NCBI RefSeq assembly: GCF_020991005.1
Contig: NZ_JAJLLW010000007.1
Span: 124,001 to 188,000 of the forward strand
Reading direction: 5' to 3'
Origin: Halomonas sp. CUBES01
GTDB lineage: Bacteria > Pseudomonadota > Gammaproteobacteria > Pseudomonadales > Halomonadaceae
Length of the DNA: 64,000 nucleotides
A model generated the notes under the pieces. The model had not been told where the DNA came from. It did not search any database and was given only the letters and a program-made list of their open reading frames with translations. Both the position numbers and the translations under genes were made by a program. This document shows positions 1 through 64,000 of this stretch, piece by piece (position 1 is the stretch's first letter; each line of letters begins with the position of its first letter).

Positions 1-576
1 GCTTTGCGCAAGGCCGCCAATGCAGGCGATCTCCACCGAGTCACCCGGCCCGGTGATGTCGATGCTCAACTTAACACGCTGATGGCCACTGAATGGGTGG
101 TTTACAGCAAGGACTGCCTTGAACACACCCATGCGGTGGTTCGCTACTTGGCGCGCTACACGCGCCAGATCGCCATCAGCAACGCACGTATCCTCGCCGT
201 AGACGACCAGCAAGTGACCCTACGCTACAAGGACTACCGCGACCACGACCGACACAAGCCACTCATCCTTGATGGTGAGGAGTTCGTGCGTCGCTTCCTG
301 CTCCACGTCCTGCCCAAGGGACTGATGCGGGTGCGTCACTACGGTTTTCTGGCCAATCGCTGCCGTCGGCAACGTCTGGTGCAGATCCGTCGAGCGCTAG
401 CGGTTGTTGAGCAAGCCCCGAATGTCGATACAGCCGCCAGTGATGCGGAGCCAACCTACACCTGTCCACACTGTCGGCAGCCGACATTGCGGATGATCGG
501 GACGCTCACACCCCAGCGACCCATCGACGATCCACCGCCTAACCCTAACCACAAGGCGCAACGCTATCGAGCATGA
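1..576 (+). CDS. IS91-family transposase, C-terminal part (5' end outside window)
   Basis: The reading frame is open from base 1, so the gene is cut by the window edge. The visible 191 residues carry signatures I recognise from the rolling-circle Y2 transposases of the IS91/IS801 group: YLARYT followed by RIAISN, then VTLRYKDYRD, a RRFLLHVLPKG stretch, RVRHYGFLANRCR, and a C-terminal CPHC zinc-knuckle remnant near residues 153-156. The catalytic double tyrosine would lie in the missing N-terminal part or at its junction, so activity cannot be judged. IS91 elements move by single-strand rolling-circle replication and often carry neighbouring DNA, which fits the foreign cassettes immediately downstream. 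Confidence 0.9.
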   Translation, partial: ALRKAANAGDLHRVTRPGDVDAQLNTLMATEWVVYSKDCLEHTHAVVRYLARYTRQIAISNARILAVDDQQVTLRYKDYRDHDRHKPLILDGEEFVRRFLLHVLPKGLMRVRHYGFLANRCRRQRLVQIRRALAVVEQAPNVDTAASDAEPTYTCPHCRQPTLRMIGTLTPQRPIDDPPPNPNHKAQRYRA

Positions 577-691
577 TGTAACGCCATACGACGACAACGG
601 ACTTGGCTAACTGGCCCGCTAGCGGGTCACGGCGACATTCGTCCCGGTGATGGATTTTAGCCATCAGGCGCGCTACATTGGGTTAACTTAG
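577..691 (+). mobile_element. Probable oriIS-side end of the IS91-family element
   Basis: This is non-coding DNA directly after the transposase stop. It contains a perfect 12-base palindrome (CCCGCTAGCGGG, 615-626) and a second weak hairpin, as expected of the replication-origin end that follows the transposase in IS91 elements. The tetranucleotide GTTC at 692-695 is the known preferred target of IS91 itself, so the boundary is placed just before it. The exact end is inference. Confidence 0.45.
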
Positions 692-831
692 GTTCGGGGG
701 CACAGAAATAATGGCTAATCTCACCATTAGAGAGCATTACCACAGACATGCCTATGCACGGCTTGGTACCTCAGGCCGCATGCCAGTCAATACAATCCCC
801 TATTAAATAGCCGCCTGATGGACGCGCCTTA

Positions 832-890
832 GTCCAACAGGCATTTATCCGCCATGCTCCGCACGGCGAATAAATGCTTCACTGTTAGCA
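832..890 (+). other. attC-like integron recombination site A
   Basis: A 59-base site with the layout of an attC. It starts with GTCCAAC, an exact match to the inverse core consensus RYYYAAC, and ends with GTTAGCA, which keeps the essential GTT. Inside, AACAG (836-840) pairs with CTGTT (882-886). GCATTTATCCGCC (841-853) pairs with GGCGAATAAATGC (865-877) except for one internal mismatch. The loop has 11 bases, and four unpaired bases (878-881) lie on the right arm. The next gene starts 13 bases after the site, as in cassettes. Confidence 0.7.
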
Positions 891-902
891 GTAGGGAGTT
901 AA

Positions 903-1487
903 ATGGACGATTTCGAGATCACTTGGTATATGCAAGAGCTCTCAATGCACTCATTGGGTGTAGAGCACGAATTCATGAATATGCTTCAAGTCGCCTCGAA
1001 TCCCGAGACTAGGCAACAAAGATTAGTTTGGTTTCACCTAACCTCCTGCCTAGCGCATGCTGCGATGATGTCCAAATATTTGTCACCTGTCCGTCCTCAA
1101 GGTGTTTCACGTGAGAGAAAGCGAACGCTTCGGCGGTTTCTAGAGGTCGCTGACGATTCTGAAATTCTTTCCCGGGCAGCTCGCGATAACATCGAGCATT
1201 TTGACGAAAGGGTTGATAATTGGGTTGGCAAAGATTGCGGTGGAATTCTTGAAGTGGTTTTGCCAAACCGACGTGGATACGAATTTCTTGACGGTGACAA
1301 TAAACGTATAAAACGAGTGCTGCTCGGTGAAGAACTCATTTTTATCACAGAGAACCGGGATGGCAGTAAGCTGGAAATTCCACTTGAACCAGTCGTTGAG
1401 GAAGCAAAAAGGATTGGGTCACGAGCTGGAGACTGGATTCAGGATAATTCCCCCTACCATTTCATTTACCCAGGCCAGCAATGCTAA
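903..1487 (+). CDS. Cassette-borne HEPN-like protein, function unknown
   Basis: A 194-residue soluble protein with no family name I can give. Residues 94-99 read RDNIEH, an exact R-D-x3-H arrangement of the Rx4-6H catalytic motif of HEPN RNases, followed by FDERVDNW. The segment is predicted helical, and residues 40-60 form another helix. HEPN proteins act as toxins or phage-defence RNases, so this is a candidate RNA-cleaving effector by inference. The start is supported by GGGAG at 893-897. The gene is flanked by attC-like sites, and its TAA stop lies inside the second one, as typical for a one-gene cassette. No antitoxin partner is visible. Confidence 0.7.
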   Translation: MDDFEITWYMQELSMHSLGVEHEFMNMLQVASNPETRQQRLVWFHLTSCLAHAAMMSKYLSPVRPQGVSRERKRTLRRFLEVADDSEILSRAARDNIEHFDERVDNWVGKDCGGILEVVLPNRRGYEFLDGDNKRIKRVLLGEELIFITENRDGSKLEIPLEPVVEEAKRIGSRAGDWIQDNSPYHFIYPGQQC

Positions 1488-1569
1488 CAAGTCATTCCAG
1501 TTCGTTCCGGCCCTGACGGGCCTGCACCGGACGCCCTTGTCAGGGCGCCGCTGAATATTGGCGTTACAT
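1482..1569 (+). other. attC-like integron recombination site B
   Basis: An 88-base imperfect inverted repeat that begins over the preceding stop codon (CTAACAAG) and ends GGCGTTACAT, matching the TAACAA...GGCGTTA ends of chromosomal-integron attC sites. The central arm is strong: GCCCTGAC (1510-1517) pairs with GTCAGGGC (1539-1546). Further out, ATTCCAG (1494-1500) pairs with CTGAAT (1551-1556), leaving one bulged C. The outer AAC (1486-1488) and GTT (1563-1565) are complementary. An 8-base copy of its end, GTTACATC, recurs at 1621-1628. Confidence 0.8.
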
Positions 1570-1659
1570 CCAGATTCGAGACGCTTGGCAGAGGGCTTAT
1601 TGAGGGAAAGGAGTTACCCTGTTACATCTACTTTTTATGTCTACTTAATGGAGTGAAAA

Positions 1660-2223
1660 ATGACGGAACAAAAAGCAAAATTTCGCTATTCAGCACTTGA
1701 AGGCGTTATTGAACTAGAGGGTTCGGAAGAATTTATATCATCACACATGGAAACATTGACGGATTTGGTTCGCGTTGTTTCAAGGCATACTCCAATAGCG
1801 ACGAAAGCCGAAAAACAAACTACTCCCTCTTCAGGGAACGATGCCAGCGTTGATTCAAGTTCAACAGATGACGGCCCTTCATCAGATGGAATCGGTTCAC
1901 ACCCAAAAATTTATTCGCAAATTAATGAAAAACTTAAGATCATCAGCAAAGTTCCTGGGGCCAATAAAAGAGAAAAGTCTATCAATGCCGCTCTTCTTTA
2001 CTGTTATGGAGCAGAGTTGATGGGCGACGAGCAAGTTCCGTCATCTGAAATCAGGAACGTCTGCGAAGAACATGGTTTTTTGGACGGAACAAACTTCTCG
2101 AAAATATTCGACGACAATACAACCTTTCTCCTCGATGGGAAAAAGGGTGGCAATAAGCAAGTCAAGCTAACGTTCAATGGCAGAGAAAAAGCCCAAGCAC
2201 TGATAAAAGAGTTAGAGGCATGA
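1660..2223 (+). CDS. Cassette gene, first of a coupled pair; winged-helix protein
   Basis: A 187-residue unrecognised protein. Residues 1-45 look like a beta-hairpin (FRYSALEGVIELEG) plus an amphipathic helix. Residues 55-82 are a Ser/Asp/Gly-rich flexible linker. Residues 83-187 are mixed alpha/beta and end in a winged-helix-like arrangement (helix SSEIRNVCEEHG, recognition-like NFSKIFDD, then strands with KKGGNKQVKLT). The start follows GGAG at 1650-1653. The stop overlaps the next start (ATGA at 2220-2223), so the two proteins are probably made in a fixed ratio. DNA is AT-richer than the chromosomal genes further along. A nucleic-acid-binding sensor or antitoxin role is inference. Confidence 0.7.
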   Translation: MTEQKAKFRYSALEGVIELEGSEEFISSHMETLTDLVRVVSRHTPIATKAEKQTTPSSGNDASVDSSSTDDGPSSDGIGSHPKIYSQINEKLKIISKVPGANKREKSINAALLYCYGAELMGDEQVPSSEIRNVCEEHGFLDGTNFSKIFDDNTTFLLDGKKGGNKQVKLTFNGREKAQALIKELEA

Positions 2224-2957
2224 ATGCCAGAGATATCTTGGTTGGTCGTTATCCTGATGAACTAATTGACCTTTTGATTTCTTATTTCAAAGAAATCGAG
2301 AGAAGCTACCGCCTAGAGAGCTGGAAGCCGAGTGAGCTTGACTCAGGGCATTTCGTTGAAGTCGCACGCAGGATTATTGAGCATGAACTATTTGGCACCT
2401 ACACGCCGGTCAGCAAGTCTTTGGGGTCGTTTAATCCGTCTGTCTTAGGCAAGTATGAGTCATCATCAGGGGATGAATCGCTTCGCATAATAATGCCGAG
2501 AATCCTTTACTCAATGTATTGCGTGAGAAATAAGCGTGGTGTGGGGCATGTCGGAAGCATATCGCCTAATAAGATGGATGCTACGTTCATCCTTTCGTCC
2601 GCTAAATGGGTATTGGCAGAGTTTATAAGAATCGCCGGTCAAACCGTTCCTGAGGTGGCGCATTCGATCATAGATGATTTGACAGATAAGCATGTAGACC
2701 TTGTCTGGTCTGACGAGGAGACATTTATGATTCTTGACGCAAAAATGAAAGCGGCCGATAAGGTTTTGGTGGCACTTTATAAAGAAGACGATATTAATAT
2801 CGGACTACTGCAACAACGTATTCATTACAAGAACAAATCCGATTTCAAGAAGATAGTAAAAAAACTAGAGGCTTCCAAGTTTTTGCATTGGACTGAACAA
2901 GATAGCTGTAAACTTTCCCCCTTAGGTGTGCGAGAAGTAGAAGATCGGATAATGTAA
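2220..2957 (+). CDS. Cassette gene, second of a coupled pair; HEPN-like plus winged helix
   Basis: A 245-residue soluble protein. Residues 1-160 are largely helical and include R103-N-K-R-G-V-G-H110, an Rx6H motif of the HEPN type with the expected Asn after Arg, followed by the N-x-M-D-A and WVLAE stretches. I associate this pattern with a widespread but uncharacterised family. Residues 170-245 form a second domain that looks like a winged helix (DFKKIVKKLEASKFL, then KLSPLGVREVE). The start overlaps the preceding stop by 4 bases. A HEPN core joined to a DNA/RNA-binding tail beside a winged-helix partner resembles a toxin-antitoxin or abortive-infection design; this is inference from layout, not homology. 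Confidence 0.72.
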   Translation: MNARDILVGRYPDELIDLLISYFKEIERSYRLESWKPSELDSGHFVEVARRIIEHELFGTYTPVSKSLGSFNPSVLGKYESSSGDESLRIIMPRILYSMYCVRNKRGVGHVGSISPNKMDATFILSSAKWVLAEFIRIAGQTVPEVAHSIIDDLTDKHVDLVWSDEETFMILDAKMKAADKVLVALYKEDDINIGLLQQRIHYKNKSDFKKIVKKLEASKFLHWTEQDSCKLSPLGVREVEDRIM

Positions 2958-2969
2958 CCGGGCGTTAGA
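2953..2969 (+). other. Collapsed attC-like remnant C
   Basis: Right over the stop codon the sequence reads ATGTAACCGGGCGTTAG. The AAC (2956-2958) and GTT (2963-2965) cores and the GGGCGTTAG right end typical of attC sites are there, but only five bases separate them and the whole hairpin is missing. It looks like an attC from which the fold-back arm was deleted, fixing the coupled pair next to the following gene. Alternatively the match is chance; it is short. Confidence 0.45.
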
Positions 2970-2995
2970 ATTTCACAGACCATAGGGAGTTTCTG

Positions 2996-3874
2996 GTGAG
3001 AAGAGGAAGATACTATCTTGGCCGAGTAGTGAAAATAAATCTTGACCAAGAAAGCTTGATGGACGCTATTGCCAACGCTCCTATAGTATCTATCGGAAGG
3101 TTTGACTGGACGATAACGGATGTCGCCGACAATAGAAACGAAGAAACCCCTTATGTCTTTGGTAAGCTGTCTAAGTATGCAAAGGAAGGTCATGCTACGG
3201 TAATTGATGAAATCAGTCGCTCTCAGGTTGATGCAGATGTGCCAAACCTTCTTGAGGCCAGCTCTTCATTTATATATTTGCCGGAGTATTCAGGCGTTGC
3301 ATTCTTGCATGTGTGGAATGGTATTCAGGAAGACGTGTTTCCAAGAAGATTCAAATCCGTAATTGAGGCCGCCTTTGACGGTTTCTTTGTGGCTTGTGAT
3401 GTGGAGCCCGTATCAGATTATCGTGCATTCACTTCACGTCTAAAAAAGCTAAGCCATTTCACAGAGTTTTCGGCAACAGTACACCCCCCAAACCCTCTTT
3501 TCGGGAGGCTATGGGGCAGTCTCAACGACTACATTGAAAACAGAAACGCTTCCGAAGTAACAGTCAAAGAGCAGACTTCTAAGTTAAAAGGTTTGAAGTC
3601 TAGAATCATCGAGCTTATGGACCGAATAATGGGTTCTCCGGAGTACGAGCCAGATGAGCCGCCTGCAATTGGAGATGCGGCAATTTTGATGGCTGCTGAT
3701 GGCTATGGCAGGGGCAAAGTAGTTGGGATGGAAAATGGCGATGAAGTCGTGATTAAAACGAGTGATACGCAAAAGAGTTTTCTTCACGATAAAGAGCCAA
3801 TCCCCAAAGAGCTTGCGGTGAAAACAAAAATTCAGTTTGAAAAGATCTCCAAAGAGCGGAATATGAAGCACTGA
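2996..3874 (+). CDS. Cassette gene, soluble partner of a membrane protein; unknown
   Basis: A 292-residue protein starting with GTG, preceded by AGGGAG at 2984-2989 with good spacing. I do not recognise the family. The N-terminal 130 residues look beta-rich (RYYLGRVVKI, then SIGRFDWTITDV, FIYLPEYSGVAFLHVW). Residues 135-215 are helical and contain NPLFGRLWGSLNDYIENRNA. Residues 222-262 (AIGDAAILMAADGYGRGKVVGM) look like a small SH3/KOW-type barrel. No transmembrane segment is visible. The stop overlaps the next start by one base (TGATG), so it is coupled to the membrane gene. A soluble sensor or effector working with a membrane partner is the natural inference. Confidence 0.7.
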   Translation: MRRGRYYLGRVVKINLDQESLMDAIANAPIVSIGRFDWTITDVADNRNEETPYVFGKLSKYAKEGHATVIDEISRSQVDADVPNLLEASSSFIYLPEYSGVAFLHVWNGIQEDVFPRRFKSVIEAAFDGFFVACDVEPVSDYRAFTSRLKKLSHFTEFSATVHPPNPLFGRLWGSLNDYIENRNASEVTVKEQTSKLKGLKSRIIELMDRIMGSPEYEPDEPPAIGDAAILMAADGYGRGKVVGMENGDEVVIKTSDTQKSFLHDKEPIPKELAVKTKIQFEKISKERNMKH

Positions 3875-4365
3875 TGAAGATGCTTTATTTCTTAAGAGTG
3901 TTTTTCATCAGCTACGAGTTCGTATTCCTTGCTTTGTGTTTAGCTGTCTATATGCTCTCGCAAAAGCTTCTTTCAGCGAGCTTCCCGTTGTCATCGCTGA
4001 ATGAGGATGCCGTTAAGTGGGCAATGATTTATCCCGTTGGAATCGCAGGATGGACTTTGAAAGAGGGTGTGGGGGTTCTTTTTCCAGGCGAGAATAACGA
4101 GAAAGTTTTGCACGAATGGCCTGATTACTGGAAGCTTAGGATCCATTTTGATGTCGGCATAACCAACAGTATCTTGTTTACTATTCCGTGCTTTATTGTT
4201 TGGCTTCTGAGCGCGTTGAATACATTGGTTGGGGCTTGGGTTTTTGTCGGTTTCGCTGGAGCTTTGTCAATAAATGCTTTCAGTTTCTACACTGCAAAGA
4301 TTCATTTGAAAAGCGTCTTAATCCGGCTGGGTGATGCCAAGAATTCTAACAATCGCGTCAATTAG
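3874..4365 (+). CDS. Cassette gene, four-helix membrane protein; unknown
   Basis: A 163-residue protein with four hydrophobic segments (about residues 5-28, 45-65, 97-117 and 119-140), so an inner-membrane protein with both ends on the same side. No catalytic motif is visible; a polar loop of about 30 residues (EGVGVLFPGENNEK onward) lies between helices 2 and 3. It starts one base before the end of the upstream gene. Its last codons and TAG stop lie inside the following attC-like stem, so gene and recombination site have been selected together. A membrane-disrupting or signalling effector is inference; small multi-helix proteins play that role in several anti-phage pairs. Confidence 0.72.
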   Translation: MKMLYFLRVFFISYEFVFLALCLAVYMLSQKLLSASFPLSSLNEDAVKWAMIYPVGIAGWTLKEGVGVLFPGENNEKVLHEWPDYWKLRIHFDVGITNSILFTIPCFIVWLLSALNTLVGAWVFVGFAGALSINAFSFYTAKIHLKSVLIRLGDAKNSNNRVN

Positions 4366-4404
4366 GACGCTCGCAAGCTCGCGCCTATTACGCGGGCGTG
4401 GAGG
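4344..4404 (+). other. attC-like integron recombination site D, right core damaged
   Basis: The best-folded site of the array. A 14-bp stem pairs 4354-4370 with 4381-4394: CGCGT, AAT, AGG and CGC blocks on the left, interrupted by single unpaired bases C4359, T4363 and A4367, against an unbroken right arm. The loop is TCGCAAGCTC. Single-base bulges confined to one arm are the hallmark by which integrases choose the attC strand. The left core is TTCTAAC. The right end reads GGGCGTGGAGG where GGGCGTT is expected, and IS1182-like DNA begins there, so the site is probably disabled. Confidence 0.8.
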
Positions 4405-4660
4405 CTGTAGAAAAAAACCGCTGATCCCTAATTTTTGGTAGGATCGAGGAAACAGATGAGGAGTGGTCAGCATGCCGCGCTTCAAGGCTTATAACTACGA
4501 TCAGAACGCCATTGCGGTGATCAACTACCAAGATTAGCTCCACCCAGGCACCTTTGAAAACTCTGTACATTACCTGGTTGAGTACATCTCGCCCCGTCAG
4601 TTCTTCATCCCAAGCACTGCAACTGTGCGACAGTTCTGCTGGCCTATGATGCAGTCATTC
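4405..4660 (+). pseudogene. IS1182-type transposase, 5' remnant
   Basis: From 4472 the frame reads MPRFKAYNYDQN, then INYQD, a TAG stop at 4535-4537, and in the same frame LHPGTFENSVHYLVE. This matches the N-terminus of IS1182-family DDE transposases (RFKxYNYDQ, LxPGTFExxLHYLVE). A frameshift follows: another frame gives VLLAYDAVI, close to the family's AYDPAxLLK. Nothing later survives. The upstream stretch from about 4403 (GGCTGTAGAAAAAAACC) may be the element's leader or end. The rest of 4366-4697 holds no gene. Confidence 0.7.
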
Positions 4661-4697
4661 TATAAATTCAGTTTATTCAAGGCGATCCACCGATATT

Positions 4698-5654
4698 ATG
4701 ACCAGAAAAACACTAGGCTTGAAAACAAAAAGGCAAGTAGATGCCATGCCCGCCGACGAAGTTGAAGATCAATTCCCTAATGATCCCGAAAAACGTTTTT
4801 TAAATGGCGTCGCTATTCATCCTTCTCCGCGCATCTATTTAGAGCCTGGCTCTCAGCAGCTTACTGTGCGAGCGATGGATTTGATTACGCCCATTGGGAT
4901 GGGGCAACGAGGGTTGATTGTTGCGCCGCCAGGCTCTGGCAAGACGACGATGTTAAAACATATCTGTCAGGCCGTGGCCGAGGCCCATCCTGACATAAAG
5001 CTGTATGCCTTGCTGATTGATGAGCGCCCGGAAGAAGTGACCGATTTTAAGCGCAGTGTGACGGCAGAGGTACATGCCTCGTCGTCAGACGAAACCTACA
5101 CACACCATGTGCGTATGGCCGATAAGCTTCTTGAGTCGGCGCGTAAACAGGCAGGCGAGGGGCATGATGTAATGATTGTGATCGATTCGCTTACCAGACT
5201 CTCGCGGGTTCATAATGCCGAGCAGCGGGGCAATGGTCGCACCATGTCGGGTGGGCTGGATTCCCGCGCAATGGAAATACCGCGAAAACTGTTTGGCGCT
5301 GCGAGAAAGATCGAAAACGGTGGATCGCTCACCATTCTGGCCACCGTGCTGGTGGATACGGGAAGCCGTATGGATCAGGTGATTTTCGAGGAGTTCAAGG
5401 GCACGGGTAATATGGAGCTCGTGTTATCCCGCGACGTGGCCAATCAACGGCTCTTTCCGGCGATCGATATTGCCAAAAGCAGTACCCGTCGAGAAGAGCT
5501 TTTGATTGATGAAAGAGATATTGAAAAGGTAAGGGCATTGCGTAGAGCATTGACAACGCTTAAGCCAGTAGAAGGCGCGCAGAAGTTACTTGCTTTATTG
5601 GAGAAGTATCCCACTAATGCCGAGCTTTTGGATGCGTTTTTGCCCGCCTCCTGA
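4698..5654 (+). CDS. Short Rho-type transcription termination ATPase lacking the RNA-binding domain
   Basis: 318 residues against about 419 for standard Rho. The C-terminal ATPase/translocase core is complete: P-loop APPGSGKTT near residues 76-84, catalytic Glu in LIDERPEEVTDF, Walker B VMIVIDSLTRL, a Q-loop region ending MSGGLDSRA (Arg where E. coli has the Q-loop Lys), FKGTGNMEL and the arginine-finger stretch RLFPAIDI. The N-terminal helix bundle and cold-shock OB fold that bind rut RNA are absent. The ATG at 4698 has no good ribosome site; M16 (4743) is an alternative start. It stands alone, within 40 bases of the IS remnant, so it may be a truncated second copy or a dedicated short paralogue. 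Confidence 0.85.
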   Translation: MTRKTLGLKTKRQVDAMPADEVEDQFPNDPEKRFLNGVAIHPSPRIYLEPGSQQLTVRAMDLITPIGMGQRGLIVAPPGSGKTTMLKHICQAVAEAHPDIKLYALLIDERPEEVTDFKRSVTAEVHASSSDETYTHHVRMADKLLESARKQAGEGHDVMIVIDSLTRLSRVHNAEQRGNGRTMSGGLDSRAMEIPRKLFGAARKIENGGSLTILATVLVDTGSRMDQVIFEEFKGTGNMELVLSRDVANQRLFPAIDIAKSSTRREELLIDERDIEKVRALRRALTTLKPVEGAQKLLALLEKYPTNAELLDAFLPAS

Positions 5655-5669
5655 AATGTCAATAATAAT

Positions 5670-5704
5670 CAAGCCCACCTTTTTTTAGAGGCGGGCTTGT
5701 TTGT
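5670..5704. terminator. Bidirectional intrinsic terminator between rho-like and helicase genes
   Basis: CAAGCCCACCT (5670-5680) and AGGCGGGCTTG (5689-5699) form an 11-bp stem with one mismatch around a T-rich loop. It sits between the convergent rho-like gene (ends 5654) and helicase gene (ends 5723). The T-rich loop and flanking A/T runs suit termination in both directions. Confidence 0.7.
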
Positions 5705-5722
5705 TAAGTATTAACGAGTGCT

Positions 5723-6907
5723 TTATTTACTATGGTTCAAGTTTGATGCGGGCACTGCTTTTTTAACCGGAAAGCCTGCAATTTCTTTGCGCTCAATCGT
5801 ATTTTTCAATCGCCTTTCAATAGCACAAAGATTTTTAAAGTCACTGATATCTACAAGCGAGATGGCTTCACCTGAGGCACCCGCACGGCCGGTTCGGCCA
5901 ATGCGGTGGATGTACTCTTCTGGCTGAAAAGGCAAATCGTAATTCACCACACGGCTCAGCTCTCCAATATCCAACCCTCGAGCGGCCACCCCGGTGGCCA
6001 CCAGGTACTTGAGTTCGCCCGTTTTGAACTGAGTTAACACCTGTTCGCGCATGGCCTGGCTTCTGCCGCCATGAATGGAATCCGCTTTGATGCCGCGTTT
6101 TTCCAGTTGGGCAACCAGCTTGGCCGCACTGTGTTTTTTCTCGACAAAAATAAGCGCCTGATCCCACGCTTGCTCGTTGATCAAGTGGCTCAATAAGGCG
6201 GACTTGGTGTCTTTGTCTACCGTGATCAGCCACTGTTTGATCGTGGCAGCGGCGCGGACGTTGGGCGTAATGGCGATGTCAGCCGCCAGGCTGGTCATCT
6301 TGCTGTCTGAAAAAGCGTTGGCGATGGCGCGAACGTCATTGGTCATGGTGGCCGTGAACAACAGGTTTTGACGGTTTTCAGGCAGGCGCACGATGATTTT
6401 GTGGATATCATCGACAAAACCCATGTCGACCATTCTGTCCGCTTCGTCCAACACCATCACTTGCAGCTCATCAAAGTGCAGCGCTCGCTGATGCGCCAAA
6501 TCGAGCAGTCTGCCCGGTGTGGCGACCAGAATATCCACGCCTTCGATTAAGCGCTCTTTTTGCGGCGCGGTATCCACGCCGCCATACGCGGCCATCGAGG
6601 TTAAGGGCGTATGCTTAGCGTATTGAGCCACACTGGCTTCGACTTGAACCGCTAGCTCGCGGGTCGGTACCAGGATCAGCGCACGAATGCGTTTGCCGCG
6701 CAAGGTTTCCGCGTTACTGAAGCGTTCAAGCAGCGGCAGCACAAAGGCAGCGGTTTTACCTGTACCGGTTTGTGCGGTGGCGATCAAGTCGTTACCCGAA
6801 AGAATGGCGGGAATGGCTTGTTCCTGGATGGGCGTTGGCGTTTTGTAACCGAGCTCGGTAATCGCTTGAACAAGAGGACTGGATAATCCTAGTTTTGCAA
6901 ATGGCAT
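5723..6907 (-). CDS. DEAD-box ATP-dependent RNA helicase, RhlE-like
   Basis: A 394-residue helicase with all family motifs in order: Q-motif (PTPIQEQAIP), motif I AQTGTGKT, Ia PTRELAVQ, Ib TPGRLLD, II DEAD in VLDEADRMVDMGF, III TAT in LLFTATM, then in the second RecA domain VATGVAARGLD and VI HRIGRTGRAG. The start MPFAKLGLSS at 6907 matches the usual RhlE N-terminus; the frame stays open upstream but without family similarity. The basic C-terminal tail of longer RhlE proteins is very short. It probably remodels structured RNA in ribosome assembly or decay. Confidence 0.92.
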   Translation of the reverse strand: MPFAKLGLSSPLVQAITELGYKTPTPIQEQAIPAILSGNDLIATAQTGTGKTAAFVLPLLERFSNAETLRGKRIRALILVPTRELAVQVEASVAQYAKHTPLTSMAAYGGVDTAPQKERLIEGVDILVATPGRLLDLAHQRALHFDELQVMVLDEADRMVDMGFVDDIHKIIVRLPENRQNLLFTATMTNDVRAIANAFSDSKMTSLAADIAITPNVRAAATIKQWLITVDKDTKSALLSHLINEQAWDQALIFVEKKHSAAKLVAQLEKRGIKADSIHGGRSQAMREQVLTQFKTGELKYLVATGVAARGLDIGELSRVVNYDLPFQPEEYIHRIGRTGRAGASGEAISLVDISDFKNLCAIERRLKNTIERKEIAGFPVKKAVPASNLNHSK

Positions 6908-7113
6908 AAGGCGCTCTGACAGATAGTCGTGAGGGGTGTCGAAAATAAAAAGTGGTGCAGTATAGCGCGAGAGCCGCCGTTCGTTTCTCGAATTATCCAA
7001 TCAGCGTCGTAGTGTTACGACCTCACTCCCTGATTGCGGCGTTAGAGGCCCATCTTTGGTATCTAACTTTTAACATTCAGTAGCACAATGCCGGCTTATG
7101 CACGTTGACTGGT

Positions 7114-7578
7114 CTATCGATCCATCCGAGCCCGTTGCTCAGCCTGATCCAGAAGCACCGCACCGCTACCCGATTCGGCCAGTTTGTCGTCTGGGTTATA
7201 GAGCGGGCAACGGGTCATGCTCAGGCAGCCACAGCCGATGCAGCCCGCCAGGTTATCGCGCAGCTTCTGTAGGTAGGCAATCCGGCCATCAAGCATCTTC
7301 TGCCAGTTTTTTGAGAGCTGCTGCCAGTCTTCAACCGTCGGCGTGCGGTTGTTGGGCAGTGATTCAAAGGCCTGCTTTATCTCTTCCAGGCTGACACCGA
7401 CTTTCTGCGCGGCTTTGATCACCGAAATCCGCCTTAGCACTTCTGGTTTATAGCGGCGCTGATTGCCCGCATTGCGCCAGCTATGAATTAGCCCCTGCTG
7501 CTCGTAAAAGTGCAGGGTGCTGACGTTAATCCCGCAACGCTTGGCGACCTTGCCGACACTCCAGACAGCTTCTGCCAT
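7114..7578 (-). CDS. soxR: Redox-sensing MerR-family activator SoxR
   Basis: 154 residues, the same length as E. coli SoxR. The N-terminal MerR-type winged helix (WSVGKVAKRCGINVSTLHFYE) is followed by a dimerisation helix and the [2Fe-2S] cluster motif CIGCGCLSMTRC, giving Cys113, Cys116, Cys118 and Cys124. The ATG at 7578 is used rather than the preceding one because it matches the family start. SoxR senses redox-cycling compounds through cluster oxidation and twists over-long promoters into activity. A near-perfect SoxR box lies in the divergent intergenic space at 7627-7644, so the adjacent VOC gene is the likely target. Confidence 0.95.
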   Translation of the reverse strand: MAEAVWSVGKVAKRCGINVSTLHFYEQQGLIHSWRNAGNQRRYKPEVLRRISVIKAAQKVGVSLEEIKQAFESLPNNRTPTVEDWQQLSKNWQKMLDGRIAYLQKLRDNLAGCIGCGCLSMTRCPLYNPDDKLAESGSGAVLLDQAEQRARMDR

Positions 7579-7622
7579 CACTCACCCCTGAATATTTTTT
7601 ACTATTTTTCCGCAAAAACCGC

Positions 7623-7653
7623 TTTACCTCAAGTTAAGTTGAGGTTCTATCCT
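7623..7653 (+). promoter_or_regulatory. SoxR-activated promoter with SoxR box
   Basis: The palindrome CCTCAAGTTAAGTTGAGG (7627-7644) differs at one base from the E. coli soxS operator (CCTCAAGTTAACTTGAGG). It lies between -35 TTTACC (7623-7628) and -10 TATCCT (7648-7653), separated by 19 bases, the over-long spacing typical of MerR-family promoters. It faces the VOC gene starting at 7683; soxR lies on the other side. Confidence 0.9.
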
Positions 7654-7682
7654 TTCATTTCACTTAACGAAAGGAGACGCTT

Positions 7683-8108
7683 ATGTACTTGGAACACGTT
7701 AATTTGGTGGTTGCTGATATGGATGCCATGCTGAAATTTTACCGCGCCGTCTTCCCGCACTGGCGGATACGCGATGAGGGCCATGGCGAGTGGTATGGCA
7801 AGCCACGCAAATGGATACACTTTGGAGACGATGATCACTACCTGGCGCTAAGCGATCATGGGGAAGGGGAGAACCGTGATTTGAAAGGCCACAGCGTTGG
7901 GCTGGCCCACTTTGCCTATGTGACCGATAACCTCGATGCCGTTGTTACTCGATTAAACGAAGCGGGTTATGCCGTTGCCAAACCCGGCGCCCCAGAGCCG
8001 TTTCGCAAGAATGTCTATTTTGTCGATCCGGCCGGTTTTGAAGTAGAGTTTGTCGAGTATCTGAGTGACATTCCATCCGAGCGGAATTTAAACCGTGATG
8101 CTCAGTAA
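7683..8108 (+). CDS. VOC-fold (glyoxalase/bleomycin-resistance-like) protein, SoxR target
   Basis: 141 residues with two beta-alpha-beta-beta-beta units of the vicinal oxygen chelate fold: MYLEHVNLVVADMDAMLKFY, then GLAHFAYVTDNLDAV, ending with DPAGFEVEFVEY. Likely metal ligands are His5 and the Glu in EVEFVEY. AAAGGAG at about 7670-7676 gives a strong ribosome site. Members act as lyases, dioxygenases or antibiotic-binding proteins; the substrate cannot be told. Its place behind a SoxR-driven promoter points to detoxification of a redox-active or electrophilic compound. Confidence 0.88.
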   Translation: MYLEHVNLVVADMDAMLKFYRAVFPHWRIRDEGHGEWYGKPRKWIHFGDDDHYLALSDHGEGENRDLKGHSVGLAHFAYVTDNLDAVVTRLNEAGYAVAKPGAPEPFRKNVYFVDPAGFEVEFVEYLSDIPSERNLNRDAQ

Positions 8109-8328
8109 GGAACCTTGAGATAATTCGTCAATATTTGGTAAACACAGAAGCGATAAGGGGCGCGTCTGATGTCGCGTCCCTTCGGCTGTGCTGGAGAAAA
8201 AAGCGGCGAACTTTCGGAGGAATATTTGCGGTAAAGGAAATGGATGGTTTTGTATCAATATGGAATACGTAGGTGTTCCAACTGACTGGTTTCCTCTGCC
8301 GCTCCAAACTGGCGGCTGAGTCAATAAG

Positions 8329-8643
8329 CTATGGCTTAGCTCGTTCCAGCCAATAGCCAGGCTTTCGCGAGTGATGAGCAATGGCGATGACAACTGTTTC
8401 TGCTGGCAACTCAATCAAGACTAAATCGTACGGGAAGCGTTCCAGAATAAGGCGTTTTGCACCGGTATCTCCAGCTTTTTCAGGAAGAGGTGATAGGGGA
8501 ATAAAGTTTTCTTCAATAACGTCGATAGCGGCGTCAATAGCAGCGAAAAACTCAGCTCCGAGCCCAGGTTGCTCATGTTCATACCATGCTGCAGCCTCAA
8601 TCGCTTCCTGCGATGCTTCTTCCAGTATCCTTACCGTTCGCAC
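8329..8643 (-). CDS. RelE/ParE-superfamily toxin
   Basis: 104 residues with the ParE-type layout: N-terminal helices (EASQEAIEAAAWYEHEQPG, then FFAAIDAAIDVIEEN) and a C-terminal sheet (LILERFPYDLVLIEL, then VVIAIAHHSRKPGYW). The HxxRxPxYW ending is typical of this subgroup. It is the second gene of a minus-strand pair, two bases after its antitoxin. Members poison gyrase or cleave ribosome-bound mRNA; which applies cannot be told from sequence. Confidence 0.88.
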   Translation of the reverse strand: MRTVRILEEASQEAIEAAAWYEHEQPGLGAEFFAAIDAAIDVIEENFIPLSPLPEKAGDTGAKRLILERFPYDLVLIELPAETVVIAIAHHSRKPGYWLERAKP

Positions 8644-8645
8644 TG

Positions 8646-8882
8646 TTATTGGCCTAACCTCACTCGCATCTTGGATCGAAATTCTTCGCGGCTGAGCAGC
8701 GTGGCTTTTCCGCTTTTGACCTTGGACACACGGCGAACAATTTCATCGTTCCATGCTTGCTCGACAGAATCGTCACGGGGACCGTCGAGGCTCATTATGA
8801 GCTCACGGGCCAGCGCTGCCCGTTCCGACTCGGAGAGCGTCGAAATCTGGGAACGTAGGTGGTCTAATGTTTCCGCCGTCAT
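8646..8882 (-). CDS. Addiction-module antitoxin (PF09720-type)
   Basis: 78 residues: a helical N-terminus (LRSQISTLSESERAALARELIMSLDG) and the DSVEQAWNDEIVRRV stretch characteristic of the small putative addiction-module component family that pairs with ParE-like toxins. It precedes the toxin by two bases on the minus strand. A broken second copy of its central part lies at 12360-12437. Confidence 0.88.
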   Translation of the reverse strand: MTAETLDHLRSQISTLSESERAALARELIMSLDGPRDDSVEQAWNDEIVRRVSKVKSGKATLLSREEFRSKMRVRLGQ

Positions 8883-8981
8883 GGTGCCTCCACGAGTGCT
8901 TATTCAGCTATGCTATCCCGATTCAATGGCCCTAACAAGCCGGTCAACAGGATGTCAGCTACAGCTCAAAGGGAACATGCA

Positions 8982-9377
8982 ATGCTCGAACAAGTCGGCG
9001 GTGTAGAAATCCAGCCCAAGCATAGGGCAACGTGCCACTGCGGCATGGTGGTACTTGAGCTTGATCTGCCTGACGGCCTTGTCGACCCTAAAAGGTGTAA
9101 TTGCTCGATATGCAGGCGCAAAGGTGCGGTGATGGCCTATGTGCCCTTGAGTGGTCTTCGTGTTATCAGCGGCGCTGAGCAGCTAACGCTATATCAGTTC
9201 AATTCGGGGGTCGCAAAGCACTATTTCTGTTCCAACTGTGGCATCTACACGCACCATCAAACGCGCTCGAATCCCGAGATATATGGGTTCAATGTCGGGT
9301 GTTTGGAAGGTGTTAACCCGCATGACTTACCTGATCTTCCCGTCAGTGACGGTATCAACCATGAAGCAGACCAGTAG
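8982..9377 (+). CDS. GFA/CENP-V-fold zinc protein
   Basis: 131 residues from the ATG at 8982, chosen because AAAGGGA lies eight bases upstream; an upstream in-frame ATG at 8910 overlaps the antitoxin promoter region. Zinc-binding cysteines appear as CHCG, CNCSIC and CSNCG, the standard pattern of the glutathione-dependent formaldehyde-activating family. The biochemical role of most members is unproven; binding of S-hydroxymethyl-glutathione was reported for the founding member. It is followed by a nucleotidyltransferase stub. The same pair appears in mirror condition (broken GFA, intact nucleotidyltransferase) at 14 kb. Confidence 0.88.
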   Translation: MLEQVGGVEIQPKHRATCHCGMVVLELDLPDGLVDPKRCNCSICRRKGAVMAYVPLSGLRVISGAEQLTLYQFNSGVAKHYFCSNCGIYTHHQTRSNPEIYGFNVGCLEGVNPHDLPDLPVSDGINHEADQ

Positions 9378-9404
9378 CAGAAGGGGCCAGTGTTAGGTGT
9401 CGAA

Positions 9405-9485
9405 ATGGTTCATGAAGCAGTGATCACCAACCGGGTGAGGAATGATTCCGAGCGCATGGAGGCACTAGCCATATAGCGGCCACGC
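9405..9485 (+). pseudogene. Nucleotidyltransferase 5' stub
   Basis: ATG at 9405 opens a 23-codon frame (MVHEAVITNRV, then NDSERMEALAI) ending in TAG at 9474-9476. It aligns residue by residue with the N-terminus of the intact nucleotidyltransferase at 14213 (MEHDALIKEWL, then NDSARMEALKI). The similarity carries one more short stretch past the stop and then ends. It is a decayed copy lying just behind an intact GFA gene. Confidence 0.75.
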
Positions 9486-9500
9486 AGAAACTAACACTTC

Positions 9501-9725
9501 TCAGCGATGGCGAAACAGGTATCTTAGGATCGCCCGGATAAACTGTTGTTTAGCCTGACGCTGTTCCCGCTGCACCTTCTCAATATCGATACCTCCCAGC
9601 TCATCTTGGTACCTAAGCGGGATGGCTGACTTGTCGTCGACACCTTGTTTTTCTTCGTCTTCTTTATTAAGACGAGTTAACGGATCTCCGCTGTTAAAGT
9701 ACGGCTTGTGTTTTGAAACCATCAT
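9501..9725 (-). CDS. Small charged protein, unknown
   Basis: 74 residues from the ATG at 9725, chosen because a perfect GGAGGT (9733-9738) precedes it by seven bases; an in-frame ATG at 9740 sits on top of that site. The protein is hydrophilic in the first two thirds (KEDEEKQGVDDKSAIPLRYQDE) and ends in an amphipathic basic helix (QAKQQFIRAILRYLFRHR) that could bind membrane or nucleic acid. No family recognised. It is divergent from the LysR gene at 9845. Confidence 0.55.
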   Translation of the reverse strand: MMVSKHKPYFNSGDPLTRLNKEDEEKQGVDDKSAIPLRYQDELGGIDIEKVQREQRQAKQQFIRAILRYLFRHR

Positions 9726-9844
9726 GACCCTGACCTCCATAACGTCGCCCTGGGTATCAGGGCCGTTTGGGTTATCTCGCTATGTCAGGGACATGCTAGT
9801 ATTGTTCTATTACGCAAGCTATTCCATAAATGTGAGCGCAGACT

Positions 9845-10804
9845 TTGCAAAAAAGAACAGTCAAAAAGAGCAGGCAGCCCTCAATCTCTACACAGAAGAC
9901 ACGCAGTTACCTGGCGTGGAATGACTTTGAGGTTATTCTTGCCATCTCGACTGAAGGCTCTCTTTCTGGGGCCTCGCGAGCGCTGGGTGTCAGTCATGCA
10001 ACTGTTTTCCGGCGGCTGGGTGAAGTTGAGCAGCGTCTAGGCGTTACTCTCTTTGAGAGGAGCCGTACCGGTTATCGGCCTACGCTGGCAGGGGAAGAAC
10101 TTGCCGATACGGCTAGGGTCATGGATGAAGCAGCCCTGGCGGCGGAGCGTAAAGTCGCTGGTCGTGACCTGGAGCCCAGTGGTGAAATCTATACCACCAC
10201 AACGGACTCCTTACTGATGGGGTTGTTGGCACCTTTATTTACGCAATTCCGTTATAAATATCCAGCCATCGTGCTGGACGTTGCTATCTCTAATCAGTTG
10301 TTCAACCTGACTCGCCGGGAAGCGGACGTAGCTATTCGTCCCTCCAATCTTCCGCCTGAGAACTTGATTGGTCGACGGCTGACCACGATTGGCCAGGCTG
10401 TCTACGGGCATCGCAGCCTCGGCTTAACCCCAGGGGCCTCCATTGAGACCCTTGCGAACCAACCTTGGATTGGTGCAGGGCCACGATTGCAGGATTCAGC
10501 TCTAGACCAGTGGATGGACAAAAATGAGCTGAAGGCGGCCTGTGTCTACCGTGTGGATACCTTGGTCAGCATACTCAGCGCGATACATGCGCGAATGGGG
10601 CTCGCCGTCCTGCCGTGCTATTTGGCGGATGAAGATCCGGATATTATTCAGCTAAGCGACCCTATTCCCGAACTGGAATACGGGCTGTGGTTTCTTATGC
10701 ACCCAGACTTGAGAGGCGTTGTTAAAATTCACGCTTTGAAGGACTTTTTGACCGAGGCTATCCAGGCACAGAAGCAGCGCCTAGCTGGGCCTCTATTGAG
10801 TTAA
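9845..10804 (+). CDS. LysR-family transcriptional regulator
   Basis: 319 residues. The N-terminal winged helix is clear (FEVILAISTEGSLSGASRAL, then SHATVFRRLGEVEQRLGVTLF), followed by a linker helix and a periplasmic-binding-type effector domain to residue 310. TGA at 9833 closes the frame upstream, so the start must be TTG at 9845 or a non-standard codon near the tryptophan at residue 25; no good ribosome site is visible. It resembles the subgroup in which the first residues before the HTH are extended and basic. Target unknown; the divergent small gene and the HIT gene downstream are candidates. Confidence 0.88.
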   Translation: MQKRTVKKSRQPSISTQKTRSYLAWNDFEVILAISTEGSLSGASRALGVSHATVFRRLGEVEQRLGVTLFERSRTGYRPTLAGEELADTARVMDEAALAAERKVAGRDLEPSGEIYTTTTDSLLMGLLAPLFTQFRYKYPAIVLDVAISNQLFNLTRREADVAIRPSNLPPENLIGRRLTTIGQAVYGHRSLGLTPGASIETLANQPWIGAGPRLQDSALDQWMDKNELKAACVYRVDTLVSILSAIHARMGLAVLPCYLADEDPDIIQLSDPIPELEYGLWFLMHPDLRGVVKIHALKDFLTEAIQAQKQRLAGPLLS

Positions 10805-10861
10805 CCTGCATATTAAGTTGTCGCTGGACAATGGCGTATAAAGTGATATCAAGGACTGAAT

Positions 10862-11320
10862 ATGAACTGTATTTTTTGTGAAATCGTGGCCGGTAACGTT
10901 CCATGTCACAAGATATGGGAGGACGCCGATCACTTAGCCTTTCTTTCCATTTACCCGAATACGCCTGGGTTTTCAGTGGTCATCCCGAAGCGTCATGTTT
11001 CCAGCTATCTGTTCGCCCAAGATGACGATGTAGTGACGTCGCTGGTATTGGCTTCAAAGCGAGTGGTTTTGTTACTTGATGAAACATTGGATGATGTTGG
11101 TCGTACGGGAATGATATTCGAAGGCTATGGCGTGGATCATTTGCATGCGAAACTGTTCCCTATGCATGGAACGGGTCAACATTCAGCGTTCAAGCCCATT
11201 GCATCAAGCGTGGAAAAATACTTCCACAGCTATGAAGGCTACATTTCGTCTCATGACTATAAACGCGAAGACGATCACGTTTTAGCGGATCTTGCTGCCA
11301 AGATCAGGGCGAATGCTTAA
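10862..11320 (+). CDS. HIT-family nucleotide-binding protein, atypical triad
   Basis: 152 residues. The N-terminal CIFCEIVAGNVPCHKIWED, then LSIYPNTPGFSVVIPKRH is a standard HIT start. The histidine-triad segment reads DHLHAKLFPMHG, so the usual H-x-H-x-H-x-x has Lys at the third position. HIT proteins hydrolyse phosphoramidate or dinucleotide bonds using the middle His as nucleophile, which in this reading is H-A-K with the neighbouring residue altered; activity may be changed. The gene stands alone behind the LysR gene. Confidence 0.85.
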   Translation: MNCIFCEIVAGNVPCHKIWEDADHLAFLSIYPNTPGFSVVIPKRHVSSYLFAQDDDVVTSLVLASKRVVLLLDETLDDVGRTGMIFEGYGVDHLHAKLFPMHGTGQHSAFKPIASSVEKYFHSYEGYISSHDYKREDDHVLADLAAKIRANA

Positions 11321-11442
11321 CTGTGTCTGGCCTAGTGACACCTGTATATAGCGCCTTGTGCTAGTGAGAAGACGCTTGCTAACAAAGCGAGCGTGGGCTG
11401 CTGGCGTCATGCAAAACTCTACCAGTGCGGGGTATCGCGACC

Positions 11443-12321
11443 ATGTTTGACGATTTTGAGAAGCGCCGTATCCAAACCGGAGACGCCGAGATATTCGTAT
11501 GCCTCGGCGGGTCTGGTCCGCCGCTTTTGCTGTTGCACGGTTACCCTCAAAATCACGTGATGTGGCATGCGGTGGCAACGCAGCTACGCCACCATTTTAC
11601 GCTCGTGATACCCGACCTGCGGGGTTACGGTGAGAGCAAGGGGCCGGAACCCGATCCAGAGCACCACGGGTATTCCAAGCGCGCCATGGCCCAGGACATG
11701 GTGGAGGTCATGTCGGCGCTTGGGTATGAGCAATTTCTGCTCGCGGGCCATGATCGCGGCGCACGCGTGGGCTACCGGCTCGTGCTTGATCATCCCGAGC
11801 GGGTCTTGCGGCTTGCCGCACTCGATATTGTCCCGACCCTTGAGGTGTGGGAACGGATGAATAAAGATGTCGCCATGAGAACCTACCACTGGCCCTTTCT
11901 TGCCCAGCCGGCTCCCTTGCCCGAGCGGTTGATCGGCCACGATCCCGAGTTTTATTTGCGTCACCTACTGGCGCAGTGGGCAGGCCGACTGGAAGCTATC
12001 ACTGCTCCCGCGTTGGCCGAGTATATCCACCACTTCAATAAGCCATCCGTCATTGAGGCAACGTGCGAAGACTATCGCGCGGGGGCCACGGTTGACCTGG
12101 AACATGACCGGGCGGATCGCGATGCCGGTCGCCGGATTCAATGCCCTATGATGGTTGTCTGGGGCAGGGGGTTCCTCGCCGGGCAAGCTGAATCGCCGCT
12201 TAGCGTCTGGCGTGATTGGGCTGATGATGTACGCGAGGTCGCTCTAGACTGCGGGCATTTCGTGGCCGAAGAAGAACCGGATGCATGCGCCGTCGCTCTT
12301 CACAATTTTTTTGGTGAATAG
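11443..12321 (+). CDS. Alpha/beta hydrolase, fluoroacetate-dehalogenase-like
   Basis: 292 residues from ATG 11443; a GTG six codons earlier is possible. Family motifs are in place: oxyanion region LLLLHGYPQNHVMWH, DLRGYGES, nucleophile elbow GHDRGARVGYR (Asp nucleophile, then Arg), DYRAGATVD, acid region VVWG and the catalytic His in CGHFVAEE. An Asp nucleophile with the RG dyad and HGYPQ are typical of the fluoroacetate dehalogenase/epoxide hydrolase branch. The natural substrate cannot be told; many such genes are annotated this way without tested dehalogenase activity. Confidence 0.88.
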   Translation: MFDDFEKRRIQTGDAEIFVCLGGSGPPLLLLHGYPQNHVMWHAVATQLRHHFTLVIPDLRGYGESKGPEPDPEHHGYSKRAMAQDMVEVMSALGYEQFLLAGHDRGARVGYRLVLDHPERVLRLAALDIVPTLEVWERMNKDVAMRTYHWPFLAQPAPLPERLIGHDPEFYLRHLLAQWAGRLEAITAPALAEYIHHFNKPSVIEATCEDYRAGATVDLEHDRADRDAGRRIQCPMMVVWGRGFLAGQAESPLSVWRDWADDVREVALDCGHFVAEEEPDACAVALHNFFGE

Positions 12322-12359
12322 GCGGATCTGAATTCAATCCTTTAAGTTTAGCGCTACTT

Positions 12360-12437
12360 AAATTTCATCGTTCCAGGCTTGCTCGACAGAGTTTTCATGC
12401 CAATCGTTCAGATGCATCGTGGACTCGCGAGCCTGAG
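12360..12437 (-). pseudogene. Addiction-module antitoxin fragment
   Basis: Read on the minus strand this gives RESTMHLNDWHENSVEQAWNDEI, which aligns with RELIMSLDGPRDDSVEQAWNDEI of the intact antitoxin at 8646-8882. Nothing of the rest of the gene or of a toxin remains. Its nearest intact relative is 3.6 kb upstream on the same strand, so this is duplicated and decayed DNA. Confidence 0.75.
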
Positions 12438-12450
12438 CCACCGGGTTATT

Positions 12451-12479
12451 TTGACGCTATGACGCTGTGACGTCATAAT
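12451..12479 (+). promoter_or_regulatory. Promoter with overlapping palindromic operator of the RHH/RelE pair
   Basis: -35 TTGACG (12451-12456) and -10 CATAAT (12474-12479) are 17 bases apart. The perfect palindrome TGACGTCA (12468-12475) and two further TGACG/GACG half-sites overlap the spacer and -10, the normal place for autorepression by a ribbon-helix-helix antitoxin. Confidence 0.7.
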
Positions 12480-12509
12480 GTCAAGACGTTACCTCGTTCG
12501 GAGATTGCC

Positions 12510-12743
12510 ATGAGCGATACATCTAAGCGTTCTACGATTTATTTTGATCCGCAGTTACATGCTGCGCTGCGCCTGAAGGCCGCGCATACGCATCGTTCAC
12601 TGTCGGATATCGTCAACGATGCTGTTCGTGCGGCATTGGCTGAGGATCAGGAAGATTTGGCGGCATTTGAGGAACGAGTTTCCGAGCCCACCATGAGCTA
12701 TGAAGCCTTGCTGGACGATTTGAAGGCTCATGGCAAGTTATAA
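12510..12743 (+). CDS. Ribbon-helix-helix antitoxin
   Basis: 77 residues. The first 45 form a ribbon-helix-helix DNA-binding domain (STIYFDPQLHAALRLKAA, then RSLSDIVNDAVRAALAED). The acidic C-terminal tail (FEERVSEPTMSYEALLDDLKAHGKL) is the toxin-neutralising segment in this type. It overlaps the toxin start by 14 bases. The palindromic promoter upstream suggests autoregulation. Confidence 0.88.
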   Translation: MSDTSKRSTIYFDPQLHAALRLKAAHTHRSLSDIVNDAVRAALAEDQEDLAAFEERVSEPTMSYEALLDDLKAHGKL

Positions 12744-12993
12744 GCTGGTATTCAAAAAATCTGTCTCAAAGGATTTTCGGTCAATCCCCAATAAGGATGT
12801 TGCCCGTATTATGCAGCGTATAGAGGAACTGCCGTATAATACTCGTCCCATTGACAGTGAAAAGCTTTCAGGGCAAGAACGTTACCGGGTTCGGCAAGGG
12901 GTATACCGCATCATATATGAAGTGGTAGATGAATTGCTTGTCGTCACGGTTGTGAAGGTGGGGCACCGAAAACATGTCTATAAGCAAAGCTAA
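12730..12993 (+). CDS. RelE-family mRNA interferase toxin
   Basis: 87 residues of classic RelE size. The sheet is well conserved: YKLVFKKSVSKDFRSIP, then KLSGQERYRVRQGVYRIIYEV and VVTVVKVGHRKHVYK. The basic and aromatic residues of the active surface (Arg in RYRVR, His-Arg in GHRKHVY) are present, so ribosome-dependent mRNA cleavage is likely. The start overlaps the antitoxin gene. The TAA stop continues into an attC-like sequence (TAACGAGG to CGTTAAT at 13042) that I treat as doubtful. Confidence 0.9.
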   Translation: MASYKLVFKKSVSKDFRSIPNKDVARIMQRIEELPYNTRPIDSEKLSGQERYRVRQGVYRIIYEVVDELLVVTVVKVGHRKHVYKQS

Positions 12994-13080
12994 CGAGGCC
13001 CTGCAATAACGTTGCACTTGGGGCTTGAGACCGCCAATCGTTAATTCCATTAAATTGATTTTATCAAAAGGTCATCAATA

Positions 13081-13524
13081 ATGATCAACACCAAGATATA
13101 CAAGGCGGTTTACGAACTGGCGGAAAAGCTGATGAAGGCTGCCGCCAAGGATGACAGAGAAACATTTGATGCGCTATATGCCGAGTTGCGGGCAATCTGC
13201 GTTGATAACGAGAGCACCGATAAAGACCACCCGGAACAATGGGAAACCCTGGCGGACTTTACCGAAGAGCTGGAAGACGCGCTGGCGGGCTACGAAAAGG
13301 CCCTGGAAAAAGCCAACGTCATTGATTCCAACGACCATCGGGCTTCCATTGGTTTTTCCATGGCGATGTTGCAAGCTGAGGCAGGCCAGACCGACGCGGC
13401 TATCGCCAGTTTGCGACAGGCAGAAATCAGTGCGCAGGGCATTGAAGATGACGAGCTGAAAGCCGACATCGATGAACTTCTTGAAAAACTAACTACCGGC
13501 CAGGAACCCAATTTTGACCAATAA
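13081..13524 (+). CDS. TPR-like helical repeat protein, unknown
   Basis: 147 residues, acidic and almost entirely helical. Pairs of helices with TPR-like spacing (YEKALEKANVIDSNDHRASIGFSMAML, then AAIASLRQAEISA) suggest a small tetratricopeptide scaffold. No signal peptide. It overlaps the next gene by 11 bases, so the two are co-translated; TPR proteins usually mediate protein contacts, so a link with the DUF1456 protein is plausible but unproven. Confidence 0.75.
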   Translation: MINTKIYKAVYELAEKLMKAAAKDDRETFDALYAELRAICVDNESTDKDHPEQWETLADFTEELEDALAGYEKALEKANVIDSNDHRASIGFSMAMLQAEAGQTDAAIASLRQAEISAQGIEDDELKADIDELLEKLTTGQEPNFDQ

Positions 13525-13984
13525 CGATATTTTTCGCCGCATCCGCTACACCTTTGATTTAAAAGATAACACCATCGTGGATATCTTCGCGCTGGCAGAA
13601 GTGCCCGTTACCCAGCCGCAGGTGACGGCCTGGCTGAAAAAGGATGACGACGATGCCTTTGTCACGATGAAGAACAAGGAGCTGGCGGCGTTCTTGAACG
13701 GGTTTATCAGCTTCAAGCGTGGCAAGCGCGAAGGCCCGCAACCCGCGCCGGAAGCGCAACTGAACAACAACATGGTCTTCCAGAAGCTACGCATTGCGCT
13801 GAACATGAAAGCGGACGATATTCTGGAGGTCTTTGCGCTGGTCGGACTACCGTTGAGCCACCACGAACTCAGCGCCTTTTTCCGCAAGCCAAGCCACAAG
13901 AATTACCGTGAGTGCAAGGATCAGATGCTGCGCAATTTCTTGCTTGGCGTTCAGCGTCAGTTGCGGCCAAACCAAGACGTTTAA
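13514..13984 (+). CDS. DUF1456 protein, YehS-like
   Basis: 156 residues containing two tandem DUF1456 repeats, the same layout as E. coli YehS: NNDIFRRIRYTFDLKDNTIVDIF and later NNNMVFQKLRIALNMKADDILEVF, each followed by a W/F-K-K/P helix. The start is TTG at 13514 inside the preceding gene; no ATG fits the conserved N-terminus. The function of the family is unknown; the helical repeats suggest a binding protein. Confidence 0.88.
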   Translation: MTNNDIFRRIRYTFDLKDNTIVDIFALAEVPVTQPQVTAWLKKDDDDAFVTMKNKELAAFLNGFISFKRGKREGPQPAPEAQLNNNMVFQKLRIALNMKADDILEVFALVGLPLSHHELSAFFRKPSHKNYRECKDQMLRNFLLGVQRQLRPNQDV

Positions 13985-14019
13985 AACGTGACGTAAATTC
14001 AGACGCTTTCTGCGCTTGA

Positions 14020-14124
14020 ATCGCGGTGTTTATGGCTTCATGTCGGGCGCTCGGAAGACGTGAAACCCTTTGACTTGGATGATTTGCCAGTTAGCGACGG
14101 TATCAATTTTGGAGCTGATCTGTA
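14020..14124 (+). pseudogene. GFA-family gene, 3' remnant
   Basis: One frame gives RGVYGFMSGARK, and after a frameshift another gives VKPFDLDDLPVSDGINFGADL ending in TAA. Together these match the C-terminus of the intact GFA protein at 8982-9377 (IYGFNVGCLEG, then DLPDLPVSDGIN). The N-terminal zinc-binding part is gone. It lies directly ahead of the intact nucleotidyltransferase. The rest of 13985-14212 shows no gene. Confidence 0.75.
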
Positions 14125-14212
14125 ACAGGAGGGGTAGAGAACTACCACGCCCATATTTGGTTGGTTCTCGCCGTGTAGCAGCTCAAAATAGGCGCATTAG
14201 TAAGGTACTGAG

Positions 14213-14761
14213 ATGGAACATGATGCCCTGATCAAAGAATGGCTGACGAATGATTCTGCCCGTATGGAGGCGCTGAAAATAGCGGCTGGGCAGAGGCTGC
14301 CAGGGTGGTGTCTCGCTGCTGGATTCGTTAGAAACTTGGTTTGGGACAAGTTACATGGTTTTGAGACGAAGACGGCTCTTAACGACATCGATTTAATTTA
14401 CTTCAACCCTGACGATATAAGCGATTCCCGCGATAATCGGATTGAGCAAAACTTAAGAGAAGTCTCAACGTTTCCCTGGTCGGTAAAGAACCAGGCAAGA
14501 ATGCACGAGAGAAATAGGGACTGTCCGTATACTTCCACTGCAGATGCCATAAGTTACTGGGTCGAGGTCGAAACTGCCGTAGGTGCTGCTTTGGATGATG
14601 GTGGAGACGTTATCCTTGTGGCTCCCTTTGGTATTAAGCCTCTGTTTGACTATACCATTACATTAAACCCCAAGCGGCCAAAACCAACGGATTTTAGCGC
14701 TCGCATATTGGGCAAGCGGTGGCTGCAAGCATGGCCTAGATTGGTTGTAAAGGGCTTGTAG
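14213..14761 (+). CDS. Nucleotidyltransferase-fold protein (NTP_transf_6 / DUF925-like)
   Basis: 182 residues. The PF06042-type signature is visible: LAAGFVRNLVWDKLHG near residues 34-49 followed by NDIDLIYFNP, which supplies the two metal-binding acidic residues of a nucleotidyltransferase core, and later VAPFGIKPLFDYTI. The substrate is unknown for the family. A decayed copy of its N-terminus lies at 9405. It follows a GFA remnant, the mirror of the 9-kb arrangement. Confidence 0.85.
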   Translation: MEHDALIKEWLTNDSARMEALKIAAGQRLPGWCLAAGFVRNLVWDKLHGFETKTALNDIDLIYFNPDDISDSRDNRIEQNLREVSTFPWSVKNQARMHERNRDCPYTSTADAISYWVEVETAVGAALDDGGDVILVAPFGIKPLFDYTITLNPKRPKPTDFSARILGKRWLQAWPRLVVKGL

Positions 14762-14857
14762 ATGATTGTTGCGTCTACAGAGTTAGCTGGCTCTGAATCG
14801 AGATAAACATATTACTATGTCGTTAAAATTTATTGAAAGTTAATAAGGGGTTAAGCA

Positions 14858-15304
14858 ATGGAAATTGCTAGAGTGAATAACGAAAATATCAACGATCTGT
14901 ATGACTTGAATATCAAGCTTGCTGAATCCGAAAGTCAAAAGCACCTCTTTACTGCTGATAGACAAAGTTATGCTGACGCTTTTTTAGCACCTACACCTGC
15001 TTGTTTTGGATTGCTGGCTTATCAAGGCAATCAGCCAATTGGCTTCTATATATATAATTTTAAGTTTGCGAGTTACGTTGGATCCCGTGTTCTTTATATT
15101 GAGGATCTGTATTTTATCGATGGTTTTGATGGCGATGAAAATAAAAGTATATTACTACAGCATGCTCTAAAGGTGTCACGGTCTGAGAATTGCTGTAGAA
15201 CGGAGATGCGTGTTCTTAAAGAGTTCAATATTGGCTATGATCTTATCAGTAGCTTTGGTTTCAGTGAGATCAAGAAATGGAGTGTTTATCGCCTAGATCT
15301 TTAA
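14858..15304 (+). CDS. GNAT-family N-acetyltransferase
   Basis: 148 residues with the GNAT core: N-terminal helices, beta-4 strand CFGLLAYQGNQPIGFYIY, then YIEDLYFIDGFDGDENKSILLQHAL (the acetyl-CoA-binding loop and helix, here without the usual G-x-G pair) and C-terminal GYDLISSFGFSEIKKWSVYRLDL. The gene is clearly AT-richer than most of the window, suggesting recent arrival. AAGGGG at about 14845 is the ribosome site. Substrate unknown. Confidence 0.82.
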   Translation: MEIARVNNENINDLYDLNIKLAESESQKHLFTADRQSYADAFLAPTPACFGLLAYQGNQPIGFYIYNFKFASYVGSRVLYIEDLYFIDGFDGDENKSILLQHALKVSRSENCCRTEMRVLKEFNIGYDLISSFGFSEIKKWSVYRLDL

Positions 15305-15364
15305 TAAATCAATACCAGTGCACGTTGTCACAAAATTATTAACAGAATATACGTGGAGCCAGTA

Positions 15365-15835
15365 ATGAAATCAACGGTGGAAGAGCGCATTCGTTCGTTG
15401 GGGTTGGAACTCCCCGTCGTTACCACGCCAAGGGGCAATTTTCTTTCTTATGCCATTTCGGACAACATGCTCTATCTGTCAGGTAAGGGCGCTCCGTTGC
15501 GAGAAGAGGGCGTTGCTGTCCCAAAAGTTGGGCAGGACGTCACTGTCGAGCAGGCTCGGATGTACGCTCAAGAGGTTGGCCTGTATCTCCTTGCGCTCGT
15601 TCAAGAGGCGCTGGGTGACTTTGATCGGGTTCAGCGTGTCGTGAAGGTGTTTGGTATGGTCAATGCTGATCCAAATTTCACCTCTCACACTGAGGTCATC
15701 AACGGTTGTTCCGACCTATTTGTTACCGTTCTTGGTGAGCGCGGTGAACATGCACGTTCTGCCATTGGGGTAGGCTCATTGCCGAAGGGGTTTGCGGTGG
15801 AAATTGAAGCCATCGTTGAGTTTTCAGACGCTTGA
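15365..15835 (+). CDS. RidA-family protein
   Basis: 156 residues from ATG 15365, preceded by GGAG at 15355-15358; the in-frame GTG at 15353 overlaps that site. The YjgF/RidA fold is clear: LYLSGKGAP, then ALVQEALGDFDRVQRVVKVFGMVN and HARSAIGVGSLPKGFAVEIEAIVEF. The archetypal deaminase Arg is replaced by a subgroup pattern (ARSAIG), so it belongs to the YjgH-like divergent group rather than strict RidA. Likely an imine or enamine hydrolase. Confidence 0.85.
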   Translation: MKSTVEERIRSLGLELPVVTTPRGNFLSYAISDNMLYLSGKGAPLREEGVAVPKVGQDVTVEQARMYAQEVGLYLLALVQEALGDFDRVQRVVKVFGMVNADPNFTSHTEVINGCSDLFVTVLGERGEHARSAIGVGSLPKGFAVEIEAIVEFSDA

Positions 15836-16022
15836 CCACAGCATCGCCACGCTTAATCTTTCCCATGAGCTGCACTGATCTTTGGTTGCTACTTTTTAAC
15901 CAACATCGAGATTCAGGAAAGGCAGGCCGTTCATGACGGACATTGCGTTCGGGGTATCTTTTCCTATCAAATCAACACCATGTGATGATGCGATGGTGCA
16001 ATAACGCTGAATAAATCATGAA

Positions 16023-17018
16023 TCAAGATATCTGGGAGCGCCGCCATACGCTAGGCGGCGCTTTTTCCTGGCGAGCCCAGATGCGCCGTAGTTGCCGCTC
16101 ATCACCGAATCCAGACGCTTCCGCGATGCGCGCAAGCGTCCATGTCGTTTCGGTCATTAATGCCTTGGCTCGCTGCAGGCGTAACCCCGTGATGTAGTCG
16201 CCCACCGGCATGCCGGTGAGACGTTTGAACTGACGCCGGAAATGGCGTTCGCTCATGGCGGCTTTAGCCGCCAGCGTTTCGATAGGCCACCTTTGAGAGG
16301 GCGCGGCGCAGATGGCATCTTGAACGCGATGCAGCCGTTCATCCACATGATTACGCCCCTCAAGCCAGGCGCCCAACTGAGGCTCCTGGCCGCTGCGGCG
16401 AAGATACAGCACCATTTCCCGCGCTACCGCCAAGGCCAGTGAATGGCCGCAAGCACGGGTTAGCCAGTAGAGCATGGTATCGATCCCTGTTGAGATCCCA
16501 GCGCTGGTTAAATAGCGCCCGTCCTCGGTAAAGATACAATCACGTTGTACCTCTGCTTGTGGGGCTTTGGCTTGTAGCTGCTCGATTAGCGTGTGGTGGG
16601 TGGTACAGCGCCGCCCCTCCAAGAGGCCAGCATCCGCCAGTAATAGCGTGCCGGAGCAAACAGTCATCAGCGTATCCGCATGGTGGGCATTCGCCTTGAG
16701 CCAAGTGACGCACTCCTGTTGCGCTAATGGCTCAAGACTATTGCGATACTGCCCTGGAATCAGCAGTAAATCTTGAGGGGAGAGCTGTTCAGGTAATGGG
16801 TCAATGCCGCTAAGGGTGAGCGGCCCTAACCACTGTATGGCCGCAGTGGGGCCGATATAGTGAACCTGAACGTCTATCGAGAGCCGATCTGCGCACTGCA
16901 AAACCTGTAGCGGGCCAATCAGGTCAAGTGGCACCTGGCCGGGCATCATCAGTATCGCCACCCGTAAAGTGGTGGCTCTAGAGGATGGCGGTTGGCTATG
17001 TGGTCGCTCTTCACTCAC
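16023..17018 (-). CDS. GlxA-type transcriptional regulator (DJ-1/PfpI plus AraC HTH)
   Basis: 331 residues. Residues 18-180 form a DJ-1/PfpI-like domain (VAILMMPGQVPLDLIGPLQV, then TVCSGTLLLADAGLL, the Cys elbow). Residues 230-325 hold the two AraC helix-turn-helix motifs (ETLAAKAAMSERHFRRQF, then IAEASGFGDERQLRRIW). It overlaps the upstream cysteine hydrolase by 8 bases, forming a two-gene unit, and probably controls it. The last codons include a strong hairpin that can act as terminator on the other strand. Confidence 0.9.
   Translation of the reverse strand: MSEERPHSQPPSSRATTLRVAILMMPGQVPLDLIGPLQVLQCADRLSIDVQVHYIGPTAAIQWLGPLTLSGIDPLPEQLSPQDLLLIPGQYRNSLEPLAQQECVTWLKANAHHADTLMTVCSGTLLLADAGLLEGRRCTTHHTLIEQLQAKAPQAEVQRDCIFTEDGRYLTSAGISTGIDTMLYWLTRACGHSLALAVAREMVLYLRRSGQEPQLGAWLEGRNHVDERLHRVQDAICAAPSQRWPIETLAAKAAMSERHFRRQFKRLTGMPVGDYITGLRLQRAKALMTETTWTLARIAEASGFGDERQLRRIWARQEKAPPSVWRRSQIS
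16037..16066 (+). terminator. Intrinsic terminator embedded in the end of the opposing regulator gene
   Basis: AGCGCCGCC (16037-16045) and GGCGGCGCT (16054-16062) form a perfect 9-bp GC-rich stem with an 8-base loop, followed by a T run (16062-16066). It points in the plus direction and would end transcripts from the RidA gene (15365-15835), while on the minus strand it encodes the last residues of the regulator. Confidence 0.65.
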
Positions 17019-17577
17019 GCGTATTTTGCCATTCGTTGATCATGTCGTGTGTACTGATAATACGTGCAAAGCGGCCTTCAAGAACCAGCTCGGTGCGTGC
17101 CTTGATATCATCGGCCGACCAGGTGATGCCGTGGCGCGTCATGGGGAAGGTCAGGGTAGCATCGCTGATAAAGTCGACGCTAAACCCTAAATCTGATGCC
17201 ACCCGGGCGGTGGTTTCGCAGCACTGCTCGGTACGAATGCCGCTAATGGCAAGCCGTTCAATGCCGTGCTCCCGTAACCAGTCCCCAAGCGAGGTATCGG
17301 TGAAGGCATTATGGGCACGTTTATGATACGTGACTGCTACGTCATCGTTAAAATCATCAAGCGGACGAATAAGGCCATAATCCGGGTCAAAAGGCCCTTG
17401 GCTGCCGGGTTCTTCATGCAGAATGCGGATAACGGGAATGTTGTGTGCCTGAGCTGCATTTAGCACGGCCCTTTGCCTAGGGCGCCAGTCATGAGCAAGG
17501 TCTTCATCCCAGTAATCCCGGGCGGGGAAAGAGGCTTGTGCATCAATTAATAGCAATGCAGTTTTAGAGTGGGTCAT
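17011..17577 (-). CDS. Isochorismatase-family cysteine hydrolase
   Basis: 188 residues from the ATG at 17577 (MTHSKTALLLIDAQ); the frame continues upstream without similarity. The catalytic triad of the cysteine hydrolase fold is present: Asp in LLIDAQ, Lys in TYHKRAHNAF, Cys in GIRTEQCCETTAR. Members hydrolyse amides or isochorismate; the substrate cannot be assigned. It is the first gene of a unit with the GlxA-type regulator. Confidence 0.88.
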   Translation of the reverse strand: MTHSKTALLLIDAQASFPARDYWDEDLAHDWRPRQRAVLNAAQAHNIPVIRILHEEPGSQGPFDPDYGLIRPLDDFNDDVAVTYHKRAHNAFTDTSLGDWLREHGIERLAISGIRTEQCCETTARVASDLGFSVDFISDATLTFPMTRHGITWSADDIKARTELVLEGRFARIISTHDMINEWQNTRE

Positions 17578-17821
17578 GGCTAATCTCATCGTGTTGAAGT
17601 GAGGTGACAGATTAGCTGCTACGTATCCTGCCAACGATGCGTTGTCCGGTCACAAAGGGGGTAGATTCGGCCATTTATAGAGAGTGTTATCTCGCTAACA
17701 CCACCATCATGGGGCGTTGTCGTGACATGTTCTCATTGCGGATTCTGCTACGCTCAAAACACGCTGGATGACTGCATGAAAGTGGCAGCGAGCTTGGATG
17801 TGACGGCTGTGGGAGGAGTAA

Positions 17822-18763
17822 GTGAGACAACGCATGGTGATCGCCATCATGGGAGCGTTGCTGGCGATGTCGACAGGTGCAAACGCGAACAGCCTTGATT
17901 TTGAAGCGCTGGTCTCTGTGCAAGAATCACGCCCGCTGCCCGCGCTGCAAACGTATGAAGCGCGGGACGGAACAGCGCTTGCGTATCGCCACTATCCAAG
18001 TGACGCCCATACCGCGTTGATCCTCGTGCATGGCTCTGGAACCGACAGCAGGTACCTGGCAGCGCTCGCCCATGAGTTAGCCGCGTCGGGCGCTGCCAGT
18101 GTCTATACGCCGGATGTCCGCGGGCATGGTCCTTCTCCGGTGCGCCGTGGCGATATCGACTACATTGAGCAGCTTGAAGATGACCTGGCGGACCTTATCG
18201 CCCATATAAAAGACACCAACACCGATGTCTCAAGGGTGGTCGTTGGTGGTCATTCATCCGGGGGCGGGCTCGCGGTGCGCTTTGCCGGTGGGCAGCATGG
18301 GCACCTTGCCTCGGCGTATCTGCTGCTGGCGCCTTACCTTGGCCACGATGCGCCCACTGTTCGGGATAATTCCGGTGGTTGGGCCGAGCCAAGTGTCGCC
18401 AGGATTGTGGCGATCTCCATGCTCAACGCGATTGGCATCACGCATTTCAACGGGGCGGATGTATTGCGGTTCAACTTGCCGCCTGACTACCGCGATGGTT
18501 CAGAGACGCTCGCCTATTCATACCGGCTGATGAGCGGTTTTAGTCCGGCCGATTTTCGTCAGGCGCTGGGCTCAGTGAAGGCGCCAGTTCTGGTGGCCAC
18601 TGGTGCGGAGGACGAGGCGTTTTTTGCCGATCAATTCGAACCCGTGTTGCGTCCGCTTGTGCCGCATGCGGACATCACCACGGTGGAAGGCGCATCGCAC
18701 CTGGGGCTAGTGGTCAGTGAAGAGGGCATCGCGACCGTTCGCCAGTGGCTGCAGGGGTTGTAG
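17822..18763 (+). CDS. Exported alpha/beta hydrolase
   Basis: 313 residues from GTG 17822, with GGAGG at 17813. Residues 1-22 are a signal peptide (hydrophobic core AIMGALLAMSTGANA, cleavage after ANA). The fold is clear: LILVHGSGTDSRY (oxyanion hole), DVRGHGPS, nucleophile elbow GGHSSGGGLA (Ser), acid in GAEDEAFF and His in ASHLGLV. It resembles monoacylglycerol lipase/lysophospholipase-type serine hydrolases acting outside the cytoplasm. Substrate unknown. Confidence 0.87.
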   Translation: MRQRMVIAIMGALLAMSTGANANSLDFEALVSVQESRPLPALQTYEARDGTALAYRHYPSDAHTALILVHGSGTDSRYLAALAHELAASGAASVYTPDVRGHGPSPVRRGDIDYIEQLEDDLADLIAHIKDTNTDVSRVVVGGHSSGGGLAVRFAGGQHGHLASAYLLLAPYLGHDAPTVRDNSGGWAEPSVARIVAISMLNAIGITHFNGADVLRFNLPPDYRDGSETLAYSYRLMSGFSPADFRQALGSVKAPVLVATGAEDEAFFADQFEPVLRPLVPHADITTVEGASHLGLVVSEEGIATVRQWLQGL

Positions 18764-18912
18764 TGGGTAACAACAAGCGTGGGCGCTGCAAAGATATTGG
18801 CTGATCTCTCAAATCCCCTAAAGAAACCTCGTCAGTTTCCGATATCTCTTTATATCGGACGAACGCTATCGAACGATGTTGTTCGACCGTCCCCATGTAT
18901 CGAGAGTCAGTC

Positions 18913-19329
18913 ATGCCCAAAATACTCAGTTGCATCATCACGGCCGTACTGCTGTCTTTCAGTACGCATGTAATGGCCCATACTGCCAATGAGGCGGAGG
19001 CCGCTGCGCTTGCCTGGTTGAAAGCGATCGATAACGGTAATTATGAACAAGCCTGGGAGACCTCATCGCCGATCTTAAAAGCGCCGCTTTCACAAGGTAT
19101 GTTGGCGCGCACCATTGAGCTTGTACGCCGGGACTTTGGCGAAGTGGCCTCGCGCAAGCGCGTTCGTACCAGCCACCAGACGTCCATGCCGGGTGCGCCG
19201 AGCGGCGACTATATCGTCTTCACCTTCCAAACCGGCTTCGAGAACAGCGGACGTCGGCTCGAGACCGTTACCCCCCACCTTGAAAACGGCACCTGGCGGG
19301 TGAGCAGCTATTACGTGGAAACGCCCTGA
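18913..19329 (+). CDS. Secreted DUF4019-domain protein
   Basis: 138 residues from ATG 18913; an ATG six codons upstream is less likely because the signal peptide begins here (PKILSCIITAVLLSFSTHVMA). The mature part matches the DUF4019 pattern: AWLKAIDNGNYEQAWETSSP, then LVRRDFGEVASRKRV, YIVFTFQTGFEN and a final GTWRVSSYYVE. The fold is NTF2-like; no activity known. It lies 150 bases after the exported hydrolase and may act in the periplasm. Confidence 0.82.
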   Translation: MPKILSCIITAVLLSFSTHVMAHTANEAEAAALAWLKAIDNGNYEQAWETSSPILKAPLSQGMLARTIELVRRDFGEVASRKRVRTSHQTSMPGAPSGDYIVFTFQTGFENSGRRLETVTPHLENGTWRVSSYYVETP

Positions 19330-19644
19330 TTTGCCCGCTACCAGCGCTGCATGCCTGGCGCATCAGCGTGCCCAGGTTTATTTCCCGATAGGGATAAAAA
19401 TGCCAGGTTGGCGCTAAATCGAGTCAATTTTTCCCGGTAAGGAAGTAAACGCTCCGCACCATCACCAATCCCGCCACAACTGCTATGTTGAAAGTACACC
19501 AACGCGGCAATATTACTTGTTCAGTAAATATACAGGGTGTAGCTTCTGTATATGTTGATTCCGATAGTGGATGTGCTGACATAACGGCTGCTTAACAAGG
19601 TAGCCAAGTAATGTTTCAGGACGCGAGGCGCGGGGAGAGCTGAC
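19330..19644 (+). other. Intergenic region with an 8-bp inverted repeat
   Basis: A 315-base stretch without a convincing gene. It contains a perfect inverted repeat ATATACAG (19528-19535) and CTGTATAT (19546-19553) with a 10-base spacer, about 90 bases upstream of the nfeD-like gene, which could be an operator. GGGGAGAG at 19631-19638 is the ribosome site of that gene. No promoter hexamers stand out. Confidence 0.5.
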
Positions 19645-21030
19645 ATGCGAAGCCTTTCTTACAAATCCCCTTGGCTGTGGTTATCGCTGGCAGGTTTGTT
19701 GATGCTGGCGCTGTCGTTCGCCTGGCAGGCCACGGCACAGACCTCTTCGCGTAATGCCCTGGTCATGAACATTGAAGGGGCCATTGGCCCCGCCACCAAG
19801 GATTATCTTGAGCGCGGCCTGCGCAAGGCCCGTGAGCAGAACAGCGAGGTGATTGTCGTTGAGCTGGATACGCCGGGCGGCCTGGTCGACACGACCCGCG
19901 ACATGATCCGTGAAATGCTGAATGCCGACATTCCCGTGGCGATGTATGTCTCCCCCAGTGGCGCTCGAGCGGCCAGTGCGGGCACTTATCTGCTGTATGG
20001 CAGCCATGTCGCCGCCATGGCGCCGGCAACCCATCTGGGGTCTGCCACGCCGGTGCAGATGGGCGGTTCCGGCTTTCCCGGCAGCGCTGATGAAGCGGAT
20101 GACAACGCCGAAGGCCAATCGGAAGGCGAGAGTGAAAGCGAGTCTGGAAGCGAGAGCAGCGCCATGGAGCGCAAGGTCATGGAAGACGCGGTGAGCTTTA
20201 TCCGCAGCCTGGCCGAGCGTCACGACCGGAACGCCGATTGGGCCGAAGCGGCGGTGCGCGAGGCGGTCAACCTCACCGCCAATGAGGCACTGGAGCAGAA
20301 CGTCATCGACGTGATTGCGCAGGATCTGAACGATTTACTTTCACAAATAGACGGTACGACGGTGGTCATGGAAGGTGGTGATCGGACGCTTGAGACAGCC
20401 GACCTCGCCATCGAGCGCTTTGATCCGGATTGGCGCACAGAGCTGCTTTCGCTGATTACCAACCCCAATATTGCCTACTTCCTGCTGATCATCGGCTTTT
20501 ACGGGCTGATCTTCGAGCTTTCGAGCCCTGGCAGCCTGTTCCCTGGCACCATCGGGGTTATTTCGCTGTTGTTGGCTCTCTTTGCCTTTCAGATGCTGCC
20601 GATCAATTATGCGGGCCTGGCGCTTATCATCGTGGGATTGGCGCTGATGGTGGGCGAGGCGTTAATGCCCAGCTTTGGTGTACTGGGAGTGGGCGGGATT
20701 ATTGCCTTTGTGCTGGGGTCGGTCATGCTGATGGATGCCGAGTACCTGGCCATTTCGTTGCCATTGATTGGCGGCGTGGCGCTGGTATCCGGCGGACTGA
20801 TGTTGTGGACCTTGACGCGTTTTGCAACGCTGCGCCGACGCCCGGCACATACGGGTATCGAGCAGATGATAGGTGCCAGTGCCGTTGCCCTGGAAGATTT
20901 TGAAACCAACGGCCACGTCTGGCTGCACAGCGAGCGTTGGAATGCGGTAAGCGATGCTCCCGTCAAGCAGGGTGACGCACTGAAGGTCGTGCGTCTTGAA
21001 GGCTTGACGGTCTATGTCTCACATCCCTAG
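19645..21030 (+). CDS. NfeD-family membrane serine protease (long form)
   Basis: 461 residues. Signal/anchor at 10-32; a ClpP-like serine protease domain (about 38-245) with VVELDTPGGLVDTTRDM and SPSGARAASAGTYLLYGS, whose ASAG serine and the later RKVMEDAVSFIR lysine form the Ser/Lys dyad; four to five membrane helices (275-385); and a C-terminal OB-like NfeD domain (400-461). Residues 148-172 are a low-complexity Glu/Ser run not seen in short homologues. In the founding archaeal pair this protease cleaves the stomatin partner, and the slipin gene follows here by 59 bases. Confidence 0.9.
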   Translation: MRSLSYKSPWLWLSLAGLLMLALSFAWQATAQTSSRNALVMNIEGAIGPATKDYLERGLRKAREQNSEVIVVELDTPGGLVDTTRDMIREMLNADIPVAMYVSPSGARAASAGTYLLYGSHVAAMAPATHLGSATPVQMGGSGFPGSADEADDNAEGQSEGESESESGSESSAMERKVMEDAVSFIRSLAERHDRNADWAEAAVREAVNLTANEALEQNVIDVIAQDLNDLLSQIDGTTVVMEGGDRTLETADLAIERFDPDWRTELLSLITNPNIAYFLLIIGFYGLIFELSSPGSLFPGTIGVISLLLALFAFQMLPINYAGLALIIVGLALMVGEALMPSFGVLGVGGIIAFVLGSVMLMDAEYLAISLPLIGGVALVSGGLMLWTLTRFATLRRRPAHTGIEQMIGASAVALEDFETNGHVWLHSERWNAVSDAPVKQGDALKVVRLEGLTVYVSHP

Positions 21031-21089
21031 CGACCCTGGCCCTGGTGGCCGTCGTCAGGTAATTGATCATCCGCTAAACGAGGTGCCCC

Positions 21090-21878
21090 ATGATTCTCTC
21101 GTATCTTGTTCCAGTCGTACTGGTGGTGCTACTCATCGCCGCCTCCATCCGCATACTGCCGGAATACAAGCGCGGCGTGGTGTTCTTTCTGGGCCGCTAT
21201 CAGAAGGTAAAAGGGCCGGGCCTAGTTATCGTGATCCCCGCGATTCAAAAGATGCAGGTGGTCGATCTGCGTGTTATCACCATGGACGTGCCCGAGCAGG
21301 ACGTGATCTCCCAGGACAACGTTACGGTGAAGGTCAACGCCGTGCTTTACTTTCGCGTAGTGGATCCGGAAAAAGCGATTATCCAGGTGGAAAACTTCAC
21401 CCAGGCGACCAGCCAGCTGGCGCAGACCACGCTGCGTTCGGTATTGGGTAAGCATGACCTGGATGAAATGCTCTCCGAGCGCGACAAGCTCAACGACGAT
21501 ATCCAGGAAATCCTCGACGCTCAGACAGACTCCTGGGGCATCAAGGTGGCGAACGTCGAGATCAAGCACGTGGATCTGGACGAGAGCATGATCCGCGCCA
21601 TTGCCCGCCAGGCCGAGGCGGAGCGTGAACGTCGCGCCAAGGTCATCCACGCTGAGGGTGAGCTGCAGGCTTCCAAGAAACTGGTCGAGGCGGCCAACGT
21701 GATGCAGGAAAACTCTGCTGCGCTGCAGCTACGCTACCTGCAGACCATGAGCGACATGAGCAACAAGAACGCGTCGACGATCGTCTTCCCGCTGCCCATG
21801 GACATCATGGAAGCCTTCAAGGACATGAAAGCCAAGCACATGCCGCCCGCATCGGGTACGCCAAAAGACGACGCTTAA
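21090..21878 (+). CDS. Slipin (SPFH/stomatin-family membrane protein)
   Basis: 262 residues: one N-terminal hydrophobic segment (3-22), then the SPFH/band-7 domain ([17 protein letters not shown], then [50 protein letters not shown]) and a coiled-coil tail ([22 protein letters not shown]). Slipins form membrane-associated oligomeric scaffolds. The NfeD-type protease just upstream is its usual partner and probably co-transcribed. Confidence 0.92.
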
Positions 21879-21893
21879 ACGCTGCTGATAGGG

Positions 21894-22718
21894 CTATAAC
21901 GAAGGGTCAACGTGGCGGTAAATAGCGGTAAGCACGCTATAGCACCCAAACGCCAGCAGGCCAATGGCGACAAACCCAAACAGCCATTGCCCGAAGGCCT
22001 GGCGCCGCAAGGTGTTAAACGCTTCCGCCGTGCCGCCAGCTTCGTTGGGGTCGAACTGGTAAGCGGCGATCATGAACAAGCTACCCACGATCACAAAGAC
22101 GAGCCCGCGAACCACCAGGCCGAAACGGCATATCGGGTAGGCCCAGGCTTGGGTGCGCGAGGGCATGGTGAAGTGCTTGTCAAACTTGGCCTTGCAGCCT
22201 TTGACGGCATGGGCGATACCCGCACCGATGATGGCGATGCCGACGGCAGCCACCAACCAGCGGCCAAAGGGTTGCTGCATCAGCCAACTGGCCATACCTT
22301 CCGAGCCCCCGCTTGAGCCACCCGAAGAACCGGACGAAAGAAAGCGGAAGACAAGGCTGGCGGCAAAAAATGCCAGCAAGGTGTGGGTAACCGCACTGAC
22401 AAATAAGCCTGCGCGAATCACCAGCCCTTTGGCGCTGGTACCGTGATGGTCGGGGTCCTTGAAGGCTTGGATGCAGCGCCACATGGCGTACCCAATCAGC
22501 CCCACGGCGATAATACCCAGCATCACCTTACCGAACGGCGCCCCCAGCACGGCTTCCAGCGCGCCACGGCTGCCTTCCGCCTGGCCGCCCTGATCTATGG
22601 CGGTGAGCGCCGCCAATCCCCCCACCAAAACGTAAACCACGCCGCGGGATGCATAGCCCAAACGGGCGAATGCGCTGATGGCATCGCGGTGGTCGGGTGC
22701 GGGCGTAGAGCTTGCCAT
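21894..22718 (-). CDS. DUF1206 membrane protein
   Basis: 274 residues from the ATG at 22718, supported by AGGAGG five bases upstream. Three repeats of the DUF1206 module, each with a pair of membrane helices, start with ARLGYASRGVVYVLVG, GLVIRAGLFVSAVTHT and CRFGLVVRGLVFVIVG. The recurrent R-G near the helix start is characteristic. A Gly/Ser-rich loop lies around residues 135-150. Function unknown. Confidence 0.88.
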   Translation of the reverse strand: MASSTPAPDHRDAISAFARLGYASRGVVYVLVGGLAALTAIDQGGQAEGSRGALEAVLGAPFGKVMLGIIAVGLIGYAMWRCIQAFKDPDHHGTSAKGLVIRAGLFVSAVTHTLLAFFAASLVFRFLSSGSSGGSSGGSEGMASWLMQQPFGRWLVAAVGIAIIGAGIAHAVKGCKAKFDKHFTMPSRTQAWAYPICRFGLVVRGLVFVIVGSLFMIAAYQFDPNEAGGTAEAFNTLRRQAFGQWLFGFVAIGLLAFGCYSVLTAIYRHVDPSL

Positions 22719-22898
22719 GGTGTCCTCCTGACCAATAAGGCTTTTGCCAATTATCCATAAGCAACTTGAATGAGCGGGGACTATACTGTGTCTGCGCCGT
22801 GCTATTGTCCAGCTTAGGCGAAGCAAGCCCTGCTGACGAGTTGAGCGGGGCGGGGCCGTCTTTTCCTTTTTCCATTATTTGAATTGTTTGAGTAGCGC

Positions 22899-23732
22899 AT
22901 GAGTCCATCGTCTTCTCCGCTTTTCTGGCGCGATCAGCGCATGCCCCATGTAGAGTTGCGTAAGATCAGCGATGCGCGGCAAGTTTGCTATGCGCCTCAC
23001 AGTCACGTGCACTGGTCGCTGGGTGCTGTTACCGCAGGCAGAAGTACCTTTCGTTACCGGGATACGACGTATCAGATTAGCGCGGGTGACCTGGTGATGA
23101 TGAACCCGCATTGGGTGCATGCCTGTAACCCCATCGAGAATCAGCCCTGGGCGTACCTGATGCTCTACGTCGATACCGCCTGGCTGAGTAACTTGCGCTA
23201 TCAGTTGGGGCTGCTGGATGCGCCTGACTGGCAAGATATTGCCACCGCTGTGCTTACCCAGCCTGCGCTTTTTGCAGCGTATTGCGATATGGCGTCCTGC
23301 CTGCTGGATGAGCGTCTAGCGATTGACGATAAGCAAGCAGTACTAACTGACTACCTGTCTAGCCTTATGCAGGCGCTTGCCCAAGCGCCTCCTGCGGCAT
23401 TGCCGGAAGCGTCCAGCACGCTAGAGCAGGTTGCCGTCTATTTACGTAATAATTGCACCGCAGACATTTCGCTTGAAAGCTTATGCCAGCAGTCCGGCTA
23501 CAGTGCGGGGCATTTAATCCGCGCGTTCAAACAGCATTACGGGCTAACGCCCCATGCCTACTTGATTAATCAACGCATCCAGATGGGGCAACAGGCACTA
23601 AAGCAAGGGCAACCTATTGTTGAGGCGGCGTTGAGCGCTGGCTTTAATGACCAACCCCACTTTCAGCGAACCTTTAAGCTGCTGGTGGCAGCAACACCCA
23701 ACCAGTACCGCTACCCGCTACTCAATCAATAA
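22899..23732 (+). CDS. AraC-family regulator with cupin sensor domain
   Basis: 277 residues. Residues 15-140 are an AraC-type cupin (CYAPHSHVHWSLGAVTAG, then ISAGDLVMMNPHWVHACNP). The C-terminal 100 residues contain both helix-turn-helix motifs (SLESLCQQSGYSAGHLIRAFK, then VEAALSAGFNDQPHFQRTFK). The 3' end overlaps the convergent LysE-family gene by 15 bases. This pairing, an AraC regulator with the His-rich cupin beside a LysE exporter, is common; control of the exporter is likely. Confidence 0.9.
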   Translation: MSPSSSPLFWRDQRMPHVELRKISDARQVCYAPHSHVHWSLGAVTAGRSTFRYRDTTYQISAGDLVMMNPHWVHACNPIENQPWAYLMLYVDTAWLSNLRYQLGLLDAPDWQDIATAVLTQPALFAAYCDMASCLLDERLAIDDKQAVLTDYLSSLMQALAQAPPAALPEASSTLEQVAVYLRNNCTADISLESLCQQSGYSAGHLIRAFKQHYGLTPHAYLINQRIQMGQQALKQGQPIVEAALSAGFNDQPHFQRTFKLLVAATPNQYRYPLLNQ

Positions 23733-24320
23733 GTAAATAGCACTGGCGGCCAAACATGCCGCCAACAAACGGTTAACCGTTAGCAGGATGGTGGGGCGGT
23801 GAACATAGCGTTTGAGAAAAGCGCCCGCGTATACCCAACTGGCAAGCGATAGCCAGCAAATAGGCAGGTAGAGCCCCGCGAACAGCCAAAGCTGGTAGGG
23901 GGCGTCACCGCTGGTGTAGGCACCAATACCAGCGGCAGACGCCAGCCATGCCTTGGGATTAAGCCACTGCATCATCGCGCCCGACATAAACCCTGGCGCT
24001 TTCTCGGCGCCTTGCTCGTGCAGGCGTCCATCGTGCTGGAAAAGTTGATAGCTGAGATAAAGCAAAAACAGGATACCCGCCCAGCGTAAAGTATCTTCCA
24101 GTAGCGGCACCACTTGCAGCAGCGAGTAAAGCCCTGCACCAATCCCTAAAAACAGGGCGATGAAACCTAGTGTGGCGCCCGTTACAAAGACAAGGCCCTG
24201 GCTAATGGGGTGATTCGTGCCGCTACTCAAGCAAACGATATTGACCGGCCCTGGCGAAATGGATGCAGCAAGGGCAAATGCGGACATGGGTAGAAGCAAG
24301 GGCAGTAGTGAAGCGTTCAT
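23718..24320 (-). CDS. LysE/RhtB-family amino acid exporter
   Basis: 200 residues from ATG 24320, with AAGGAGG six bases upstream. Six membrane helices, with the family signature ISPGPVNIVCLSSGTNHPISQG in the first and NPKAWLASAAG in the middle. It probably exports an amino acid or derivative. It overlaps the convergent AraC gene at its 3' end and is divergent from the racemase at 24471. Confidence 0.9.
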   Translation of the reverse strand: MNASLLPLLLPMSAFALAASISPGPVNIVCLSSGTNHPISQGLVFVTGATLGFIALFLGIGAGLYSLLQVVPLLEDTLRWAGILFLLYLSYQLFQHDGRLHEQGAEKAPGFMSGAMMQWLNPKAWLASAAGIGAYTSGDAPYQLWLFAGLYLPICWLSLASWVYAGAFLKRYVHRPTILLTVNRLLAACLAASAIYLLIE

Positions 24321-24470
24321 TGTCATCCTCCTTGGTAGTACAAGGAGTGTGCAGTGGTGTGTGGCGAGTAGATTGCACAAAATTGATCTGCAAATAGCTT
24401 TTTAGCTAATGTTAAGTATCTTTAAAGCTGGCAAGGGCGCTTTGAATTTATCGAAAGGAGGCAAAGGGTT

Positions 24471-25175
24471 ATGAAAACCACCGGCTTGCTGGGGGGAATG
24501 AGCTGGGAGTCCACGCAGACCTATTACCGTATGCTCAATCAAGGTGTTGCGGAGCAACTGGGGGGCTTTCATTCGGCGAAAATAGTGCTCTATAGCGTGG
24601 ATTTTGCCGAGATCGAAACGCTTCAACGCCAGGGCGACTGGGAGGCGATGGCGGACATCCTGGCGAATGCGGCCTGCTCGCTGGCGGCAGCGGGGGCGGA
24701 TTTTCTGGTGATCGGCACGAATACCATGCATAAAGTAGCTGCCGAGGTGGAGGCAGCATCAGGCCTACCGCTTTTGCATATTGCCGAGGCAACCGCCGAT
24801 ATTCTGGCCCAGCAGGGGATAGACCGCGTTGGCCTGCTAGGTACCCAGTTCACCATGGAGCAGCCCTTCTACCGGCAGCGACTGGAGGCGCGGGGGATCG
24901 AAGTTATCGTGCCTGAGCCCGAACAGCGTGAGGTCATTCATCGCGTGATCTATCAGGAGCTCTGCCGGGGGACGATCAACCCCGCCTCGAAAGAGGCTTA
25001 TCTGGACGTGGTGGCGACGCTTTCAGCGCGGGGCGCGCAAGGCGTGATTCTAGGCTGCACTGAGATTGGTTTACTGATTAACCAGAGCGATACCCCGGTT
25101 GCGCTTTTTGACACCACCGAGATTCACGCCCAGCGTGCGGTGGCCTGGGCACTGGGTGATGGGGTGGCCTTCTGA
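24471..25175 (+). CDS. Aspartate/glutamate-type racemase, YgeA-like
   Basis: 234 residues with the two-domain Asp/Glu racemase fold: MKTTGLLGGMSWESTQTYY, then IGTNTMHKV and ILGCTEIGLLI. Of the two catalytic cysteines only the second (GCTE) is present; the first position is Thr (TNTMH), as in E. coli YgeA, the broad-specificity homoserine/amino-acid racemase group. AAAGGAGG at 24454-24461 gives a strong ribosome site. It is divergent from the LysE-type exporter, so the two may act on the same amino acid. Confidence 0.9.
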   Translation: MKTTGLLGGMSWESTQTYYRMLNQGVAEQLGGFHSAKIVLYSVDFAEIETLQRQGDWEAMADILANAACSLAAAGADFLVIGTNTMHKVAAEVEAASGLPLLHIAEATADILAQQGIDRVGLLGTQFTMEQPFYRQRLEARGIEVIVPEPEQREVIHRVIYQELCRGTINPASKEAYLDVVATLSARGAQGVILGCTEIGLLINQSDTPVALFDTTEIHAQRAVAWALGDGVAF

Positions 25176-25185
25176 ACGCTTGCCG

Positions 25186-26106
25186 TTAATGGCCAAACAC
25201 CGACCAGCCGGTTTTCTGGACAAACATTTCGAGCGCCTGGGTGCCTAGCAGGCTATTGCCGTAGGCATCGAGCCCCGGTGACCAGACGGCGATCGCCCCG
25301 TGGCCCGGCGCGATCGCCAGTATGCCGCCGCCCACGCCGCTTTTAGCCGGTAAGCCGACACGAAAGGCAAATTCGCCGGAGGCGTCGTAGTGGCCGCACA
25401 TCATCATCAACGAGTTGATTCGTCGGGCCCGCTGGGAAGCCACCACCCGAATATCGCTGGGCTTGTTGATACCATCGGACGCCAGAAATAGCCCGGCATG
25501 AGCGAGCTGCTCACAGCTCATGGCAATGGCGCACTGGTGAAAGTAGGTGCCCAGCACTTTATCGACATCATGGCGTAGGTGCCCAAAGGCTTTCATGAAA
25601 TGCGCCAGTGAGGCGTTGCGGTCACGGTGGGCCATCTCTGAGGCAGCTACCGCGTGGTCGAAGTAGATGCTGTCGTCATCGGCGATATAGCGTACAAAGC
25701 TGAGAATCTCGCCCAGTGTCTCTTTGGGTTCGTGGCCCATCATGATCGCATCGACCACCGCAATGGCCCCGGCATTGATGAACGGGTTACGCGGCTTGCC
25801 GCTTTCATGCTCTAGCTGAACGATGGAGTTGAACGGATCGCCCGATGGCTCGCGGCCGACTTTCGACCACAGCGAATCACCCACTTGCCCCAGCGCTATG
25901 GTCAGCGTGAATACCTTGGAGATGCTCTGGATGGAGAAGGGCGTAGTGGCACAGCCTGCCGAGTACACCTTGCCATCCACGGTGGCCAGGGAAATGGCAA
26001 ACTGTTTTGGGTCAACGTGGCCGAGCTCGGGGATATAGTCCGCTACTTTGCCGCGTTCCTCTGCGCTCGCCATGGTGGCGGCAATGTCGTCGATCAAGGC
26101 TTGCAT
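25186..26106 (-). CDS. glsA: Glutaminase A
   Basis: 306 residues from ATG 26106, the usual length of bacterial GlsA; the frame stays open upstream but without similarity. Catalytic S-x-x-K in [12 protein letters not shown], then [19 protein letters not shown] and [14 protein letters not shown] are all family signatures. It hydrolyses glutamine to glutamate and ammonia in the cytoplasm. Its start faces the Ada-like gene at 26263. Confidence 0.95.
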
Positions 26107-26262
26107 GGGCGTATCGTGACCGTCAGTTGAGGCGGGCAGTAACCCTAGCGAAAAATGCGGGCGCTGTCTGCTGTTGCAGTCAGCAAGATTCGGGTCGGCA
26201 ACTCGCCTGTGAGCGCATAGGCTGTGAAGGTAACGGTTAATACGACGATGTGAGAGACGACA

Positions 26263-27117
26263 ATGAACGACTATGAGCGTATCGAGAAAGCCATGGATTA
26301 CATGGTGGCCCATGCGGCCGCGCAGCCCAAGCTGGAAGCGGTGGCTGCTCATGTTCATTTGAGTGCCTTTCACTTTCAGCGTTTGTTCTGCCGTTATGTC
26401 GGGATCAGCCCCAAGCGTTTTTTACAGGCGCTGACCCTGGAGCGCGGCAAGCAACTGATGCAGTCTTCTACCTCGCTGCTGGATATCGCTCATACGTTGG
26501 GGCTTAGCGGTGGCTCGCGGCTTTATGATCACTTTGTCCAACTGGACGCGGTCACTCCGGGGGAGCACAAGCGCCAGGGGCAGGGCGTCGAGATTGTTTA
26601 TGGCGTTCATGCCACGCCGCTGGGCAGCCTGTTCGTGGCGGTCACGCCTCGGGGTATCTGCCGCATGGGGTTTGTGGATGCCACCAGTGCCGACGAGTTA
26701 TTGACCCGGCTTGGCAAAGAGTGGTCACTTTCCACGCTTCATCACGATCCTGACGCCACGGGCTTTGCGGTGGAAGCGCTTTTCAACAGGTCAGGCGATG
26801 CCTATGCCACGTTGCCGCTGCATGTGACCGGTACCAACTTTCAAATCGCCGTATGGCGGGCGCTGCTGACCATTCCCGAGGGCCAACTGGCCAGCTATTC
26901 GCACATTGCTCAGGCACTGGGCACGCCCAAGTCCTCGCGCGCGGTGGGCAATGCCGTAGGGGCCAATCCCATCGCGATATGGATTCCCTGCCACCGGGTA
27001 ATCCAACAAAGCGGCGCGCTAGGCGGCTACCGCTGGGGCGTGGCGAAAAAGCAGATGGTGCAAGCCTGGGAGTTGGCGCAGTTGAACACGACGACGCATG
27101 AATTTGAAGTGAGTTAA
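26263..27117 (+). CDS. Ada-like fusion: AraC HTH plus O6-alkylguanine-DNA alkyltransferase
   Basis: 284 residues. Residues 1-105 hold an AraC-type double HTH ([21 protein letters not shown], then [18 protein letters not shown]). Residues 110-280 form the alkyltransferase with the acceptor motif IPCHRVI near residue 245 and the [11 protein letters not shown] wing. The N-terminal methylphosphotriester-sensing domain of full Ada (with its four zinc cysteines) is absent. It removes alkyl groups from O6-guanine and may control its own gene. Confidence 0.92.
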
Positions 27118-27204
27118 CCATCCCCTTCGTTGCTTGGCCCCGTTGCGCTAGCTAACCCCTCCCGCTACAGTTTCGCTCTTATCCAACTGGGCGAGACATC
27201 TGCT

Positions 27205-28671
27205 ATGGCCACATTGATGATCCAGGGCACCACCTCGGATGCCGGGAAGAGTACCGTGGTGGCCGGGCTGTGCCGTGCGCTGAAGCGCCGGGGTATCTCG
27301 GTGGCGCCATTCAAGCCTCAAAACATGGCGCTCAATAGCGCCGTTACGGAAGATGGTGGCGAAATTGGCCGTTCCACGGCGTTGCAGGCCCAGGCCGCGG
27401 GGGTGACGCCGCATACCGATATGAACCCGGTCTTGCTCAAGCCGGAAAGCGATCGCGGTTCGCAGGTGATTTTACGCGGCAAGGTCTACGGCCATATGGA
27501 CGCCATGGATTATCACGCCTTCAAGCGCACCGCCAAAGAGAGCGTGATGGCCGCGTGGCAGGCGTTGGAAACCCGCTTCGATGTGATTATCGCCGAAGGC
27601 GCGGGCAGCCCCGCTGAGATCAACCTGCGCCAGGGTGACATCGCCAATATGGGCTTTGCCGAAGCGGCTGACTGCCCGGTGATACTGGTGGGCGATATTG
27701 AGCGAGGCGGGGTGTTTGCCCAGTTGGTGGGGACGCTTGCGCTGCTGAGCGAAAGCGAGCAGGCGCGCATGAAAGGGTTTGTGATCAATCGCTTCCGTGG
27801 CGACATGAGCTTGTTAACCCCAGGCATTGACTGGCTGACGGCACACACCGGCAAGCCGGTATTGGGCACCTTGCCCTACCTTCAAGGGTTGCTGCTGGAT
27901 GCCGAAGACAGCATCGGCCTGACCCACGCGCCCACCCAGGGAGAATCGCTCAACGTGGTGGTGCCTGCGTTGCCCCGCATCAGCAATCACACCGATTTTG
28001 ATCCATTGCGTTTGCATCCTCAGGTCAACCTCACCTTTGTCGGCGCAGACGAGCCGATTCCTGCGGCCGATGTGATTATCCTGCCGGGCAGTAAAAGTAC
28101 GGCGAGTGATCTGGCATGGTTAAAGCGCCAGGGGTGGGACAGGGCAATTCAGCGCCACCTGCGCTACGGCGGCAAGGTGCTGGGTATTTGCGGTGGTTTT
28201 CAAATGCTCGGGGAGTGGGTGGAGGATCCTGACGGCCTGGAGGGCAAGGCCGAGCGTGTCATGGGATTGGGGCTGCTATCGCTCACCACGCGTATGGTGG
28301 CGGGCAAACAGCTACGCAATGTGAGTGGCGTGACGGTGGCCGAAGGGGCGAGCGTCACGGGCTACGAAATTCACAATGGCGTAAGCGAAGGCACTGCGCT
28401 GGCCCAGCCGTTGTTTGATCTAGGCACCCACCGTGATGGCGCCGTCAGCGACGATGGGCAGGTAATGGGCACTTATCTGCACGGCCTGTTTGATCATTCA
28501 GAGGCTTGCCAGGCGCTGTTAGCGCGCCTGGGATTGTCAGCAGCACAGCGCCTGGATTATCGCGCCCATCGCGAGCGAGAGCTGAGCCGTCTGGCCGATA
28601 CGTTAGAAGCGCACCTGGATATCGAGGCGCTTATTGCTCTTTTGGGAGCTGGCGCGTCGCCATCACGGTAA
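27205..28671 (+). CDS. cobQ: Cobyric acid synthase
   Basis: 488 residues from ATG 27205. N-terminal dethiobiotin-synthetase-like ATPase domain ([22 protein letters not shown], then [13 protein letters not shown] and [17 protein letters not shown]). C-terminal glutamine amidotransferase domain with the Cys in [10 protein letters not shown] and His in GTYLHGLF. It amidates four side chains of adenosylcobyrinic a,c-diamide. No other cobalamin gene and no cobalamin riboswitch is visible nearby. Its 3' end overlaps the convergent RidA-family gene by 41 bases. Confidence 0.95.
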
Positions 28672-29029
28672 TCTCGACGTGGCAGCCACCACAGATATTG
28701 GGCGATTCGGTACAGGTTCTGGCTGGGTAGCGGCCCGGCTCGAAGAACTCGGCGTAGACGCTGTCGAGATCGTGAATCGTCTTCAGGTTCGTCAGGTGAA
28801 TATCGACGCGCAGTATATCCGCGACGCTGCCGTTTTCCATTTCCAGCATGCGGGCAATAGCGCGCATGACCAGATGGGTTTCTTCCTTGACGTCTCCCCG
28901 GGCGGCCTCGCCGTTTGACAGGTCAGAAACGGTCAGTCCTGAAATGAACACGTAGCGATCATCAATCACCATATGGCTGCCGGGAAAACTCGGGGTAGGG
29001 AGTGTGGGGTCGTTGGTATACGTCGTCAT
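28631..29029 (-). CDS. RidA-family protein
   Basis: 132 residues from the ATG at 29029 (AAGGA five bases upstream; two codons earlier another ATG overlaps it). RidA features: [15 protein letters not shown], then [27 protein letters not shown] and the deaminase Arg in [14 protein letters not shown] with a following HVEITVMA. The C-C pair in ICGGC is typical of one RidA subgroup. Probably deaminates reactive enamine/imine intermediates. It ends 41 bases inside cobQ on the other strand. Confidence 0.88.
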
Positions 29030-29157
29030 ATTCATCCTTTTATTGCGCTTCTGTACTCTTTACGACTCGTCTGCCCGGAGTAGGTTCACGGCGATTGGCG
29101 CTGTTAAAATGACGCCGTTTACACTAGGCTTGCCGCTTTTGGCGAGCGGGGGACTCC

Positions 29158-29721
29158 ATGAAGGTAATGCAGATTAATGAGCCGGCACAGCGCGATGCCT
29201 GCCTGGCGAAACTGTGCGCAGAAGTTTATGGCCAAGCGGCCGGCCTGACGCCGCTCGTCGTGTTCACCGGTACCCGCAATGTGCTGTTGCCCCAGGAAGC
29301 CGCACGGCTGCTCGCCGCTGTGGATGGCGATGGCGTTCCCCAGGCGTTGGCGCTACTGGTGCTCGATGAGCAGGGGGAAGGCATGACGTTGACCCACGCA
29401 TGCGATCTGAATGCCTCCGAGGCCAAGGCCTGGCTGGTGAGCGAGCTGACCCTCAAGGCACCGCTGAGAGTCGAGGTGGATGACGCCGAGCAGGAAGCTT
29501 TTTACCAGCGCTGTGCCATCAAGCGCTGGTTCGATGATGGCAATGGCAAACGCATTGGCCTGAGTGCGCGGCATCCGGCGCAGACGGCTGATGAGCTGGC
29601 AGCGACGCTTGCCATGGACGAAGCGCTGATCCTGCGCCGTTTCAAGCACGACCCGGCGGCGTTTGAAGACGCCAAGCAACGCTTTGTCGATGGCCTGGCG
29701 CAGTTTCCCGAGACGCTGTAA
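29158..29721 (+). CDS. Conserved-looking hypothetical protein
   Basis: 187 residues, soluble and acidic, no family I can name. The start is well supported (GGGGGACTCC before the ATG). Alternating strands and helices with FYQRCAIKRWFDDGNGKRIGLS near residues 112-133 recall the end of a GNAT fold (xFYxxxGF, then a strand), but no acetyl-CoA loop is visible. It is convergent with the VWA gene (12-base gap). Confidence 0.72.
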   Translation: MKVMQINEPAQRDACLAKLCAEVYGQAAGLTPLVVFTGTRNVLLPQEAARLLAAVDGDGVPQALALLVLDEQGEGMTLTHACDLNASEAKAWLVSELTLKAPLRVEVDDAEQEAFYQRCAIKRWFDDGNGKRIGLSARHPAQTADELAATLAMDEALILRRFKHDPAAFEDAKQRFVDGLAQFPETL

Positions 29722-29733
29722 CCGCCCCAGGGG

Positions 29734-30915
29734 CTATTTCTTGGCCAGCTCGCGCATGGCGGTTTCCAGGCCTTCCATGGTCATGGGGTACATGCGGTCG
29801 TCGATGATCTCGCGGATAAGCTGCGTCGAGTAGGTATACTCCCAGGCCCTTGGGGGCATGGGGTTAAGCCATGCCAGGCGGGGAAACGTTTCGCATAAAC
29901 GCTTCAGCCACACGCCGCCCGCTTCGTCGTTAAAGTGCTCTACGCTACCGCCGGGGTGGGTGACCTCATAGGGCGACATGGCCGCGTCACCGACAATCAC
30001 GACCTGGTAATCCCCGCCGTAGGTATGCAGGACGTCCATGGTGGGGATTCGTTCGCTGCTGCGGCGCATATTGTTCCGCCAAACCCCTTCGTAAAGGCAG
30101 TTGTGAAAGTAGTAGTGCTCAAGGTGCTTGAACTCGGAGCGGGCCGCCGAAAACAGCTCTTCACAGACGCGAATATGGTCGTCCATCGAGCCGCCCACAT
30201 CCAAAAACAGCAGCACCTTCACCGCGTTGTGGCGTTCAGGGCGCATCTGCACGTTGAGCAGCCCGGCGTCCTTGGCGGTTTCGCGAATGGTGCTATCCAC
30301 GTCGAATTCTTCGAGCGCGCCCTGGCGGGCAAACTTGCGCAGGCGGCGCAGCGCCATTTTGATATTACGCGTGCCCAGCTCCAGCGAGTCGTCGTAGTCG
30401 CGAAAGCGCCGCTCGTCCCATACCTTGGTGGCGCGCCGGTGGCGTGAACCGTCCTGACCTATGCGAATGCCTTCCGGGTTGTAGCCGTAGGCGCCAAAGG
30501 GGCTGGTGCCGCCGGTGCCAATCCATTTATTACCGCCTGCGTGGCGCTCTTTCTGCTCTTCCAGGCGTTTCTTGAACGTCTCAATGAGCTCTTCCAGGCC
30601 GCCCAGGGATTCGATCTTGGCTTTTTCTTCCTCCGTCAGCTGCTTCTCGAACTCACGGCGCAGCCAGTCGTCGGGGATCAGTGCTTCAATGGCGGCGTCC
30701 ATGTCCTCGAGGCCTTTAAACCAGGCAGCGAAGGCCCGGTCAAAGCGGTCGAAATGGCGCTCGTCCTTGACCATCACCGTTCGGGCCACCTGATAAAACG
30801 CTTCCATATCGGCAAATACCACGCCGCGCTCGACCACGGCGTGAAGGTCCAGCAGCTCGCGCAGCGAGACCGGCACGCCTGAGCGTTTTAATGTTTCAAA
30901 CAAGCCGATGAACAT
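29734..30915 (-). CDS. VWA-domain CoxE-like protein, partner of MoxR ATPase
   Basis: 393 residues. Residues 75-130 are charged and coiled (EEEKAKIESLGGLEELIETFKK). A von Willebrand A domain begins near residue 220 with the CoxE-type metal site FLDVGGSMDDHI (Asp, Gly, Ser instead of the D-x-S-x-S of classic MIDAS), then VVIVGDAAMSPYE. It lies three bases after the MoxR ATPase gene, the usual pair that acts as an AAA+ chaperone and metal-binding adaptor to mature or activate a client. The client is not evident. Confidence 0.9.
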   Translation of the reverse strand: MFIGLFETLKRSGVPVSLRELLDLHAVVERGVVFADMEAFYQVARTVMVKDERHFDRFDRAFAAWFKGLEDMDAAIEALIPDDWLRREFEKQLTEEEKAKIESLGGLEELIETFKKRLEEQKERHAGGNKWIGTGGTSPFGAYGYNPEGIRIGQDGSRHRRATKVWDERRFRDYDDSLELGTRNIKMALRRLRKFARQGALEEFDVDSTIRETAKDAGLLNVQMRPERHNAVKVLLFLDVGGSMDDHIRVCEELFSAARSEFKHLEHYYFHNCLYEGVWRNNMRRSSERIPTMDVLHTYGGDYQVVIVGDAAMSPYEVTHPGGSVEHFNDEAGGVWLKRLCETFPRLAWLNPMPPRAWEYTYSTQLIREIIDDRMYPMTMEGLETAMRELAKK

Positions 30916-30918
30916 GGC

Positions 30919-31773
30919 TTAGCGGCCTCTGCCTTTCTGGCGGCGCATCATGAACGCCAGGCGCTCCAGCAGTTGGGTATCCTGCTCGTTTTTGACCAGG
31001 GCACCGGCCATGGGCGGCAGTGCTTTTGACGGGTCGCGGTCATACAGCGCTTCCTGAGCCAGTTCATCCGCCATCAACAGTTTCAGCCAGTCCACCAGTT
31101 CCGAGGTTGAAGGCTTTTTCTTGAGTCCCGGGGCGTCACGCAGGTCGAAAAAGACTTCCAGGGCTTCGCTGACCAGCCGGGGAGCGATGTCCGGAAAGTG
31201 CACATCGACAATGGCCTGCATGGTCTCGCGGTCGGGGAATTCGATGTAGTGAAAAAAGCAGCGGCGCAGGAACGCATCCGGCAGCTCCTTTTCGTTGTTG
31301 GAGGTGATGACGATGATCGGGCGATACTCGGCGCGGATGGTTTCGCCGGTCTCGTAAACGTGAAACTCCATCCGATCCAGCTCCTGGAGCAGGTCGTTGG
31401 GGAATTCGATATCGGCCTTGTCGATCTCGTCGATCAGCAACACCACCCGCTCGCCGGTACTGAACGCTTCCCAAAGCTTGCCGGGCTTGATGTAGTTGGC
31501 GACATTCTCTACGCCTTCAACACCCAACTGCGAGTCACGCAGGCGGCTCACGGCATCGTACTCATAAAGCCCCTGGGCCGCCTTGGTGCTGGATTTGATA
31601 TGCCAGGTGATCAACTGGGTACCGAGCGATTCGGCGAGTTCTTCGGCCAGCAGGGTTTTGCCGGTGCCCGGTTCGCCCTTGATCAACAGTGGACGCTCTA
31701 GCATCACGGCGGCGTTCACCGCTTGCTTGAGCGCATCGGTTGCGATGTAGGAAGAGGTGGAGTCAAACGCCAT
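30919..31773 (-). CDS. MoxR-family AAA+ ATPase
   Basis: 284 residues with Walker A GEPGTGKTLLAEEL near residue 36, Walker B VVLLIDEIDKAD, sensor 1 VITSNNEKELPDAFLRR and the small C-terminal lid. MoxR ATPases load or insert cofactors into client proteins together with VWA partners; the VWA gene follows directly. It starts in front of a non-coding stretch of about 200 bases (31774-31972) shared with the divergent Phd/VapC pair. Confidence 0.93.
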   Translation of the reverse strand: MAFDSTSSYIATDALKQAVNAAVMLERPLLIKGEPGTGKTLLAEELAESLGTQLITWHIKSSTKAAQGLYEYDAVSRLRDSQLGVEGVENVANYIKPGKLWEAFSTGERVVLLIDEIDKADIEFPNDLLQELDRMEFHVYETGETIRAEYRPIIVITSNNEKELPDAFLRRCFFHYIEFPDRETMQAIVDVHFPDIAPRLVSEALEVFFDLRDAPGLKKKPSTSELVDWLKLLMADELAQEALYDRDPSKALPPMAGALVKNEQDTQLLERLAFMMRRQKGRGR

Positions 31774-31972
31774 GGAGAGCCTCGGCTTGTCGAAAGCAGG
31801 GTTATAAAAGGGTAAACGGATTCAAACAAGTGTACGTGAGGGTCGCCTTCGAGGCCAATGGCTGGTTTAGCGTAATTGGTAAAGTTACACTTGCTTGAGT
31901 AACTTAGTGAGTCGGCAACTGTCATAGTTGCCATAATAGGGACAATGACAGCGTCTAACGAGAGGTTACGCC

Positions 31973-32233
31973 ATGCATGCCAACGTAAAGCAACTGCGTT
32001 TACAAACCAAGGCGCTCTTAGCGGCGACACAGCGTGGAGAAACCGTCGACATCACTTATCGCGGCAAGCCTTGTGCTCGACTGGTGGGTCTCGATGAGAG
32101 CGGTCAGGAAAAGCGTCCAGCCCGTAACCCTGCCTTCGGGTTATGGGCGGATCAGGACTCCTCGAACGGCAACGATGTTGAGTCACAGGTTCGGCGTCTA
32201 CGTGCGCCGCGTACGTTCGAGGTGGGTGAGTGA
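31973..32233 (+). CDS. Phd/YefM-family antitoxin
   Basis: 86 residues. The N-terminal Phd/YefM fold is clear (NVKQLRLQTKALLAATQRGETVDITYRGKPCARLVGL); the C-terminal tail (WADQDSSNGNDVESQVRRLRAPR) is the disordered toxin-binding part. AGAGG at 31961-31965 supports the start. It overlaps the PIN toxin start by one base (TGATG). Confidence 0.88.
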   Translation: MHANVKQLRLQTKALLAATQRGETVDITYRGKPCARLVGLDESGQEKRPARNPAFGLWADQDSSNGNDVESQVRRLRAPRTFEVGE

Positions 32234-32613
32234 TGCTGGTCGACACCGACGTACTGATCTGGAATCTGCGCGGTAATACGGCGGCGGCGGAACGCCTGGA
32301 TGATCTACCGGGCTTTTCGCTGTCCGCAGTGAGTTATATGGAGTTGGTCCAGGGCATGCGCAACAAGCAGGAACTCAATCAACTGCGTCAAGCGCTGCAT
32401 TATTGGCAGGCAAAAATAGTCCATTTGGACGAAGGTACCTCGTCGCGTGCCGCCTTCCTGGTCGAAAGTTATGCGCTTAGCCATAACATGCAAATGGCGG
32501 ATGCGCTCATCGCCGCGACGGCTATGGAGCTGGGCGTGCCCTTACTAACCGCTAATGATCGTCATTACCGGCATATCGATGGTTTGGCGTTAGATATCTT
32601 TCGTCCTATTTAA
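32233..32613 (+). CDS. VapC-type PIN-domain toxin
   Basis: 126 residues from ATG 32233. PIN-domain acidic residues are in place: Asp in MLVDTDVLIWNLRG, Glu in YMELVQG, Asp in MQMADALIAATA and the terminal LTANDRHY Asp. VapC proteins are metal-dependent RNases that often cut tRNA or rRNA. Coupled to the Phd-type antitoxin; the mixed Phd/PIN pairing is common. Confidence 0.92.
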   Translation: MLVDTDVLIWNLRGNTAAAERLDDLPGFSLSAVSYMELVQGMRNKQELNQLRQALHYWQAKIVHLDEGTSSRAAFLVESYALSHNMQMADALIAATAMELGVPLLTANDRHYRHIDGLALDIFRPI

Positions 32614-32642
32614 ATGGCTTAACTCTCCTCTGACACTCTCTG

Positions 32643-34625
32643 TTACCCCTGCCAATTCGGCGGCACGATGCCTTGGCGCTGCATTTGCCGGTAGATCGTG
32701 GGCCGAGAAACCCCTAGCGCGCGAGCCACGGCGCTTATGTTCCAGTGCTGCTCCTTCAGGGTTGTCAGCAGTGTGGGATCGGTATCGTGATTCGTTTCCG
32801 AAGGCGGAGGAGATGCGCCCCGCGTGATGCGTTGGCTAAGGCACTGCTCGGGCAGATCGTGAACGGTGATTTCGTCGCTTTCCGAGGTGGCCAGGGCAAA
32901 CGCCAGGGCATTTTTTAGCTGGCGGATATTGCCCGGCCAGGCGTAGGCGAGCAGGGCGCTGATGGCATCGGCCCTTAGCCTGGGTGAGGGGCTGCCGCCG
33001 CGTTCGCTGACCGCGTCGTTAAACACCTGGCGAATCACGTAGAGCTTATCGGCGCGTTCGCGCAGCGGGGGCAGGCGCAGTTGAGCTCCGTTAAGACGGT
33101 AGTAGAGGTCTTCGCGGAACTCCCCCTGCTCGATCATTGCATCGATATTGCGGTGGGTGGCGGTAATGACCCGAATATCGACCTTCACGGGCGTATTGGC
33201 ACCCAGCGGCATGACTTCCCGTTCTGCCAGTACGCGCAGCAGCCGGGTTTGTAGTGCCAGCGGCATATCGCCGATTTCATCCAGAAACAGCGTGCCGCCG
33301 TGGGCCTGGGGGATTAGCCCGCGCATCCCCTTGGCGCGCCCGCCGGTAAAGGCGCCTGGTTCATAGCCAAACAGTTCGCTTTCGATGAGTGCTTCCGGGA
33401 TTGCGGCACAGTTAACCGCAATAAACGGATAGTTTGCGCGGTTACCGCTTTCGTGGAGAGCGCGGGCAATGACCTCTTTGCCGGTGCCGGTTTCTCCGCT
33501 AATCAGTACATTGACGCTGGTTTCATTACGCAGCCGTTCAGCGAGTTTCTGTACCTTGCGCATGGCAGGGTCATCCGCGCCTAAGCGCGCCAGCGACGCT
33601 GGCAATGACGCATTGGCGGGTTTTGTCGGCTGGCTCGAGCGGGGACGCTTGGGTTCCAGCAGGCTGATAAAGTAAATGGTGTTGTTGGCGCGTGCCCGAA
33701 AGGCGCGAAGCTGGTCGTCGGTGGCGCTGTTGATGCTTAAGACATCGGTAATTTCGCACTCGAATAATTCGCCTAGCATGGGCGTAGGATCTGTTGACCA
33801 GGGTGGCCAGCGACGCTGGTGTTCGGCGATCAACTCTCGGCCTATCGCATTGGCGGCAATCACTTGCCCGTTCTCTTCAATGGCGATGAGCCCGCGTCCG
33901 TTAACGTGTACAAACTCCCGCGAGGTATCCAGACGCACCATCAGACAGTCTCGATAGCGCTGTAAAAAGTAAGCGTCTTCAATCATGCGTGCGTAGAGCG
34001 TCACCAGCGAGAGACTGAAATTCTGGCTTTCACGCTGAGTAGGCGATTGCAGTGCGGATATATCCAGCACGGCCATTACATTGCCCTGGGGGTCGGCGAT
34101 GGGTGCGGCGGTGCAGGTGAGCGAAATATGCGAGGCGTCGAAGTGTTCCTGGCGGTGACAGATGATGGCCTGGCGGTCGTGCAGGCAGGTGCCTACGGCG
34201 CAGGTGCCTGCAAAGCGCTCGTCCCAGTCAGCGCCCAAGTAGAGCCCGGCCTTGCGCAATTGCTGATCCTGGCGTGGATCGCCGCGAAACTCGACCGTGA
34301 TACCGCGTTGGTCGGTTAGCAGCAGGACATAGCCAAGCTGGGAAATTTGTCCATAAAGCTGCTCTACCCCCGCCCGGGCTACGTGCAGCAATTCATCCAC
34401 CGATTCACGGTGTTCCAGCAATGTCTGTTGTGGCACGACGCGCGCGGGCCGTGGTTGGGTCGGGTCCAACTGGTATTCGTTCAAGCAGCGCAGCCAAGAA
34501 TGGCGAATCATTTCCTGGGCGGGTGTATAAGGCGAATCCAGGCCTTCGCCGAGCTGAAACACATGCTCAATATGCTGGCGCTGAACGGATCGTAGCTGCG
34601 CAGGCAGGGGCGAGTCGGTCGGCAT
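32643..34625 (-). CDS. Sigma-54-dependent activator, AcoR/MimR-like
   Basis: 660 residues from ATG 34625 (GAGGAA four bases upstream). Domains in order: N-terminal GAF-type sensor (about 40-210; VLLLTDQRGITVEF, TCAVGTCLHDRQAI), PAS-like segment (225-310; LIAIEENGQVIAANAIGREL), sigma-54 AAA+ domain (345-570) with Walker A GETGTGKEV, GAFTGGRAKGM (sigma-54 contact), FLDEIGDMP, and a Fis-type HTH at the end (WNISAVARALGVSRPTIYRQM). This is the layout of acetoin- and alkane/ketone-responsive activators. The divergent promoter at 34833 and the oxidation genes beyond are its likely targets. Confidence 0.92.
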   Translation of the reverse strand: MPTDSPLPAQLRSVQRQHIEHVFQLGEGLDSPYTPAQEMIRHSWLRCLNEYQLDPTQPRPARVVPQQTLLEHRESVDELLHVARAGVEQLYGQISQLGYVLLLTDQRGITVEFRGDPRQDQQLRKAGLYLGADWDERFAGTCAVGTCLHDRQAIICHRQEHFDASHISLTCTAAPIADPQGNVMAVLDISALQSPTQRESQNFSLSLVTLYARMIEDAYFLQRYRDCLMVRLDTSREFVHVNGRGLIAIEENGQVIAANAIGRELIAEHQRRWPPWSTDPTPMLGELFECEITDVLSINSATDDQLRAFRARANNTIYFISLLEPKRPRSSQPTKPANASLPASLARLGADDPAMRKVQKLAERLRNETSVNVLISGETGTGKEVIARALHESGNRANYPFIAVNCAAIPEALIESELFGYEPGAFTGGRAKGMRGLIPQAHGGTLFLDEIGDMPLALQTRLLRVLAEREVMPLGANTPVKVDIRVITATHRNIDAMIEQGEFREDLYYRLNGAQLRLPPLRERADKLYVIRQVFNDAVSERGGSPSPRLRADAISALLAYAWPGNIRQLKNALAFALATSESDEITVHDLPEQCLSQRITRGASPPPSETNHDTDPTLLTTLKEQHWNISAVARALGVSRPTIYRQMQRQGIVPPNWQG

Positions 34626-34720
34626 GGTATTCCTCACGTCGCGCTTTGTTGTTGTCCTTCCAGACTATGCGCTTTGGGTAAGGTGTCAACGCGCCTGAAT
34701 TACACCGTTAGTCGCGGGTT

Positions 34721-34759
34721 ACACCTGTAACGTCCGGGTGTAAAGGGTGTGACAGGTGT
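34721..34759. promoter_or_regulatory. Candidate upstream activating sequence
   Basis: ACACCTGT (34721-34728) and ACAGGTGT (34752-34759) form an 8-bp inverted repeat with a 23-base spacer; GTTACACCTGTAAC (34719-34732) is itself nearly palindromic. It lies about 75-110 bases upstream of the -24/-12 promoter, the normal place for binding of a sigma-54 activator. Confidence 0.55.
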
Positions 34760-34832
34760 ACACCTCTGCGGTGTTTTATAACTGCCTTTTATTTCTCGAT
34801 TTATCAGTGTCTTAGGTGGTCATTAAGGCACT

Positions 34833-34847
34833 TGGCACGGCGGGTGC
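34833..34847 (+). promoter_or_regulatory. Sigma-54 promoter (-24/-12)
   Basis: TGGCAC-GGCGG-GTGC matches the consensus TGGCAC-N5-TTGC with the invariant GG (34834-34835) and GC (34846-34847) 12 bases apart. It faces the monooxygenase gene starting at 34907 and lies opposite a sigma-54 activator gene. Confidence 0.85.
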
Positions 34848-34906
34848 TTAGGCATTGTTGAATCATGGCTGATTCAACAATAACAAACCTGATCTGGAGT
34901 ACCGAT

Positions 34907-36703
34907 ATGACACAGCCAACTGCCACGGCCATTGTTCAAGCATGGCTGACTAACTTTGACAACGCACTGCAAGCCAAGAATATTCAACAAGTCATCTCGC
35001 TGTTTGGTGATGAGTGCTATTGGCGCGATTTCCTTACCTTTACCTGGAATTTAAAAACCTGCGAAGGTAAAGACGAGATTCAGGCCATGCTGAACGCTAC
35101 GTTGGATAATACGCGCCCGGCCAACTGGCAACTCGAAGGCGAAGCAACCCAAAATGGCGATATCTTTGATGCGTGGTTCACCTTCGAGACCGCGGTCGCC
35201 AGCGGCAAAGGCTACCTGCGGCTGAAAGAGGGGAAGTGCTGGACATTGCTCACCACGATGCAGTCCCTGCACGACTTCCCTGAACCCCGTAATCACAACC
35301 GCCCCAAAGGCGCTGAGCACGGCGCCAATAAGCAGCGTGAAACCTGGCTGGAAGCACGACAGCGCGAAGAAGCGGAACTTGGCTACATACAGCAGCCTTA
35401 TTGCGTGATTATTGGCGGCGGCCAGGGCGGTATCGGCTTGGGCGCGCGACTGAAGCAGATGGGCGTGCCGACCATTATTATCGAGCGCAACGAACGTGCC
35501 GGGGACTCCTGGCGAAATCGCTATAAGTCGCTCTGCCTGCATGATCCCGTCTGGTACGACCACCTTCCCTATATTCCTTTTCCTGAAAACTGGCCGGTGT
35601 TTGCCCCCAAAGACAAGGTGGGCGATTGGCTGGAGATGTACACAAAGGTGATGGAGCTCAATTATTGGAGTTCCACTGAGTGTCAGAATGCACACTTCGA
35701 CGAAACCGCAGGCGAGTGGGTGGTGAACGTGAAGCGCAACGGCGAAGCGATCACTTTGCGACCCAAGCAGCTCGTCATGGCCACCGGGATGTCGGGGATG
35801 CCCAATGTGCCGACATTTACCGGTGCAGAAAGCTTTGAAGGCGAGCAGCAGCACTCCAGTCAGCACCCAGGGCCGGATGCTTACGCGGGCAAGAAGTGCG
35901 TGATTGTAGGCTCGAATAACTCCGCCCACGATATTGCCGCGGCACTTTGGGAGCACGACGCCGATGTCACCATGCTGCAACGCTCATCCACCCATATTGT
36001 GAAGTCGGATTCGTTGATGGAAGAGGTGTTGGGGCCGCTCTACTCCGAAGAGGCGGTGGCGAGTGGCTTAACCCATGACAAGGCTGATCTGATTTTTGCT
36101 TCGATTCCCTACAAGGTGCTGCCGGACTTTCAGCGCCCGGCGTTTGAGGCGATCAAACAGCGCGACGCCGAGTTCTATCAGAAGCTGGAAGATGCGGGCT
36201 TTATGCTCGATTTTGGTGACGACGACTCGGGTCTGTTCTTGAAGTACCTGCGCCGGGGCTCGGGTTACTACATCGATGTGGGCGCCTGTGATCTGGTGGC
36301 CAACGGCGATATCAAGCTGCGCAGCGGCGTAGGGATAGAGCGCATCAACCCGCACTCCATCACGCTTACCGATGGCAGTGAGCTAGCGGCAGATTTGATC
36401 GTTTATGCCACCGGCTATGGCTCCATGAACGGCTGGGCGGCGCGGCTTATCTCTCAGGAAGTGGCGGATAAAGTCGGCAAGTGCTGGGGCTTGGGCTCCG
36501 ACACCACCAAAGACCCCGGCCCCTGGGAGGGTGAGCTGCGCAACATGTGGAAACCCACCCAGCAGGAGGCACTGTGGTTCCACGGCGGCAACCTGCACCA
36601 GTCGCGGCACTACTCACACTATTTGGCGCTGCAGTTAAAGGCACGAATGGAGGGGCTGGAAACGCCTGTCTACGGTCTGCAGCCGGTTCACCATACGTCT
36701 TAA
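34907..36703 (+). CDS. NAD(P)/FAD-dependent flavin monooxygenase with NTF2-like N-terminus
   Basis: 598 residues from ATG 34907, GGAG upstream. Residues 1-130 look like a SnoaL/NTF2-type domain (VQAWLTNFDNALQAKNIQQVISLFGDECYWRD). Then FAD-binding GGGQGGIGLGARL near residue 172, the monooxygenase fingerprint FEGEQQHSSQ (F-x-G-x3-H) and NADPH-binding GSNNSAHDIAAAL. ATGYGSMNG closes the FAD site. This group oxygenates ketones, amines or aromatic side chains; with the butanediol dehydrogenase downstream and an AcoR-type activator, a small ketone or diol is the likely substrate (inference). Confidence 0.88.
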   Translation: MTQPTATAIVQAWLTNFDNALQAKNIQQVISLFGDECYWRDFLTFTWNLKTCEGKDEIQAMLNATLDNTRPANWQLEGEATQNGDIFDAWFTFETAVASGKGYLRLKEGKCWTLLTTMQSLHDFPEPRNHNRPKGAEHGANKQRETWLEARQREEAELGYIQQPYCVIIGGGQGGIGLGARLKQMGVPTIIIERNERAGDSWRNRYKSLCLHDPVWYDHLPYIPFPENWPVFAPKDKVGDWLEMYTKVMELNYWSSTECQNAHFDETAGEWVVNVKRNGEAITLRPKQLVMATGMSGMPNVPTFTGAESFEGEQQHSSQHPGPDAYAGKKCVIVGSNNSAHDIAAALWEHDADVTMLQRSSTHIVKSDSLMEEVLGPLYSEEAVASGLTHDKADLIFASIPYKVLPDFQRPAFEAIKQRDAEFYQKLEDAGFMLDFGDDDSGLFLKYLRRGSGYYIDVGACDLVANGDIKLRSGVGIERINPHSITLTDGSELAADLIVYATGYGSMNGWAARLISQEVADKVGKCWGLGSDTTKDPGPWEGELRNMWKPTQQEALWFHGGNLHQSRHYSHYLALQLKARMEGLETPVYGLQPVHHTS

Positions 36704-36720
36704 AACAGGAAGGGTAACCC

Positions 36721-37785
36721 ATGAGTCAGTCAAGCATGCAGGCAGCGGTATGGTATGCAGCAAAAGATTTACGCGTTGAGCAAGTGCCGGTTCCCACTAT
36801 CAGCGACCCCCATGAAGTGAAGGTGAAAGTGGCTGCCTGTGGTATTTGCGGCAGTGATCTGCACGAGTATGCCGCCGGGCCCATTTTTATTCCGGTAGGT
36901 AAGCCGCACCCGATCAGTGGCGAGCAGGCGCCGATCATTATGGGCCATGAGTTCGCTGGGGAAGTGGTAGAGGTCGGCGAGAAAGTCACGCGGGTGAAGG
37001 TAGGCGACCGCGTGGCCATTGAGCCGATTCTCTCGCCCAACAAGGATGGCGCTTACCAGATGGAGCGCTATAACCTGACGCCCTTGCTCGGTTTTCATGG
37101 TCTATCCGGCGGTGGCGGTGGCTTTTCCGAGTTTACCGTGATGGGTGAGCATATGGTGCACAAACTACCGGATGATCTCAGCTTCGAGCAGGGTGCACTG
37201 GTCGAGCCTGCGGCGGTCGCGCTGCATGCGGTGCGTCAAAGCTGCCTGAAAGCGGGGGATAGTGCGGCCGTGTTTGGTGCTGGGCCGATTGGCTTGATGA
37301 CCATCGAGGCGCTTAAGGCCGCAGGGGCCGCGCAGATTTATGCAGTGGAAGTGGCGCCGTCTCGCAAGGCCAAAGCTGAAGCGCTAGGTGCCACTGTGGT
37401 TGATCCGCAGCAAGAGGATGTCGTCGCCAAATTACAAGCCTTGAGCGGTGACGGGGTGGACGTGGCGTTTGAAGTGACCGGCATTCCTACCGTGCTGAAT
37501 CAGGCGCTGCACAGCACCCACGAAGGGGGTGAAGTGGTAGTGGTCAGTATCTGGGAAGGAGAGGCCAGCTTTCAGCCTAATGATCTGGTCATCAAAGAGC
37601 GCACCATGAAGGGCATTATTGCCTATCGCCATGTTTACCCCGCGGTAATGGCATTGATGCAGCGGGGCTACTTCCGCGCCGAGGATATGGTCACTCAGCG
37701 TATTCCACTGGCGGATATCGTGGAGGAGGGCTTTGAGACGCTGCTAAGCGATAAAGCCCAGGTAAAAATCATCGTGACACCTTAG
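36721..37785 (+). CDS. 2,3-butanediol dehydrogenase-type zinc alcohol dehydrogenase
   Basis: 354 residues of the medium-chain dehydrogenase family. Catalytic zinc ligands in ACGICGSDLHEY and GHEFAGEVVEVG, with ALVEPAAVALHAV supplying the Glu. The NAD-binding motif is GAGPIGLMTIEAL. The middle region has no structural-zinc cysteines, as in (R,R)-butanediol dehydrogenases (BdhA type), and MERYNLTPLLGFHG fits that group. AGGAAGGGTAACCC provides the ribosome site 17 bases after the monooxygenase stop, so both genes share the sigma-54 promoter. It interconverts acetoin and 2,3-butanediol or a related diol. Confidence 0.9.
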   Translation: MSQSSMQAAVWYAAKDLRVEQVPVPTISDPHEVKVKVAACGICGSDLHEYAAGPIFIPVGKPHPISGEQAPIIMGHEFAGEVVEVGEKVTRVKVGDRVAIEPILSPNKDGAYQMERYNLTPLLGFHGLSGGGGGFSEFTVMGEHMVHKLPDDLSFEQGALVEPAAVALHAVRQSCLKAGDSAAVFGAGPIGLMTIEALKAAGAAQIYAVEVAPSRKAKAEALGATVVDPQQEDVVAKLQALSGDGVDVAFEVTGIPTVLNQALHSTHEGGEVVVVSIWEGEASFQPNDLVIKERTMKGIIAYRHVYPAVMALMQRGYFRAEDMVTQRIPLADIVEEGFETLLSDKAQVKIIVTP

Positions 37786-38251
37786 CCACTTTGGGGATTG
37801 CCAAGCGCTCACAAACTCGCATGATGCTTTGTGATGCACGAAGGCTAAAAATTGCGCAATGGTGGTGCAGTTTATTTGCTGCAGTGCGAGCGAGAGTAAT
37901 GAGAATCAAGCAATATTATATTAAATCACTGTTTTAGTTGGTTTTTTAAAAAGGTGGCACGCAGATCGCAACACATACGGCAAAGGATGACTGAATAGAG
38001 AAACAACAGCTCAGGCAGTTTGCTTCTCTCCCTTCTTCACCTACATCGCTGCTGACTTTCAGCGATACACCGAGTGAGCTGGCGTGCTCCACCTGGGTCC
38101 CCTTCGGGGGACTTTTTTTATGCCTGTCGTTTAGCGGAAACGCCATATTTCGTCCTTGTTTTTATAAAAAAATTTTACCCGACGTTTGGAAACGCTGTTT
38201 GTACCTGCCAACGCCCAGCTTTCGCTGGGCGATTTCGTAGGCATTCACCCA
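37786..38251. other. Gene-free region with two stem-loops
   Basis: 466 bases with no convincing coding frame. AT-rich DNA at 37905-37940 could hold a promoter (TATATTAAAT), and the transcript would run to the terminator at 38097. A small RNA is possible but not demonstrable from one sequence. The second hairpin, CGCCCAGC-TTTC-GCTGGGCG (38212-38231), lies just after the pepQ stop on the other strand. Confidence 0.5.
38097..38119 (+). terminator. Intrinsic terminator
   Basis: GTCCCC-TTCG-GGGGAC (38097-38112) followed by seven T (38113-38119): a textbook plus-strand terminator with a stable UUCG tetraloop. It would end transcription from the monooxygenase-dehydrogenase operon or from an unannotated transcript in the preceding 300 bases. 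Confidence 0.9.
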
Positions 38252-39541
38252 TCAGCGGGTCAGGTTGGTGGGCCGCTGGTCGGTCACCACGATATTGTCC
38301 TCGATCCGAATGCCGCCGCAGGGCAGGCAGTGATCGACCAGCATCCAGTTGATGGGTAGTCCCTGCTGGCGCAGCGGGGTCAGCAGCATGGGTATAAAAT
38401 ACAGACCGGGTTCGATGGTCACGACCATGTCGCGTTCGAGCGTGCGGGTAAGGCGCAATGCTGGATGCGCGCTGGGTGGCGGGGCCGGGGAGCCGTCCGG
38501 CTGGCGTAGCCCGGCGACATCGTGCACCTGTAGACCCAGCGAGTGGCCAAGGCCATGGGGGCAGAAGGCGCGGGTGACGCCCTCGGCTACCGCCTGGTCA
38601 CTGCTGCCCCGAAACAGGTCGTGGGTGACGAGAATGTCGCCCAGCTGACGGTGCATCTGCTCGTGCAGGTCGACGAAGTCAGCGCCTGTCGCAACGCCGC
38701 TGACCAGTTCATCCTTCAGCCCGTGCAGGGCGTGAACCAATTCAGCGAAAAACGCGGGGGCATCCGGTCCGGCATGGGTGCGGGTAATGTCCGCGCAGTA
38801 GCCGCGAAAGCGTCGCCCCGCATCCACCAGCAGGCTGTGGCGCTGCTTGGGTGGGCTCAGGTCGTAGTGTTGATAGTGAAGCACGCCCGCGTGGTCGTTC
38901 AGGCCGATAATGTTCTGGTAGGGCACGGCGGATTCGCGCTGACGGCTGCCGGCCAGGTAGGCGAGCTGGATATCCAGCTCGCCCGAGGCGCCAAGGAACG
39001 CCGCCTGGGCGGCTTCGTGGCCGGCCATGGCAAGCCGGTTGGCTTCGCGCAGACAGGCGATCTCGTAGGCGGATTTGGTGATGCGCAGCTCGTCGAGACC
39101 GTGCACTAGCGCGTCCGGGTTGCGCTGGGCATGCTGGTGGGCGTCGGGCAACTGTGTGGTATCGCCGATTATGGCGGCGTGGCCTTCCAGCGCTGGCTGA
39201 CGCTTGTCGCTGCAGAGGTGAATATCAAACTCGGATACCCATGGCTCTTCCGGTAGCTGGGTGGGCAGGTGCCAAAAGTCGGTCGGCGCATAAAGGTAAA
39301 GCTGGGGCCGCTGATGGGGGCGAATGACCAGCCAGCTATGCTGTACGTCGGCCAGCGGCACCCAGTGCATGAAGTGGCCGTAGGTCTGAAAAGCCGGCGT
39401 CTGGTCGTCGCCAAAGAAGGCGTTGGCGTGGCCGCTGTAGATCGCCAGGCAATCGAGTTGGTGTTCTTCGAGCAAGGCCGCATAGTCGCGTTGCAAGCGT
39501 GACAGGTGCTCTTGCTGCAGCTGATGGAGTTGCGTTGACAT
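38252..39541 (-). CDS. pepQ: Xaa-Pro dipeptidase
   Basis: 429 residues, close to E. coli PepQ. The pita-bread metal ligands are all visible: Asp in LLVDAGRRFRGY, Asp in CADITRTHAG, His in FCPHGLGHSLGLQVHDVAG, Glu in VVTIEPGLYFIP, Glu in GGIRIEDNIVVT. It splits X-Pro dipeptides in the cytoplasm. It lies 9 bases after a LysR gene and downstream of the dipeptide importer, which suggests joint use of proline-containing peptides. Confidence 0.94.
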   Translation of the reverse strand: MSTQLHQLQQEHLSRLQRDYAALLEEHQLDCLAIYSGHANAFFGDDQTPAFQTYGHFMHWVPLADVQHSWLVIRPHQRPQLYLYAPTDFWHLPTQLPEEPWVSEFDIHLCSDKRQPALEGHAAIIGDTTQLPDAHQHAQRNPDALVHGLDELRITKSAYEIACLREANRLAMAGHEAAQAAFLGASGELDIQLAYLAGSRQRESAVPYQNIIGLNDHAGVLHYQHYDLSPPKQRHSLLVDAGRRFRGYCADITRTHAGPDAPAFFAELVHALHGLKDELVSGVATGADFVDLHEQMHRQLGDILVTHDLFRGSSDQAVAEGVTRAFCPHGLGHSLGLQVHDVAGLRQPDGSPAPPPSAHPALRLTRTLERDMVVTIEPGLYFIPMLLTPLRQQGLPINWMLVDHCLPCGGIRIEDNIVVTDQRPTNLTR

Positions 39542-39550
39542 GCAGGATTC

Positions 39551-40465
39551 CTAGTAAGTACGAGCCGGTGTAAGTTCGTTCCAGAAGCTATCCAGTTCCG
39601 CGTGGTGTTGGCCTTGATGGCGATACAGGCGCAGTTCCATGGGCACGTCCCAACGGCTATCGCCCGCACGCACCAGGCTGCCCTGGCGTAGCTCGGTGGC
39701 CACGTTGCGTTCGGGTAGCCAGCTCATCCCGTAGCCGAGCAGCACCAGTTCCTTGATACCCGCCGCATAGAGGTTTTCGCTCTGGGCGTTTAAATAGCTG
39801 CTCTGGGGTAATCGCGCCAGGTGGGCGGTCACCGCTGAACCTAGCAGGCCTCGTTGTGGGTAGGCGAGCCAGGGAAGTGGCTGCTGGCGGCTGCCTGGCA
39901 ATAACGCTCTTGGCGCCGAGTGATCGTCAACACCGGTCACCGGAATCAGGCGTTCATGGCCGATCACACGGTAGGTGCAGGAACTGGTGTCGATGTCCAG
40001 GTCGCAGCGCCCAATCGGCCAGTAGCAAATCGCCAGGTCGCATTCGCCGCGCTGGAGCGCCTGGAAATAGTCGCTGGCCACCCAGCCAGTGGCGCGCAGA
40101 TAGGGTTGAACACGCTCCTGCCAGCCGGTTGTGGCCAGCCACTCGGGTAGAAATTGCCCCAACAGGCTCTGTGGGGCGGCCACCATGATGCGTCGTTTCT
40201 GCCCCGCGCTGATTTCCCGAACGCGGTCTCGCGTCAGGCGAACGCGGTCAGTTACCTGCTCGCACAGCAGCAAGAACTCGTCTCCCGCCGGGGTCAAGGA
40301 AAGCGGCAGTGTTTGCCGGTTGATCAGCGTCACGCCCATTTCCTCTTCCAGCAGCTTGATACGCCGGGAAAAAGTAGGTTGGGTGACGTTCTGTTCATCA
40401 GCAGCTCGGGAGAAGTGTCGCGTTCTGGCCAGGGCGATAAAGTCTTCTAGCCAGCGAATTTCCAT
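39551..40465 (-). CDS. LysR-family transcriptional regulator
   Basis: 304 residues. N-terminal HTH (FIALARTRHFSRAADEQNVTQPTFSRRIKLLEEEMGVTLI) and a C-terminal effector domain. It sits between the importer operon and pepQ on the same strand with small gaps, so regulation of peptide use is likely. The effector cannot be told. Confidence 0.9.
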   Translation of the reverse strand: MEIRWLEDFIALARTRHFSRAADEQNVTQPTFSRRIKLLEEEMGVTLINRQTLPLSLTPAGDEFLLLCEQVTDRVRLTRDRVREISAGQKRRIMVAAPQSLLGQFLPEWLATTGWQERVQPYLRATGWVASDYFQALQRGECDLAICYWPIGRCDLDIDTSSCTYRVIGHERLIPVTGVDDHSAPRALLPGSRQQPLPWLAYPQRGLLGSAVTAHLARLPQSSYLNAQSENLYAAGIKELVLLGYGMSWLPERNVATELRQGSLVRAGDSRWDVPMELRLYRHQGQHHAELDSFWNELTPARTY

Positions 40466-40511
40466 GCTTTACCTCTCCATGCATAGCGCCATCTAAGGTT
40501 CGACGACCGCC

Positions 40512-41579
40512 TCATAGGCGGCCTTCTTCAACAGCGTGGCACGCAACCCGCGTGCCGTCATCCTGTGTCTGCAGGACAGGGATTTCCTGTTTACAGCGCG
40601 CATTGGCATGGGGGCAACGGCCATGAAACACACAGCCGCTGGGCAGATTCACCGGTGTAGGTACTTCGCCGGAGAGCCGGATGTGCTGGGGGCGGTCGTC
40701 TTCAAGGCGTGGAATCGCCGACAGCAACGCCTGAGTATAAGGATGGCGAGGCTTGGCGAATAATGTCGAGGTGGTAGCAATTTCGCATACCGTGCCCAGG
40801 TACATGACGGCAACACGGGTCCCGAAATGCTCGACGACTGCCAGGTCGTGGGTGATGAACAGATAGGTCAGGTTGCGCTCTTGCTGAGCTTCCATGAGCA
40901 GGTTGAGTACCTGCGCCTGAATGGAGACGTCCAGCGCGGAAATGGGCTCATCGGCGACGATAAACTCGGGGTCAACGGCCAGGGCGCGGGCAATGGCAAT
41001 ACGCTGGCGCTGGCCGCCGGAAAATTCGTGGCCGAAGCGCTTGCCCCAGTCCGGGTCAATGCCCACCGACCGCATTACATCTTCGACCTTCTGTTCAATT
41101 TTTTCACGGTCCCAGTCGGGGTGGTGAAGACGCAGCGGCTCCTCCAGCGTTTGCTGGATGGTCATGCGGGGGTTGAGCGACGCATAGGGATTCTGGAAGA
41201 TCATCTGCATGCGCTTGCGGTAGGGCAGCAGTTGCCGCGAACTCAGGTTGTCAATGCGCTCGCCTGCGTAGCGAATCTCGCCTTCCGAAGGGGTAATCAG
41301 CCCCATTACCATGCGTGCAACGGTGGATTTGCCGCAGCCGGACTCGCCCACTACGCAAAGCGCTTCGCCGCGTTTTATGTCGAGATCGACGCCGTTGATG
41401 GCGTGCACGTATTCCTGGTGGCGAACCAGCTTGCCACCCTTGAAGCGTAATTGTTCAAGAAAATCGCCCGACAAAGAAAAGCGCTTGTTCAAGCCTCGAA
41501 TCTGCAACAGCGAGTCGTCACTTTTCTCGTTCTGGGTCGGCGTCGGGTGGGCCGCCTTGGCCTCAGCGGGCGCGGTCAT
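40512..41579 (-). CDS. dppF: Dipeptide ABC transporter ATPase, DppF-like
   Basis: 355 residues. Walker A GESGCGKSTVARM, signature SGGQRQRIAIARAL, Walker B IVADEPISALD and the oligopeptide-type C-terminus with cysteines (LPSGCVFHGRCPHANARCKQE) that distinguish the Dpp/Opp ATPases. Starts inside the end of the DppD-like gene (4-base overlap). Name follows operon order; substrate specificity is inferred. Confidence 0.9.
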   Translation of the reverse strand: MTAPAEAKAAHPTPTQNEKSDDSLLQIRGLNKRFSLSGDFLEQLRFKGGKLVRHQEYVHAINGVDLDIKRGEALCVVGESGCGKSTVARMVMGLITPSEGEIRYAGERIDNLSSRQLLPYRKRMQMIFQNPYASLNPRMTIQQTLEEPLRLHHPDWDREKIEQKVEDVMRSVGIDPDWGKRFGHEFSGGQRQRIAIARALAVDPEFIVADEPISALDVSIQAQVLNLLMEAQQERNLTYLFITHDLAVVEHFGTRVAVMYLGTVCEIATTSTLFAKPRHPYTQALLSAIPRLEDDRPQHIRLSGEVPTPVNLPSGCVFHGRCPHANARCKQEIPVLQTQDDGTRVACHAVEEGRL

Positions 41580-42592
41580 GAGGTTTCCTCCTTCAAGCGG
41601 CGGTCTTCAATCATTTCAGCGACCATGTGGCACGCCACGCGGCAGTTGCCGGACTCGACAAAGCCTGGAACCTGCTCGGTGCAGGCGGGGCGGGGCTTTC
41701 CGTCTGCGCGATTGATAAAGTTACAGCGCGGGTGAAACGCGCACCCGCTGGGCAGGTTTGAAAGCGATGGCATGCTGCCGCGGATTTGATTGAGCTTTTC
41801 GCCGGGGGTGGCCATCTGCGGCAGGGCGTTAATCAGCCCTTGGGTGTAGGGGTGTTGCGGGTCGTTGATGATCTCCCGCGTGGGCCCTTGTTCGATCACA
41901 CGGCCGGCGTACATGACCAGCATGCGTTGAGTCACCTGGCTGACCACACCCAGGTCGTGGGTGATCAGAATCAAGCCGACGTTGTGCTGCTCGCAGAGTT
42001 CCAGAAGCAACGCCATGATTTCGGCCTGAATGGTCACGTCCAGCGCGGTGGTCGGCTCGTCGGCGATGATGATATCCGGGTCCAGCAGTAGCGCGATGGC
42101 GATGATCACCCGCTGGCGCATGCCGCCGGAAAGCTCGTGGGGGTACTGATCCAGGCGGGTTTCCGGCGATGGGATCTGTACCTGGCGCAGTTTATCCAGA
42201 CAAATCGCGCGCGCCTCCTTGCCGGAAATACGCCGGTGAGCCTTCAGGCACTCGACCATCTGTTCACCGATGGAGAGCACTGGGTTCAGCGTCATCATCG
42301 GGTCCTGGAAAATCATCGAGATGCGGTTGCCACGTACCTTGCGCAGGCCACGCTCGGACATGGTGTTGAGCGTCTTGCCCTCGAAGTTGATGCTGCCCCC
42401 GGCAATAAAGCCAGGCTTGGCAATCAGGTTGAGCAGTGAAAACGCGGCCACGGATTTACCGGCGCCAGATTCGCCGACAATGCCTAAGCGCTCGCCACGT
42501 TCAAGAGTAAAGTTCACGTCGCGCAGTGCGCGCACTTCGCCCTGGCGCAGGCCGAAGCGCACGTCCAGATTTGTCACTTCCAGTAGTGCCAT
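41576..42592 (-). CDS. dppD: Dipeptide ABC transporter ATPase, DppD-like
   Basis: 338 residues. Walker [16 protein letters not shown], signature [15 protein letters not shown], Walker [14 protein letters not shown] and the Dpp/Opp C-terminal [13 protein letters not shown]. It forms the ATPase pair with the DppF-like protein, coupled by a 4-base overlap. It follows the DppC-like gene by 7 bases. Confidence 0.9.
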
Positions 42593-42599
42593 GGTGTCC

Positions 42600-43541
42600 T
42601 CAGCCTTTGTAGAGTCGCGGGTTCATAACGTCACGGAGCCAGTCGCCCAGCAGGTTGATGGACAAGACCAGTACCACCAGTAACGCCCCGGGAATGAGCG
42701 TGATCCACCACGAACCCGACTGGATATAGTCGAACCCGGATTTGATCAGCGAGCCAAGCGACGGGTGGGTTTCGGGCATACCCAGGCCGAGAAACGACAG
42801 GGCGGCTTCTGAAATGATGGCGTTGGCAATCTGTACCGTCGAAATGACGAAGATCGGCGACAGGGTGTTGGGCAGCACATGGCGGAACATGATGCGCTTG
42901 CTTCTGAGCCCCATGACGCGGGCGGCGTCGACGTATTCCTTGTTCTTCTCGGCGAGCACCGAGGCGCGCACGGTACGCGCATATTGGGGCCACTCGGCAA
43001 GGCCGATAATCAGCACCAGCAGCGGCACGGCGTAGGCGCTGAACGTCTCGCCGCCAAAAATCGCCTTGACCAGCGCGCCGACGATAATCGCGACCATCAG
43101 GGTCGAGAATGACAGCTGGATATCGGCGAGACGCATCAGGAAAGCATCGATACGGCCACCTAGATAGCCGGCGAGCAGGCCAAAACAGACGCCGATCAGC
43201 GCCTGAAGAGCCACGGCGCCAAAACCGATAATCAGCGACACGCGCGCGCCGTACAGAATCGTCGAGAGCATATCCCGGCCCTGGGCGTCGGTGCCCAGCA
43301 GGTACTGGGCGTCGCTACCCTCGACCCAGAACGGCGGCAGTTCCGAGGCGAGAATATCGATTTGTGCCAGGTCATAGGGGTTCATGGGCGAAAGCCACGG
43401 CGCGAGTACGGCGACGGCGACCAGCGCGATGAATACCACCAGACTGACCTGAGCGACCATGTCGCGTTTGAAGCTGTAAAACAGATACGAGTCGCGGAAG
43501 CGTTCCCAGCGGCTGGGAAGCGCGGAAGAAGATGCATTCAT
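42600..43541 (-). CDS. dppC: Dipeptide ABC transporter permease, DppC-like
   Basis: 313 residues, with a short cytoplasmic N-terminus ([17 protein letters not shown]) and six membrane helices; the EAA loop is [24 protein letters not shown]. The first helix ([21 protein letters not shown]) is typical of the DppC/OppC subfamily. Overlaps the DppB-like gene by 4 bases. Confidence 0.92.
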
Positions 43542-44584
43542 GCGGGCTTTCCGGTGAGTTTGATGGTGGGGTTAACCAGGCCATAAATCAGGTCGACGAT
43601 CGTATTGGTGATCACGAATATCAGGCCCACGATCATGAGATAGGTCACGATGAGCGGAATATCAGAACGCTCGATGGCATCCAGGAACATCAGCCCCATG
43701 CCGGGCCACTGGAAGACGGTTTCGGTCAGGATGGTGTAGGCGACCAGCGTACCAATCTGCACGCCGCCGACGGTGATGACCGGCAGCATGGTATTTTTCA
43801 AGGCGTGCAGAAAATAGATGCGACGCATGGAAATGCCCTTGGCCCGCGCAAACTTGACGTAGTCCGACTGCATCACCTCGAGCATTTCGGCACGGATCAG
43901 GCGAATAAACAGCGGCAGCATGATGGAGGCCAGTGAAACGGCGGGGAGCACCAGGTAGGTCAGCCCCTCCAGGCTTGCAAAGTTGGTTTCCCAGGTGCCA
44001 AACACGGGGACCGGATCACCTCGGCCGTAAGCAGGCATGCCGCCGTCCGTGGATATCAAACCATTGAGCCAGCTGCCCCAGGCGGTATCAGCGGGGAAAG
44101 GAGTCCAGCTAACGCCGATGGCAAACAGTTGAATCAGCATGATCGCGGTAAGAAATACCGGGATCGAGATGCCGACAATCGAGACGCCCATGAAAAAGCG
44201 GGAAAGCCAGGCGCGAGGTTTGATGGCGCTATAAACGCCAATCGGCACCGACAGGGTGATGATCAAAAAGGTAGCCGCGGCCACGAGCTCCAGCGTCGCC
44301 GGTAGGTGGCGCGCAATGACCTCGGTGGTAGGCTGGTTGAAGACGTACGAATAGCCGAAATCGAACTGCGCTGCGTTGATTGCAAAGCGCGCGTACTGCA
44401 CCAGGAAAGGGTCGTTGAGCCCAAGCTCTTCACGCAGTTCGGCACGCTGGCTCTCCGGTACCGACTGGCCGACCATCTGCTGAATCGGGTCGCCCAGGTT
44501 ATCTTGTATAGCGAAGGCAATGATGCTGATGACAAACATCACCAGCAGCGCATGGAAAAGGCGCTTAACCAAAAAGGCGATCAT
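43538..44584 (-). CDS. dppB: Dipeptide ABC transporter permease, DppB-like
   Basis: 348 residues with six membrane helices; EAA loop DYVKFARAKGISMRRIYFLHALKN and the N-terminal LVKRLFHALLVMFVISIIAFAI typical of DppB. A periplasmic insertion around residues 165-215 is longer than in E. coli DppB. It lies 98 bases after the binding-protein gene; a hairpin in that gap may lower its expression relative to the binding protein. Confidence 0.92.
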   Translation of the reverse strand: MIAFLVKRLFHALLVMFVISIIAFAIQDNLGDPIQQMVGQSVPESQRAELREELGLNDPFLVQYARFAINAAQFDFGYSYVFNQPTTEVIARHLPATLELVAAATFLIITLSVPIGVYSAIKPRAWLSRFFMGVSIVGISIPVFLTAIMLIQLFAIGVSWTPFPADTAWGSWLNGLISTDGGMPAYGRGDPVPVFGTWETNFASLEGLTYLVLPAVSLASIMLPLFIRLIRAEMLEVMQSDYVKFARAKGISMRRIYFLHALKNTMLPVITVGGVQIGTLVAYTILTETVFQWPGMGLMFLDAIERSDIPLIVTYLMIVGLIFVITNTIVDLIYGLVNPTIKLTGKPA

Positions 44585-44614
44585 GAGAACGTTTCCGTCA
44601 GTAAAACAGGTAGG

Positions 44615-44647
44615 GCTCGCCCCGAAGCGGATAACCTCGGGGCGAGC
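44615..44647 (-). promoter_or_regulatory. Stable hairpin between binding-protein and permease genes
   Basis: GCTCGCCCCGA (44615-44625) and TCGGGGCGAGC (44637-44647) form a perfect 11-bp stem in the 98-base gap. There is no T run on the minus strand, so it probably protects the 3' end of the binding-protein mRNA or causes partial termination, a common way to make more binding protein than permease. Confidence 0.7.
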
Positions 44648-44682
44648 TTGTCGGATGACGCTGGGTTAATGCACTGGAGGCC

Positions 44683-46260
44683 TTATTCGGCGTCCATGAC
44701 CAGATCACCCAGGTAGGGGAAGTTCATCACGTTGACCACCGGCTCGATGTTGACGTGATTGGCCGACGCCCAGGCCAGGTCCTGCCAGTGCAGCGGGAGA
44801 ATCGCGGCTTCGTCGTAAAGAGTTTGCTCGACTTCCTGAAGCATGGCCGCACGCTTGGCGCGATCCACTTCCACGTTGGCCTCGGCCACCAGTGCATCAA
44901 GCTCTGGATTGCAGTAGTTACCTGCATTGTACTGTCCGGCGCCGGTGTCCGGATCCGGGCAGGCCGTCAAGTATTCGTGGAAATTGGCGCTGTCTTCGGT
45001 GTCTGCGTGCCAGCCAATCAGCATCATGTCGGCGGCGCGGTCATCGTACTCGCCCCAGTATTGTGCTTTGGGAAGCGTGCTCAGATCCACGTTGACGTTG
45101 ATGCGAGCCAGCATCGCTGCCACGGCCTGGGCAATCTTGGCATCGTTCACGTAGCGGTTGTTGGGCGCCATCATGGTGATGTCAAAGCCGTCGGCGTAGC
45201 CCGCTTCTTCCATCAGGGCCTTAGCGCGTTCTAGATCGTAGCGTTTCTCAAGATCTTCGACGTGGCCGGCGTAACCTTCCGGTGAGAACTGCGCAGCGGG
45301 CGTGGCAAAGCCTTTCATCAATCGGTCGGCAATCGCTTCCTGGTTAACCGCATAGGCAAATGCCTGACGCACACGCGGATCCTGGAATGCTTCGACGCGA
45401 TCCTGGTTCATGTGGAAGAAGATGATTCGCGTGCCCGACATCGTTACGAGCTGGGCGTCTTCGCTTTCGCGAACGCGTTCCAGGTCATTGGGCGGTACCG
45501 GGGCGATGAAATCAACGTCGCCGGAAAGCAGTGCCGCCACGCGGGTAGCGTTTTCACTGATGGGCGTGAGGATGATGTTATCGACATTGCCCGGTGATTC
45601 GGTGTCCCAATAGTTAGGGTTGCGCTCGAACTCGGTACGAACACCCTGCTGACGATCGGCGACGGTATAAGGGCCGGTGCCTGAAACGTTACGTGAGGCA
45701 AAGGAGTTGCCGTTTTTGACGATTTCGTCTTTCGGGTCACCGTCCTCGGCTTCTCCTGAATAGAAGGCGCTATCCATGGGGAAGACGTAAGTCGCCAGGT
45801 TCAACAGCAGCGGGTAGGGTGTCTTGGTGGTGATTTCTACCGTGTAGTCGTCAACGGCAGTGACGCTTTCGATGGGGTCAAAAATCGCTTTGAAGTCAGG
45901 ACTGCGCTGGAGACGCTCGATAGTCCAGACGACATCGTCGGCAGTGAAGGCGTTTCCGCTGTGAAATTCAACCCCTTCGCGAAGCGACATACGCATGGTG
46001 GTGTCGTCGATGCGTTCCCAGTCAGAGGCCAGGCGCGGCTCGAATTCAAGCGCATCATTCCAGCGCACGAGCGGGTCGTGGGTCATGTGCGACAGCTGCA
46101 GGATCCCGCCCGACAGCTGTTCGTGAATATCCAGCGATACCGGGTCGGCATCGTAGGCCATACGCAGCGTGTTTTCGGCCTGTGCGGCAGTGGACAGTAG
46201 GGCTGTGCTGGCAAGCGTTGCGCCAATCACGGAAGCTAGTAGCGTTTTTTTAAACGTCAT
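44683..46260 (-). CDS. dppA: Dipeptide ABC transporter substrate-binding protein, DppA-like
   Basis: 525 residues from ATG 46260 (AGGAA six bases upstream; the ATG one codon earlier is also possible). Signal peptide at 1-28 (KKTLLASVIGATLASTALLSTAAQA). SBP family 5 features: TLRMAYDADPVSLDIHEQ, FRLREGVEFHSG-like LREGVEFHSGNAFTADDVVWT, and GTGPYTVADRQQGVRTEFERNPNYW. It captures peptides in the periplasm; the exact ligand cannot be told, and glutathione or nickel-binding relatives share the fold. Confidence 0.92.
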   Translation of the reverse strand: MTFKKTLLASVIGATLASTALLSTAAQAENTLRMAYDADPVSLDIHEQLSGGILQLSHMTHDPLVRWNDALEFEPRLASDWERIDDTTMRMSLREGVEFHSGNAFTADDVVWTIERLQRSPDFKAIFDPIESVTAVDDYTVEITTKTPYPLLLNLATYVFPMDSAFYSGEAEDGDPKDEIVKNGNSFASRNVSGTGPYTVADRQQGVRTEFERNPNYWDTESPGNVDNIILTPISENATRVAALLSGDVDFIAPVPPNDLERVRESEDAQLVTMSGTRIIFFHMNQDRVEAFQDPRVRQAFAYAVNQEAIADRLMKGFATPAAQFSPEGYAGHVEDLEKRYDLERAKALMEEAGYADGFDITMMAPNNRYVNDAKIAQAVAAMLARINVNVDLSTLPKAQYWGEYDDRAADMMLIGWHADTEDSANFHEYLTACPDPDTGAGQYNAGNYCNPELDALVAEANVEVDRAKRAAMLQEVEQTLYDEAAILPLHWQDLAWASANHVNIEPVVNVMNFPYLGDLVMDAE

Positions 46261-46439
46261 CATTATTCCTAATCGTTGTTCCCAATAAGGATTATTGTTT
46301 GTTCGCTTTGCTGCTCTGCCACGCACCCTTGATGCTTCAGGCGGCGCATAACGGCAACAAAACAGACACGGTCAGCTCGAAAGCTATGCGTCTAACATAG
46401 TGAGAGGCGATAGCCTTCCACAATCGAAATAATGACTGG

Positions 46440-46462
46440 CCTCATTCATCTGCCGAATGAGG
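46440..46462. repeat. Inverted repeat downstream of the glutaredoxin-like gene
   Basis: CCTCATTC (46440-46447) and GAATGAGG (46455-46462) form an 8-bp stem with a 7-base loop in the 281-base space between the dppA start and the glutaredoxin-like stop. No T run follows in either direction, so a terminator is only possible. No gene is seen in 46261-46541. Confidence 0.45.
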
Positions 46463-46541
46463 CGGGTTGTGCGGGAGGCGCAGGGGTGGAGAATACGACT
46501 AAAGAAGGGGTGGGCAGGTGCGACAGGGAAAGCGTCGAGAA

Positions 46542-46928
46542 TCAACCGAACCGCTGGTGAAGCCAAGCATTGATGGTATCGGATTCATACATCCATTCTT
46601 CGCGGCCATCCGCGTGGCGGATCTTCAGGCAGGGCACCTTGACGCGGCCGCCGCCTTCCTGCAGCGCTTTTTTATGCTCGGGGTCAAGCTGGGCGTCGCG
46701 TTTTTCGATGGAAAGCCCCAGCCGGGCCATTTCCTTGCGCACCTTGATGCAGAACGGGCATGTGCGGAATTGATACAGTGCCAGGTCTTTGCAGGCTTCA
46801 TCGACCTGGGCCTGCTCTTCTGGGGTGCGCGTGACCGACTGGGGCGTCGAGAGCTTTTCCGACACCATCATGATAGGAGCCAGTATGACGCGGAGGCCGC
46901 GGAAAAAGTAGCGAATCAAGGTGCGCAT
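46542..46928 (-). CDS. Glutaredoxin-like protein with N-terminal hydrophobic segment
   Basis: 128 residues from ATG 46928. Residues 50-128 are a glutaredoxin fold with the active site FRTCPFCIKVRKEM (CPFC), the cis-proline in RVKVPCLKI and the glutathione-side WMYESDTINAWL. Residues 1-22 (LIRYFFRGLRVILAPIMMVS) are hydrophobic and may anchor it to the membrane. It probably reduces mixed disulfides; the substrate is unknown. Confidence 0.86.
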   Translation of the reverse strand: MRTLIRYFFRGLRVILAPIMMVSEKLSTPQSVTRTPEEQAQVDEACKDLALYQFRTCPFCIKVRKEMARLGLSIEKRDAQLDPEHKKALQEGGGRVKVPCLKIRHADGREEWMYESDTINAWLHQRFG

Positions 46929-47205
46929 CAAGGTAACCCTCGTCGTGTGGATGCTTACCCGCAGGGTAAGACGGTGGAAAAAGTCAGCGTCAGGGCTGAG
47001 CGGGCATCGTGCAATATCTCACAGACGTTGTCACTTGAGGATCGTTCCCCGGGTGCGTTACCGCGTCGCATCACGCGGTCCAGCAAGCCGGTTCGTGAAT
47101 ACGTTTTGCGCGTGGGTGGATTAGCCACGTATCAAGACAGGTGAGCGAAAAGACGGAGCGTGCTAGGCTTGCGGGCTGTTTTGAGGCATGTTGAGAGGCG
47201 TAGCG

Positions 47206-48591
47206 ATGCACCTGCATATTATCGGAATTTGCGGCACTTTCATGGGCAGCCTGGCGCTGCTGGCCCGCGAGTTGGGGCATCAGGTGAGCGGTTCTGATGC
47301 CAATGTCTACCCGCCGATGAGCACCCAGCTTGAAGAAGCGGGCATCCGTTTGATGGAGGGGTATCGCGGCAGCCATCTTCAGCCGGCTCCCGATCTGGTG
47401 GTGGTGGGTAATGCGCTATCCCGCGGCAACGCTGAGGTGGAGGCGCTCCTGAATAGCGGCATCGCCTACACCTCCGGCGCACAGTGGCTGGCCGAGGACG
47501 TGCTGCCGGGGCGGCGGGTGCTCGCCGTGGCCGGCACCCATGGCAAAACCACCACCGCGAGCTTGCTCGCCTGGTTGCTGGAAAGCGCAGGCATGTCGCC
47601 GGGGTTCCTGATAGGCGGCGTGCCGCGCAACTTCAACGTCTCGGCCCGACTGGGAGCGGCTGACGCACCTTTCGTGGTGGAAGCCGACGAGTACGATACG
47701 GCGTTTTTTGATAAGCGCTCCAAGTTCGTTCACTATCGCCCGCATATCGCCGTCCTCAACAACCTGGAATACGACCACGCGGATATTTTTCCCGACCTGG
47801 CGTCCATTGAGCGTCAATTCCATCATCTAGTGCGTACCGTGCCGAGCCAGGGGCGTTTGCTGGTGGCTGATGGCCAGCCCGCACTGGAACGCGTGCTGGC
47901 CCAAGGAGTGTGGACCCCGGTGGATTACCTGGGCGACCACCCGGACAGCGCCTGGCAGCTGCGCCTCGAGCGTCCGGATGCCAGCCGTTTTCAGGTGATT
48001 TATCGCGACCCGGAAAGCAAGCGTGAGGAGGACGGCGTGGTCGAGTGGGCGTTGACCGGCGAGTACAATGCCCGCAACGCGCTGGCCGCCCTGGCCGCGG
48101 CCTGGCACTGCGGCGTTGATATGGCGCGGGGCTGTGCGGCCCTGGCGCGCTTCGAAACGCCGCGCCGCCGTCAGGAAGTCCTTGGCGAGGTCAACGGGAT
48201 CCAGGTAATCGATGATTTTGCCCATCATCCCACGGCCATTGCCGCGACCCTTCAGGGCCTGCGGGCCGCGACCCCCAGGGGGCGGCTGCTGGCGGTCATC
48301 GAGCCGCGTTCCAATACCATGCGGCTGGGCACCATGCACGAACGCCTGACGGAAAGCGTGGCCGAGGCCGATGCGGTGTTCTGGTTTCAGCCTCCCGCTG
48401 TGGGCTGGTCAATGGAAACGCTGGTCGATGCCCAGGCACACGCAACCCTGTTCGACGACATTGACCGTCTGGTCGAGGCTGTGGTCACGCAAGCGTCACC
48501 GCAAGACCGTATCGTGGTGATGTCCAACGGCAGCTTTGAAGGCGTGCACGAGCGCCTGCTAAGCGCCTTGGCCGCCAAGGAGGAGGTGTGA
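47206..48591 (+). CDS. mpl: Murein tripeptide ligase Mpl
   Basis: 461 residues from ATG 47206 (GAGG seven bases upstream). Mur-ligase features: N-terminal HIIGICGTFMGSLALLARELGH, P-loop AGTHGKTTTASLLAWLL, VVEADEYDTAFFDKRSKF, and VIDDFAHHPTAIAATLQGL. The GTFMGS variant of the N-terminal loop distinguishes Mpl from MurC. It attaches recycled L-Ala-D-Glu-meso-DAP to UDP-MurNAc. The stop overlaps ubiX by one base. Confidence 0.95.
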   Translation: MHLHIIGICGTFMGSLALLARELGHQVSGSDANVYPPMSTQLEEAGIRLMEGYRGSHLQPAPDLVVVGNALSRGNAEVEALLNSGIAYTSGAQWLAEDVLPGRRVLAVAGTHGKTTTASLLAWLLESAGMSPGFLIGGVPRNFNVSARLGAADAPFVVEADEYDTAFFDKRSKFVHYRPHIAVLNNLEYDHADIFPDLASIERQFHHLVRTVPSQGRLLVADGQPALERVLAQGVWTPVDYLGDHPDSAWQLRLERPDASRFQVIYRDPESKREEDGVVEWALTGEYNARNALAALAAAWHCGVDMARGCAALARFETPRRRQEVLGEVNGIQVIDDFAHHPTAIAATLQGLRAATPRGRLLAVIEPRSNTMRLGTMHERLTESVAEADAVFWFQPPAVGWSMETLVDAQAHATLFDDIDRLVEAVVTQASPQDRIVVMSNGSFEGVHERLLSALAAKEEV

Positions 48592-49250
48592 TGACGAACG
48601 CAAAAGGCACGGCCTTCAAGCCGCCGGTGACCGTGGCGCTGACCGGGGCCTCGGGGGCTCAATACGGCCTTAGGCTGATCGAGGTGCTGGTGGCAGCCGA
48701 ACACGAGGTGTGGGTGATGATCTCCAAGGCGGCGCACATGGTGATCGCCACTGAAACTGAGGTTCGGCTGCCGGCTCAGCCCGAGCGACTCGCGGAGGCG
48801 TTGGGCGAGCGAACCGGCGCGGCGCCTGGGCAGATACGCTGCTTCGGGCGCGAGGACTGGATGGCGCCGGTCGCCTCGGGGTCAGGGGCGGCGTCCGCCA
48901 TGGTGATCTGCCCGTGCTCCACGGGGTCGCTCTCTGCGGTGGCGACGGGGGCCAGCAACAACCTGATCGAGCGCGCCGCCGATGTGGCCATCAAGGAGCG
49001 CCGCACCCTGGTCATGGTGCCCCGCGAAAGCCCGTTTTCGCCGATCCACCTGGAGCACATGCTGACCCTCAGCCGGCTGGGCGTGGTCATTCTGCCTGCC
49101 GCCCCGGGGTTCTATCACCGCCCGCAACGCATTGATGACCTGATTGATTTTATTGTCGCGCGGATTCTCAATCAGTTGGGGATCGACCACCAACTGATGC
49201 CCCGCTGGGGAGAAGATCAGGCGCCTGCTACAACCACCAAGGATGGATAG
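48591..49250 (+). CDS. ubiX: Flavin prenyltransferase UbiX
   Basis: 219 residues from ATG 48591 (GGAGG upstream). Family signatures: VALTGASGAQYGLRLIEVL, VASGSGAASAMVICPCSTGSLSAVATGASNNLIERAADVAIKERR (flavin/prenyl site, in two parts), and MLTLSRLGVVILPAAPGFYH. It makes prenylated FMN for the UbiD decarboxylase in ubiquinone synthesis. The pairing with mpl is a common gammaproteobacterial order. Confidence 0.95.
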   Translation: MTNAKGTAFKPPVTVALTGASGAQYGLRLIEVLVAAEHEVWVMISKAAHMVIATETEVRLPAQPERLAEALGERTGAAPGQIRCFGREDWMAPVASGSGAASAMVICPCSTGSLSAVATGASNNLIERAADVAIKERRTLVMVPRESPFSPIHLEHMLTLSRLGVVILPAAPGFYHRPQRIDDLIDFIVARILNQLGIDHQLMPRWGEDQAPATTTKDG

Positions 49251-49253
49251 CCA

Positions 49254-49877
49254 ATGATGTCATGGGCCACGCTCTCGGTTTTTGTACCGACGTTTTTGCT
49301 GGTCTCGTTAACGCCAGGGATGTGCATGACGCTGGCGATGGTGCTGGGCATGACCCAGGGGGTCAAGCGCACGCTATGGATGATGATCGGTGAATTGATT
49401 GGGGTCGGTCTGGTGGCCGCGGCCGCCGGCGCCGGGGTGGCCGCTCTGATGCTGCGCCAGCCGGGGCTGTTTATCGCCTTCAAGTGGGTGGGCGGGGCTT
49501 ACCTGGCCTACCTGGGCATCATGATGTGGCGCTCTCGCGGGCGCATGGCCATTCCAAGCGAGCTCGATACCGGGCCACCGGCAGGACGCTGGCAGCTGGC
49601 TATCCAGGGGTTCGTCACGGCGGTCGCCAATCCCAAGGGGTGGGCGTTTTTCATGGTCTTGCTGCCGCCTTTTCTGGATAGCGGTCGTCCACTCGGCCAA
49701 CAGCTTGCCGTGCTGATCGGGGTTATTTTGACCATCGAGTTTGCCAGCATGCTGGTTTACGCCACCGGCGGTAAAACGCTGCGCCGCGTGCTGGGTAAAA
49801 GCGGCAACGTGCGGCTGTTGAACCGTATCGCGGGGACCTTGATGATCGGCGTTGGCATCTGGCTGGCGCTTGGTTAG
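49254..49877 (+). CDS. LysE-family exporter
   Basis: 207 residues, six membrane helices. Signature SLTPGMCMTLAMVLGMTQGVKR in the first helix pair, and VTAVANPKGWAFFMVLLPPFL in the middle. It follows ubiX by 3 bases, probably co-transcribed. Either of two adjacent ATG codons (49254, 49257) may start it. It overlaps the convergent membrane gene by 4 bases. Substrate unknown. Confidence 0.9.
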   Translation: MMSWATLSVFVPTFLLVSLTPGMCMTLAMVLGMTQGVKRTLWMMIGELIGVGLVAAAAGAGVAALMLRQPGLFIAFKWVGGAYLAYLGIMMWRSRGRMAIPSELDTGPPAGRWQLAIQGFVTAVANPKGWAFFMVLLPPFLDSGRPLGQQLAVLIGVILTIEFASMLVYATGGKTLRRVLGKSGNVRLLNRIAGTLMIGVGIWLALG

Positions 49878-50806
49878 CGCCCCGCCTGGGCATTGCCCCG
49901 GTTTTCCAGGCGCTGCAGGTAGTGCTCGAAACTTTCCTTGGGGCAAGGCAGGCAGGCCGCAATGCGGGCTTCGAGCTGGCCGGTTTCAACCAGCACGCGC
50001 CGAGATAAAGCGCGCTGAAGGCGATCACGAACCAGCAGTGCGCCGCTTTCGCTGGTGTCGGGCAGCACCAGCCAGAAAGTCGCGCTGTCGGCGCGTCCTA
50101 GCAGGTCGTGATCGCGGCAGCAGCTGTAGACCTCGGTACACAGGGCGTTCAGCAGGGCCTGGGCAGCACGCGAACCGAACTGTTCTTCGGCCATGTCACG
50201 CTGGGGGAGGTGAATCACCAGGACGGCCAGGCGCTGGTTGAGCATGTCGGCACGCTGATGTTCACTGTGTAGGCGCTCCTTCAGTGTATCGAGATGGTAG
50301 GCATCGCACTCGCTGTCATTGGGGTCGGTGGCGCGCAAAAGCGCCCGGCGTCGGGCATGCTCCCAGCGCGGCAGCGCCAGCAGCAGTATCAGGGCGACAT
50401 AGCCCATGATCAGCGTCGGCGGGGCCTGGTCAAGCGAGGGCAGCAGCCACCAAAGTGGAATCAGTACAAGGTGCAGGGCCACGGCGGCGGCCAGCGGCAG
50501 CAGCAGAAAAGCAGCGGTCATCGGCAGGCCCACCCATAGCAGCGGCGTCTCGGGCTGATAGTAGAGCGCGGCAATCACGCTGCCGTAAGCACACGCCAGC
50601 AGTACCACCCGGGGCAGGTGAGACCGGATATCCTGGCCCAGATGGAGCAGGTAGGCCGTCAACAGCAACAGGCTCATGAAACACGGCACCACCAGATCGC
50701 GATACTCGCCCATGGCGTACAGCCAGATGGCATAGCTGCTCATCAAGGCGATGCTTGCCAGGTAGGCAAGTGTCATCAGCTGCCTGGGGAAGTGGTGCGG
50801 CGTCAT
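49874..50806 (-). CDS. Membrane protein with degenerate GGDEF-like domain
   Basis: 310 residues from ATG 50806. Residues 10-150 contain about five hydrophobic helices. The C-terminal 140 residues resemble a diguanylate-cyclase fold: LAVLVIHLPQRDMAEEQFGSRAAQALLNALC, then the turn DLLGRADSATFWLVLPDTSESGALLVRDRLQRAL, which aligns with xRxGGDEFxxLLP but has RADSATF in place of GGDEF. Catalytic function is therefore lost; it may bind a nucleotide or a partner. It overlaps the preceding sister gene by 4 bases. Confidence 0.75.
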   Translation of the reverse strand: MTPHHFPRQLMTLAYLASIALMSSYAIWLYAMGEYRDLVVPCFMSLLLLTAYLLHLGQDIRSHLPRVVLLACAYGSVIAALYYQPETPLLWVGLPMTAAFLLLPLAAAVALHLVLIPLWWLLPSLDQAPPTLIMGYVALILLLALPRWEHARRRALLRATDPNDSECDAYHLDTLKERLHSEHQRADMLNQRLAVLVIHLPQRDMAEEQFGSRAAQALLNALCTEVYSCCRDHDLLGRADSATFWLVLPDTSESGALLVRDRLQRALSRRVLVETGQLEARIAACLPCPKESFEHYLQRLENRGNAQAGR

Positions 50807-51657
50807 GGCTGCTCCCGAACCACGCTTGTTTGCCACCGACAGAGTGATGCGAGCGTCGAGGCATTCAGCGGTACGTCCATCAATTCGACAGGATCGATGC
50901 TGATGTTGTCAGGCAGGGCGTTGAGCACCGACCGATAGCGCTCCTGAGCCTCGGGCGCGGAGCGCGACAGCATCAAGGTAGCCAGCGTGGTGCCGTCAAG
51001 TCGGTAGACGTTCTCGAAGTCGTGGGTCAGCTCGCAGAGTTTCTTGGCGGTGGGCCACAGCTGGTGGCGTTTCATGCGCAGGATCAGCAGCTCGCCGTAA
51101 ATGCCTTCGCGGGCGCAGCGCGTCTGTTCGCGCTGAATATCGCGAACCAGCTGTTCGCCGGCCCACAGGTTCAAGCCGGGGATCAGCCGCAGTCGCTGGC
51201 GAATGGCGCCGTTCATGTCGATGAGCTGCTGGGCGCGTGCCAATGCCAGCACGCATAGAATGGTCAGCGAGATGATCATCAGCAGCCAGGCCGGCGTCGA
51301 AAGCTGCGGCGCGATCAGTATCGCGCTGAGCAGACCGGCACTGATGTTGAAGGCAGCTACCCAGCTCATTTGCGGCAGCATGAACAGCGCAGCCCACGCC
51401 CAGATCAACAGGCCATGGCGTTCCGGGGCGACGGCGATCAGCCCCAGCAGCAGAGCGCCTGGAAGTAACTGCCACGGTCGACCGCGCGAATAGCGATGGC
51501 TGAAGTCGAGCAGCAGGGCAGTGATGAACAGCCAGCCTACCGAAAGCCACAGTACCAGTGCCGCAGGCGGGGATGCCGCCGGTGTCCATAAGGCAAGTGC
51601 CACGGCGGCTGCCAGCAAGTTGATCCTCAGCAGTCGTATTTTGTATTTATTTGGCAT
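50803..51657 (-). CDS. Membrane protein with degenerate GGDEF-like domain (sister gene)
   Basis: 284 residues. Four to five hydrophobic helices in residues 10-145. The C-terminal part (RDIQREQTRCAREGIYGELLILRMKRHQ, then FENVYRLDGTTLATLMLSRSAPEAQERYRSVLNAL) follows the same GGDEF-like course, with RLDGTTLATLML where R-x-G-G-D-E-F should be, even further from the active motif. The two sister proteins are translationally coupled and may form a heteromer. Identification rests on fold-level resemblance. Confidence 0.68.
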   Translation of the reverse strand: MPNKYKIRLLRINLLAAAVALALWTPAASPPAALVLWLSVGWLFITALLLDFSHRYSRGRPWQLLPGALLLGLIAVAPERHGLLIWAWAALFMLPQMSWVAAFNISAGLLSAILIAPQLSTPAWLLMIISLTILCVLALARAQQLIDMNGAIRQRLRLIPGLNLWAGEQLVRDIQREQTRCAREGIYGELLILRMKRHQLWPTAKKLCELTHDFENVYRLDGTTLATLMLSRSAPEAQERYRSVLNALPDNISIDPVELMDVPLNASTLASLCRWQTSVVREQP

Positions 51658-51856
51658 GGTGGCTTACTATCAACCCTATGAGTGACGCGTCGCGTGATGG
51701 TGAGCACAAAAGGTGTAAAATGATCATCATTGACGTGACAAACAGTGTTAAATAGCCCTCTAGTATAGCGCTAAAGCGGCTTAGTATACTGCCCCACTGG
51801 TAACCCGATTGTCACGCTGCTGAACGGATGACCACCGAGCAACCCATGGAGATCGC

Positions 51857-53164
51857 ATGAGCGTTACAACATCGTTAGACGACGATGCAAAGCTGTCCCT
51901 GCAGGCCGGCGACGTCGCGGCCTATATGCAAGCGTTGGGCAAAGCCGCCCGCCAGGCGGCGAGCCAATTGCGCCGCGCTGACTCAGGCCAGAAAAATCGC
52001 GCCCTGATCGCCATGGCGAGTCACCTGGATGCCGCCCGTCCGGATCTGCTGGCGGCCAACGCCGGTGACCTGGCTCGCGGTCAGGAAAACGGCCTGGACG
52101 CGGCGCTTCTCGACCGCCTGGCCTTGAGCGATGCGCGTATCGACGCCATGATCGAAGGACTTGAGCAAGTGGCGGCGCTACCCGACCCGGTGGGCGAAAT
52201 CAACGATATGCGCTATCGCCCGAGCGGTATTCAAGTGGGCAAGATGCGTGTTCCGCTGGGGGTGATCGGAATTATCTACGAGTCGCGTCCCAACGTGACC
52301 ATGGAAGCCGCCAGTCTGTGCCTCAAGGCGGGTAATGCGTGTGTCTTGAGGGGGGGATCCGAAGCACGAGACTCCAATGCGGCGATCAGCCTTTGCATTC
52401 AAGCGGGGTTGGTTGACGCGGGCCTGCCGCCAGGCAGCGTGCAGGTGGTCGCCACCAGCGACCGTGAGGCAGTCGGGGCGATGATCACCATGCCGGAGTA
52501 TATCGATGTGATCATTCCGCGAGGTGGCAAGTCGCTGATCGAGCGCATTTCCCGCGAGGCCAAGGTGCCGGTCATCAAGCACCTGGACGGCGTTTGTCAC
52601 GTCTATGTGCATAGCCTGGCGGATCCAGCGAAGGCATTGGCGATTGCCGTCAACGCCAAGACGCACCGGTACGGCACCTGCAACACCATGGAAACGCTGC
52701 TGGTCGATGCGGCCGTTGCCGATCTGCTGCTGCCGGAGCTGGCGCGCCGCTATGCCGAGCACGACGTCGAGCTGCGCGGCTGCGCGCAAACCCAGGCGTT
52801 GCTGCCCCAGGCGTTGCCGGCCAGCGAAGAGGACTGGGGCGCCGAATACCTGGCGCCGATACTCGCGATCAAGGTGGTGAACGATATCGACGAAGCCATC
52901 GCGCATATCGAGCGCTACGGGTCGCACCACACCGATGCGATTGTGACCGAAGACTACTCGCTGGCCCGCCGATTCATGGCCGAGGTAGACTCGAGCTCCG
53001 TCGTCGTCAATGCCTCGACCCGTTTTGCAGATGGCTTTGAGTACGGTCTGGGCGCGGAAATCGGCATCTCCACGGATAAGCTGCACGCCCGAGGGCCGGT
53101 AGGTCTTGAAGGCTTGACCACCCAGAAGTATGTGGTCATGGGTGACGGCCAGGTGCGTGAATGA
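51857..53164 (+). CDS. proA: Gamma-glutamyl phosphate reductase
   Basis: 435 residues. Family features: [46 protein letters not shown], and the catalytic Cys in [15 protein letters not shown]. It reduces gamma-glutamyl phosphate to glutamate-5-semialdehyde in proline synthesis. It opens the long plus-strand operon; the next gene overlaps by 4 bases. Proline is also an osmolyte, in keeping with a salt-tolerant host. Confidence 0.96.
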
Positions 53165-53826
53165 CCCGACCGGCTCGCATTGCCATGCTCGGCGGCACCT
53201 TTGATCCCGTCCATAACGGTCATCTGCGCAGCGCGTTGGAACTGCGCGATGCGCTAGGGCTGGACGCCGTGCATATGATACCGGCCCCTCAGCCGCCGCT
53301 GCGTGACACCCCCCAGGTATCGCCCCGCCAGCGCCTGGCGCTGCTCGAGACGGCAATTGCCGATACGCCGGGCCTCAAGGCCGATGCTCGCGAGCTGGAG
53401 CGTGACGGTCCTTCCTACAGCGTGGACACGCTGCGTTCGCTGCGTGACGAATACGGCGAGCAGGCGCGACTGGTCATGGCGATTGGCTGGGACGCGTTCC
53501 TGCGCCTTGATCAATGGCGTGCCCCCGAGCAGCTGTTTGCTTATGCCCATCTGGTGGTGATTGCACGTCCCGGCCATGAAGAGACACCGTCATCGTCACT
53601 TGTGGAACTGCTGGGCGAACGCGAAGTCGATAGCGTGTCCCGGTTGATGGCCAAGCCTCATGGTCGCCTATTGCATGTAACGCTACCCTCGGCGATGGCC
53701 ATTTCAGCGACCCATATCCGTCAGTGGCTGGGCGAGGGCAAGAGCATTCGCTATCTGGTGCCCGAGGCGGTTGAAAACGCCATTTTACATGAAGGGCTGT
53801 ATCAGCGCTGGCAGTCCGTCTATTAG
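53161..53826 (+). CDS. nadD: Nicotinate-nucleotide adenylyltransferase
   Basis: 221 residues. Nucleotidyltransferase motif [17 protein letters not shown] at the start, then [15 protein letters not shown], and [24 protein letters not shown], the C-terminal ISSTxIR signature. It converts nicotinate mononucleotide to deamido-NAD. Overlaps proA by 4 bases. Confidence 0.96.
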
Positions 53827-53880
53827 TCGTTACAATGGCCCGCTTCATAAGCGCATTACACGGGGTTTTCGTTAGGAGAT

Positions 53881-54261
53881 ATGCACATCGATACATTAAA
53901 GAGCGTAGCGCTTGATGCGCTGGAAGAACTGAAGGCCCGCGATATCGCTCAGTTAGACGTCGCCGGACTGACCGACGTTGCCGACATCATGTTGATTGCG
54001 AGCGGCACCTCAACTCGCCACGTGGCGGCCCTTGCCCAGAACGTGGTTGAAAGGGCCAAAGCGGCCGGGCTGGCGCCTCGTGGCGTCGAAGGCGGCGACA
54101 ACGCCGACTGGGTGCTGGTCGATCTGAGCGACGTGATTGTTCATATCATGCTGCCTGAGGCCCGTGCTCTGTATGACCTGGAACGTCTGTGGGCCGACCT
54201 GCCCAGCGACACTGGCCTGCGCGAGCTTTCCGAGACTGACGAGCAGGCCAGCATGTCATGA
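53881..54261 (+). CDS. rsfS: Ribosome silencing factor RsfS
   Basis: 126 residues. Signatures: LKARDIAQLDVAGLTDVADIMLIASGTSTRHVAAL (in family order) and GDNADWVLVDLSDVIVHIMLPEARALYDLERLW. It binds L14 of the large subunit and blocks subunit joining in stationary phase. Follows nadD by 54 bases (TTAGGAGAT before the ATG); overlaps rlmH by 4 bases. Confidence 0.96.
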   Translation: MHIDTLKSVALDALEELKARDIAQLDVAGLTDVADIMLIASGTSTRHVAALAQNVVERAKAAGLAPRGVEGGDNADWVLVDLSDVIVHIMLPEARALYDLERLWADLPSDTGLRELSETDEQASMS

Positions 54262-54725
54262 AGATCCGCCTGTTGGCGGTGGGCACCAAGATGCCCGCCT
54301 GGGTGGAAGAGGGTGTCGACACCTACCGCAAGCGCTTGCCCAGGGACTTCAGTCTGGAGATCGAAGAGATAGCGCTTGGCCAGCGGGGCAAGAATGCCGA
54401 TATTGCCAGGGCGCGCGAGCAGGAAGCGGAACGCATCCGCGGTAAGCTGCGCGGCAACGAACATGTGGTCGCGCTGGAGGTAAACGGCCATGCCTGGACC
54501 ACCGAGCAGCTCGCCAGGCAAGCCGACGGCTGGCGGCTGCAGGGCCAGGATGTCGTGCTGCTGGTCGGCGGCCCCGACGGGCTCGACTCCGGCCTGTCGG
54601 CGGTGGCGCAACAGCGCTGGTCGCTATCGCCGCTGACCTTGCCACATCCGCTGGTTCGCATCATGCTCGCCGAGCAGCTTTATCGCGCCTGGACGCTGCT
54701 GGTCGGTCACCCCTACCATCGCTGA
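54258..54725 (+). CDS. rlmH: 23S rRNA pseudouridine-1915 N3-methyltransferase
   Basis: 155 residues, the standard SPOUT methyltransferase length. MKIRLLAVGTKMPAWVEEGVDTY at the start, VALEVNGHAWTTEQLA, and the SAM-binding knot LLVGGPDGLD with LSPLTLPHPLVRIMLAEQLYRAW. It methylates the helix-69 pseudouridine of 70S ribosomes. Coupled to rsfS. Confidence 0.96.
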   Translation: MKIRLLAVGTKMPAWVEEGVDTYRKRLPRDFSLEIEEIALGQRGKNADIARAREQEAERIRGKLRGNEHVVALEVNGHAWTTEQLARQADGWRLQGQDVVLLVGGPDGLDSGLSAVAQQRWSLSPLTLPHPLVRIMLAEQLYRAWTLLVGHPYHR

Positions 54726-54787
54726 TGGTTTCGCCGCCATATGCGATTGGGCGCCCGCCATTGAATGAATGAGAGTCAGTCACCGCT

Positions 54788-56695
54788 ATGCCACAGCGCG
54801 CCGACAAGCTTAAGAACACCGAGCAGGAACTGCGGATTTTTCGTGCGCGTGCGCTACTGGCCATGGTGGTCGTCGTTGCCTTGACGAGCCTGCTGGTGGG
54901 GCGGCTGGCGTACTTGCAGGTGGTTCAGCACGATGTCTACAGCACTCGGTCCGAAAAGAATCGTGTGCGCGTCGAGCCCCTGCCACCAAACCGGGGGCTG
55001 ATATACGACCGCAACGGCGAGCTGCTGGCCGAAAACCGCCCGACCTATAACTTGACGCTGGTACGCGAGCGCGCCGACGACGTCGACGAAACCCTCGAGC
55101 TGCTGGTTGAGCTTCTCGACCTCAACGACGAAGAAACCAGTACCTTCTATGAGCGGTCCCAACAGTGGCAGCGCCCCTTTCAGCCGGTGCTGCTGGCCAG
55201 TGATCTGAGCGAGGAGCAAATCGCCCGTGTGGCTATCAACCGTCACCGGCTCCCGGGCGTTGAGGTGGAAGCCCAACTGCTGCGCTATTACCCGGATGCT
55301 GAAATCATGGCCCACACGCTGGGTTACGTGGGACGTATCAACGCCGAAGAACTCGCCAACCTGGATGCGACCCGCTACGCCGGTACGCACTTTATCGGTA
55401 AGACGGGTGTCGAGCGTTTCTACGAAGACGACCTTCACGGTCAGGCGGGCCTGCGCAAGGTGGAAACCAACGCCCGGGGGCGCGTTTTGCGTGAATTGGG
55501 GCGCATCGACCCGGTGCCGGGCAAGGATCTGACGCTGACGTTGGACAAATCCTTGCAGCGGTTGGCCTACGAACTGATGGACGGTCGTCGCGGCTCAATT
55601 GTCGCTATCGAGCCCGATAGTGGTGAGATACTGGCCATGGTGTCCACGCCCGGGTTCGACAGCAATCAGTTCGTCACCGGCATCGACAGGGCCTCATACC
55701 AGGCCCTCCAGGAAAATCTCGATCTGCCGTTGTTCAATCGTGCCATTCGCGGGCATTATCCCCCGGGTTCCACCATCAAACCGTTTCTCGCGCTGGGCGG
55801 GCTTGCTGAGGGGGCGATCACGCCAGATACCACCATCAACGACCCCGGCTATTACCAGTTACCCAATGATTCACGCCGCTATCGCAACTGGCTGCGCTGG
55901 GGCCATGGTCGAGTGGATCTGGAGCGTTCGCTGGCAGTGTCCAACAACACCTATTACTACTCGCTGGCCCATGAGATGGGCATCGATAGCCTCCATGAGC
56001 AGATGAGCAACTTTGGCTTTGGCCGGCGCGTTGCCCACGATGTGCAGGGCGAAAGCTCAGGATTGATGCCGTCCCGCGAGTGGAAGCGTGAGCGCTTCAA
56101 CCAGCCTTGGTACCCGGGGGAGACGCTGTCGGTGGGCATCGGTCAAGGTTACTGGCAGGTCACCCCGCTGCAGTTAGCGACCGCTACCGCTACGCTTGCC
56201 AATCGCGGAGAGTGGGTCAAGCCGCGCATTGCTCGCCAGATTGGCGACTCAACTCTTGAGCGGGATTTGCCTGATACGCCAGAGGATATCAATCTGGCCC
56301 AGGAGGATTGGTGGGACAGCGTCTTTAGCGGCATGGAGAAAGTGGTAAGCGGAAGTGAAGGCACCGCTCGGCGAACCGGGCGGGGGCTGGAGTACCGTAT
56401 GGGCGGCAAGTCGGGTACCGCCCAGGTGTTCTCCCTCGGCCAGGATCAGCGTTACGACGCCGATGAGCTGGAAGAGCGCCTGCGGGATCATGCCCTGTTC
56501 ATTGCCTTTGCCCCCATCGAAGACCCGCAGATTGCCGTGGCGGTGATTGTCGAAAATGCCGGGGGCGGCAGTACCCATGCGGCGCACCTGGCCAGGGCCA
56601 TGACCGATGAGTGGCTGCTCGACGACGAGGCCCCGGAAGTCGACGAAGTACGCGAGACCCTGGAAACCGACACCAGCAACGTGGAGGGTAACTGA
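54788..56695 (+). CDS. mrdA: Peptidoglycan transpeptidase PBP2
   Basis: 635 residues. One N-terminal membrane helix (about 20-42), the pedestal domain (LPPNRGLIYDRNGELLAENRPTYNL), and the transpeptidase domain with S-x-x-K in PPGSTIKPFLAL, S-N-N in AVSNNTYYYSL and K-S-G in GGKSGTAQVFSLG. It cross-links elongating sidewall peptidoglycan together with RodA, encoded 2 bases downstream. The start follows GAGTCAGTCACC; no strong Shine-Dalgarno. Confidence 0.96.
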   Translation: MPQRADKLKNTEQELRIFRARALLAMVVVVALTSLLVGRLAYLQVVQHDVYSTRSEKNRVRVEPLPPNRGLIYDRNGELLAENRPTYNLTLVRERADDVDETLELLVELLDLNDEETSTFYERSQQWQRPFQPVLLASDLSEEQIARVAINRHRLPGVEVEAQLLRYYPDAEIMAHTLGYVGRINAEELANLDATRYAGTHFIGKTGVERFYEDDLHGQAGLRKVETNARGRVLRELGRIDPVPGKDLTLTLDKSLQRLAYELMDGRRGSIVAIEPDSGEILAMVSTPGFDSNQFVTGIDRASYQALQENLDLPLFNRAIRGHYPPGSTIKPFLALGGLAEGAITPDTTINDPGYYQLPNDSRRYRNWLRWGHGRVDLERSLAVSNNTYYYSLAHEMGIDSLHEQMSNFGFGRRVAHDVQGESSGLMPSREWKRERFNQPWYPGETLSVGIGQGYWQVTPLQLATATATLANRGEWVKPRIARQIGDSTLERDLPDTPEDINLAQEDWWDSVFSGMEKVVSGSEGTARRTGRGLEYRMGGKSGTAQVFSLGQDQRYDADELEERLRDHALFIAFAPIEDPQIAVAVIVENAGGGSTHAAHLARAMTDEWLLDDEAPEVDEVRETLETDTSNVEGN

Positions 56696-56697
56696 TC

Positions 56698-57855
56698 ATG
56701 CCATGGCAGGCCTTGGCCCGTTCAATGCGCGGTCGACCGGTGCGCCCCAGCGGCGGTATTCCCAAGCGGCGTAGTATCTGGGAGCGCATTCATCTGGATC
56801 CCTGGCTGCTCGGCCTGCTGCTGGTGCTGATGGGGGGCGGACTGCTGGTGATCTACAGCGCCTCGGGGCAGAGCATGAATGTGGTCATTGCCCAGGCCAT
56901 TCGCTTTGCCGTCGCGCTATTTGCCATGCTGGTCGTGGCGCAGTTTTCGCCGATTTTCTTTTTGCGCTGGGCGCCCGTGGTTTACGGCATCGGGGTGCTG
57001 ATGCTGCTGGCGGTGGAGCTGGTGGGTGATATCGGCATGGGCGCTCAGCGCTGGCTGGAGATTCCCGGTGTCATCCGCTTTCAGCCGTCGGAGATGATGA
57101 AACTGGCGGTGCCGATCATGGTGGCGGCGTACCTGTACCGCTGCGAGCTGCCACCCAAGTTGAAGGATATCGTGATCTGCGCGGTGATTATTGGTCTGCC
57201 CGTGTCGCTCATCGCCGCCCAGCCGGATTTGGGAACCTCGTTGCTTGTGGCCAGTGCGGCGATTATCGTCGTGTTGCTGGCCGGCTTGTCCTGGCGGCTG
57301 ATCGGCCTTGTCGTTGCCCTGCTGGCGGCGGGGTGTCCGCTGCTGTGGATGAACCTGCATAACTACCAGCGGCAGCGCGTGCTGACCTTTCTCAACCCTG
57401 AAAGTGACCCGCTGGGGGCGGGCTGGAACATCATCCAGTCGACGACGGCAATTGGCAGCGGTGGTGTGTTCGGCAAGGGCTGGCTGCAGGGCACCCAGTC
57501 CCAGCTGGAGTTCCTACCCGAGCCGCATACCGATTTCATCGTCGCGGTGCTCGGAGAAGAGCTGGGTCTCATTGGCATGGTGGTGGTGATTTTTCTTTAC
57601 CTGCTGATTGTCGGGCGTGGACTTTGGCTGGCCAGCCAGTCGCAGAATACTTTCGGTCGTTTGGTCGCCGGCAGTATTATTCTGACGTTTTTTATCTATG
57701 TATTCGTCAATATCGGTATGGTGAGCGGCATACTGCCCGTGGTGGGAGTTCCTTTGCCGCTGGTCAGCTTCGGGGGAACCTCGAGCGTGACCTTGCTGGT
57801 GGGGTTCGGTATTCTCATGTCGATTCATGCGCATCGTCGGCTACTTCCACGCTAG
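56698..57855 (+). CDS. rodA: Peptidoglycan glycosyltransferase RodA
   Basis: 385 residues of the SEDS family, with about ten membrane helices. Signatures: LLVIYSASGQSMNVV, GAQRWLEIPGVIRFQPSEMMKL, and NIGMVSGILPVVGVPLPLVSFGG split across the last helices; the catalytic Asp lies in the periplasmic loop LPEPHTDFIVAVLGEELG. Works with PBP2 from the gene 2 bases upstream. The 25-residue N-terminal extension before the first helix is basic. Confidence 0.96.
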   Translation: MPWQALARSMRGRPVRPSGGIPKRRSIWERIHLDPWLLGLLLVLMGGGLLVIYSASGQSMNVVIAQAIRFAVALFAMLVVAQFSPIFFLRWAPVVYGIGVLMLLAVELVGDIGMGAQRWLEIPGVIRFQPSEMMKLAVPIMVAAYLYRCELPPKLKDIVICAVIIGLPVSLIAAQPDLGTSLLVASAAIIVVLLAGLSWRLIGLVVALLAAGCPLLWMNLHNYQRQRVLTFLNPESDPLGAGWNIIQSTTAIGSGGVFGKGWLQGTQSQLEFLPEPHTDFIVAVLGEELGLIGMVVVIFLYLLIVGRGLWLASQSQNTFGRLVAGSIILTFFIYVFVNIGMVSGILPVVGVPLPLVSFGGTSSVTLLVGFGILMSIHAHRRLLPR

Positions 57856-57902
57856 CGATGGCGCAAGCATAACAGTGCGCATTCCACAGGAGCAGCGAGC
57901 GA

Positions 57903-58943
57903 ATGAGTAAAGCCATAAGGATGGCAGGTGTCGGCATACTGGGCGCCTTGATTGGCAGCCTGACGCTTCCCCTCATGGCTGAGGAGGGCAGTGGCGTTTT
58001 TAATCCCGACGACTACCCTCAGGCGCAGCGTCTTGTGAAAGGGCTTGAAGCCAAGGGAGTGCCTGCGGAATGGGCAAATCACCAGCTGCGCCAGGCCAAG
58101 CTTCGTCAGTCGGTGCTGGATGCCATGGCAGGGGCAGCCGAGCGGCACCTCGCGTGGCATGAGTATCGGGACATCTTCATTACCGACCAGCGCATTGAAG
58201 AAGGCGTGGCGTTCCAGCAGGCCCATGACGATGCGCTGGCCAAGGCCGAAGCCGTGTATGGCGTCCCGCGTGACATCATCACCGCCATTATCGGCGTCGA
58301 AACCTATTACGGGCGCTATCGCGGCAGCCACCCGGTGCTGGACTCACTGGCGACGCTGGCCTTCGAGCACCCGACGCGAGGCGAGTTTTTTACCCGTGAG
58401 CTTGCCGCCTTCCTACAGATCGCCCATGAGCAGCAGGTCGACCCCGCTACGCTATCGGGCTCCTACGCCGGCGCCATGGGCTATCCGCAGTTCATTCCGA
58501 CAAGCTATCAGGCCTATGCCGTGGACTTCGACGACGACGGCCTGCGCGATCTGTGGAATAACCCGGTCGACGCGATCGGTAGCGTGGCCAACTATTTTGC
58601 GGAGCACGGCTGGCAGGAAGACGGCGCTATTTACTATTCCGCCGAAGGGCCGGCGTCAGCGCCTGAGGGTCTTGCGGTGAACCAGATCACGACGCCCGGC
58701 ACCTCGTTGAACACGTTGAAAAAAGCGGGCATCACGCCGGGTATGTCGCTGGAGGAGGGAGTGGCGGTATCGCCGCTGGTGCTAACCCAAGACGACGGTA
58801 CACTTTCCTATCGGCTTGGTTTGCATAATTTTTACGTGATTACTCGCTACAATCACAGCCATCTTTATGCCATGGCGGTGACCGAACTGGCCGAGGCAAT
58901 AGGGGATGCAACATCACAGGCACAGGGTGAGAGTGACTTATGA
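57903..58943 (+). CDS. mltB: Membrane-bound lytic transglycosylase B family
   Basis: 346 residues. N-terminal signal peptide (VGILGALIGSLTLPLMA); no lipobox is visible, unlike E. coli MltB, so it may be soluble in the periplasm. The catalytic Glu is in ITAIIGVETYYGRYRG, followed by LATLAFEHPTRGEFF and SYAGAMGYPQFIPTSYQAYAVD. It cleaves glycan strands to 1,6-anhydro ends. Overlaps rlpA by 4 bases. Confidence 0.93.
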   Translation: MSKAIRMAGVGILGALIGSLTLPLMAEEGSGVFNPDDYPQAQRLVKGLEAKGVPAEWANHQLRQAKLRQSVLDAMAGAAERHLAWHEYRDIFITDQRIEEGVAFQQAHDDALAKAEAVYGVPRDIITAIIGVETYYGRYRGSHPVLDSLATLAFEHPTRGEFFTRELAAFLQIAHEQQVDPATLSGSYAGAMGYPQFIPTSYQAYAVDFDDDGLRDLWNNPVDAIGSVANYFAEHGWQEDGAIYYSAEGPASAPEGLAVNQITTPGTSLNTLKKAGITPGMSLEEGVAVSPLVLTQDDGTLSYRLGLHNFYVITRYNHSHLYAMAVTELAEAIGDATSQAQGESDL

Positions 58944-59896
58944 AGCATGACGCTAGTGTCTATCAGCGCCTTGGCGGCGCCGTCCTGGTGCTGGCACTGA
59001 TCAGCGGCTGTGCCAGCCAGCAGCCGAGTGGGGTGGGCCAGTCGAGCGGCGACCGTTCCGCAGGAGCAATGGAGACAAAACAGAGTAATGACCGGGATAC
59101 GGCCGGTGGGCGGTACGCGATGAGTGGTGATGCCTATCCACTCGATCCGCCGGATGTCTCTGACGTGCCGGATGCTCAACCTCGTGATGAACCTTATTCC
59201 CGTGCGGGCAATCGTCCAACCTACGAAGTATGGGGCAAGACCTACCATGTACTGCCGGATGCGGATGGCTACAGCAAGCGCGGACTGGCCTCATGGTACG
59301 GTAAGAAATTTCACGGCTATGCCACCTCGAACGGTGAAATCTACGACATGTACAAGATGTCGGCGGCGCACCGTTCCCTCCCGCTGCCCACCTACGCCCG
59401 AGTGACCAACCAGCGCAATGGACAGTCAGTGATCGTCAGGGTCAACGACCGCGGGCCTTTCCACAGCGACCGTGAAATTGATCTGTCCTATGCCGCCGCA
59501 GCGCGTCTGGATATCCTGGACGAAGGTACCGGCGAGGTAAAGGTGGAAGCGATTAATCCTGCTCAATGGCGGGCGCAGCGTTCAGGCGGCCGCTCGTCGG
59601 CACCAGAGCCTGAAACGTCCCCAACGCAGGCATCCCCGGCGCGCAGCAGCGAAGCTGAATCGGGGGCGGAAAACGACGCCTCAACGGTGTATCTGCAAAT
59701 TGCCGCGCTGGGTGACGCCCGGACCGCCGAGCAGCTGCAAGCACGCTTGAGCGACGAACTAGCACATCAGGTAAGGGTTCAGGCCCGTGATGATGTGTAT
59801 CGTGTTCAGGTGGGCCCGGTTGCGGCCGACCAGGAGGCTGAAGCCCGTAAAGCATTGCACGATGCGGGCTTTACCGATGTGTTTATCGTGCGATAA
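58940..59896 (+). CDS. rlpA: Septal/sidewall lipoprotein RlpA
   Basis: 318 residues. Lipoprotein signal with lipobox ISGC (Cys near residue 28). A double-psi beta-barrel domain with GLASWYGKKFHGYATSNGE, LPTYARVTNQRNG and VNDRGPFHSDREIDLSYAAA carries the catalytic Asp and His. A Pro/Ser/Glu linker (210-245) and a C-terminal SPOR domain (VYLQIAALGDARTAEQLQ) follow. It degrades denuded glycan strands at the division site. Coupled to mltB. Confidence 0.95.
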   Translation: MKHDASVYQRLGGAVLVLALISGCASQQPSGVGQSSGDRSAGAMETKQSNDRDTAGGRYAMSGDAYPLDPPDVSDVPDAQPRDEPYSRAGNRPTYEVWGKTYHVLPDADGYSKRGLASWYGKKFHGYATSNGEIYDMYKMSAAHRSLPLPTYARVTNQRNGQSVIVRVNDRGPFHSDREIDLSYAAAARLDILDEGTGEVKVEAINPAQWRAQRSGGRSSAPEPETSPTQASPARSSEAESGAENDASTVYLQIAALGDARTAEQLQARLSDELAHQVRVQARDDVYRVQVGPVAADQEAEARKALHDAGFTDVFIVR

Positions 59897-59965
59897 TTGC
59901 GCACCATTTTTTATGTCGACGCGTACTGCGGGTCGTGTCCTTTTCAAGTTAACGAGACTGTTACC

Positions 59966-61165
59966 ATGAGTGTGTTGAATACCCTTTTTTCTTCCGCCCG
60001 ACTGTGCGTTTTGGCCGCCGCGCTGGTGATCACTCCTTCCGTCGATGCCCAGGAGGTGCCGCAGCCGCAAACCCTCATACCGGCGCCTCCCCAGTTGGCT
60101 GCCAAATCATGGATCCTGATGGATGCTGACAGCGGTGAGGTGCTGGCCGAGCATGAAGCTGATAAGCGCCTGCCACCGGCCAGTTTGACCAAGCTGATGA
60201 CCGCCTATCTGGTGGAGCGCGAACTTGACCGCGGCAGCATTGCCCTCGACGACCAGGTTAGCATCAGCGAGAACGCCTGGCGCACTGGGGGCTCCAAGAT
60301 GTTTGTGGAAGTCGGCGATCAGGTGGCCGTTGAAGACTTGCTGCACGGTATCGTCATCGTCTCCGGGAACGATGCCAGCGTGGCCATGGCCGAGCACCTG
60401 GCAGGAGGTGAAGCGCCGTTCGCTGATTTGATGAACCAGCACGCGGCGCGTCTGGGAATGAACAACTCGAACTTCGAAAACCCCACCGGGCTTCCAGGAG
60501 AAAACCATTACTCCTCGGCGCGTGACATGGCGTTGCTGACACAGCACATTGTCAACGACTACCCCGAGCATTACGCGATCTATTCCCAGCGTAACTTTAC
60601 CTATGGTGGCATCGAACAGCCCAACCGTAATCGCCTGCTATGGCGTGACCCTTCGGTTGACGGCTTGAAGACTGGCTGGACGTCAGAGGCTGGTTATTGC
60701 CTGGTGTCGTCGGCCAAGCGTGACGATATGCGGCTGATCTCGGTGGTCATGGGCACCGATTCTGAAGAAGCCCGCGCCCAGGAAACCCAGAAGCTACTCA
60801 GTTACGGCTTCCGCTTTTTTGAAACCATGAACCTCTACGACCGTGGCGCCGTGCTGGCAACGCCGCGGGTCTGGGGTGGTGATATCAACGAAGTCCGCGT
60901 CGGTGTCGATGAGAAAGTCACCATGACGCTGCCGCGCAACCGCAACGACGAGCTGCGTGCGCGATTGAACCTTAACGCCGATCTCCAGGCACCCCTGACT
61001 GTGGGCGACGAAGTCGGCACGCTGGAGATTCACATGGGTGACCGCGTCGTTGGTGAACGGCGCCTGGTTGCCCTGGAAGACGTCGAAGAAGGCGGCTTTT
61101 TCAAGAAGCTTCTTGATCAGGTGCGGCGTTTCTTCTCCAACCTGATCAGTGATTTTACTGACTAG
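59966..61165 (+). CDS. dacA: D-alanyl-D-alanine carboxypeptidase (PBP5/6 type)
   Basis: 399 residues from ATG 59966; the frame is open to the rlpA stop but the signal peptide (LCVLAAALVITPSVDA) begins here. Active-site motifs: S-x-x-K in PASLTKLMTAYLV, S-G-N in VIVSGNDASVAMAE and K-T-G in GLKTGWTSEAGY. The C-terminal PBP5 domain and an amphipathic anchor helix (FFKKLLDQVRRFFSNLISDF) are present. It trims the terminal D-Ala of stem peptides. Confidence 0.95.
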   Translation: MSVLNTLFSSARLCVLAAALVITPSVDAQEVPQPQTLIPAPPQLAAKSWILMDADSGEVLAEHEADKRLPPASLTKLMTAYLVERELDRGSIALDDQVSISENAWRTGGSKMFVEVGDQVAVEDLLHGIVIVSGNDASVAMAEHLAGGEAPFADLMNQHAARLGMNNSNFENPTGLPGENHYSSARDMALLTQHIVNDYPEHYAIYSQRNFTYGGIEQPNRNRLLWRDPSVDGLKTGWTSEAGYCLVSSAKRDDMRLISVVMGTDSEEARAQETQKLLSYGFRFFETMNLYDRGAVLATPRVWGGDINEVRVGVDEKVTMTLPRNRNDELRARLNLNADLQAPLTVGDEVGTLEIHMGDRVVGERRLVALEDVEEGGFFKKLLDQVRRFFSNLISDFTD

Positions 61166-61224
61166 GTAGCGACTGTCTTACTGTCGTGGATAGACCTACC
61201 ATTTGCCAAATCAGTGAGTGTGAC

Positions 61225-61539
61225 ATGTCAACAAAAGGTGGACAGAAAGGCTTTCGCGACCTGCGTCAGCCGGCGACGCAAGAGCCGCCCAAGATCAACT
61301 TCCCGTGCCCCTACCCGATCAAGGTGGTGGGGGATGCCACCGAGGATTTTCCGGCGCGGGTCTGTCAGGTGATCATTCGCCATGCGCCTGATTTCGATGA
61401 AACGACCATGCAGGTCATTGATAGTCGCAACGGGCGTTTTCAATCGGTGCGTGTCACCATTACGGCCACCGGGGAGCAGCAGCTAAGCCAGCTGTTCGAC
61501 GAGCTGAAAGCCACTGGCCTTGTGCACATGGTGGTGTAA
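61225..61539 (+). CDS. ybeD: DUF493 protein YbeD
   Basis: 104 residues from ATG 61225, slightly longer than E. coli YbeD because of a basic N-terminus ([16 protein letters not shown]). Family core: [19 protein letters not shown], then [27 protein letters not shown]. The ACT-like fold has no defined function; the position between dacA and lipB is conserved in gammaproteobacteria. Shares one base with lipB (TAATG). Confidence 0.93.
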
Positions 61540-62207
61540 TGGCCGCCCCGCCCATCGAGCTGCACGTGCTGGGTCGAAAGCCCTATCTGCCGGTCTGGCA
61601 GGCAATGCGCTCGTTGACCGACCAGCGCGACGCCGATACGCCCGACCAGTTCTGGCTGGTCGAGCACGACCCGGTGTTTACCCAGGGACAAGCCGGCAAG
61701 CCCGAGCATATCCTGATGCCGGGTGATATTCCGGTGGTGCAGACCGACCGGGGCGGACAGGTGACCTACCATGGCCCCGGTCAGGTGGTGCTGTACCCGC
61801 TGCTGGATGTTCGTCGGACGAAGCTCGGTGTACGCACGCTGGTCACCGCCCTCGAAGACGCCGTGATCGAGGTGCTGGCAAGTTACGGCGTGACGGCGAG
61901 GGCGCGGCCTGATGCGCCGGGGGTCTATGTGAGTGATGATGCCGGCGAGGCCAAGATCGCCTCACTGGGGTTACGCATTCGCCGCGGGGCGAGCTTCCAC
62001 GGTGTGGCGCTCAATGTGGACGGGGATCTGTCGCCTTTTGCCTGCATCAATCCTTGCGGCTACGCGGGCATGCCGATGACGCGTCTGGCGGACTGGGTAT
62101 CGCTGCCAGGTGATCATCAGGTAGGTGAGCAGCTTGCCAAGGCGCTGGCGGGGAAGCTAAAGCGGTCGTTAGTAGCGGGCGTTGAACGGCCACCGCTAAC
62201 CGAGTAG
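61539..62207 (+). CDS. lipB: Octanoyl-ACP:protein octanoyltransferase
   Basis: 222 residues. Signatures: [38 protein letters not shown] (spread over the conserved block), the catalytic Lys in [11 protein letters not shown] and Cys in FACINPCGY. It transfers octanoate to lipoate-dependent enzymes. Last gene of the long operon; lipA, which inserts the sulfurs, is convergent just beyond. Confidence 0.96.
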
Positions 62208-62213
62208 CGGTGG
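62190..62213. terminator. Hairpin between convergent lipB and lipA
   Basis: CCACCGCTA (62190-62198) and TAGCGGTGG (62205-62213) form a perfect 9-bp stem with a 6-base loop that overlaps the lipB stop. No T run follows on either strand, so it is a weak or factor-assisted terminator separating the two convergent genes. Confidence 0.55.
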
Positions 62214-62226
62214 CAGGGCAATGCAG

Positions 62227-63279
62227 TTATCCGACGTTGAGCGCCGGGATCAAGTTGGGATCCGGTTCCTGACCAGGCACCTTGGCCGGTGACGCCAGCC
62301 CCAGGTTGTTCTTTTCAAACACCCGGTCGGCACGGTAGCTCGAGCGAACCAGCGGGCCCGACGGCACTTCCATGAAGCCTTTCTCAAGGCCGATTTCGCG
62401 GTAGCGATCAAATTCCTCAGGTGTCACCCAGCGCTCCACCGGCAGGTGGTTCTTGGTCGGGCGCAGGTATTGTCCCAGCGTCACGATATCGACGCCGATC
62501 TCGCGGAGGTCGTCAAACGTCTGCAGGATCTCTTCGTCGGTTTCACCCAGGCCGAGCATCAGGCTGGTCTTGGTGATCACGCCGGGACGATGGCGTTTTG
62601 CATGGGCCAGCACATCCAGCGTCTTGCGGTAGCCCGCCCGGGGGTCGCGCACCCGGCTGGTCAGCCGCTCCACCGTTTCGACGTTCTGGGCAAAGACTTC
62701 AAGACCGGAATCGGCTACTTGCTCGATCGCTGCTGGCGCACCGTCGAAATCCGGGGTCAGTGCTTCCACCACCACGTGAGGCGTACGCGCCTTGATGGCG
62801 CGAATGCAGTTGGCGTAGTGGCCGGCGCCGCCGTCGTCCAGATCGTCGCGGTCGACCGAGGTCAGCACGATGTAGCGAAGGCCCATCAGCTCAACCGATT
62901 TCGCCGTGTTTTCAGGCTCCTCGTGATCAAGCCAGCCTTGCGGGTTGCCGGTGTCGACCGCGCAGAAACGGCAGGCACGCGTACATACCGACCCCATCAG
63001 CATGATCGTCGCCGTGCCGTTGCTCCAGCACTCGCCCATGTTCGGGCAGTGGGATTCGGCGCACACCGTGCTCAGCCGGTGGGTGGCGACGTTCTTCTTG
63101 ACCGCCTCAAAGCGCTCGCCACCGGGGATCTGAGCGCGCAGCCATTTAGGCTTGCGATCTAAAGAAGGGGCCTCAGCCTCGGCCTTGCGCTGCTTCATGC
63201 CATCTTTGATCACCGTCATGCCGTGCTCGTTGCGGAATTTTTCACCGCTGGGGACACGTGGCGAGGTGTTATTGCTCAT
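62227..63279 (-). CDS. lipA: Lipoyl synthase
   Basis: 350 residues. Auxiliary-cluster cysteines in [13 protein letters not shown] and the radical-SAM cluster in [13 protein letters not shown], with the C-terminal RSSYRAD serine ligand. It inserts two sulfurs into octanoyl chains made by LipB. In E. coli lipA and lipB are on one strand with a gene between; here they are convergent with a 19-base gap. Confidence 0.96.
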
Positions 63280-63411
63280 AGCGAGAGAGCCTCTCTACTG
63301 GGCGGCAGACAACGTCATCTGGCGGGTAAGCCTTGTCTGACGGCATGCCGATTGATACGCAGGTAGTAAGGCATAATGTAACATAATTTGCCTTTTGCAC
63401 GACACCGCCGC

Positions 63412-64000
63412 CTAGTTGCCTGTCATCGGCAGGCAGGCGACTCCATGACTGGGCAGCGGGCTCGGCGGTGACCGAAAATGTTCACGGTGCTCGGCCAGGT
63501 GATTACGCACAAAACGCAGGAAGAGCTCGGTGACCGGCGAGGGGTAGCGCTCGCGAGCATACACCGTGCACCAGGAGCGGCGAATGGGAAAATCGGGCAG
63601 TGCCAATTCGGTGAGTAATCCCTGCTCGATTTCCAGCTTGACCGCCAGGCGGGGCAGTACGGCGACGCCCAGCTGCGCCATGACCCCTTGCTTGATGGCT
63701 TCGTTGGTGCCCATCTCGATGCAGTGGGCAAGCGCAACGTCCTTGTGGCCGGCGAGCTGCTCGAACGCATTGCGCACCCCAGAGCCGGGTTCGCGCATCA
63801 GCACGTAGTGGCGGGCAAAATCGCTCAGAGAGGGGTTGGGCATCGAGAGTAGCGGGTGATGGGGCCATACCACGGCAATCAGCTCGTTCTCCAGAATAGG
63901 CATCACCACCAGGCGGTCATCCTCGGGCACCATGGCCATGATCACCAGGTCATCGCGCTGTTCGCCCAGGCGCTCGAGGGCCTGGCGGCGGTTGCAGACA
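63412..64000 (-). CDS. LysR-family regulator, 5' end outside window
   Basis: The minus-strand frame runs off the right edge (RQALERLGEQRDDLVIMAMVPEDD is visible near the border in two overlapping parts). The visible 195 residues are the effector-binding domain of a LysR regulator close to the CbbR/CysB-like group (VVWPHHPLLS, VLMREPGSGVRNAFEQL, EMGTNEAIKQGVMAQLGVAVLPRLAV). The DNA-binding domain is not in the window. Ends 132 bases from the lipA start. Confidence 0.88.
   Translation of the reverse strand, partial: VCNRRQALERLGEQRDDLVIMAMVPEDDRLVVMPILENELIAVVWPHHPLLSMPNPSLSDFARHYVLMREPGSGVRNAFEQLAGHKDVALAHCIEMGTNEAIKQGVMAQLGVAVLPRLAVKLEIEQGLLTELALPDFPIRRSWCTVYARERYPSPVTELFLRFVRNHLAEHREHFRSPPSPLPSHGVACLPMTGN

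Follow-up and report, generated by a model that had tools for sequence, protein, structure and literature searches.

Cassette arrays without an integrase are commonly viewed as decaying leftovers, and the locus considered here raises the question of whether such an array can instead be part of a platform held at one place in the chromosome. The stretch of DNA analysed as a whole (64,000 nucleotides of Halomonas sp. CUBES01, hereafter the window) carries close to its left end five genes, all on the (+) strand, namely P1 (903-1487), P2 (1660-2223), P3 (2220-2957), P4 (2996-3874) and P5 (3874-4365), and the list of open reading frames (ORFs) confirms the single orientation that had been described from the letters alone (the sequence-only reading). 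The array was also said to be AT-richer than its surroundings, which holds, i.e., 42-47% G+C at about 1,000-4,500 against 46-57% at 5-11 kb. The order displayed is an attI-like site, a unit encoding a tyrosine recombinase (TyrRec) and a Y2 transposase, three cassettes in the same orientation, the relic of an IS1182-type element and a rho-like gene (4698-5654, + strand), which forms the right chromosomal flank. Cassette 1 (885-1563, +) comprises one gene and its own attC, cassette 2 (1564-2964, +) two overlapping genes and an attC whose stem is gone, and cassette 3 (2965-4398, +) two overlapping genes and an attC; two of the three units thus hold overlapping pairs, as first noticed. No Rfam family was found in the 64-kb window at the gathering threshold.

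These cassettes are a real integron cassette array without integrase. Because a fold scan caught the proposed site at 832-890 yet missed those at 1482-1569 and 4344-4404, a covariance model was built from 37 attC sites hand-picked from the fold-scan lists of other genomes, the window and its genome being excluded. Among 10 matches over 64 kb and both strands, the top two are on the (+) strand, namely the attC of cassette 3 (4344-4404; rank 1, 20.8 bits, E 0.022) and that of cassette 1 (1482-1569; model R1, rank 2, 14.6 bits, E 0.49), with the very ends given in the sequence-only reading; the bit scores are modest and the E-values weak, and the same model misses attC sites judged by eye in the genome's own integron (L012, ~10671-10770) and 3' of a P4/P5 pair in another genome (G263; L019, ~2851-2925). 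Of three attC-like sites first proposed, two therefore stand. The third, 832-890, folds with the lowest energy per base among the 26 fold-scan candidates of the window but obtains only 2.3 bits, and is rejected as a canonical attC. It corresponds to the end hairpin (832-884, +) of the TyrRec+Y2 unit, after which GTT starts the next cassette.

Cassette closure, i.e., the match of the R' 5' end of a cassette with the R'' box of its own attC, reaches 7/7 complementary bases in all three cassettes, a result obtained for 20 of 25 consecutive pairs in a benchmark against 4.9% of 862 non-consecutive pairs. In cassette 1, 5' GTTAGCA (884-890) pairs with R'' TGCTAAC (1482-1488), and in cassette 3 GTTAGAA with TTCTAAC. 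A collapsed attC suspected at 2953-2969 is borne out by the same measure: the site (2952-2970, +) is reduced to R'' ATGTAAC, CGGGC and R' GTTAGAA, each half closes its own cassette at 7/7, and its R'' (2952-2958) is the exact complement of the 5' GTTACAT (1563-1569) of cassette 2. Of the 60 other genomes of the genus, at least 7 contain relatives of the attC 1482-1569, and the genome's own integron has one at 81%, while 4344-4399 recurs in G741 (96%) and G612 (89%) as well as in 8 records from Photobacterium, Alteromonas and Vibrio; a plasmid search with 1480-1572 gave no match.

As for the cargo, the HEPN superfamily is recognised by an Rx4-6H motif, which includes the Rx4H type. P1 (194 aa) carries RDNIEH, which fits Rx4H and is partly common to a Rhodococcus plasmid protein (30/83 columns identical); it has no match in Pfam, NCBIfam or PADLOC at E 0.1. 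P3 (245 aa) presents RNKRGVGH, which agrees with Rx4-6H, and in an alignment of six proteins R103 is conserved in 5/6 and R106 and H110 in 6/6. In its AlphaFold model, residues 1-155 are mostly confident, with a pLDDT below 50 in the motif loop (107-114); the fold-search matches are non-significant. Like HEPN toxins and Abi proteins, P3 displays Rx6H at the same place (5/6 aligned) and a helical N-terminal domain, but it differs from them in having no Pfam match, an extra C-terminal part, perhaps winged-helix-like (with low confidence), and an upstream partner gene in 6/6; P3 is called HEPN-like from its motif and partial model. The partner, P2 (187 aa), aligns with five upstream partners at 17-36% identity, an overlapping ORF lying directly upstream of all five P3 relatives. 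A pair of the P2+P3 type in G160 is followed by an attC scoring 38.7 bits. A plasmid search found no relative of the window's P3, and a relative's P3 gave one weak archaeal match; a match in L024 was discarded as due to chance, lying inside a long unrelated ORF. P4 (292 aa), of which the structure model is poor (pLDDT 34), has a 55% relative in G263 and a 24% relative in a Picosynechococcus plasmid. P5 (163 aa), with two strongly hydrophobic stretches, is a probable membrane protein and has a 31% relative beside the P4 relative of G263. Scans of viral contigs with P3 alone, P4 alone and the P4 alignment returned no match, and PADLOC offered no convincing model for any of P1-P5 (best 0.011, for P3; none for the other four at E 0.1).

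With pairings that recur elsewhere, cassettes 2 and 3 are two-gene modules and plausible candidates for defence or toxin-antitoxin systems, whose partners may have been kept together because they work together. P2+P3 would most likely join a HEPN effector that targets RNA to a partner serving as sensor or inhibitor, and P4+P5 a sensor in the cytosol to an effector in the membrane; either pair could act in phage protection or as toxin-antitoxin. Work of 2025 reportedly deals with phage defence in integron cassettes. At this same locus in G741, the array carries GajA+GajB between two attCs; G741 also has an AbiGi-like gene in an integron array, and the genome's own integron on another contig (C14) contains TIR and type IIG genes. 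The Gabija pair resembles the modules of the window as a two-gene defence unit between attCs, although the window proteins have no PADLOC match to Gabija. It is possible, if somewhat doubtful, that the pairs are toxin-antitoxin systems which only stabilise the array and play no role against phages. The C14 array indeed contains a two-gene pair of ORFs that resembles Phd/RelE, while a P2+P3 pair in one contig of a viral collection and a P4 relative adjoining dndD also fit defence. Toxin-antitoxin systems are moreover abundant in halophile integrons according to PMC7923331. Two-gene cassettes had been regarded as unusual, but they are not without precedent, since the same paper describes in a CALIN of Halorhodospira halochloris a cassette with six ORFs (PMC7923331) and G741 has GajA+GajB. 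The two compact and unstudied gene pairs of the window become candidates for anti-phage activity.

The absence of an integrase noted in the window extends to the locus, with none found in L011, which spans the 12 kb preceding the window, and the sole integron integrase found genome-wide is split into two frames on C14. An attI-like site nonetheless lies at the start of the TyrRec+Y2 unit, some 1.5 kb before the window begins. It matches a true integron's attI at 50 of 63 bases, the runner-up among 83,937 places reaching 32. Since attI heads the array and the only intI is split and on another contig, the locus represents an integron that has attI yet no intI beside it. Like CALINs, the window array shows at least two attCs (two recognisable ones), a single cassette orientation and no intI near, over the same 12 kb of upstream cover; unlike them, it has an attI-like site at its head and belongs to a platform conserved at one chromosomal place in relatives. 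An integrase-less array, as originally proposed, is thus real but more than a bare attC cluster, its head falling outside the window. IntegronFinder 2.0, as described, detects attI for class 1 only, so that attI-like sites of this kind would go unseen.

The relatives compared are eight loci with the stretch from a ytoQ-like to the rho-like gene, chosen by hand. Both flanking genes are present in 8/8 and an IntI match in the spanning stretch in 0/8. An attI-like site lies between the flanks in seven (43-54 of 63 bases), L089 having no recognisable one; attCs are also present in seven, with two weak ones in L087 (E 0.12 and 0.18) and none recognisable in L090. By blastn, window positions 903-4340 matched none of the eight, i.e., no cassette gene is common. 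Among these genomes, G645 encodes an intact IntI elsewhere, G365 and G661 have the platform and no IntI match at 1e-60, and G741, G751, G753, G750 and G732 are absent among the matches of that search, possibly as unsampled genomes.

It seems rather probable that the cassettes belong to a chromosomal platform at ytoQ-like/rho-like which possesses attI but no intI, is served by IntI in trans and stores two-protein systems. Fixed between the two flanking genes, the platform would have its cassettes inserted and excised by an IntI from another locus, presumably from the intI-bearing integrons of these genomes; with the intI of this strain now frame-broken, its array would be frozen. Alternatively to action in trans, each lineage could have lost an intI of its own. 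The ordinary decay that this implies, i.e., a CALIN whose intI was once present and was lost here and in the relatives, the shrinking remnants differing by loss only, is rather unlikely. It agrees with the broken intI of the genome's other integron, with the deleted stem of one attC and with the interruption of the last, but intI is missing between the flanks in all eight relatives, yet seven keep the attI-like site; the relatives' loci have no cassette gene in common with the window, and the only intI fragment among L084-L098 (L092) occupies a different place in G661. If attI persists without intI in several species with differing cassettes and loading in trans is correct, some CALINs would be working platforms.

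The left flank had been described as IS91 debris, whereas both ORFs of the TyrRec+Y2 unit are intact. The window retains the 3' part of the Y2 transposase gene (1-576, +; Pfam Y2_Tnp 8.6e-35; NCBIfam IS91 transposase), of which the complete ORF (385 aa; L011 11419-12576) begins upstream and is overlapped by that of the tyrosine recombinase (288 aa; L011 10560-11426; Phage_integrase 2.7e-38). The latter is 34% identical to IntI and was rejected as an IntI, showing gaps at the IntI-specific extra stretch with TIGR02249 positions 179-236 unmatched. Window positions 580-887 recur as seven further copies in five genomes, in all of which homology ends at 887-888, right after GTTA (ATTA in L164), before the sequence differs; only four of the seven hold the whole unit, L163 and L165 retaining fragments and L164 containing neither gene, which makes the end piece separable from the rest. 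Plasmid searches with 700-902 and with the unit end (580-890) gave no match. That an IS91-type unit carried the array here, by one-ended rolling-circle transposition taking its neighbour along, is very improbable: the unit is intact and directly at the array head, but both its ends fall on integron crossover points and the same ytoQ/attI-like/array/rho arrangement exists in relatives whose locus lacks it (L084-L091 give no match to TyrRec or Y2), which largely refutes such transport.

Extended to the genus, the platform reading becomes more tentative: this could be a second platform with attI, without intI and with IntI acting in trans, storing two-gene defence modules, in which two unrelated mobile elements have each specialised in one kind of integron site, an IS1182-type element parasitising the R' boxes of attCs and a tyrosine-recombinase/HUH unit attI. 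The right flank, also described as debris, is indeed a relic, i.e., the 5' part (4401-4661, +) of an element assigned to IS1182 in the sequence-only reading, and a relic of identical type precedes rho in relatives. It interrupts the R' box of the attC 4344-4404, giving GTG where the junctions of relatives show GTT. An intact copy elsewhere (L142) encodes a DDE transposase (DDE_Tnp_1_6/DUF772), and a plasmid search with the full element gave no match. The literature search returned no report of IS1182 located at attC. Among better known elements, the H. halochloris CALIN similarly combines no integrase, a multi-ORF cassette and an IS at the array end, ISHahl1 lying directly after the last attC, but that IS is of the IS200/IS605 type, whereas the IS1182-type element sits inside the R' box (PMC7923331). 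IS1111-attC elements (Tetu and Holmes 2008; Post and Hall 2009, as cited in PMC11187229) likewise target one end of attC; unlike them, the IS1182-type element has DDE_Tnp_1_6 and DUF772, matching inverted ends and GTT on both sides. Across the genus, an attC adjoins the element in 30 of 40 copies, the other ten having none at E 1, and the left end is GTT in 38/40 (exceptions L113 and L137). Of 66 exact ends, 60 have GTT or AAC next to them and six have neither. Among 20 longer copies, eight have no detectable right end, and GTTR follows in all 12 right ends found. In this genus, the element therefore sits at a fixed position in attC R' boxes, as defines an attC-targeting IS, i.e., an insertion sequence of which the apparent target is the integron crossover box.

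Five genes, encoding P1 to P5, lie on the + strand of the window, which spans positions 124001-188000 of contig C28 in a 30-contig assembly of 3.6 Mb. To their left an IS91-type transposase gene ends, and to their right is a relic of IS1182 type; the G+C content of this stretch is 42-47%. None of the five proteins had a match at E 0.1 in Pfam or NCBIfam, and PADLOC returned a single weak match, for P3 (0.011). The 5' R' box of a cassette is the complement of the R'' box in its own attC, and closure, i.e., the number of complementary bases out of seven, can set the limits of each cassette. Among relatives, closure was 7/7 in 20 of 25 consecutive site pairs and in 4.9% of 862 non-consecutive ones. 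In the window, it was 7/7 in all three cassettes, namely cassette 1 with P1 (884-890 with 1482-1488), cassette 2 with P2 and P3 (1563-1569 with 2952-2958), and cassette 3 with P4 and P5 (2964-2970 with 4344-4350). Closure is thus full on both sides of the site regarded as a collapsed attC in the sequence-only reading, which confirms that cassette 2 really ends and cassette 3 begins there; each of these two cassettes therefore contains two genes, as had been proposed.

The attC sites themselves were searched with a covariance model trained on 37 sites from 12 further genomes of the family; the 13 stretches that supplied them all begin at an integron-integrase match. The 13 pairs of the model covary (score 0.386 vs 0.161 when shuffled and at most 0.158 when slid) and, as a positive control, five sites were detected in the own-genome integron. 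Over the entire window with filters off, 4344-4404 and 1482-1569 were the best two of 10 matches, with the very limits first assigned to them and weak E-values (0.022 and 0.49, respectively); both also recur in relatives, a support independent of the model. The third site taken as attC-like, 832-890, scored 2.3 bits only and is instead the hairpin ending a unit composed of tyrosine recombinase and Y2 (IS91-type) transposase genes.

This unit at the array head extends from position 10463 of L011, the upstream side of the window, to window position 884, its terminal hairpin (832-884) being near-perfect. Far from IS91 debris, it comprises, upstream of the window, an intact recombinase gene (288 aa) overlapping an intact transposase gene (385 aa); the recombinase shares 34% identity with IntI but is without one stretch present there. 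The unit begins with GTTGAAC immediately after an attI-like site (122403-122465 of contig C28), which shares 50 of 63 bases with an attI adjoining a true intI, the runner-up among 83,937 places reaching 32/63. Window 580-887 has seven other copies in five genomes, where homology ends at 887-888 and different sequence follows, with attCs downstream in five of the seven. The unit is complete in four copies (recombinase 97-99%, transposase 92-94% identical), fragmentary in two, and not recognisable in one. At the four complete copies, the unit starts precisely where the left-hand locus scores best for attI (50, 36, 35 and 34 of 63, the first alone clearly exceeding the background of 30-34), although in genome G737 this place has an intact IntI next to it. 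Of note, both here and in four other genomes (L159-L162, L166-L169), the unit occupies the first cassette position, at attI or adjacent to it. With closure of 6/7 for the unit and 6, 6, 6 and 5 of 7 for the four other copies, it may either move as a cassette or transpose into attI.

The locus lies between two genes that we take to be ytoQ-like and rho-like, and was compared with those of eight genus relatives, hand-picked from a genus-wide DNA search. Both flanking genes are present in all eight, an attI-like site (43-54 of 63) lies between them in seven (not L089), and attCs were found by the model in seven (none in L090, weak in L087); IntI, the recombinase and Y2 had no match in any of the eight loci. 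The cassette genes of the window were found by blastn in none of these loci and, among the matches listed for window 580-5700 against 61 genus genomes, none outside the own genome covers them. At 1e-60, an integron integrase occurs in 38 of 151 family genomes (own counted) and 12 of 24 genera, the own-genome intI, on contig C14, being split into two frames. The simplest account would be a platform with a conserved attI and no intI, onto which IntI acting in trans would have loaded cassettes, the array being presumably frozen at present in this strain; it is also possible that the array is an ordinary integron in decay. Together with the second array behind it, which has TIR, type IIG, TA-like and other genes, this split intI makes up the own-genome integron (L012 7863-15345); one gene pair of that array looks like Phd/RelE.

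The right edge of the array is indeed an IS1182-type relic (4401-4661), as first noticed. At the rho-like locus, most relatives have a last attC that ends in GCGTT and is followed by the IS start GAGGCTGTAGAAAA or a near variant, a junction not seen there in L088 and L090; in the window, GTG replaces GTT. Among 40 further IS copies hand-picked from the genus-wide search, the left end is C/G-GTT in 38, and 30 have a model attC (at E 1) whose end, taken from the coordinates, coincides with the junction. The right end, seen in 12 of 20 longer copies (L139-L158), is followed by GTTR in 12/12. A count without selection, over the full set of 66 exact IS ends from 61 genomes, gave GTT as the flank 28 times and AAC, the right end in reverse, 32 times, i.e., 60/66 where about 2 would be expected by chance. 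These flanks at both ends thus place the IS within the R' box, with GTT on either side.

Relatives of P3 are present in two of 368 other class genomes, one of 218 others of the phylum sample, one genome_contigs contig and one viral contig. Directly upstream, all five have an overlapping ORF of 150-202 aa (longest reading of each), matching P2 at 28-36% in three and 17-18% in two. In G160, the pair is followed by an attC (38.7 bits). In G234, the P3 relative is preceded by two or three short ORFs rather than one (L015 332-1469). Read against the HEPN motif, R106, G107 and H110 are invariant in the six aligned P3 sequences and R103 is kept in five; the structure model is helical and mostly confident over residues 1-155, with low confidence in the motif loop (107-114) and past residue 157. 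The P1 gene (903-1487) encodes RDNIEHFDER, in part common to a Rhodococcus plasmid protein, and P1 is perhaps another HEPN-type protein. As for P4, a single relative (55%), overlapped by a P5 relative (31%), was found among the 368 class genomes and none among the 218 others of the phylum sample; on a Picosynechococcus plasmid, a P4 relative (24%) lies beside dndD and has a different membrane-like neighbour, which fails to align. At the platform locus of the relative G741 (L084 9128-12476), a two-gene Gabija unit, GajA (3.6e-245) and GajB (3.6e-201), sits between two attCs and is followed by an AbiGi-like gene (2.9e-11). Integron cassettes carrying phage defence were reported in 2025. Gene pairing, motif and company suggest that the two-gene modules may have a defence or toxin-antitoxin role. 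The P2 and P3 pair of the viral-collection contig (L023 4433-5741), beside genes we take to be UmuC-like and S24-like, is perhaps prophage cargo.
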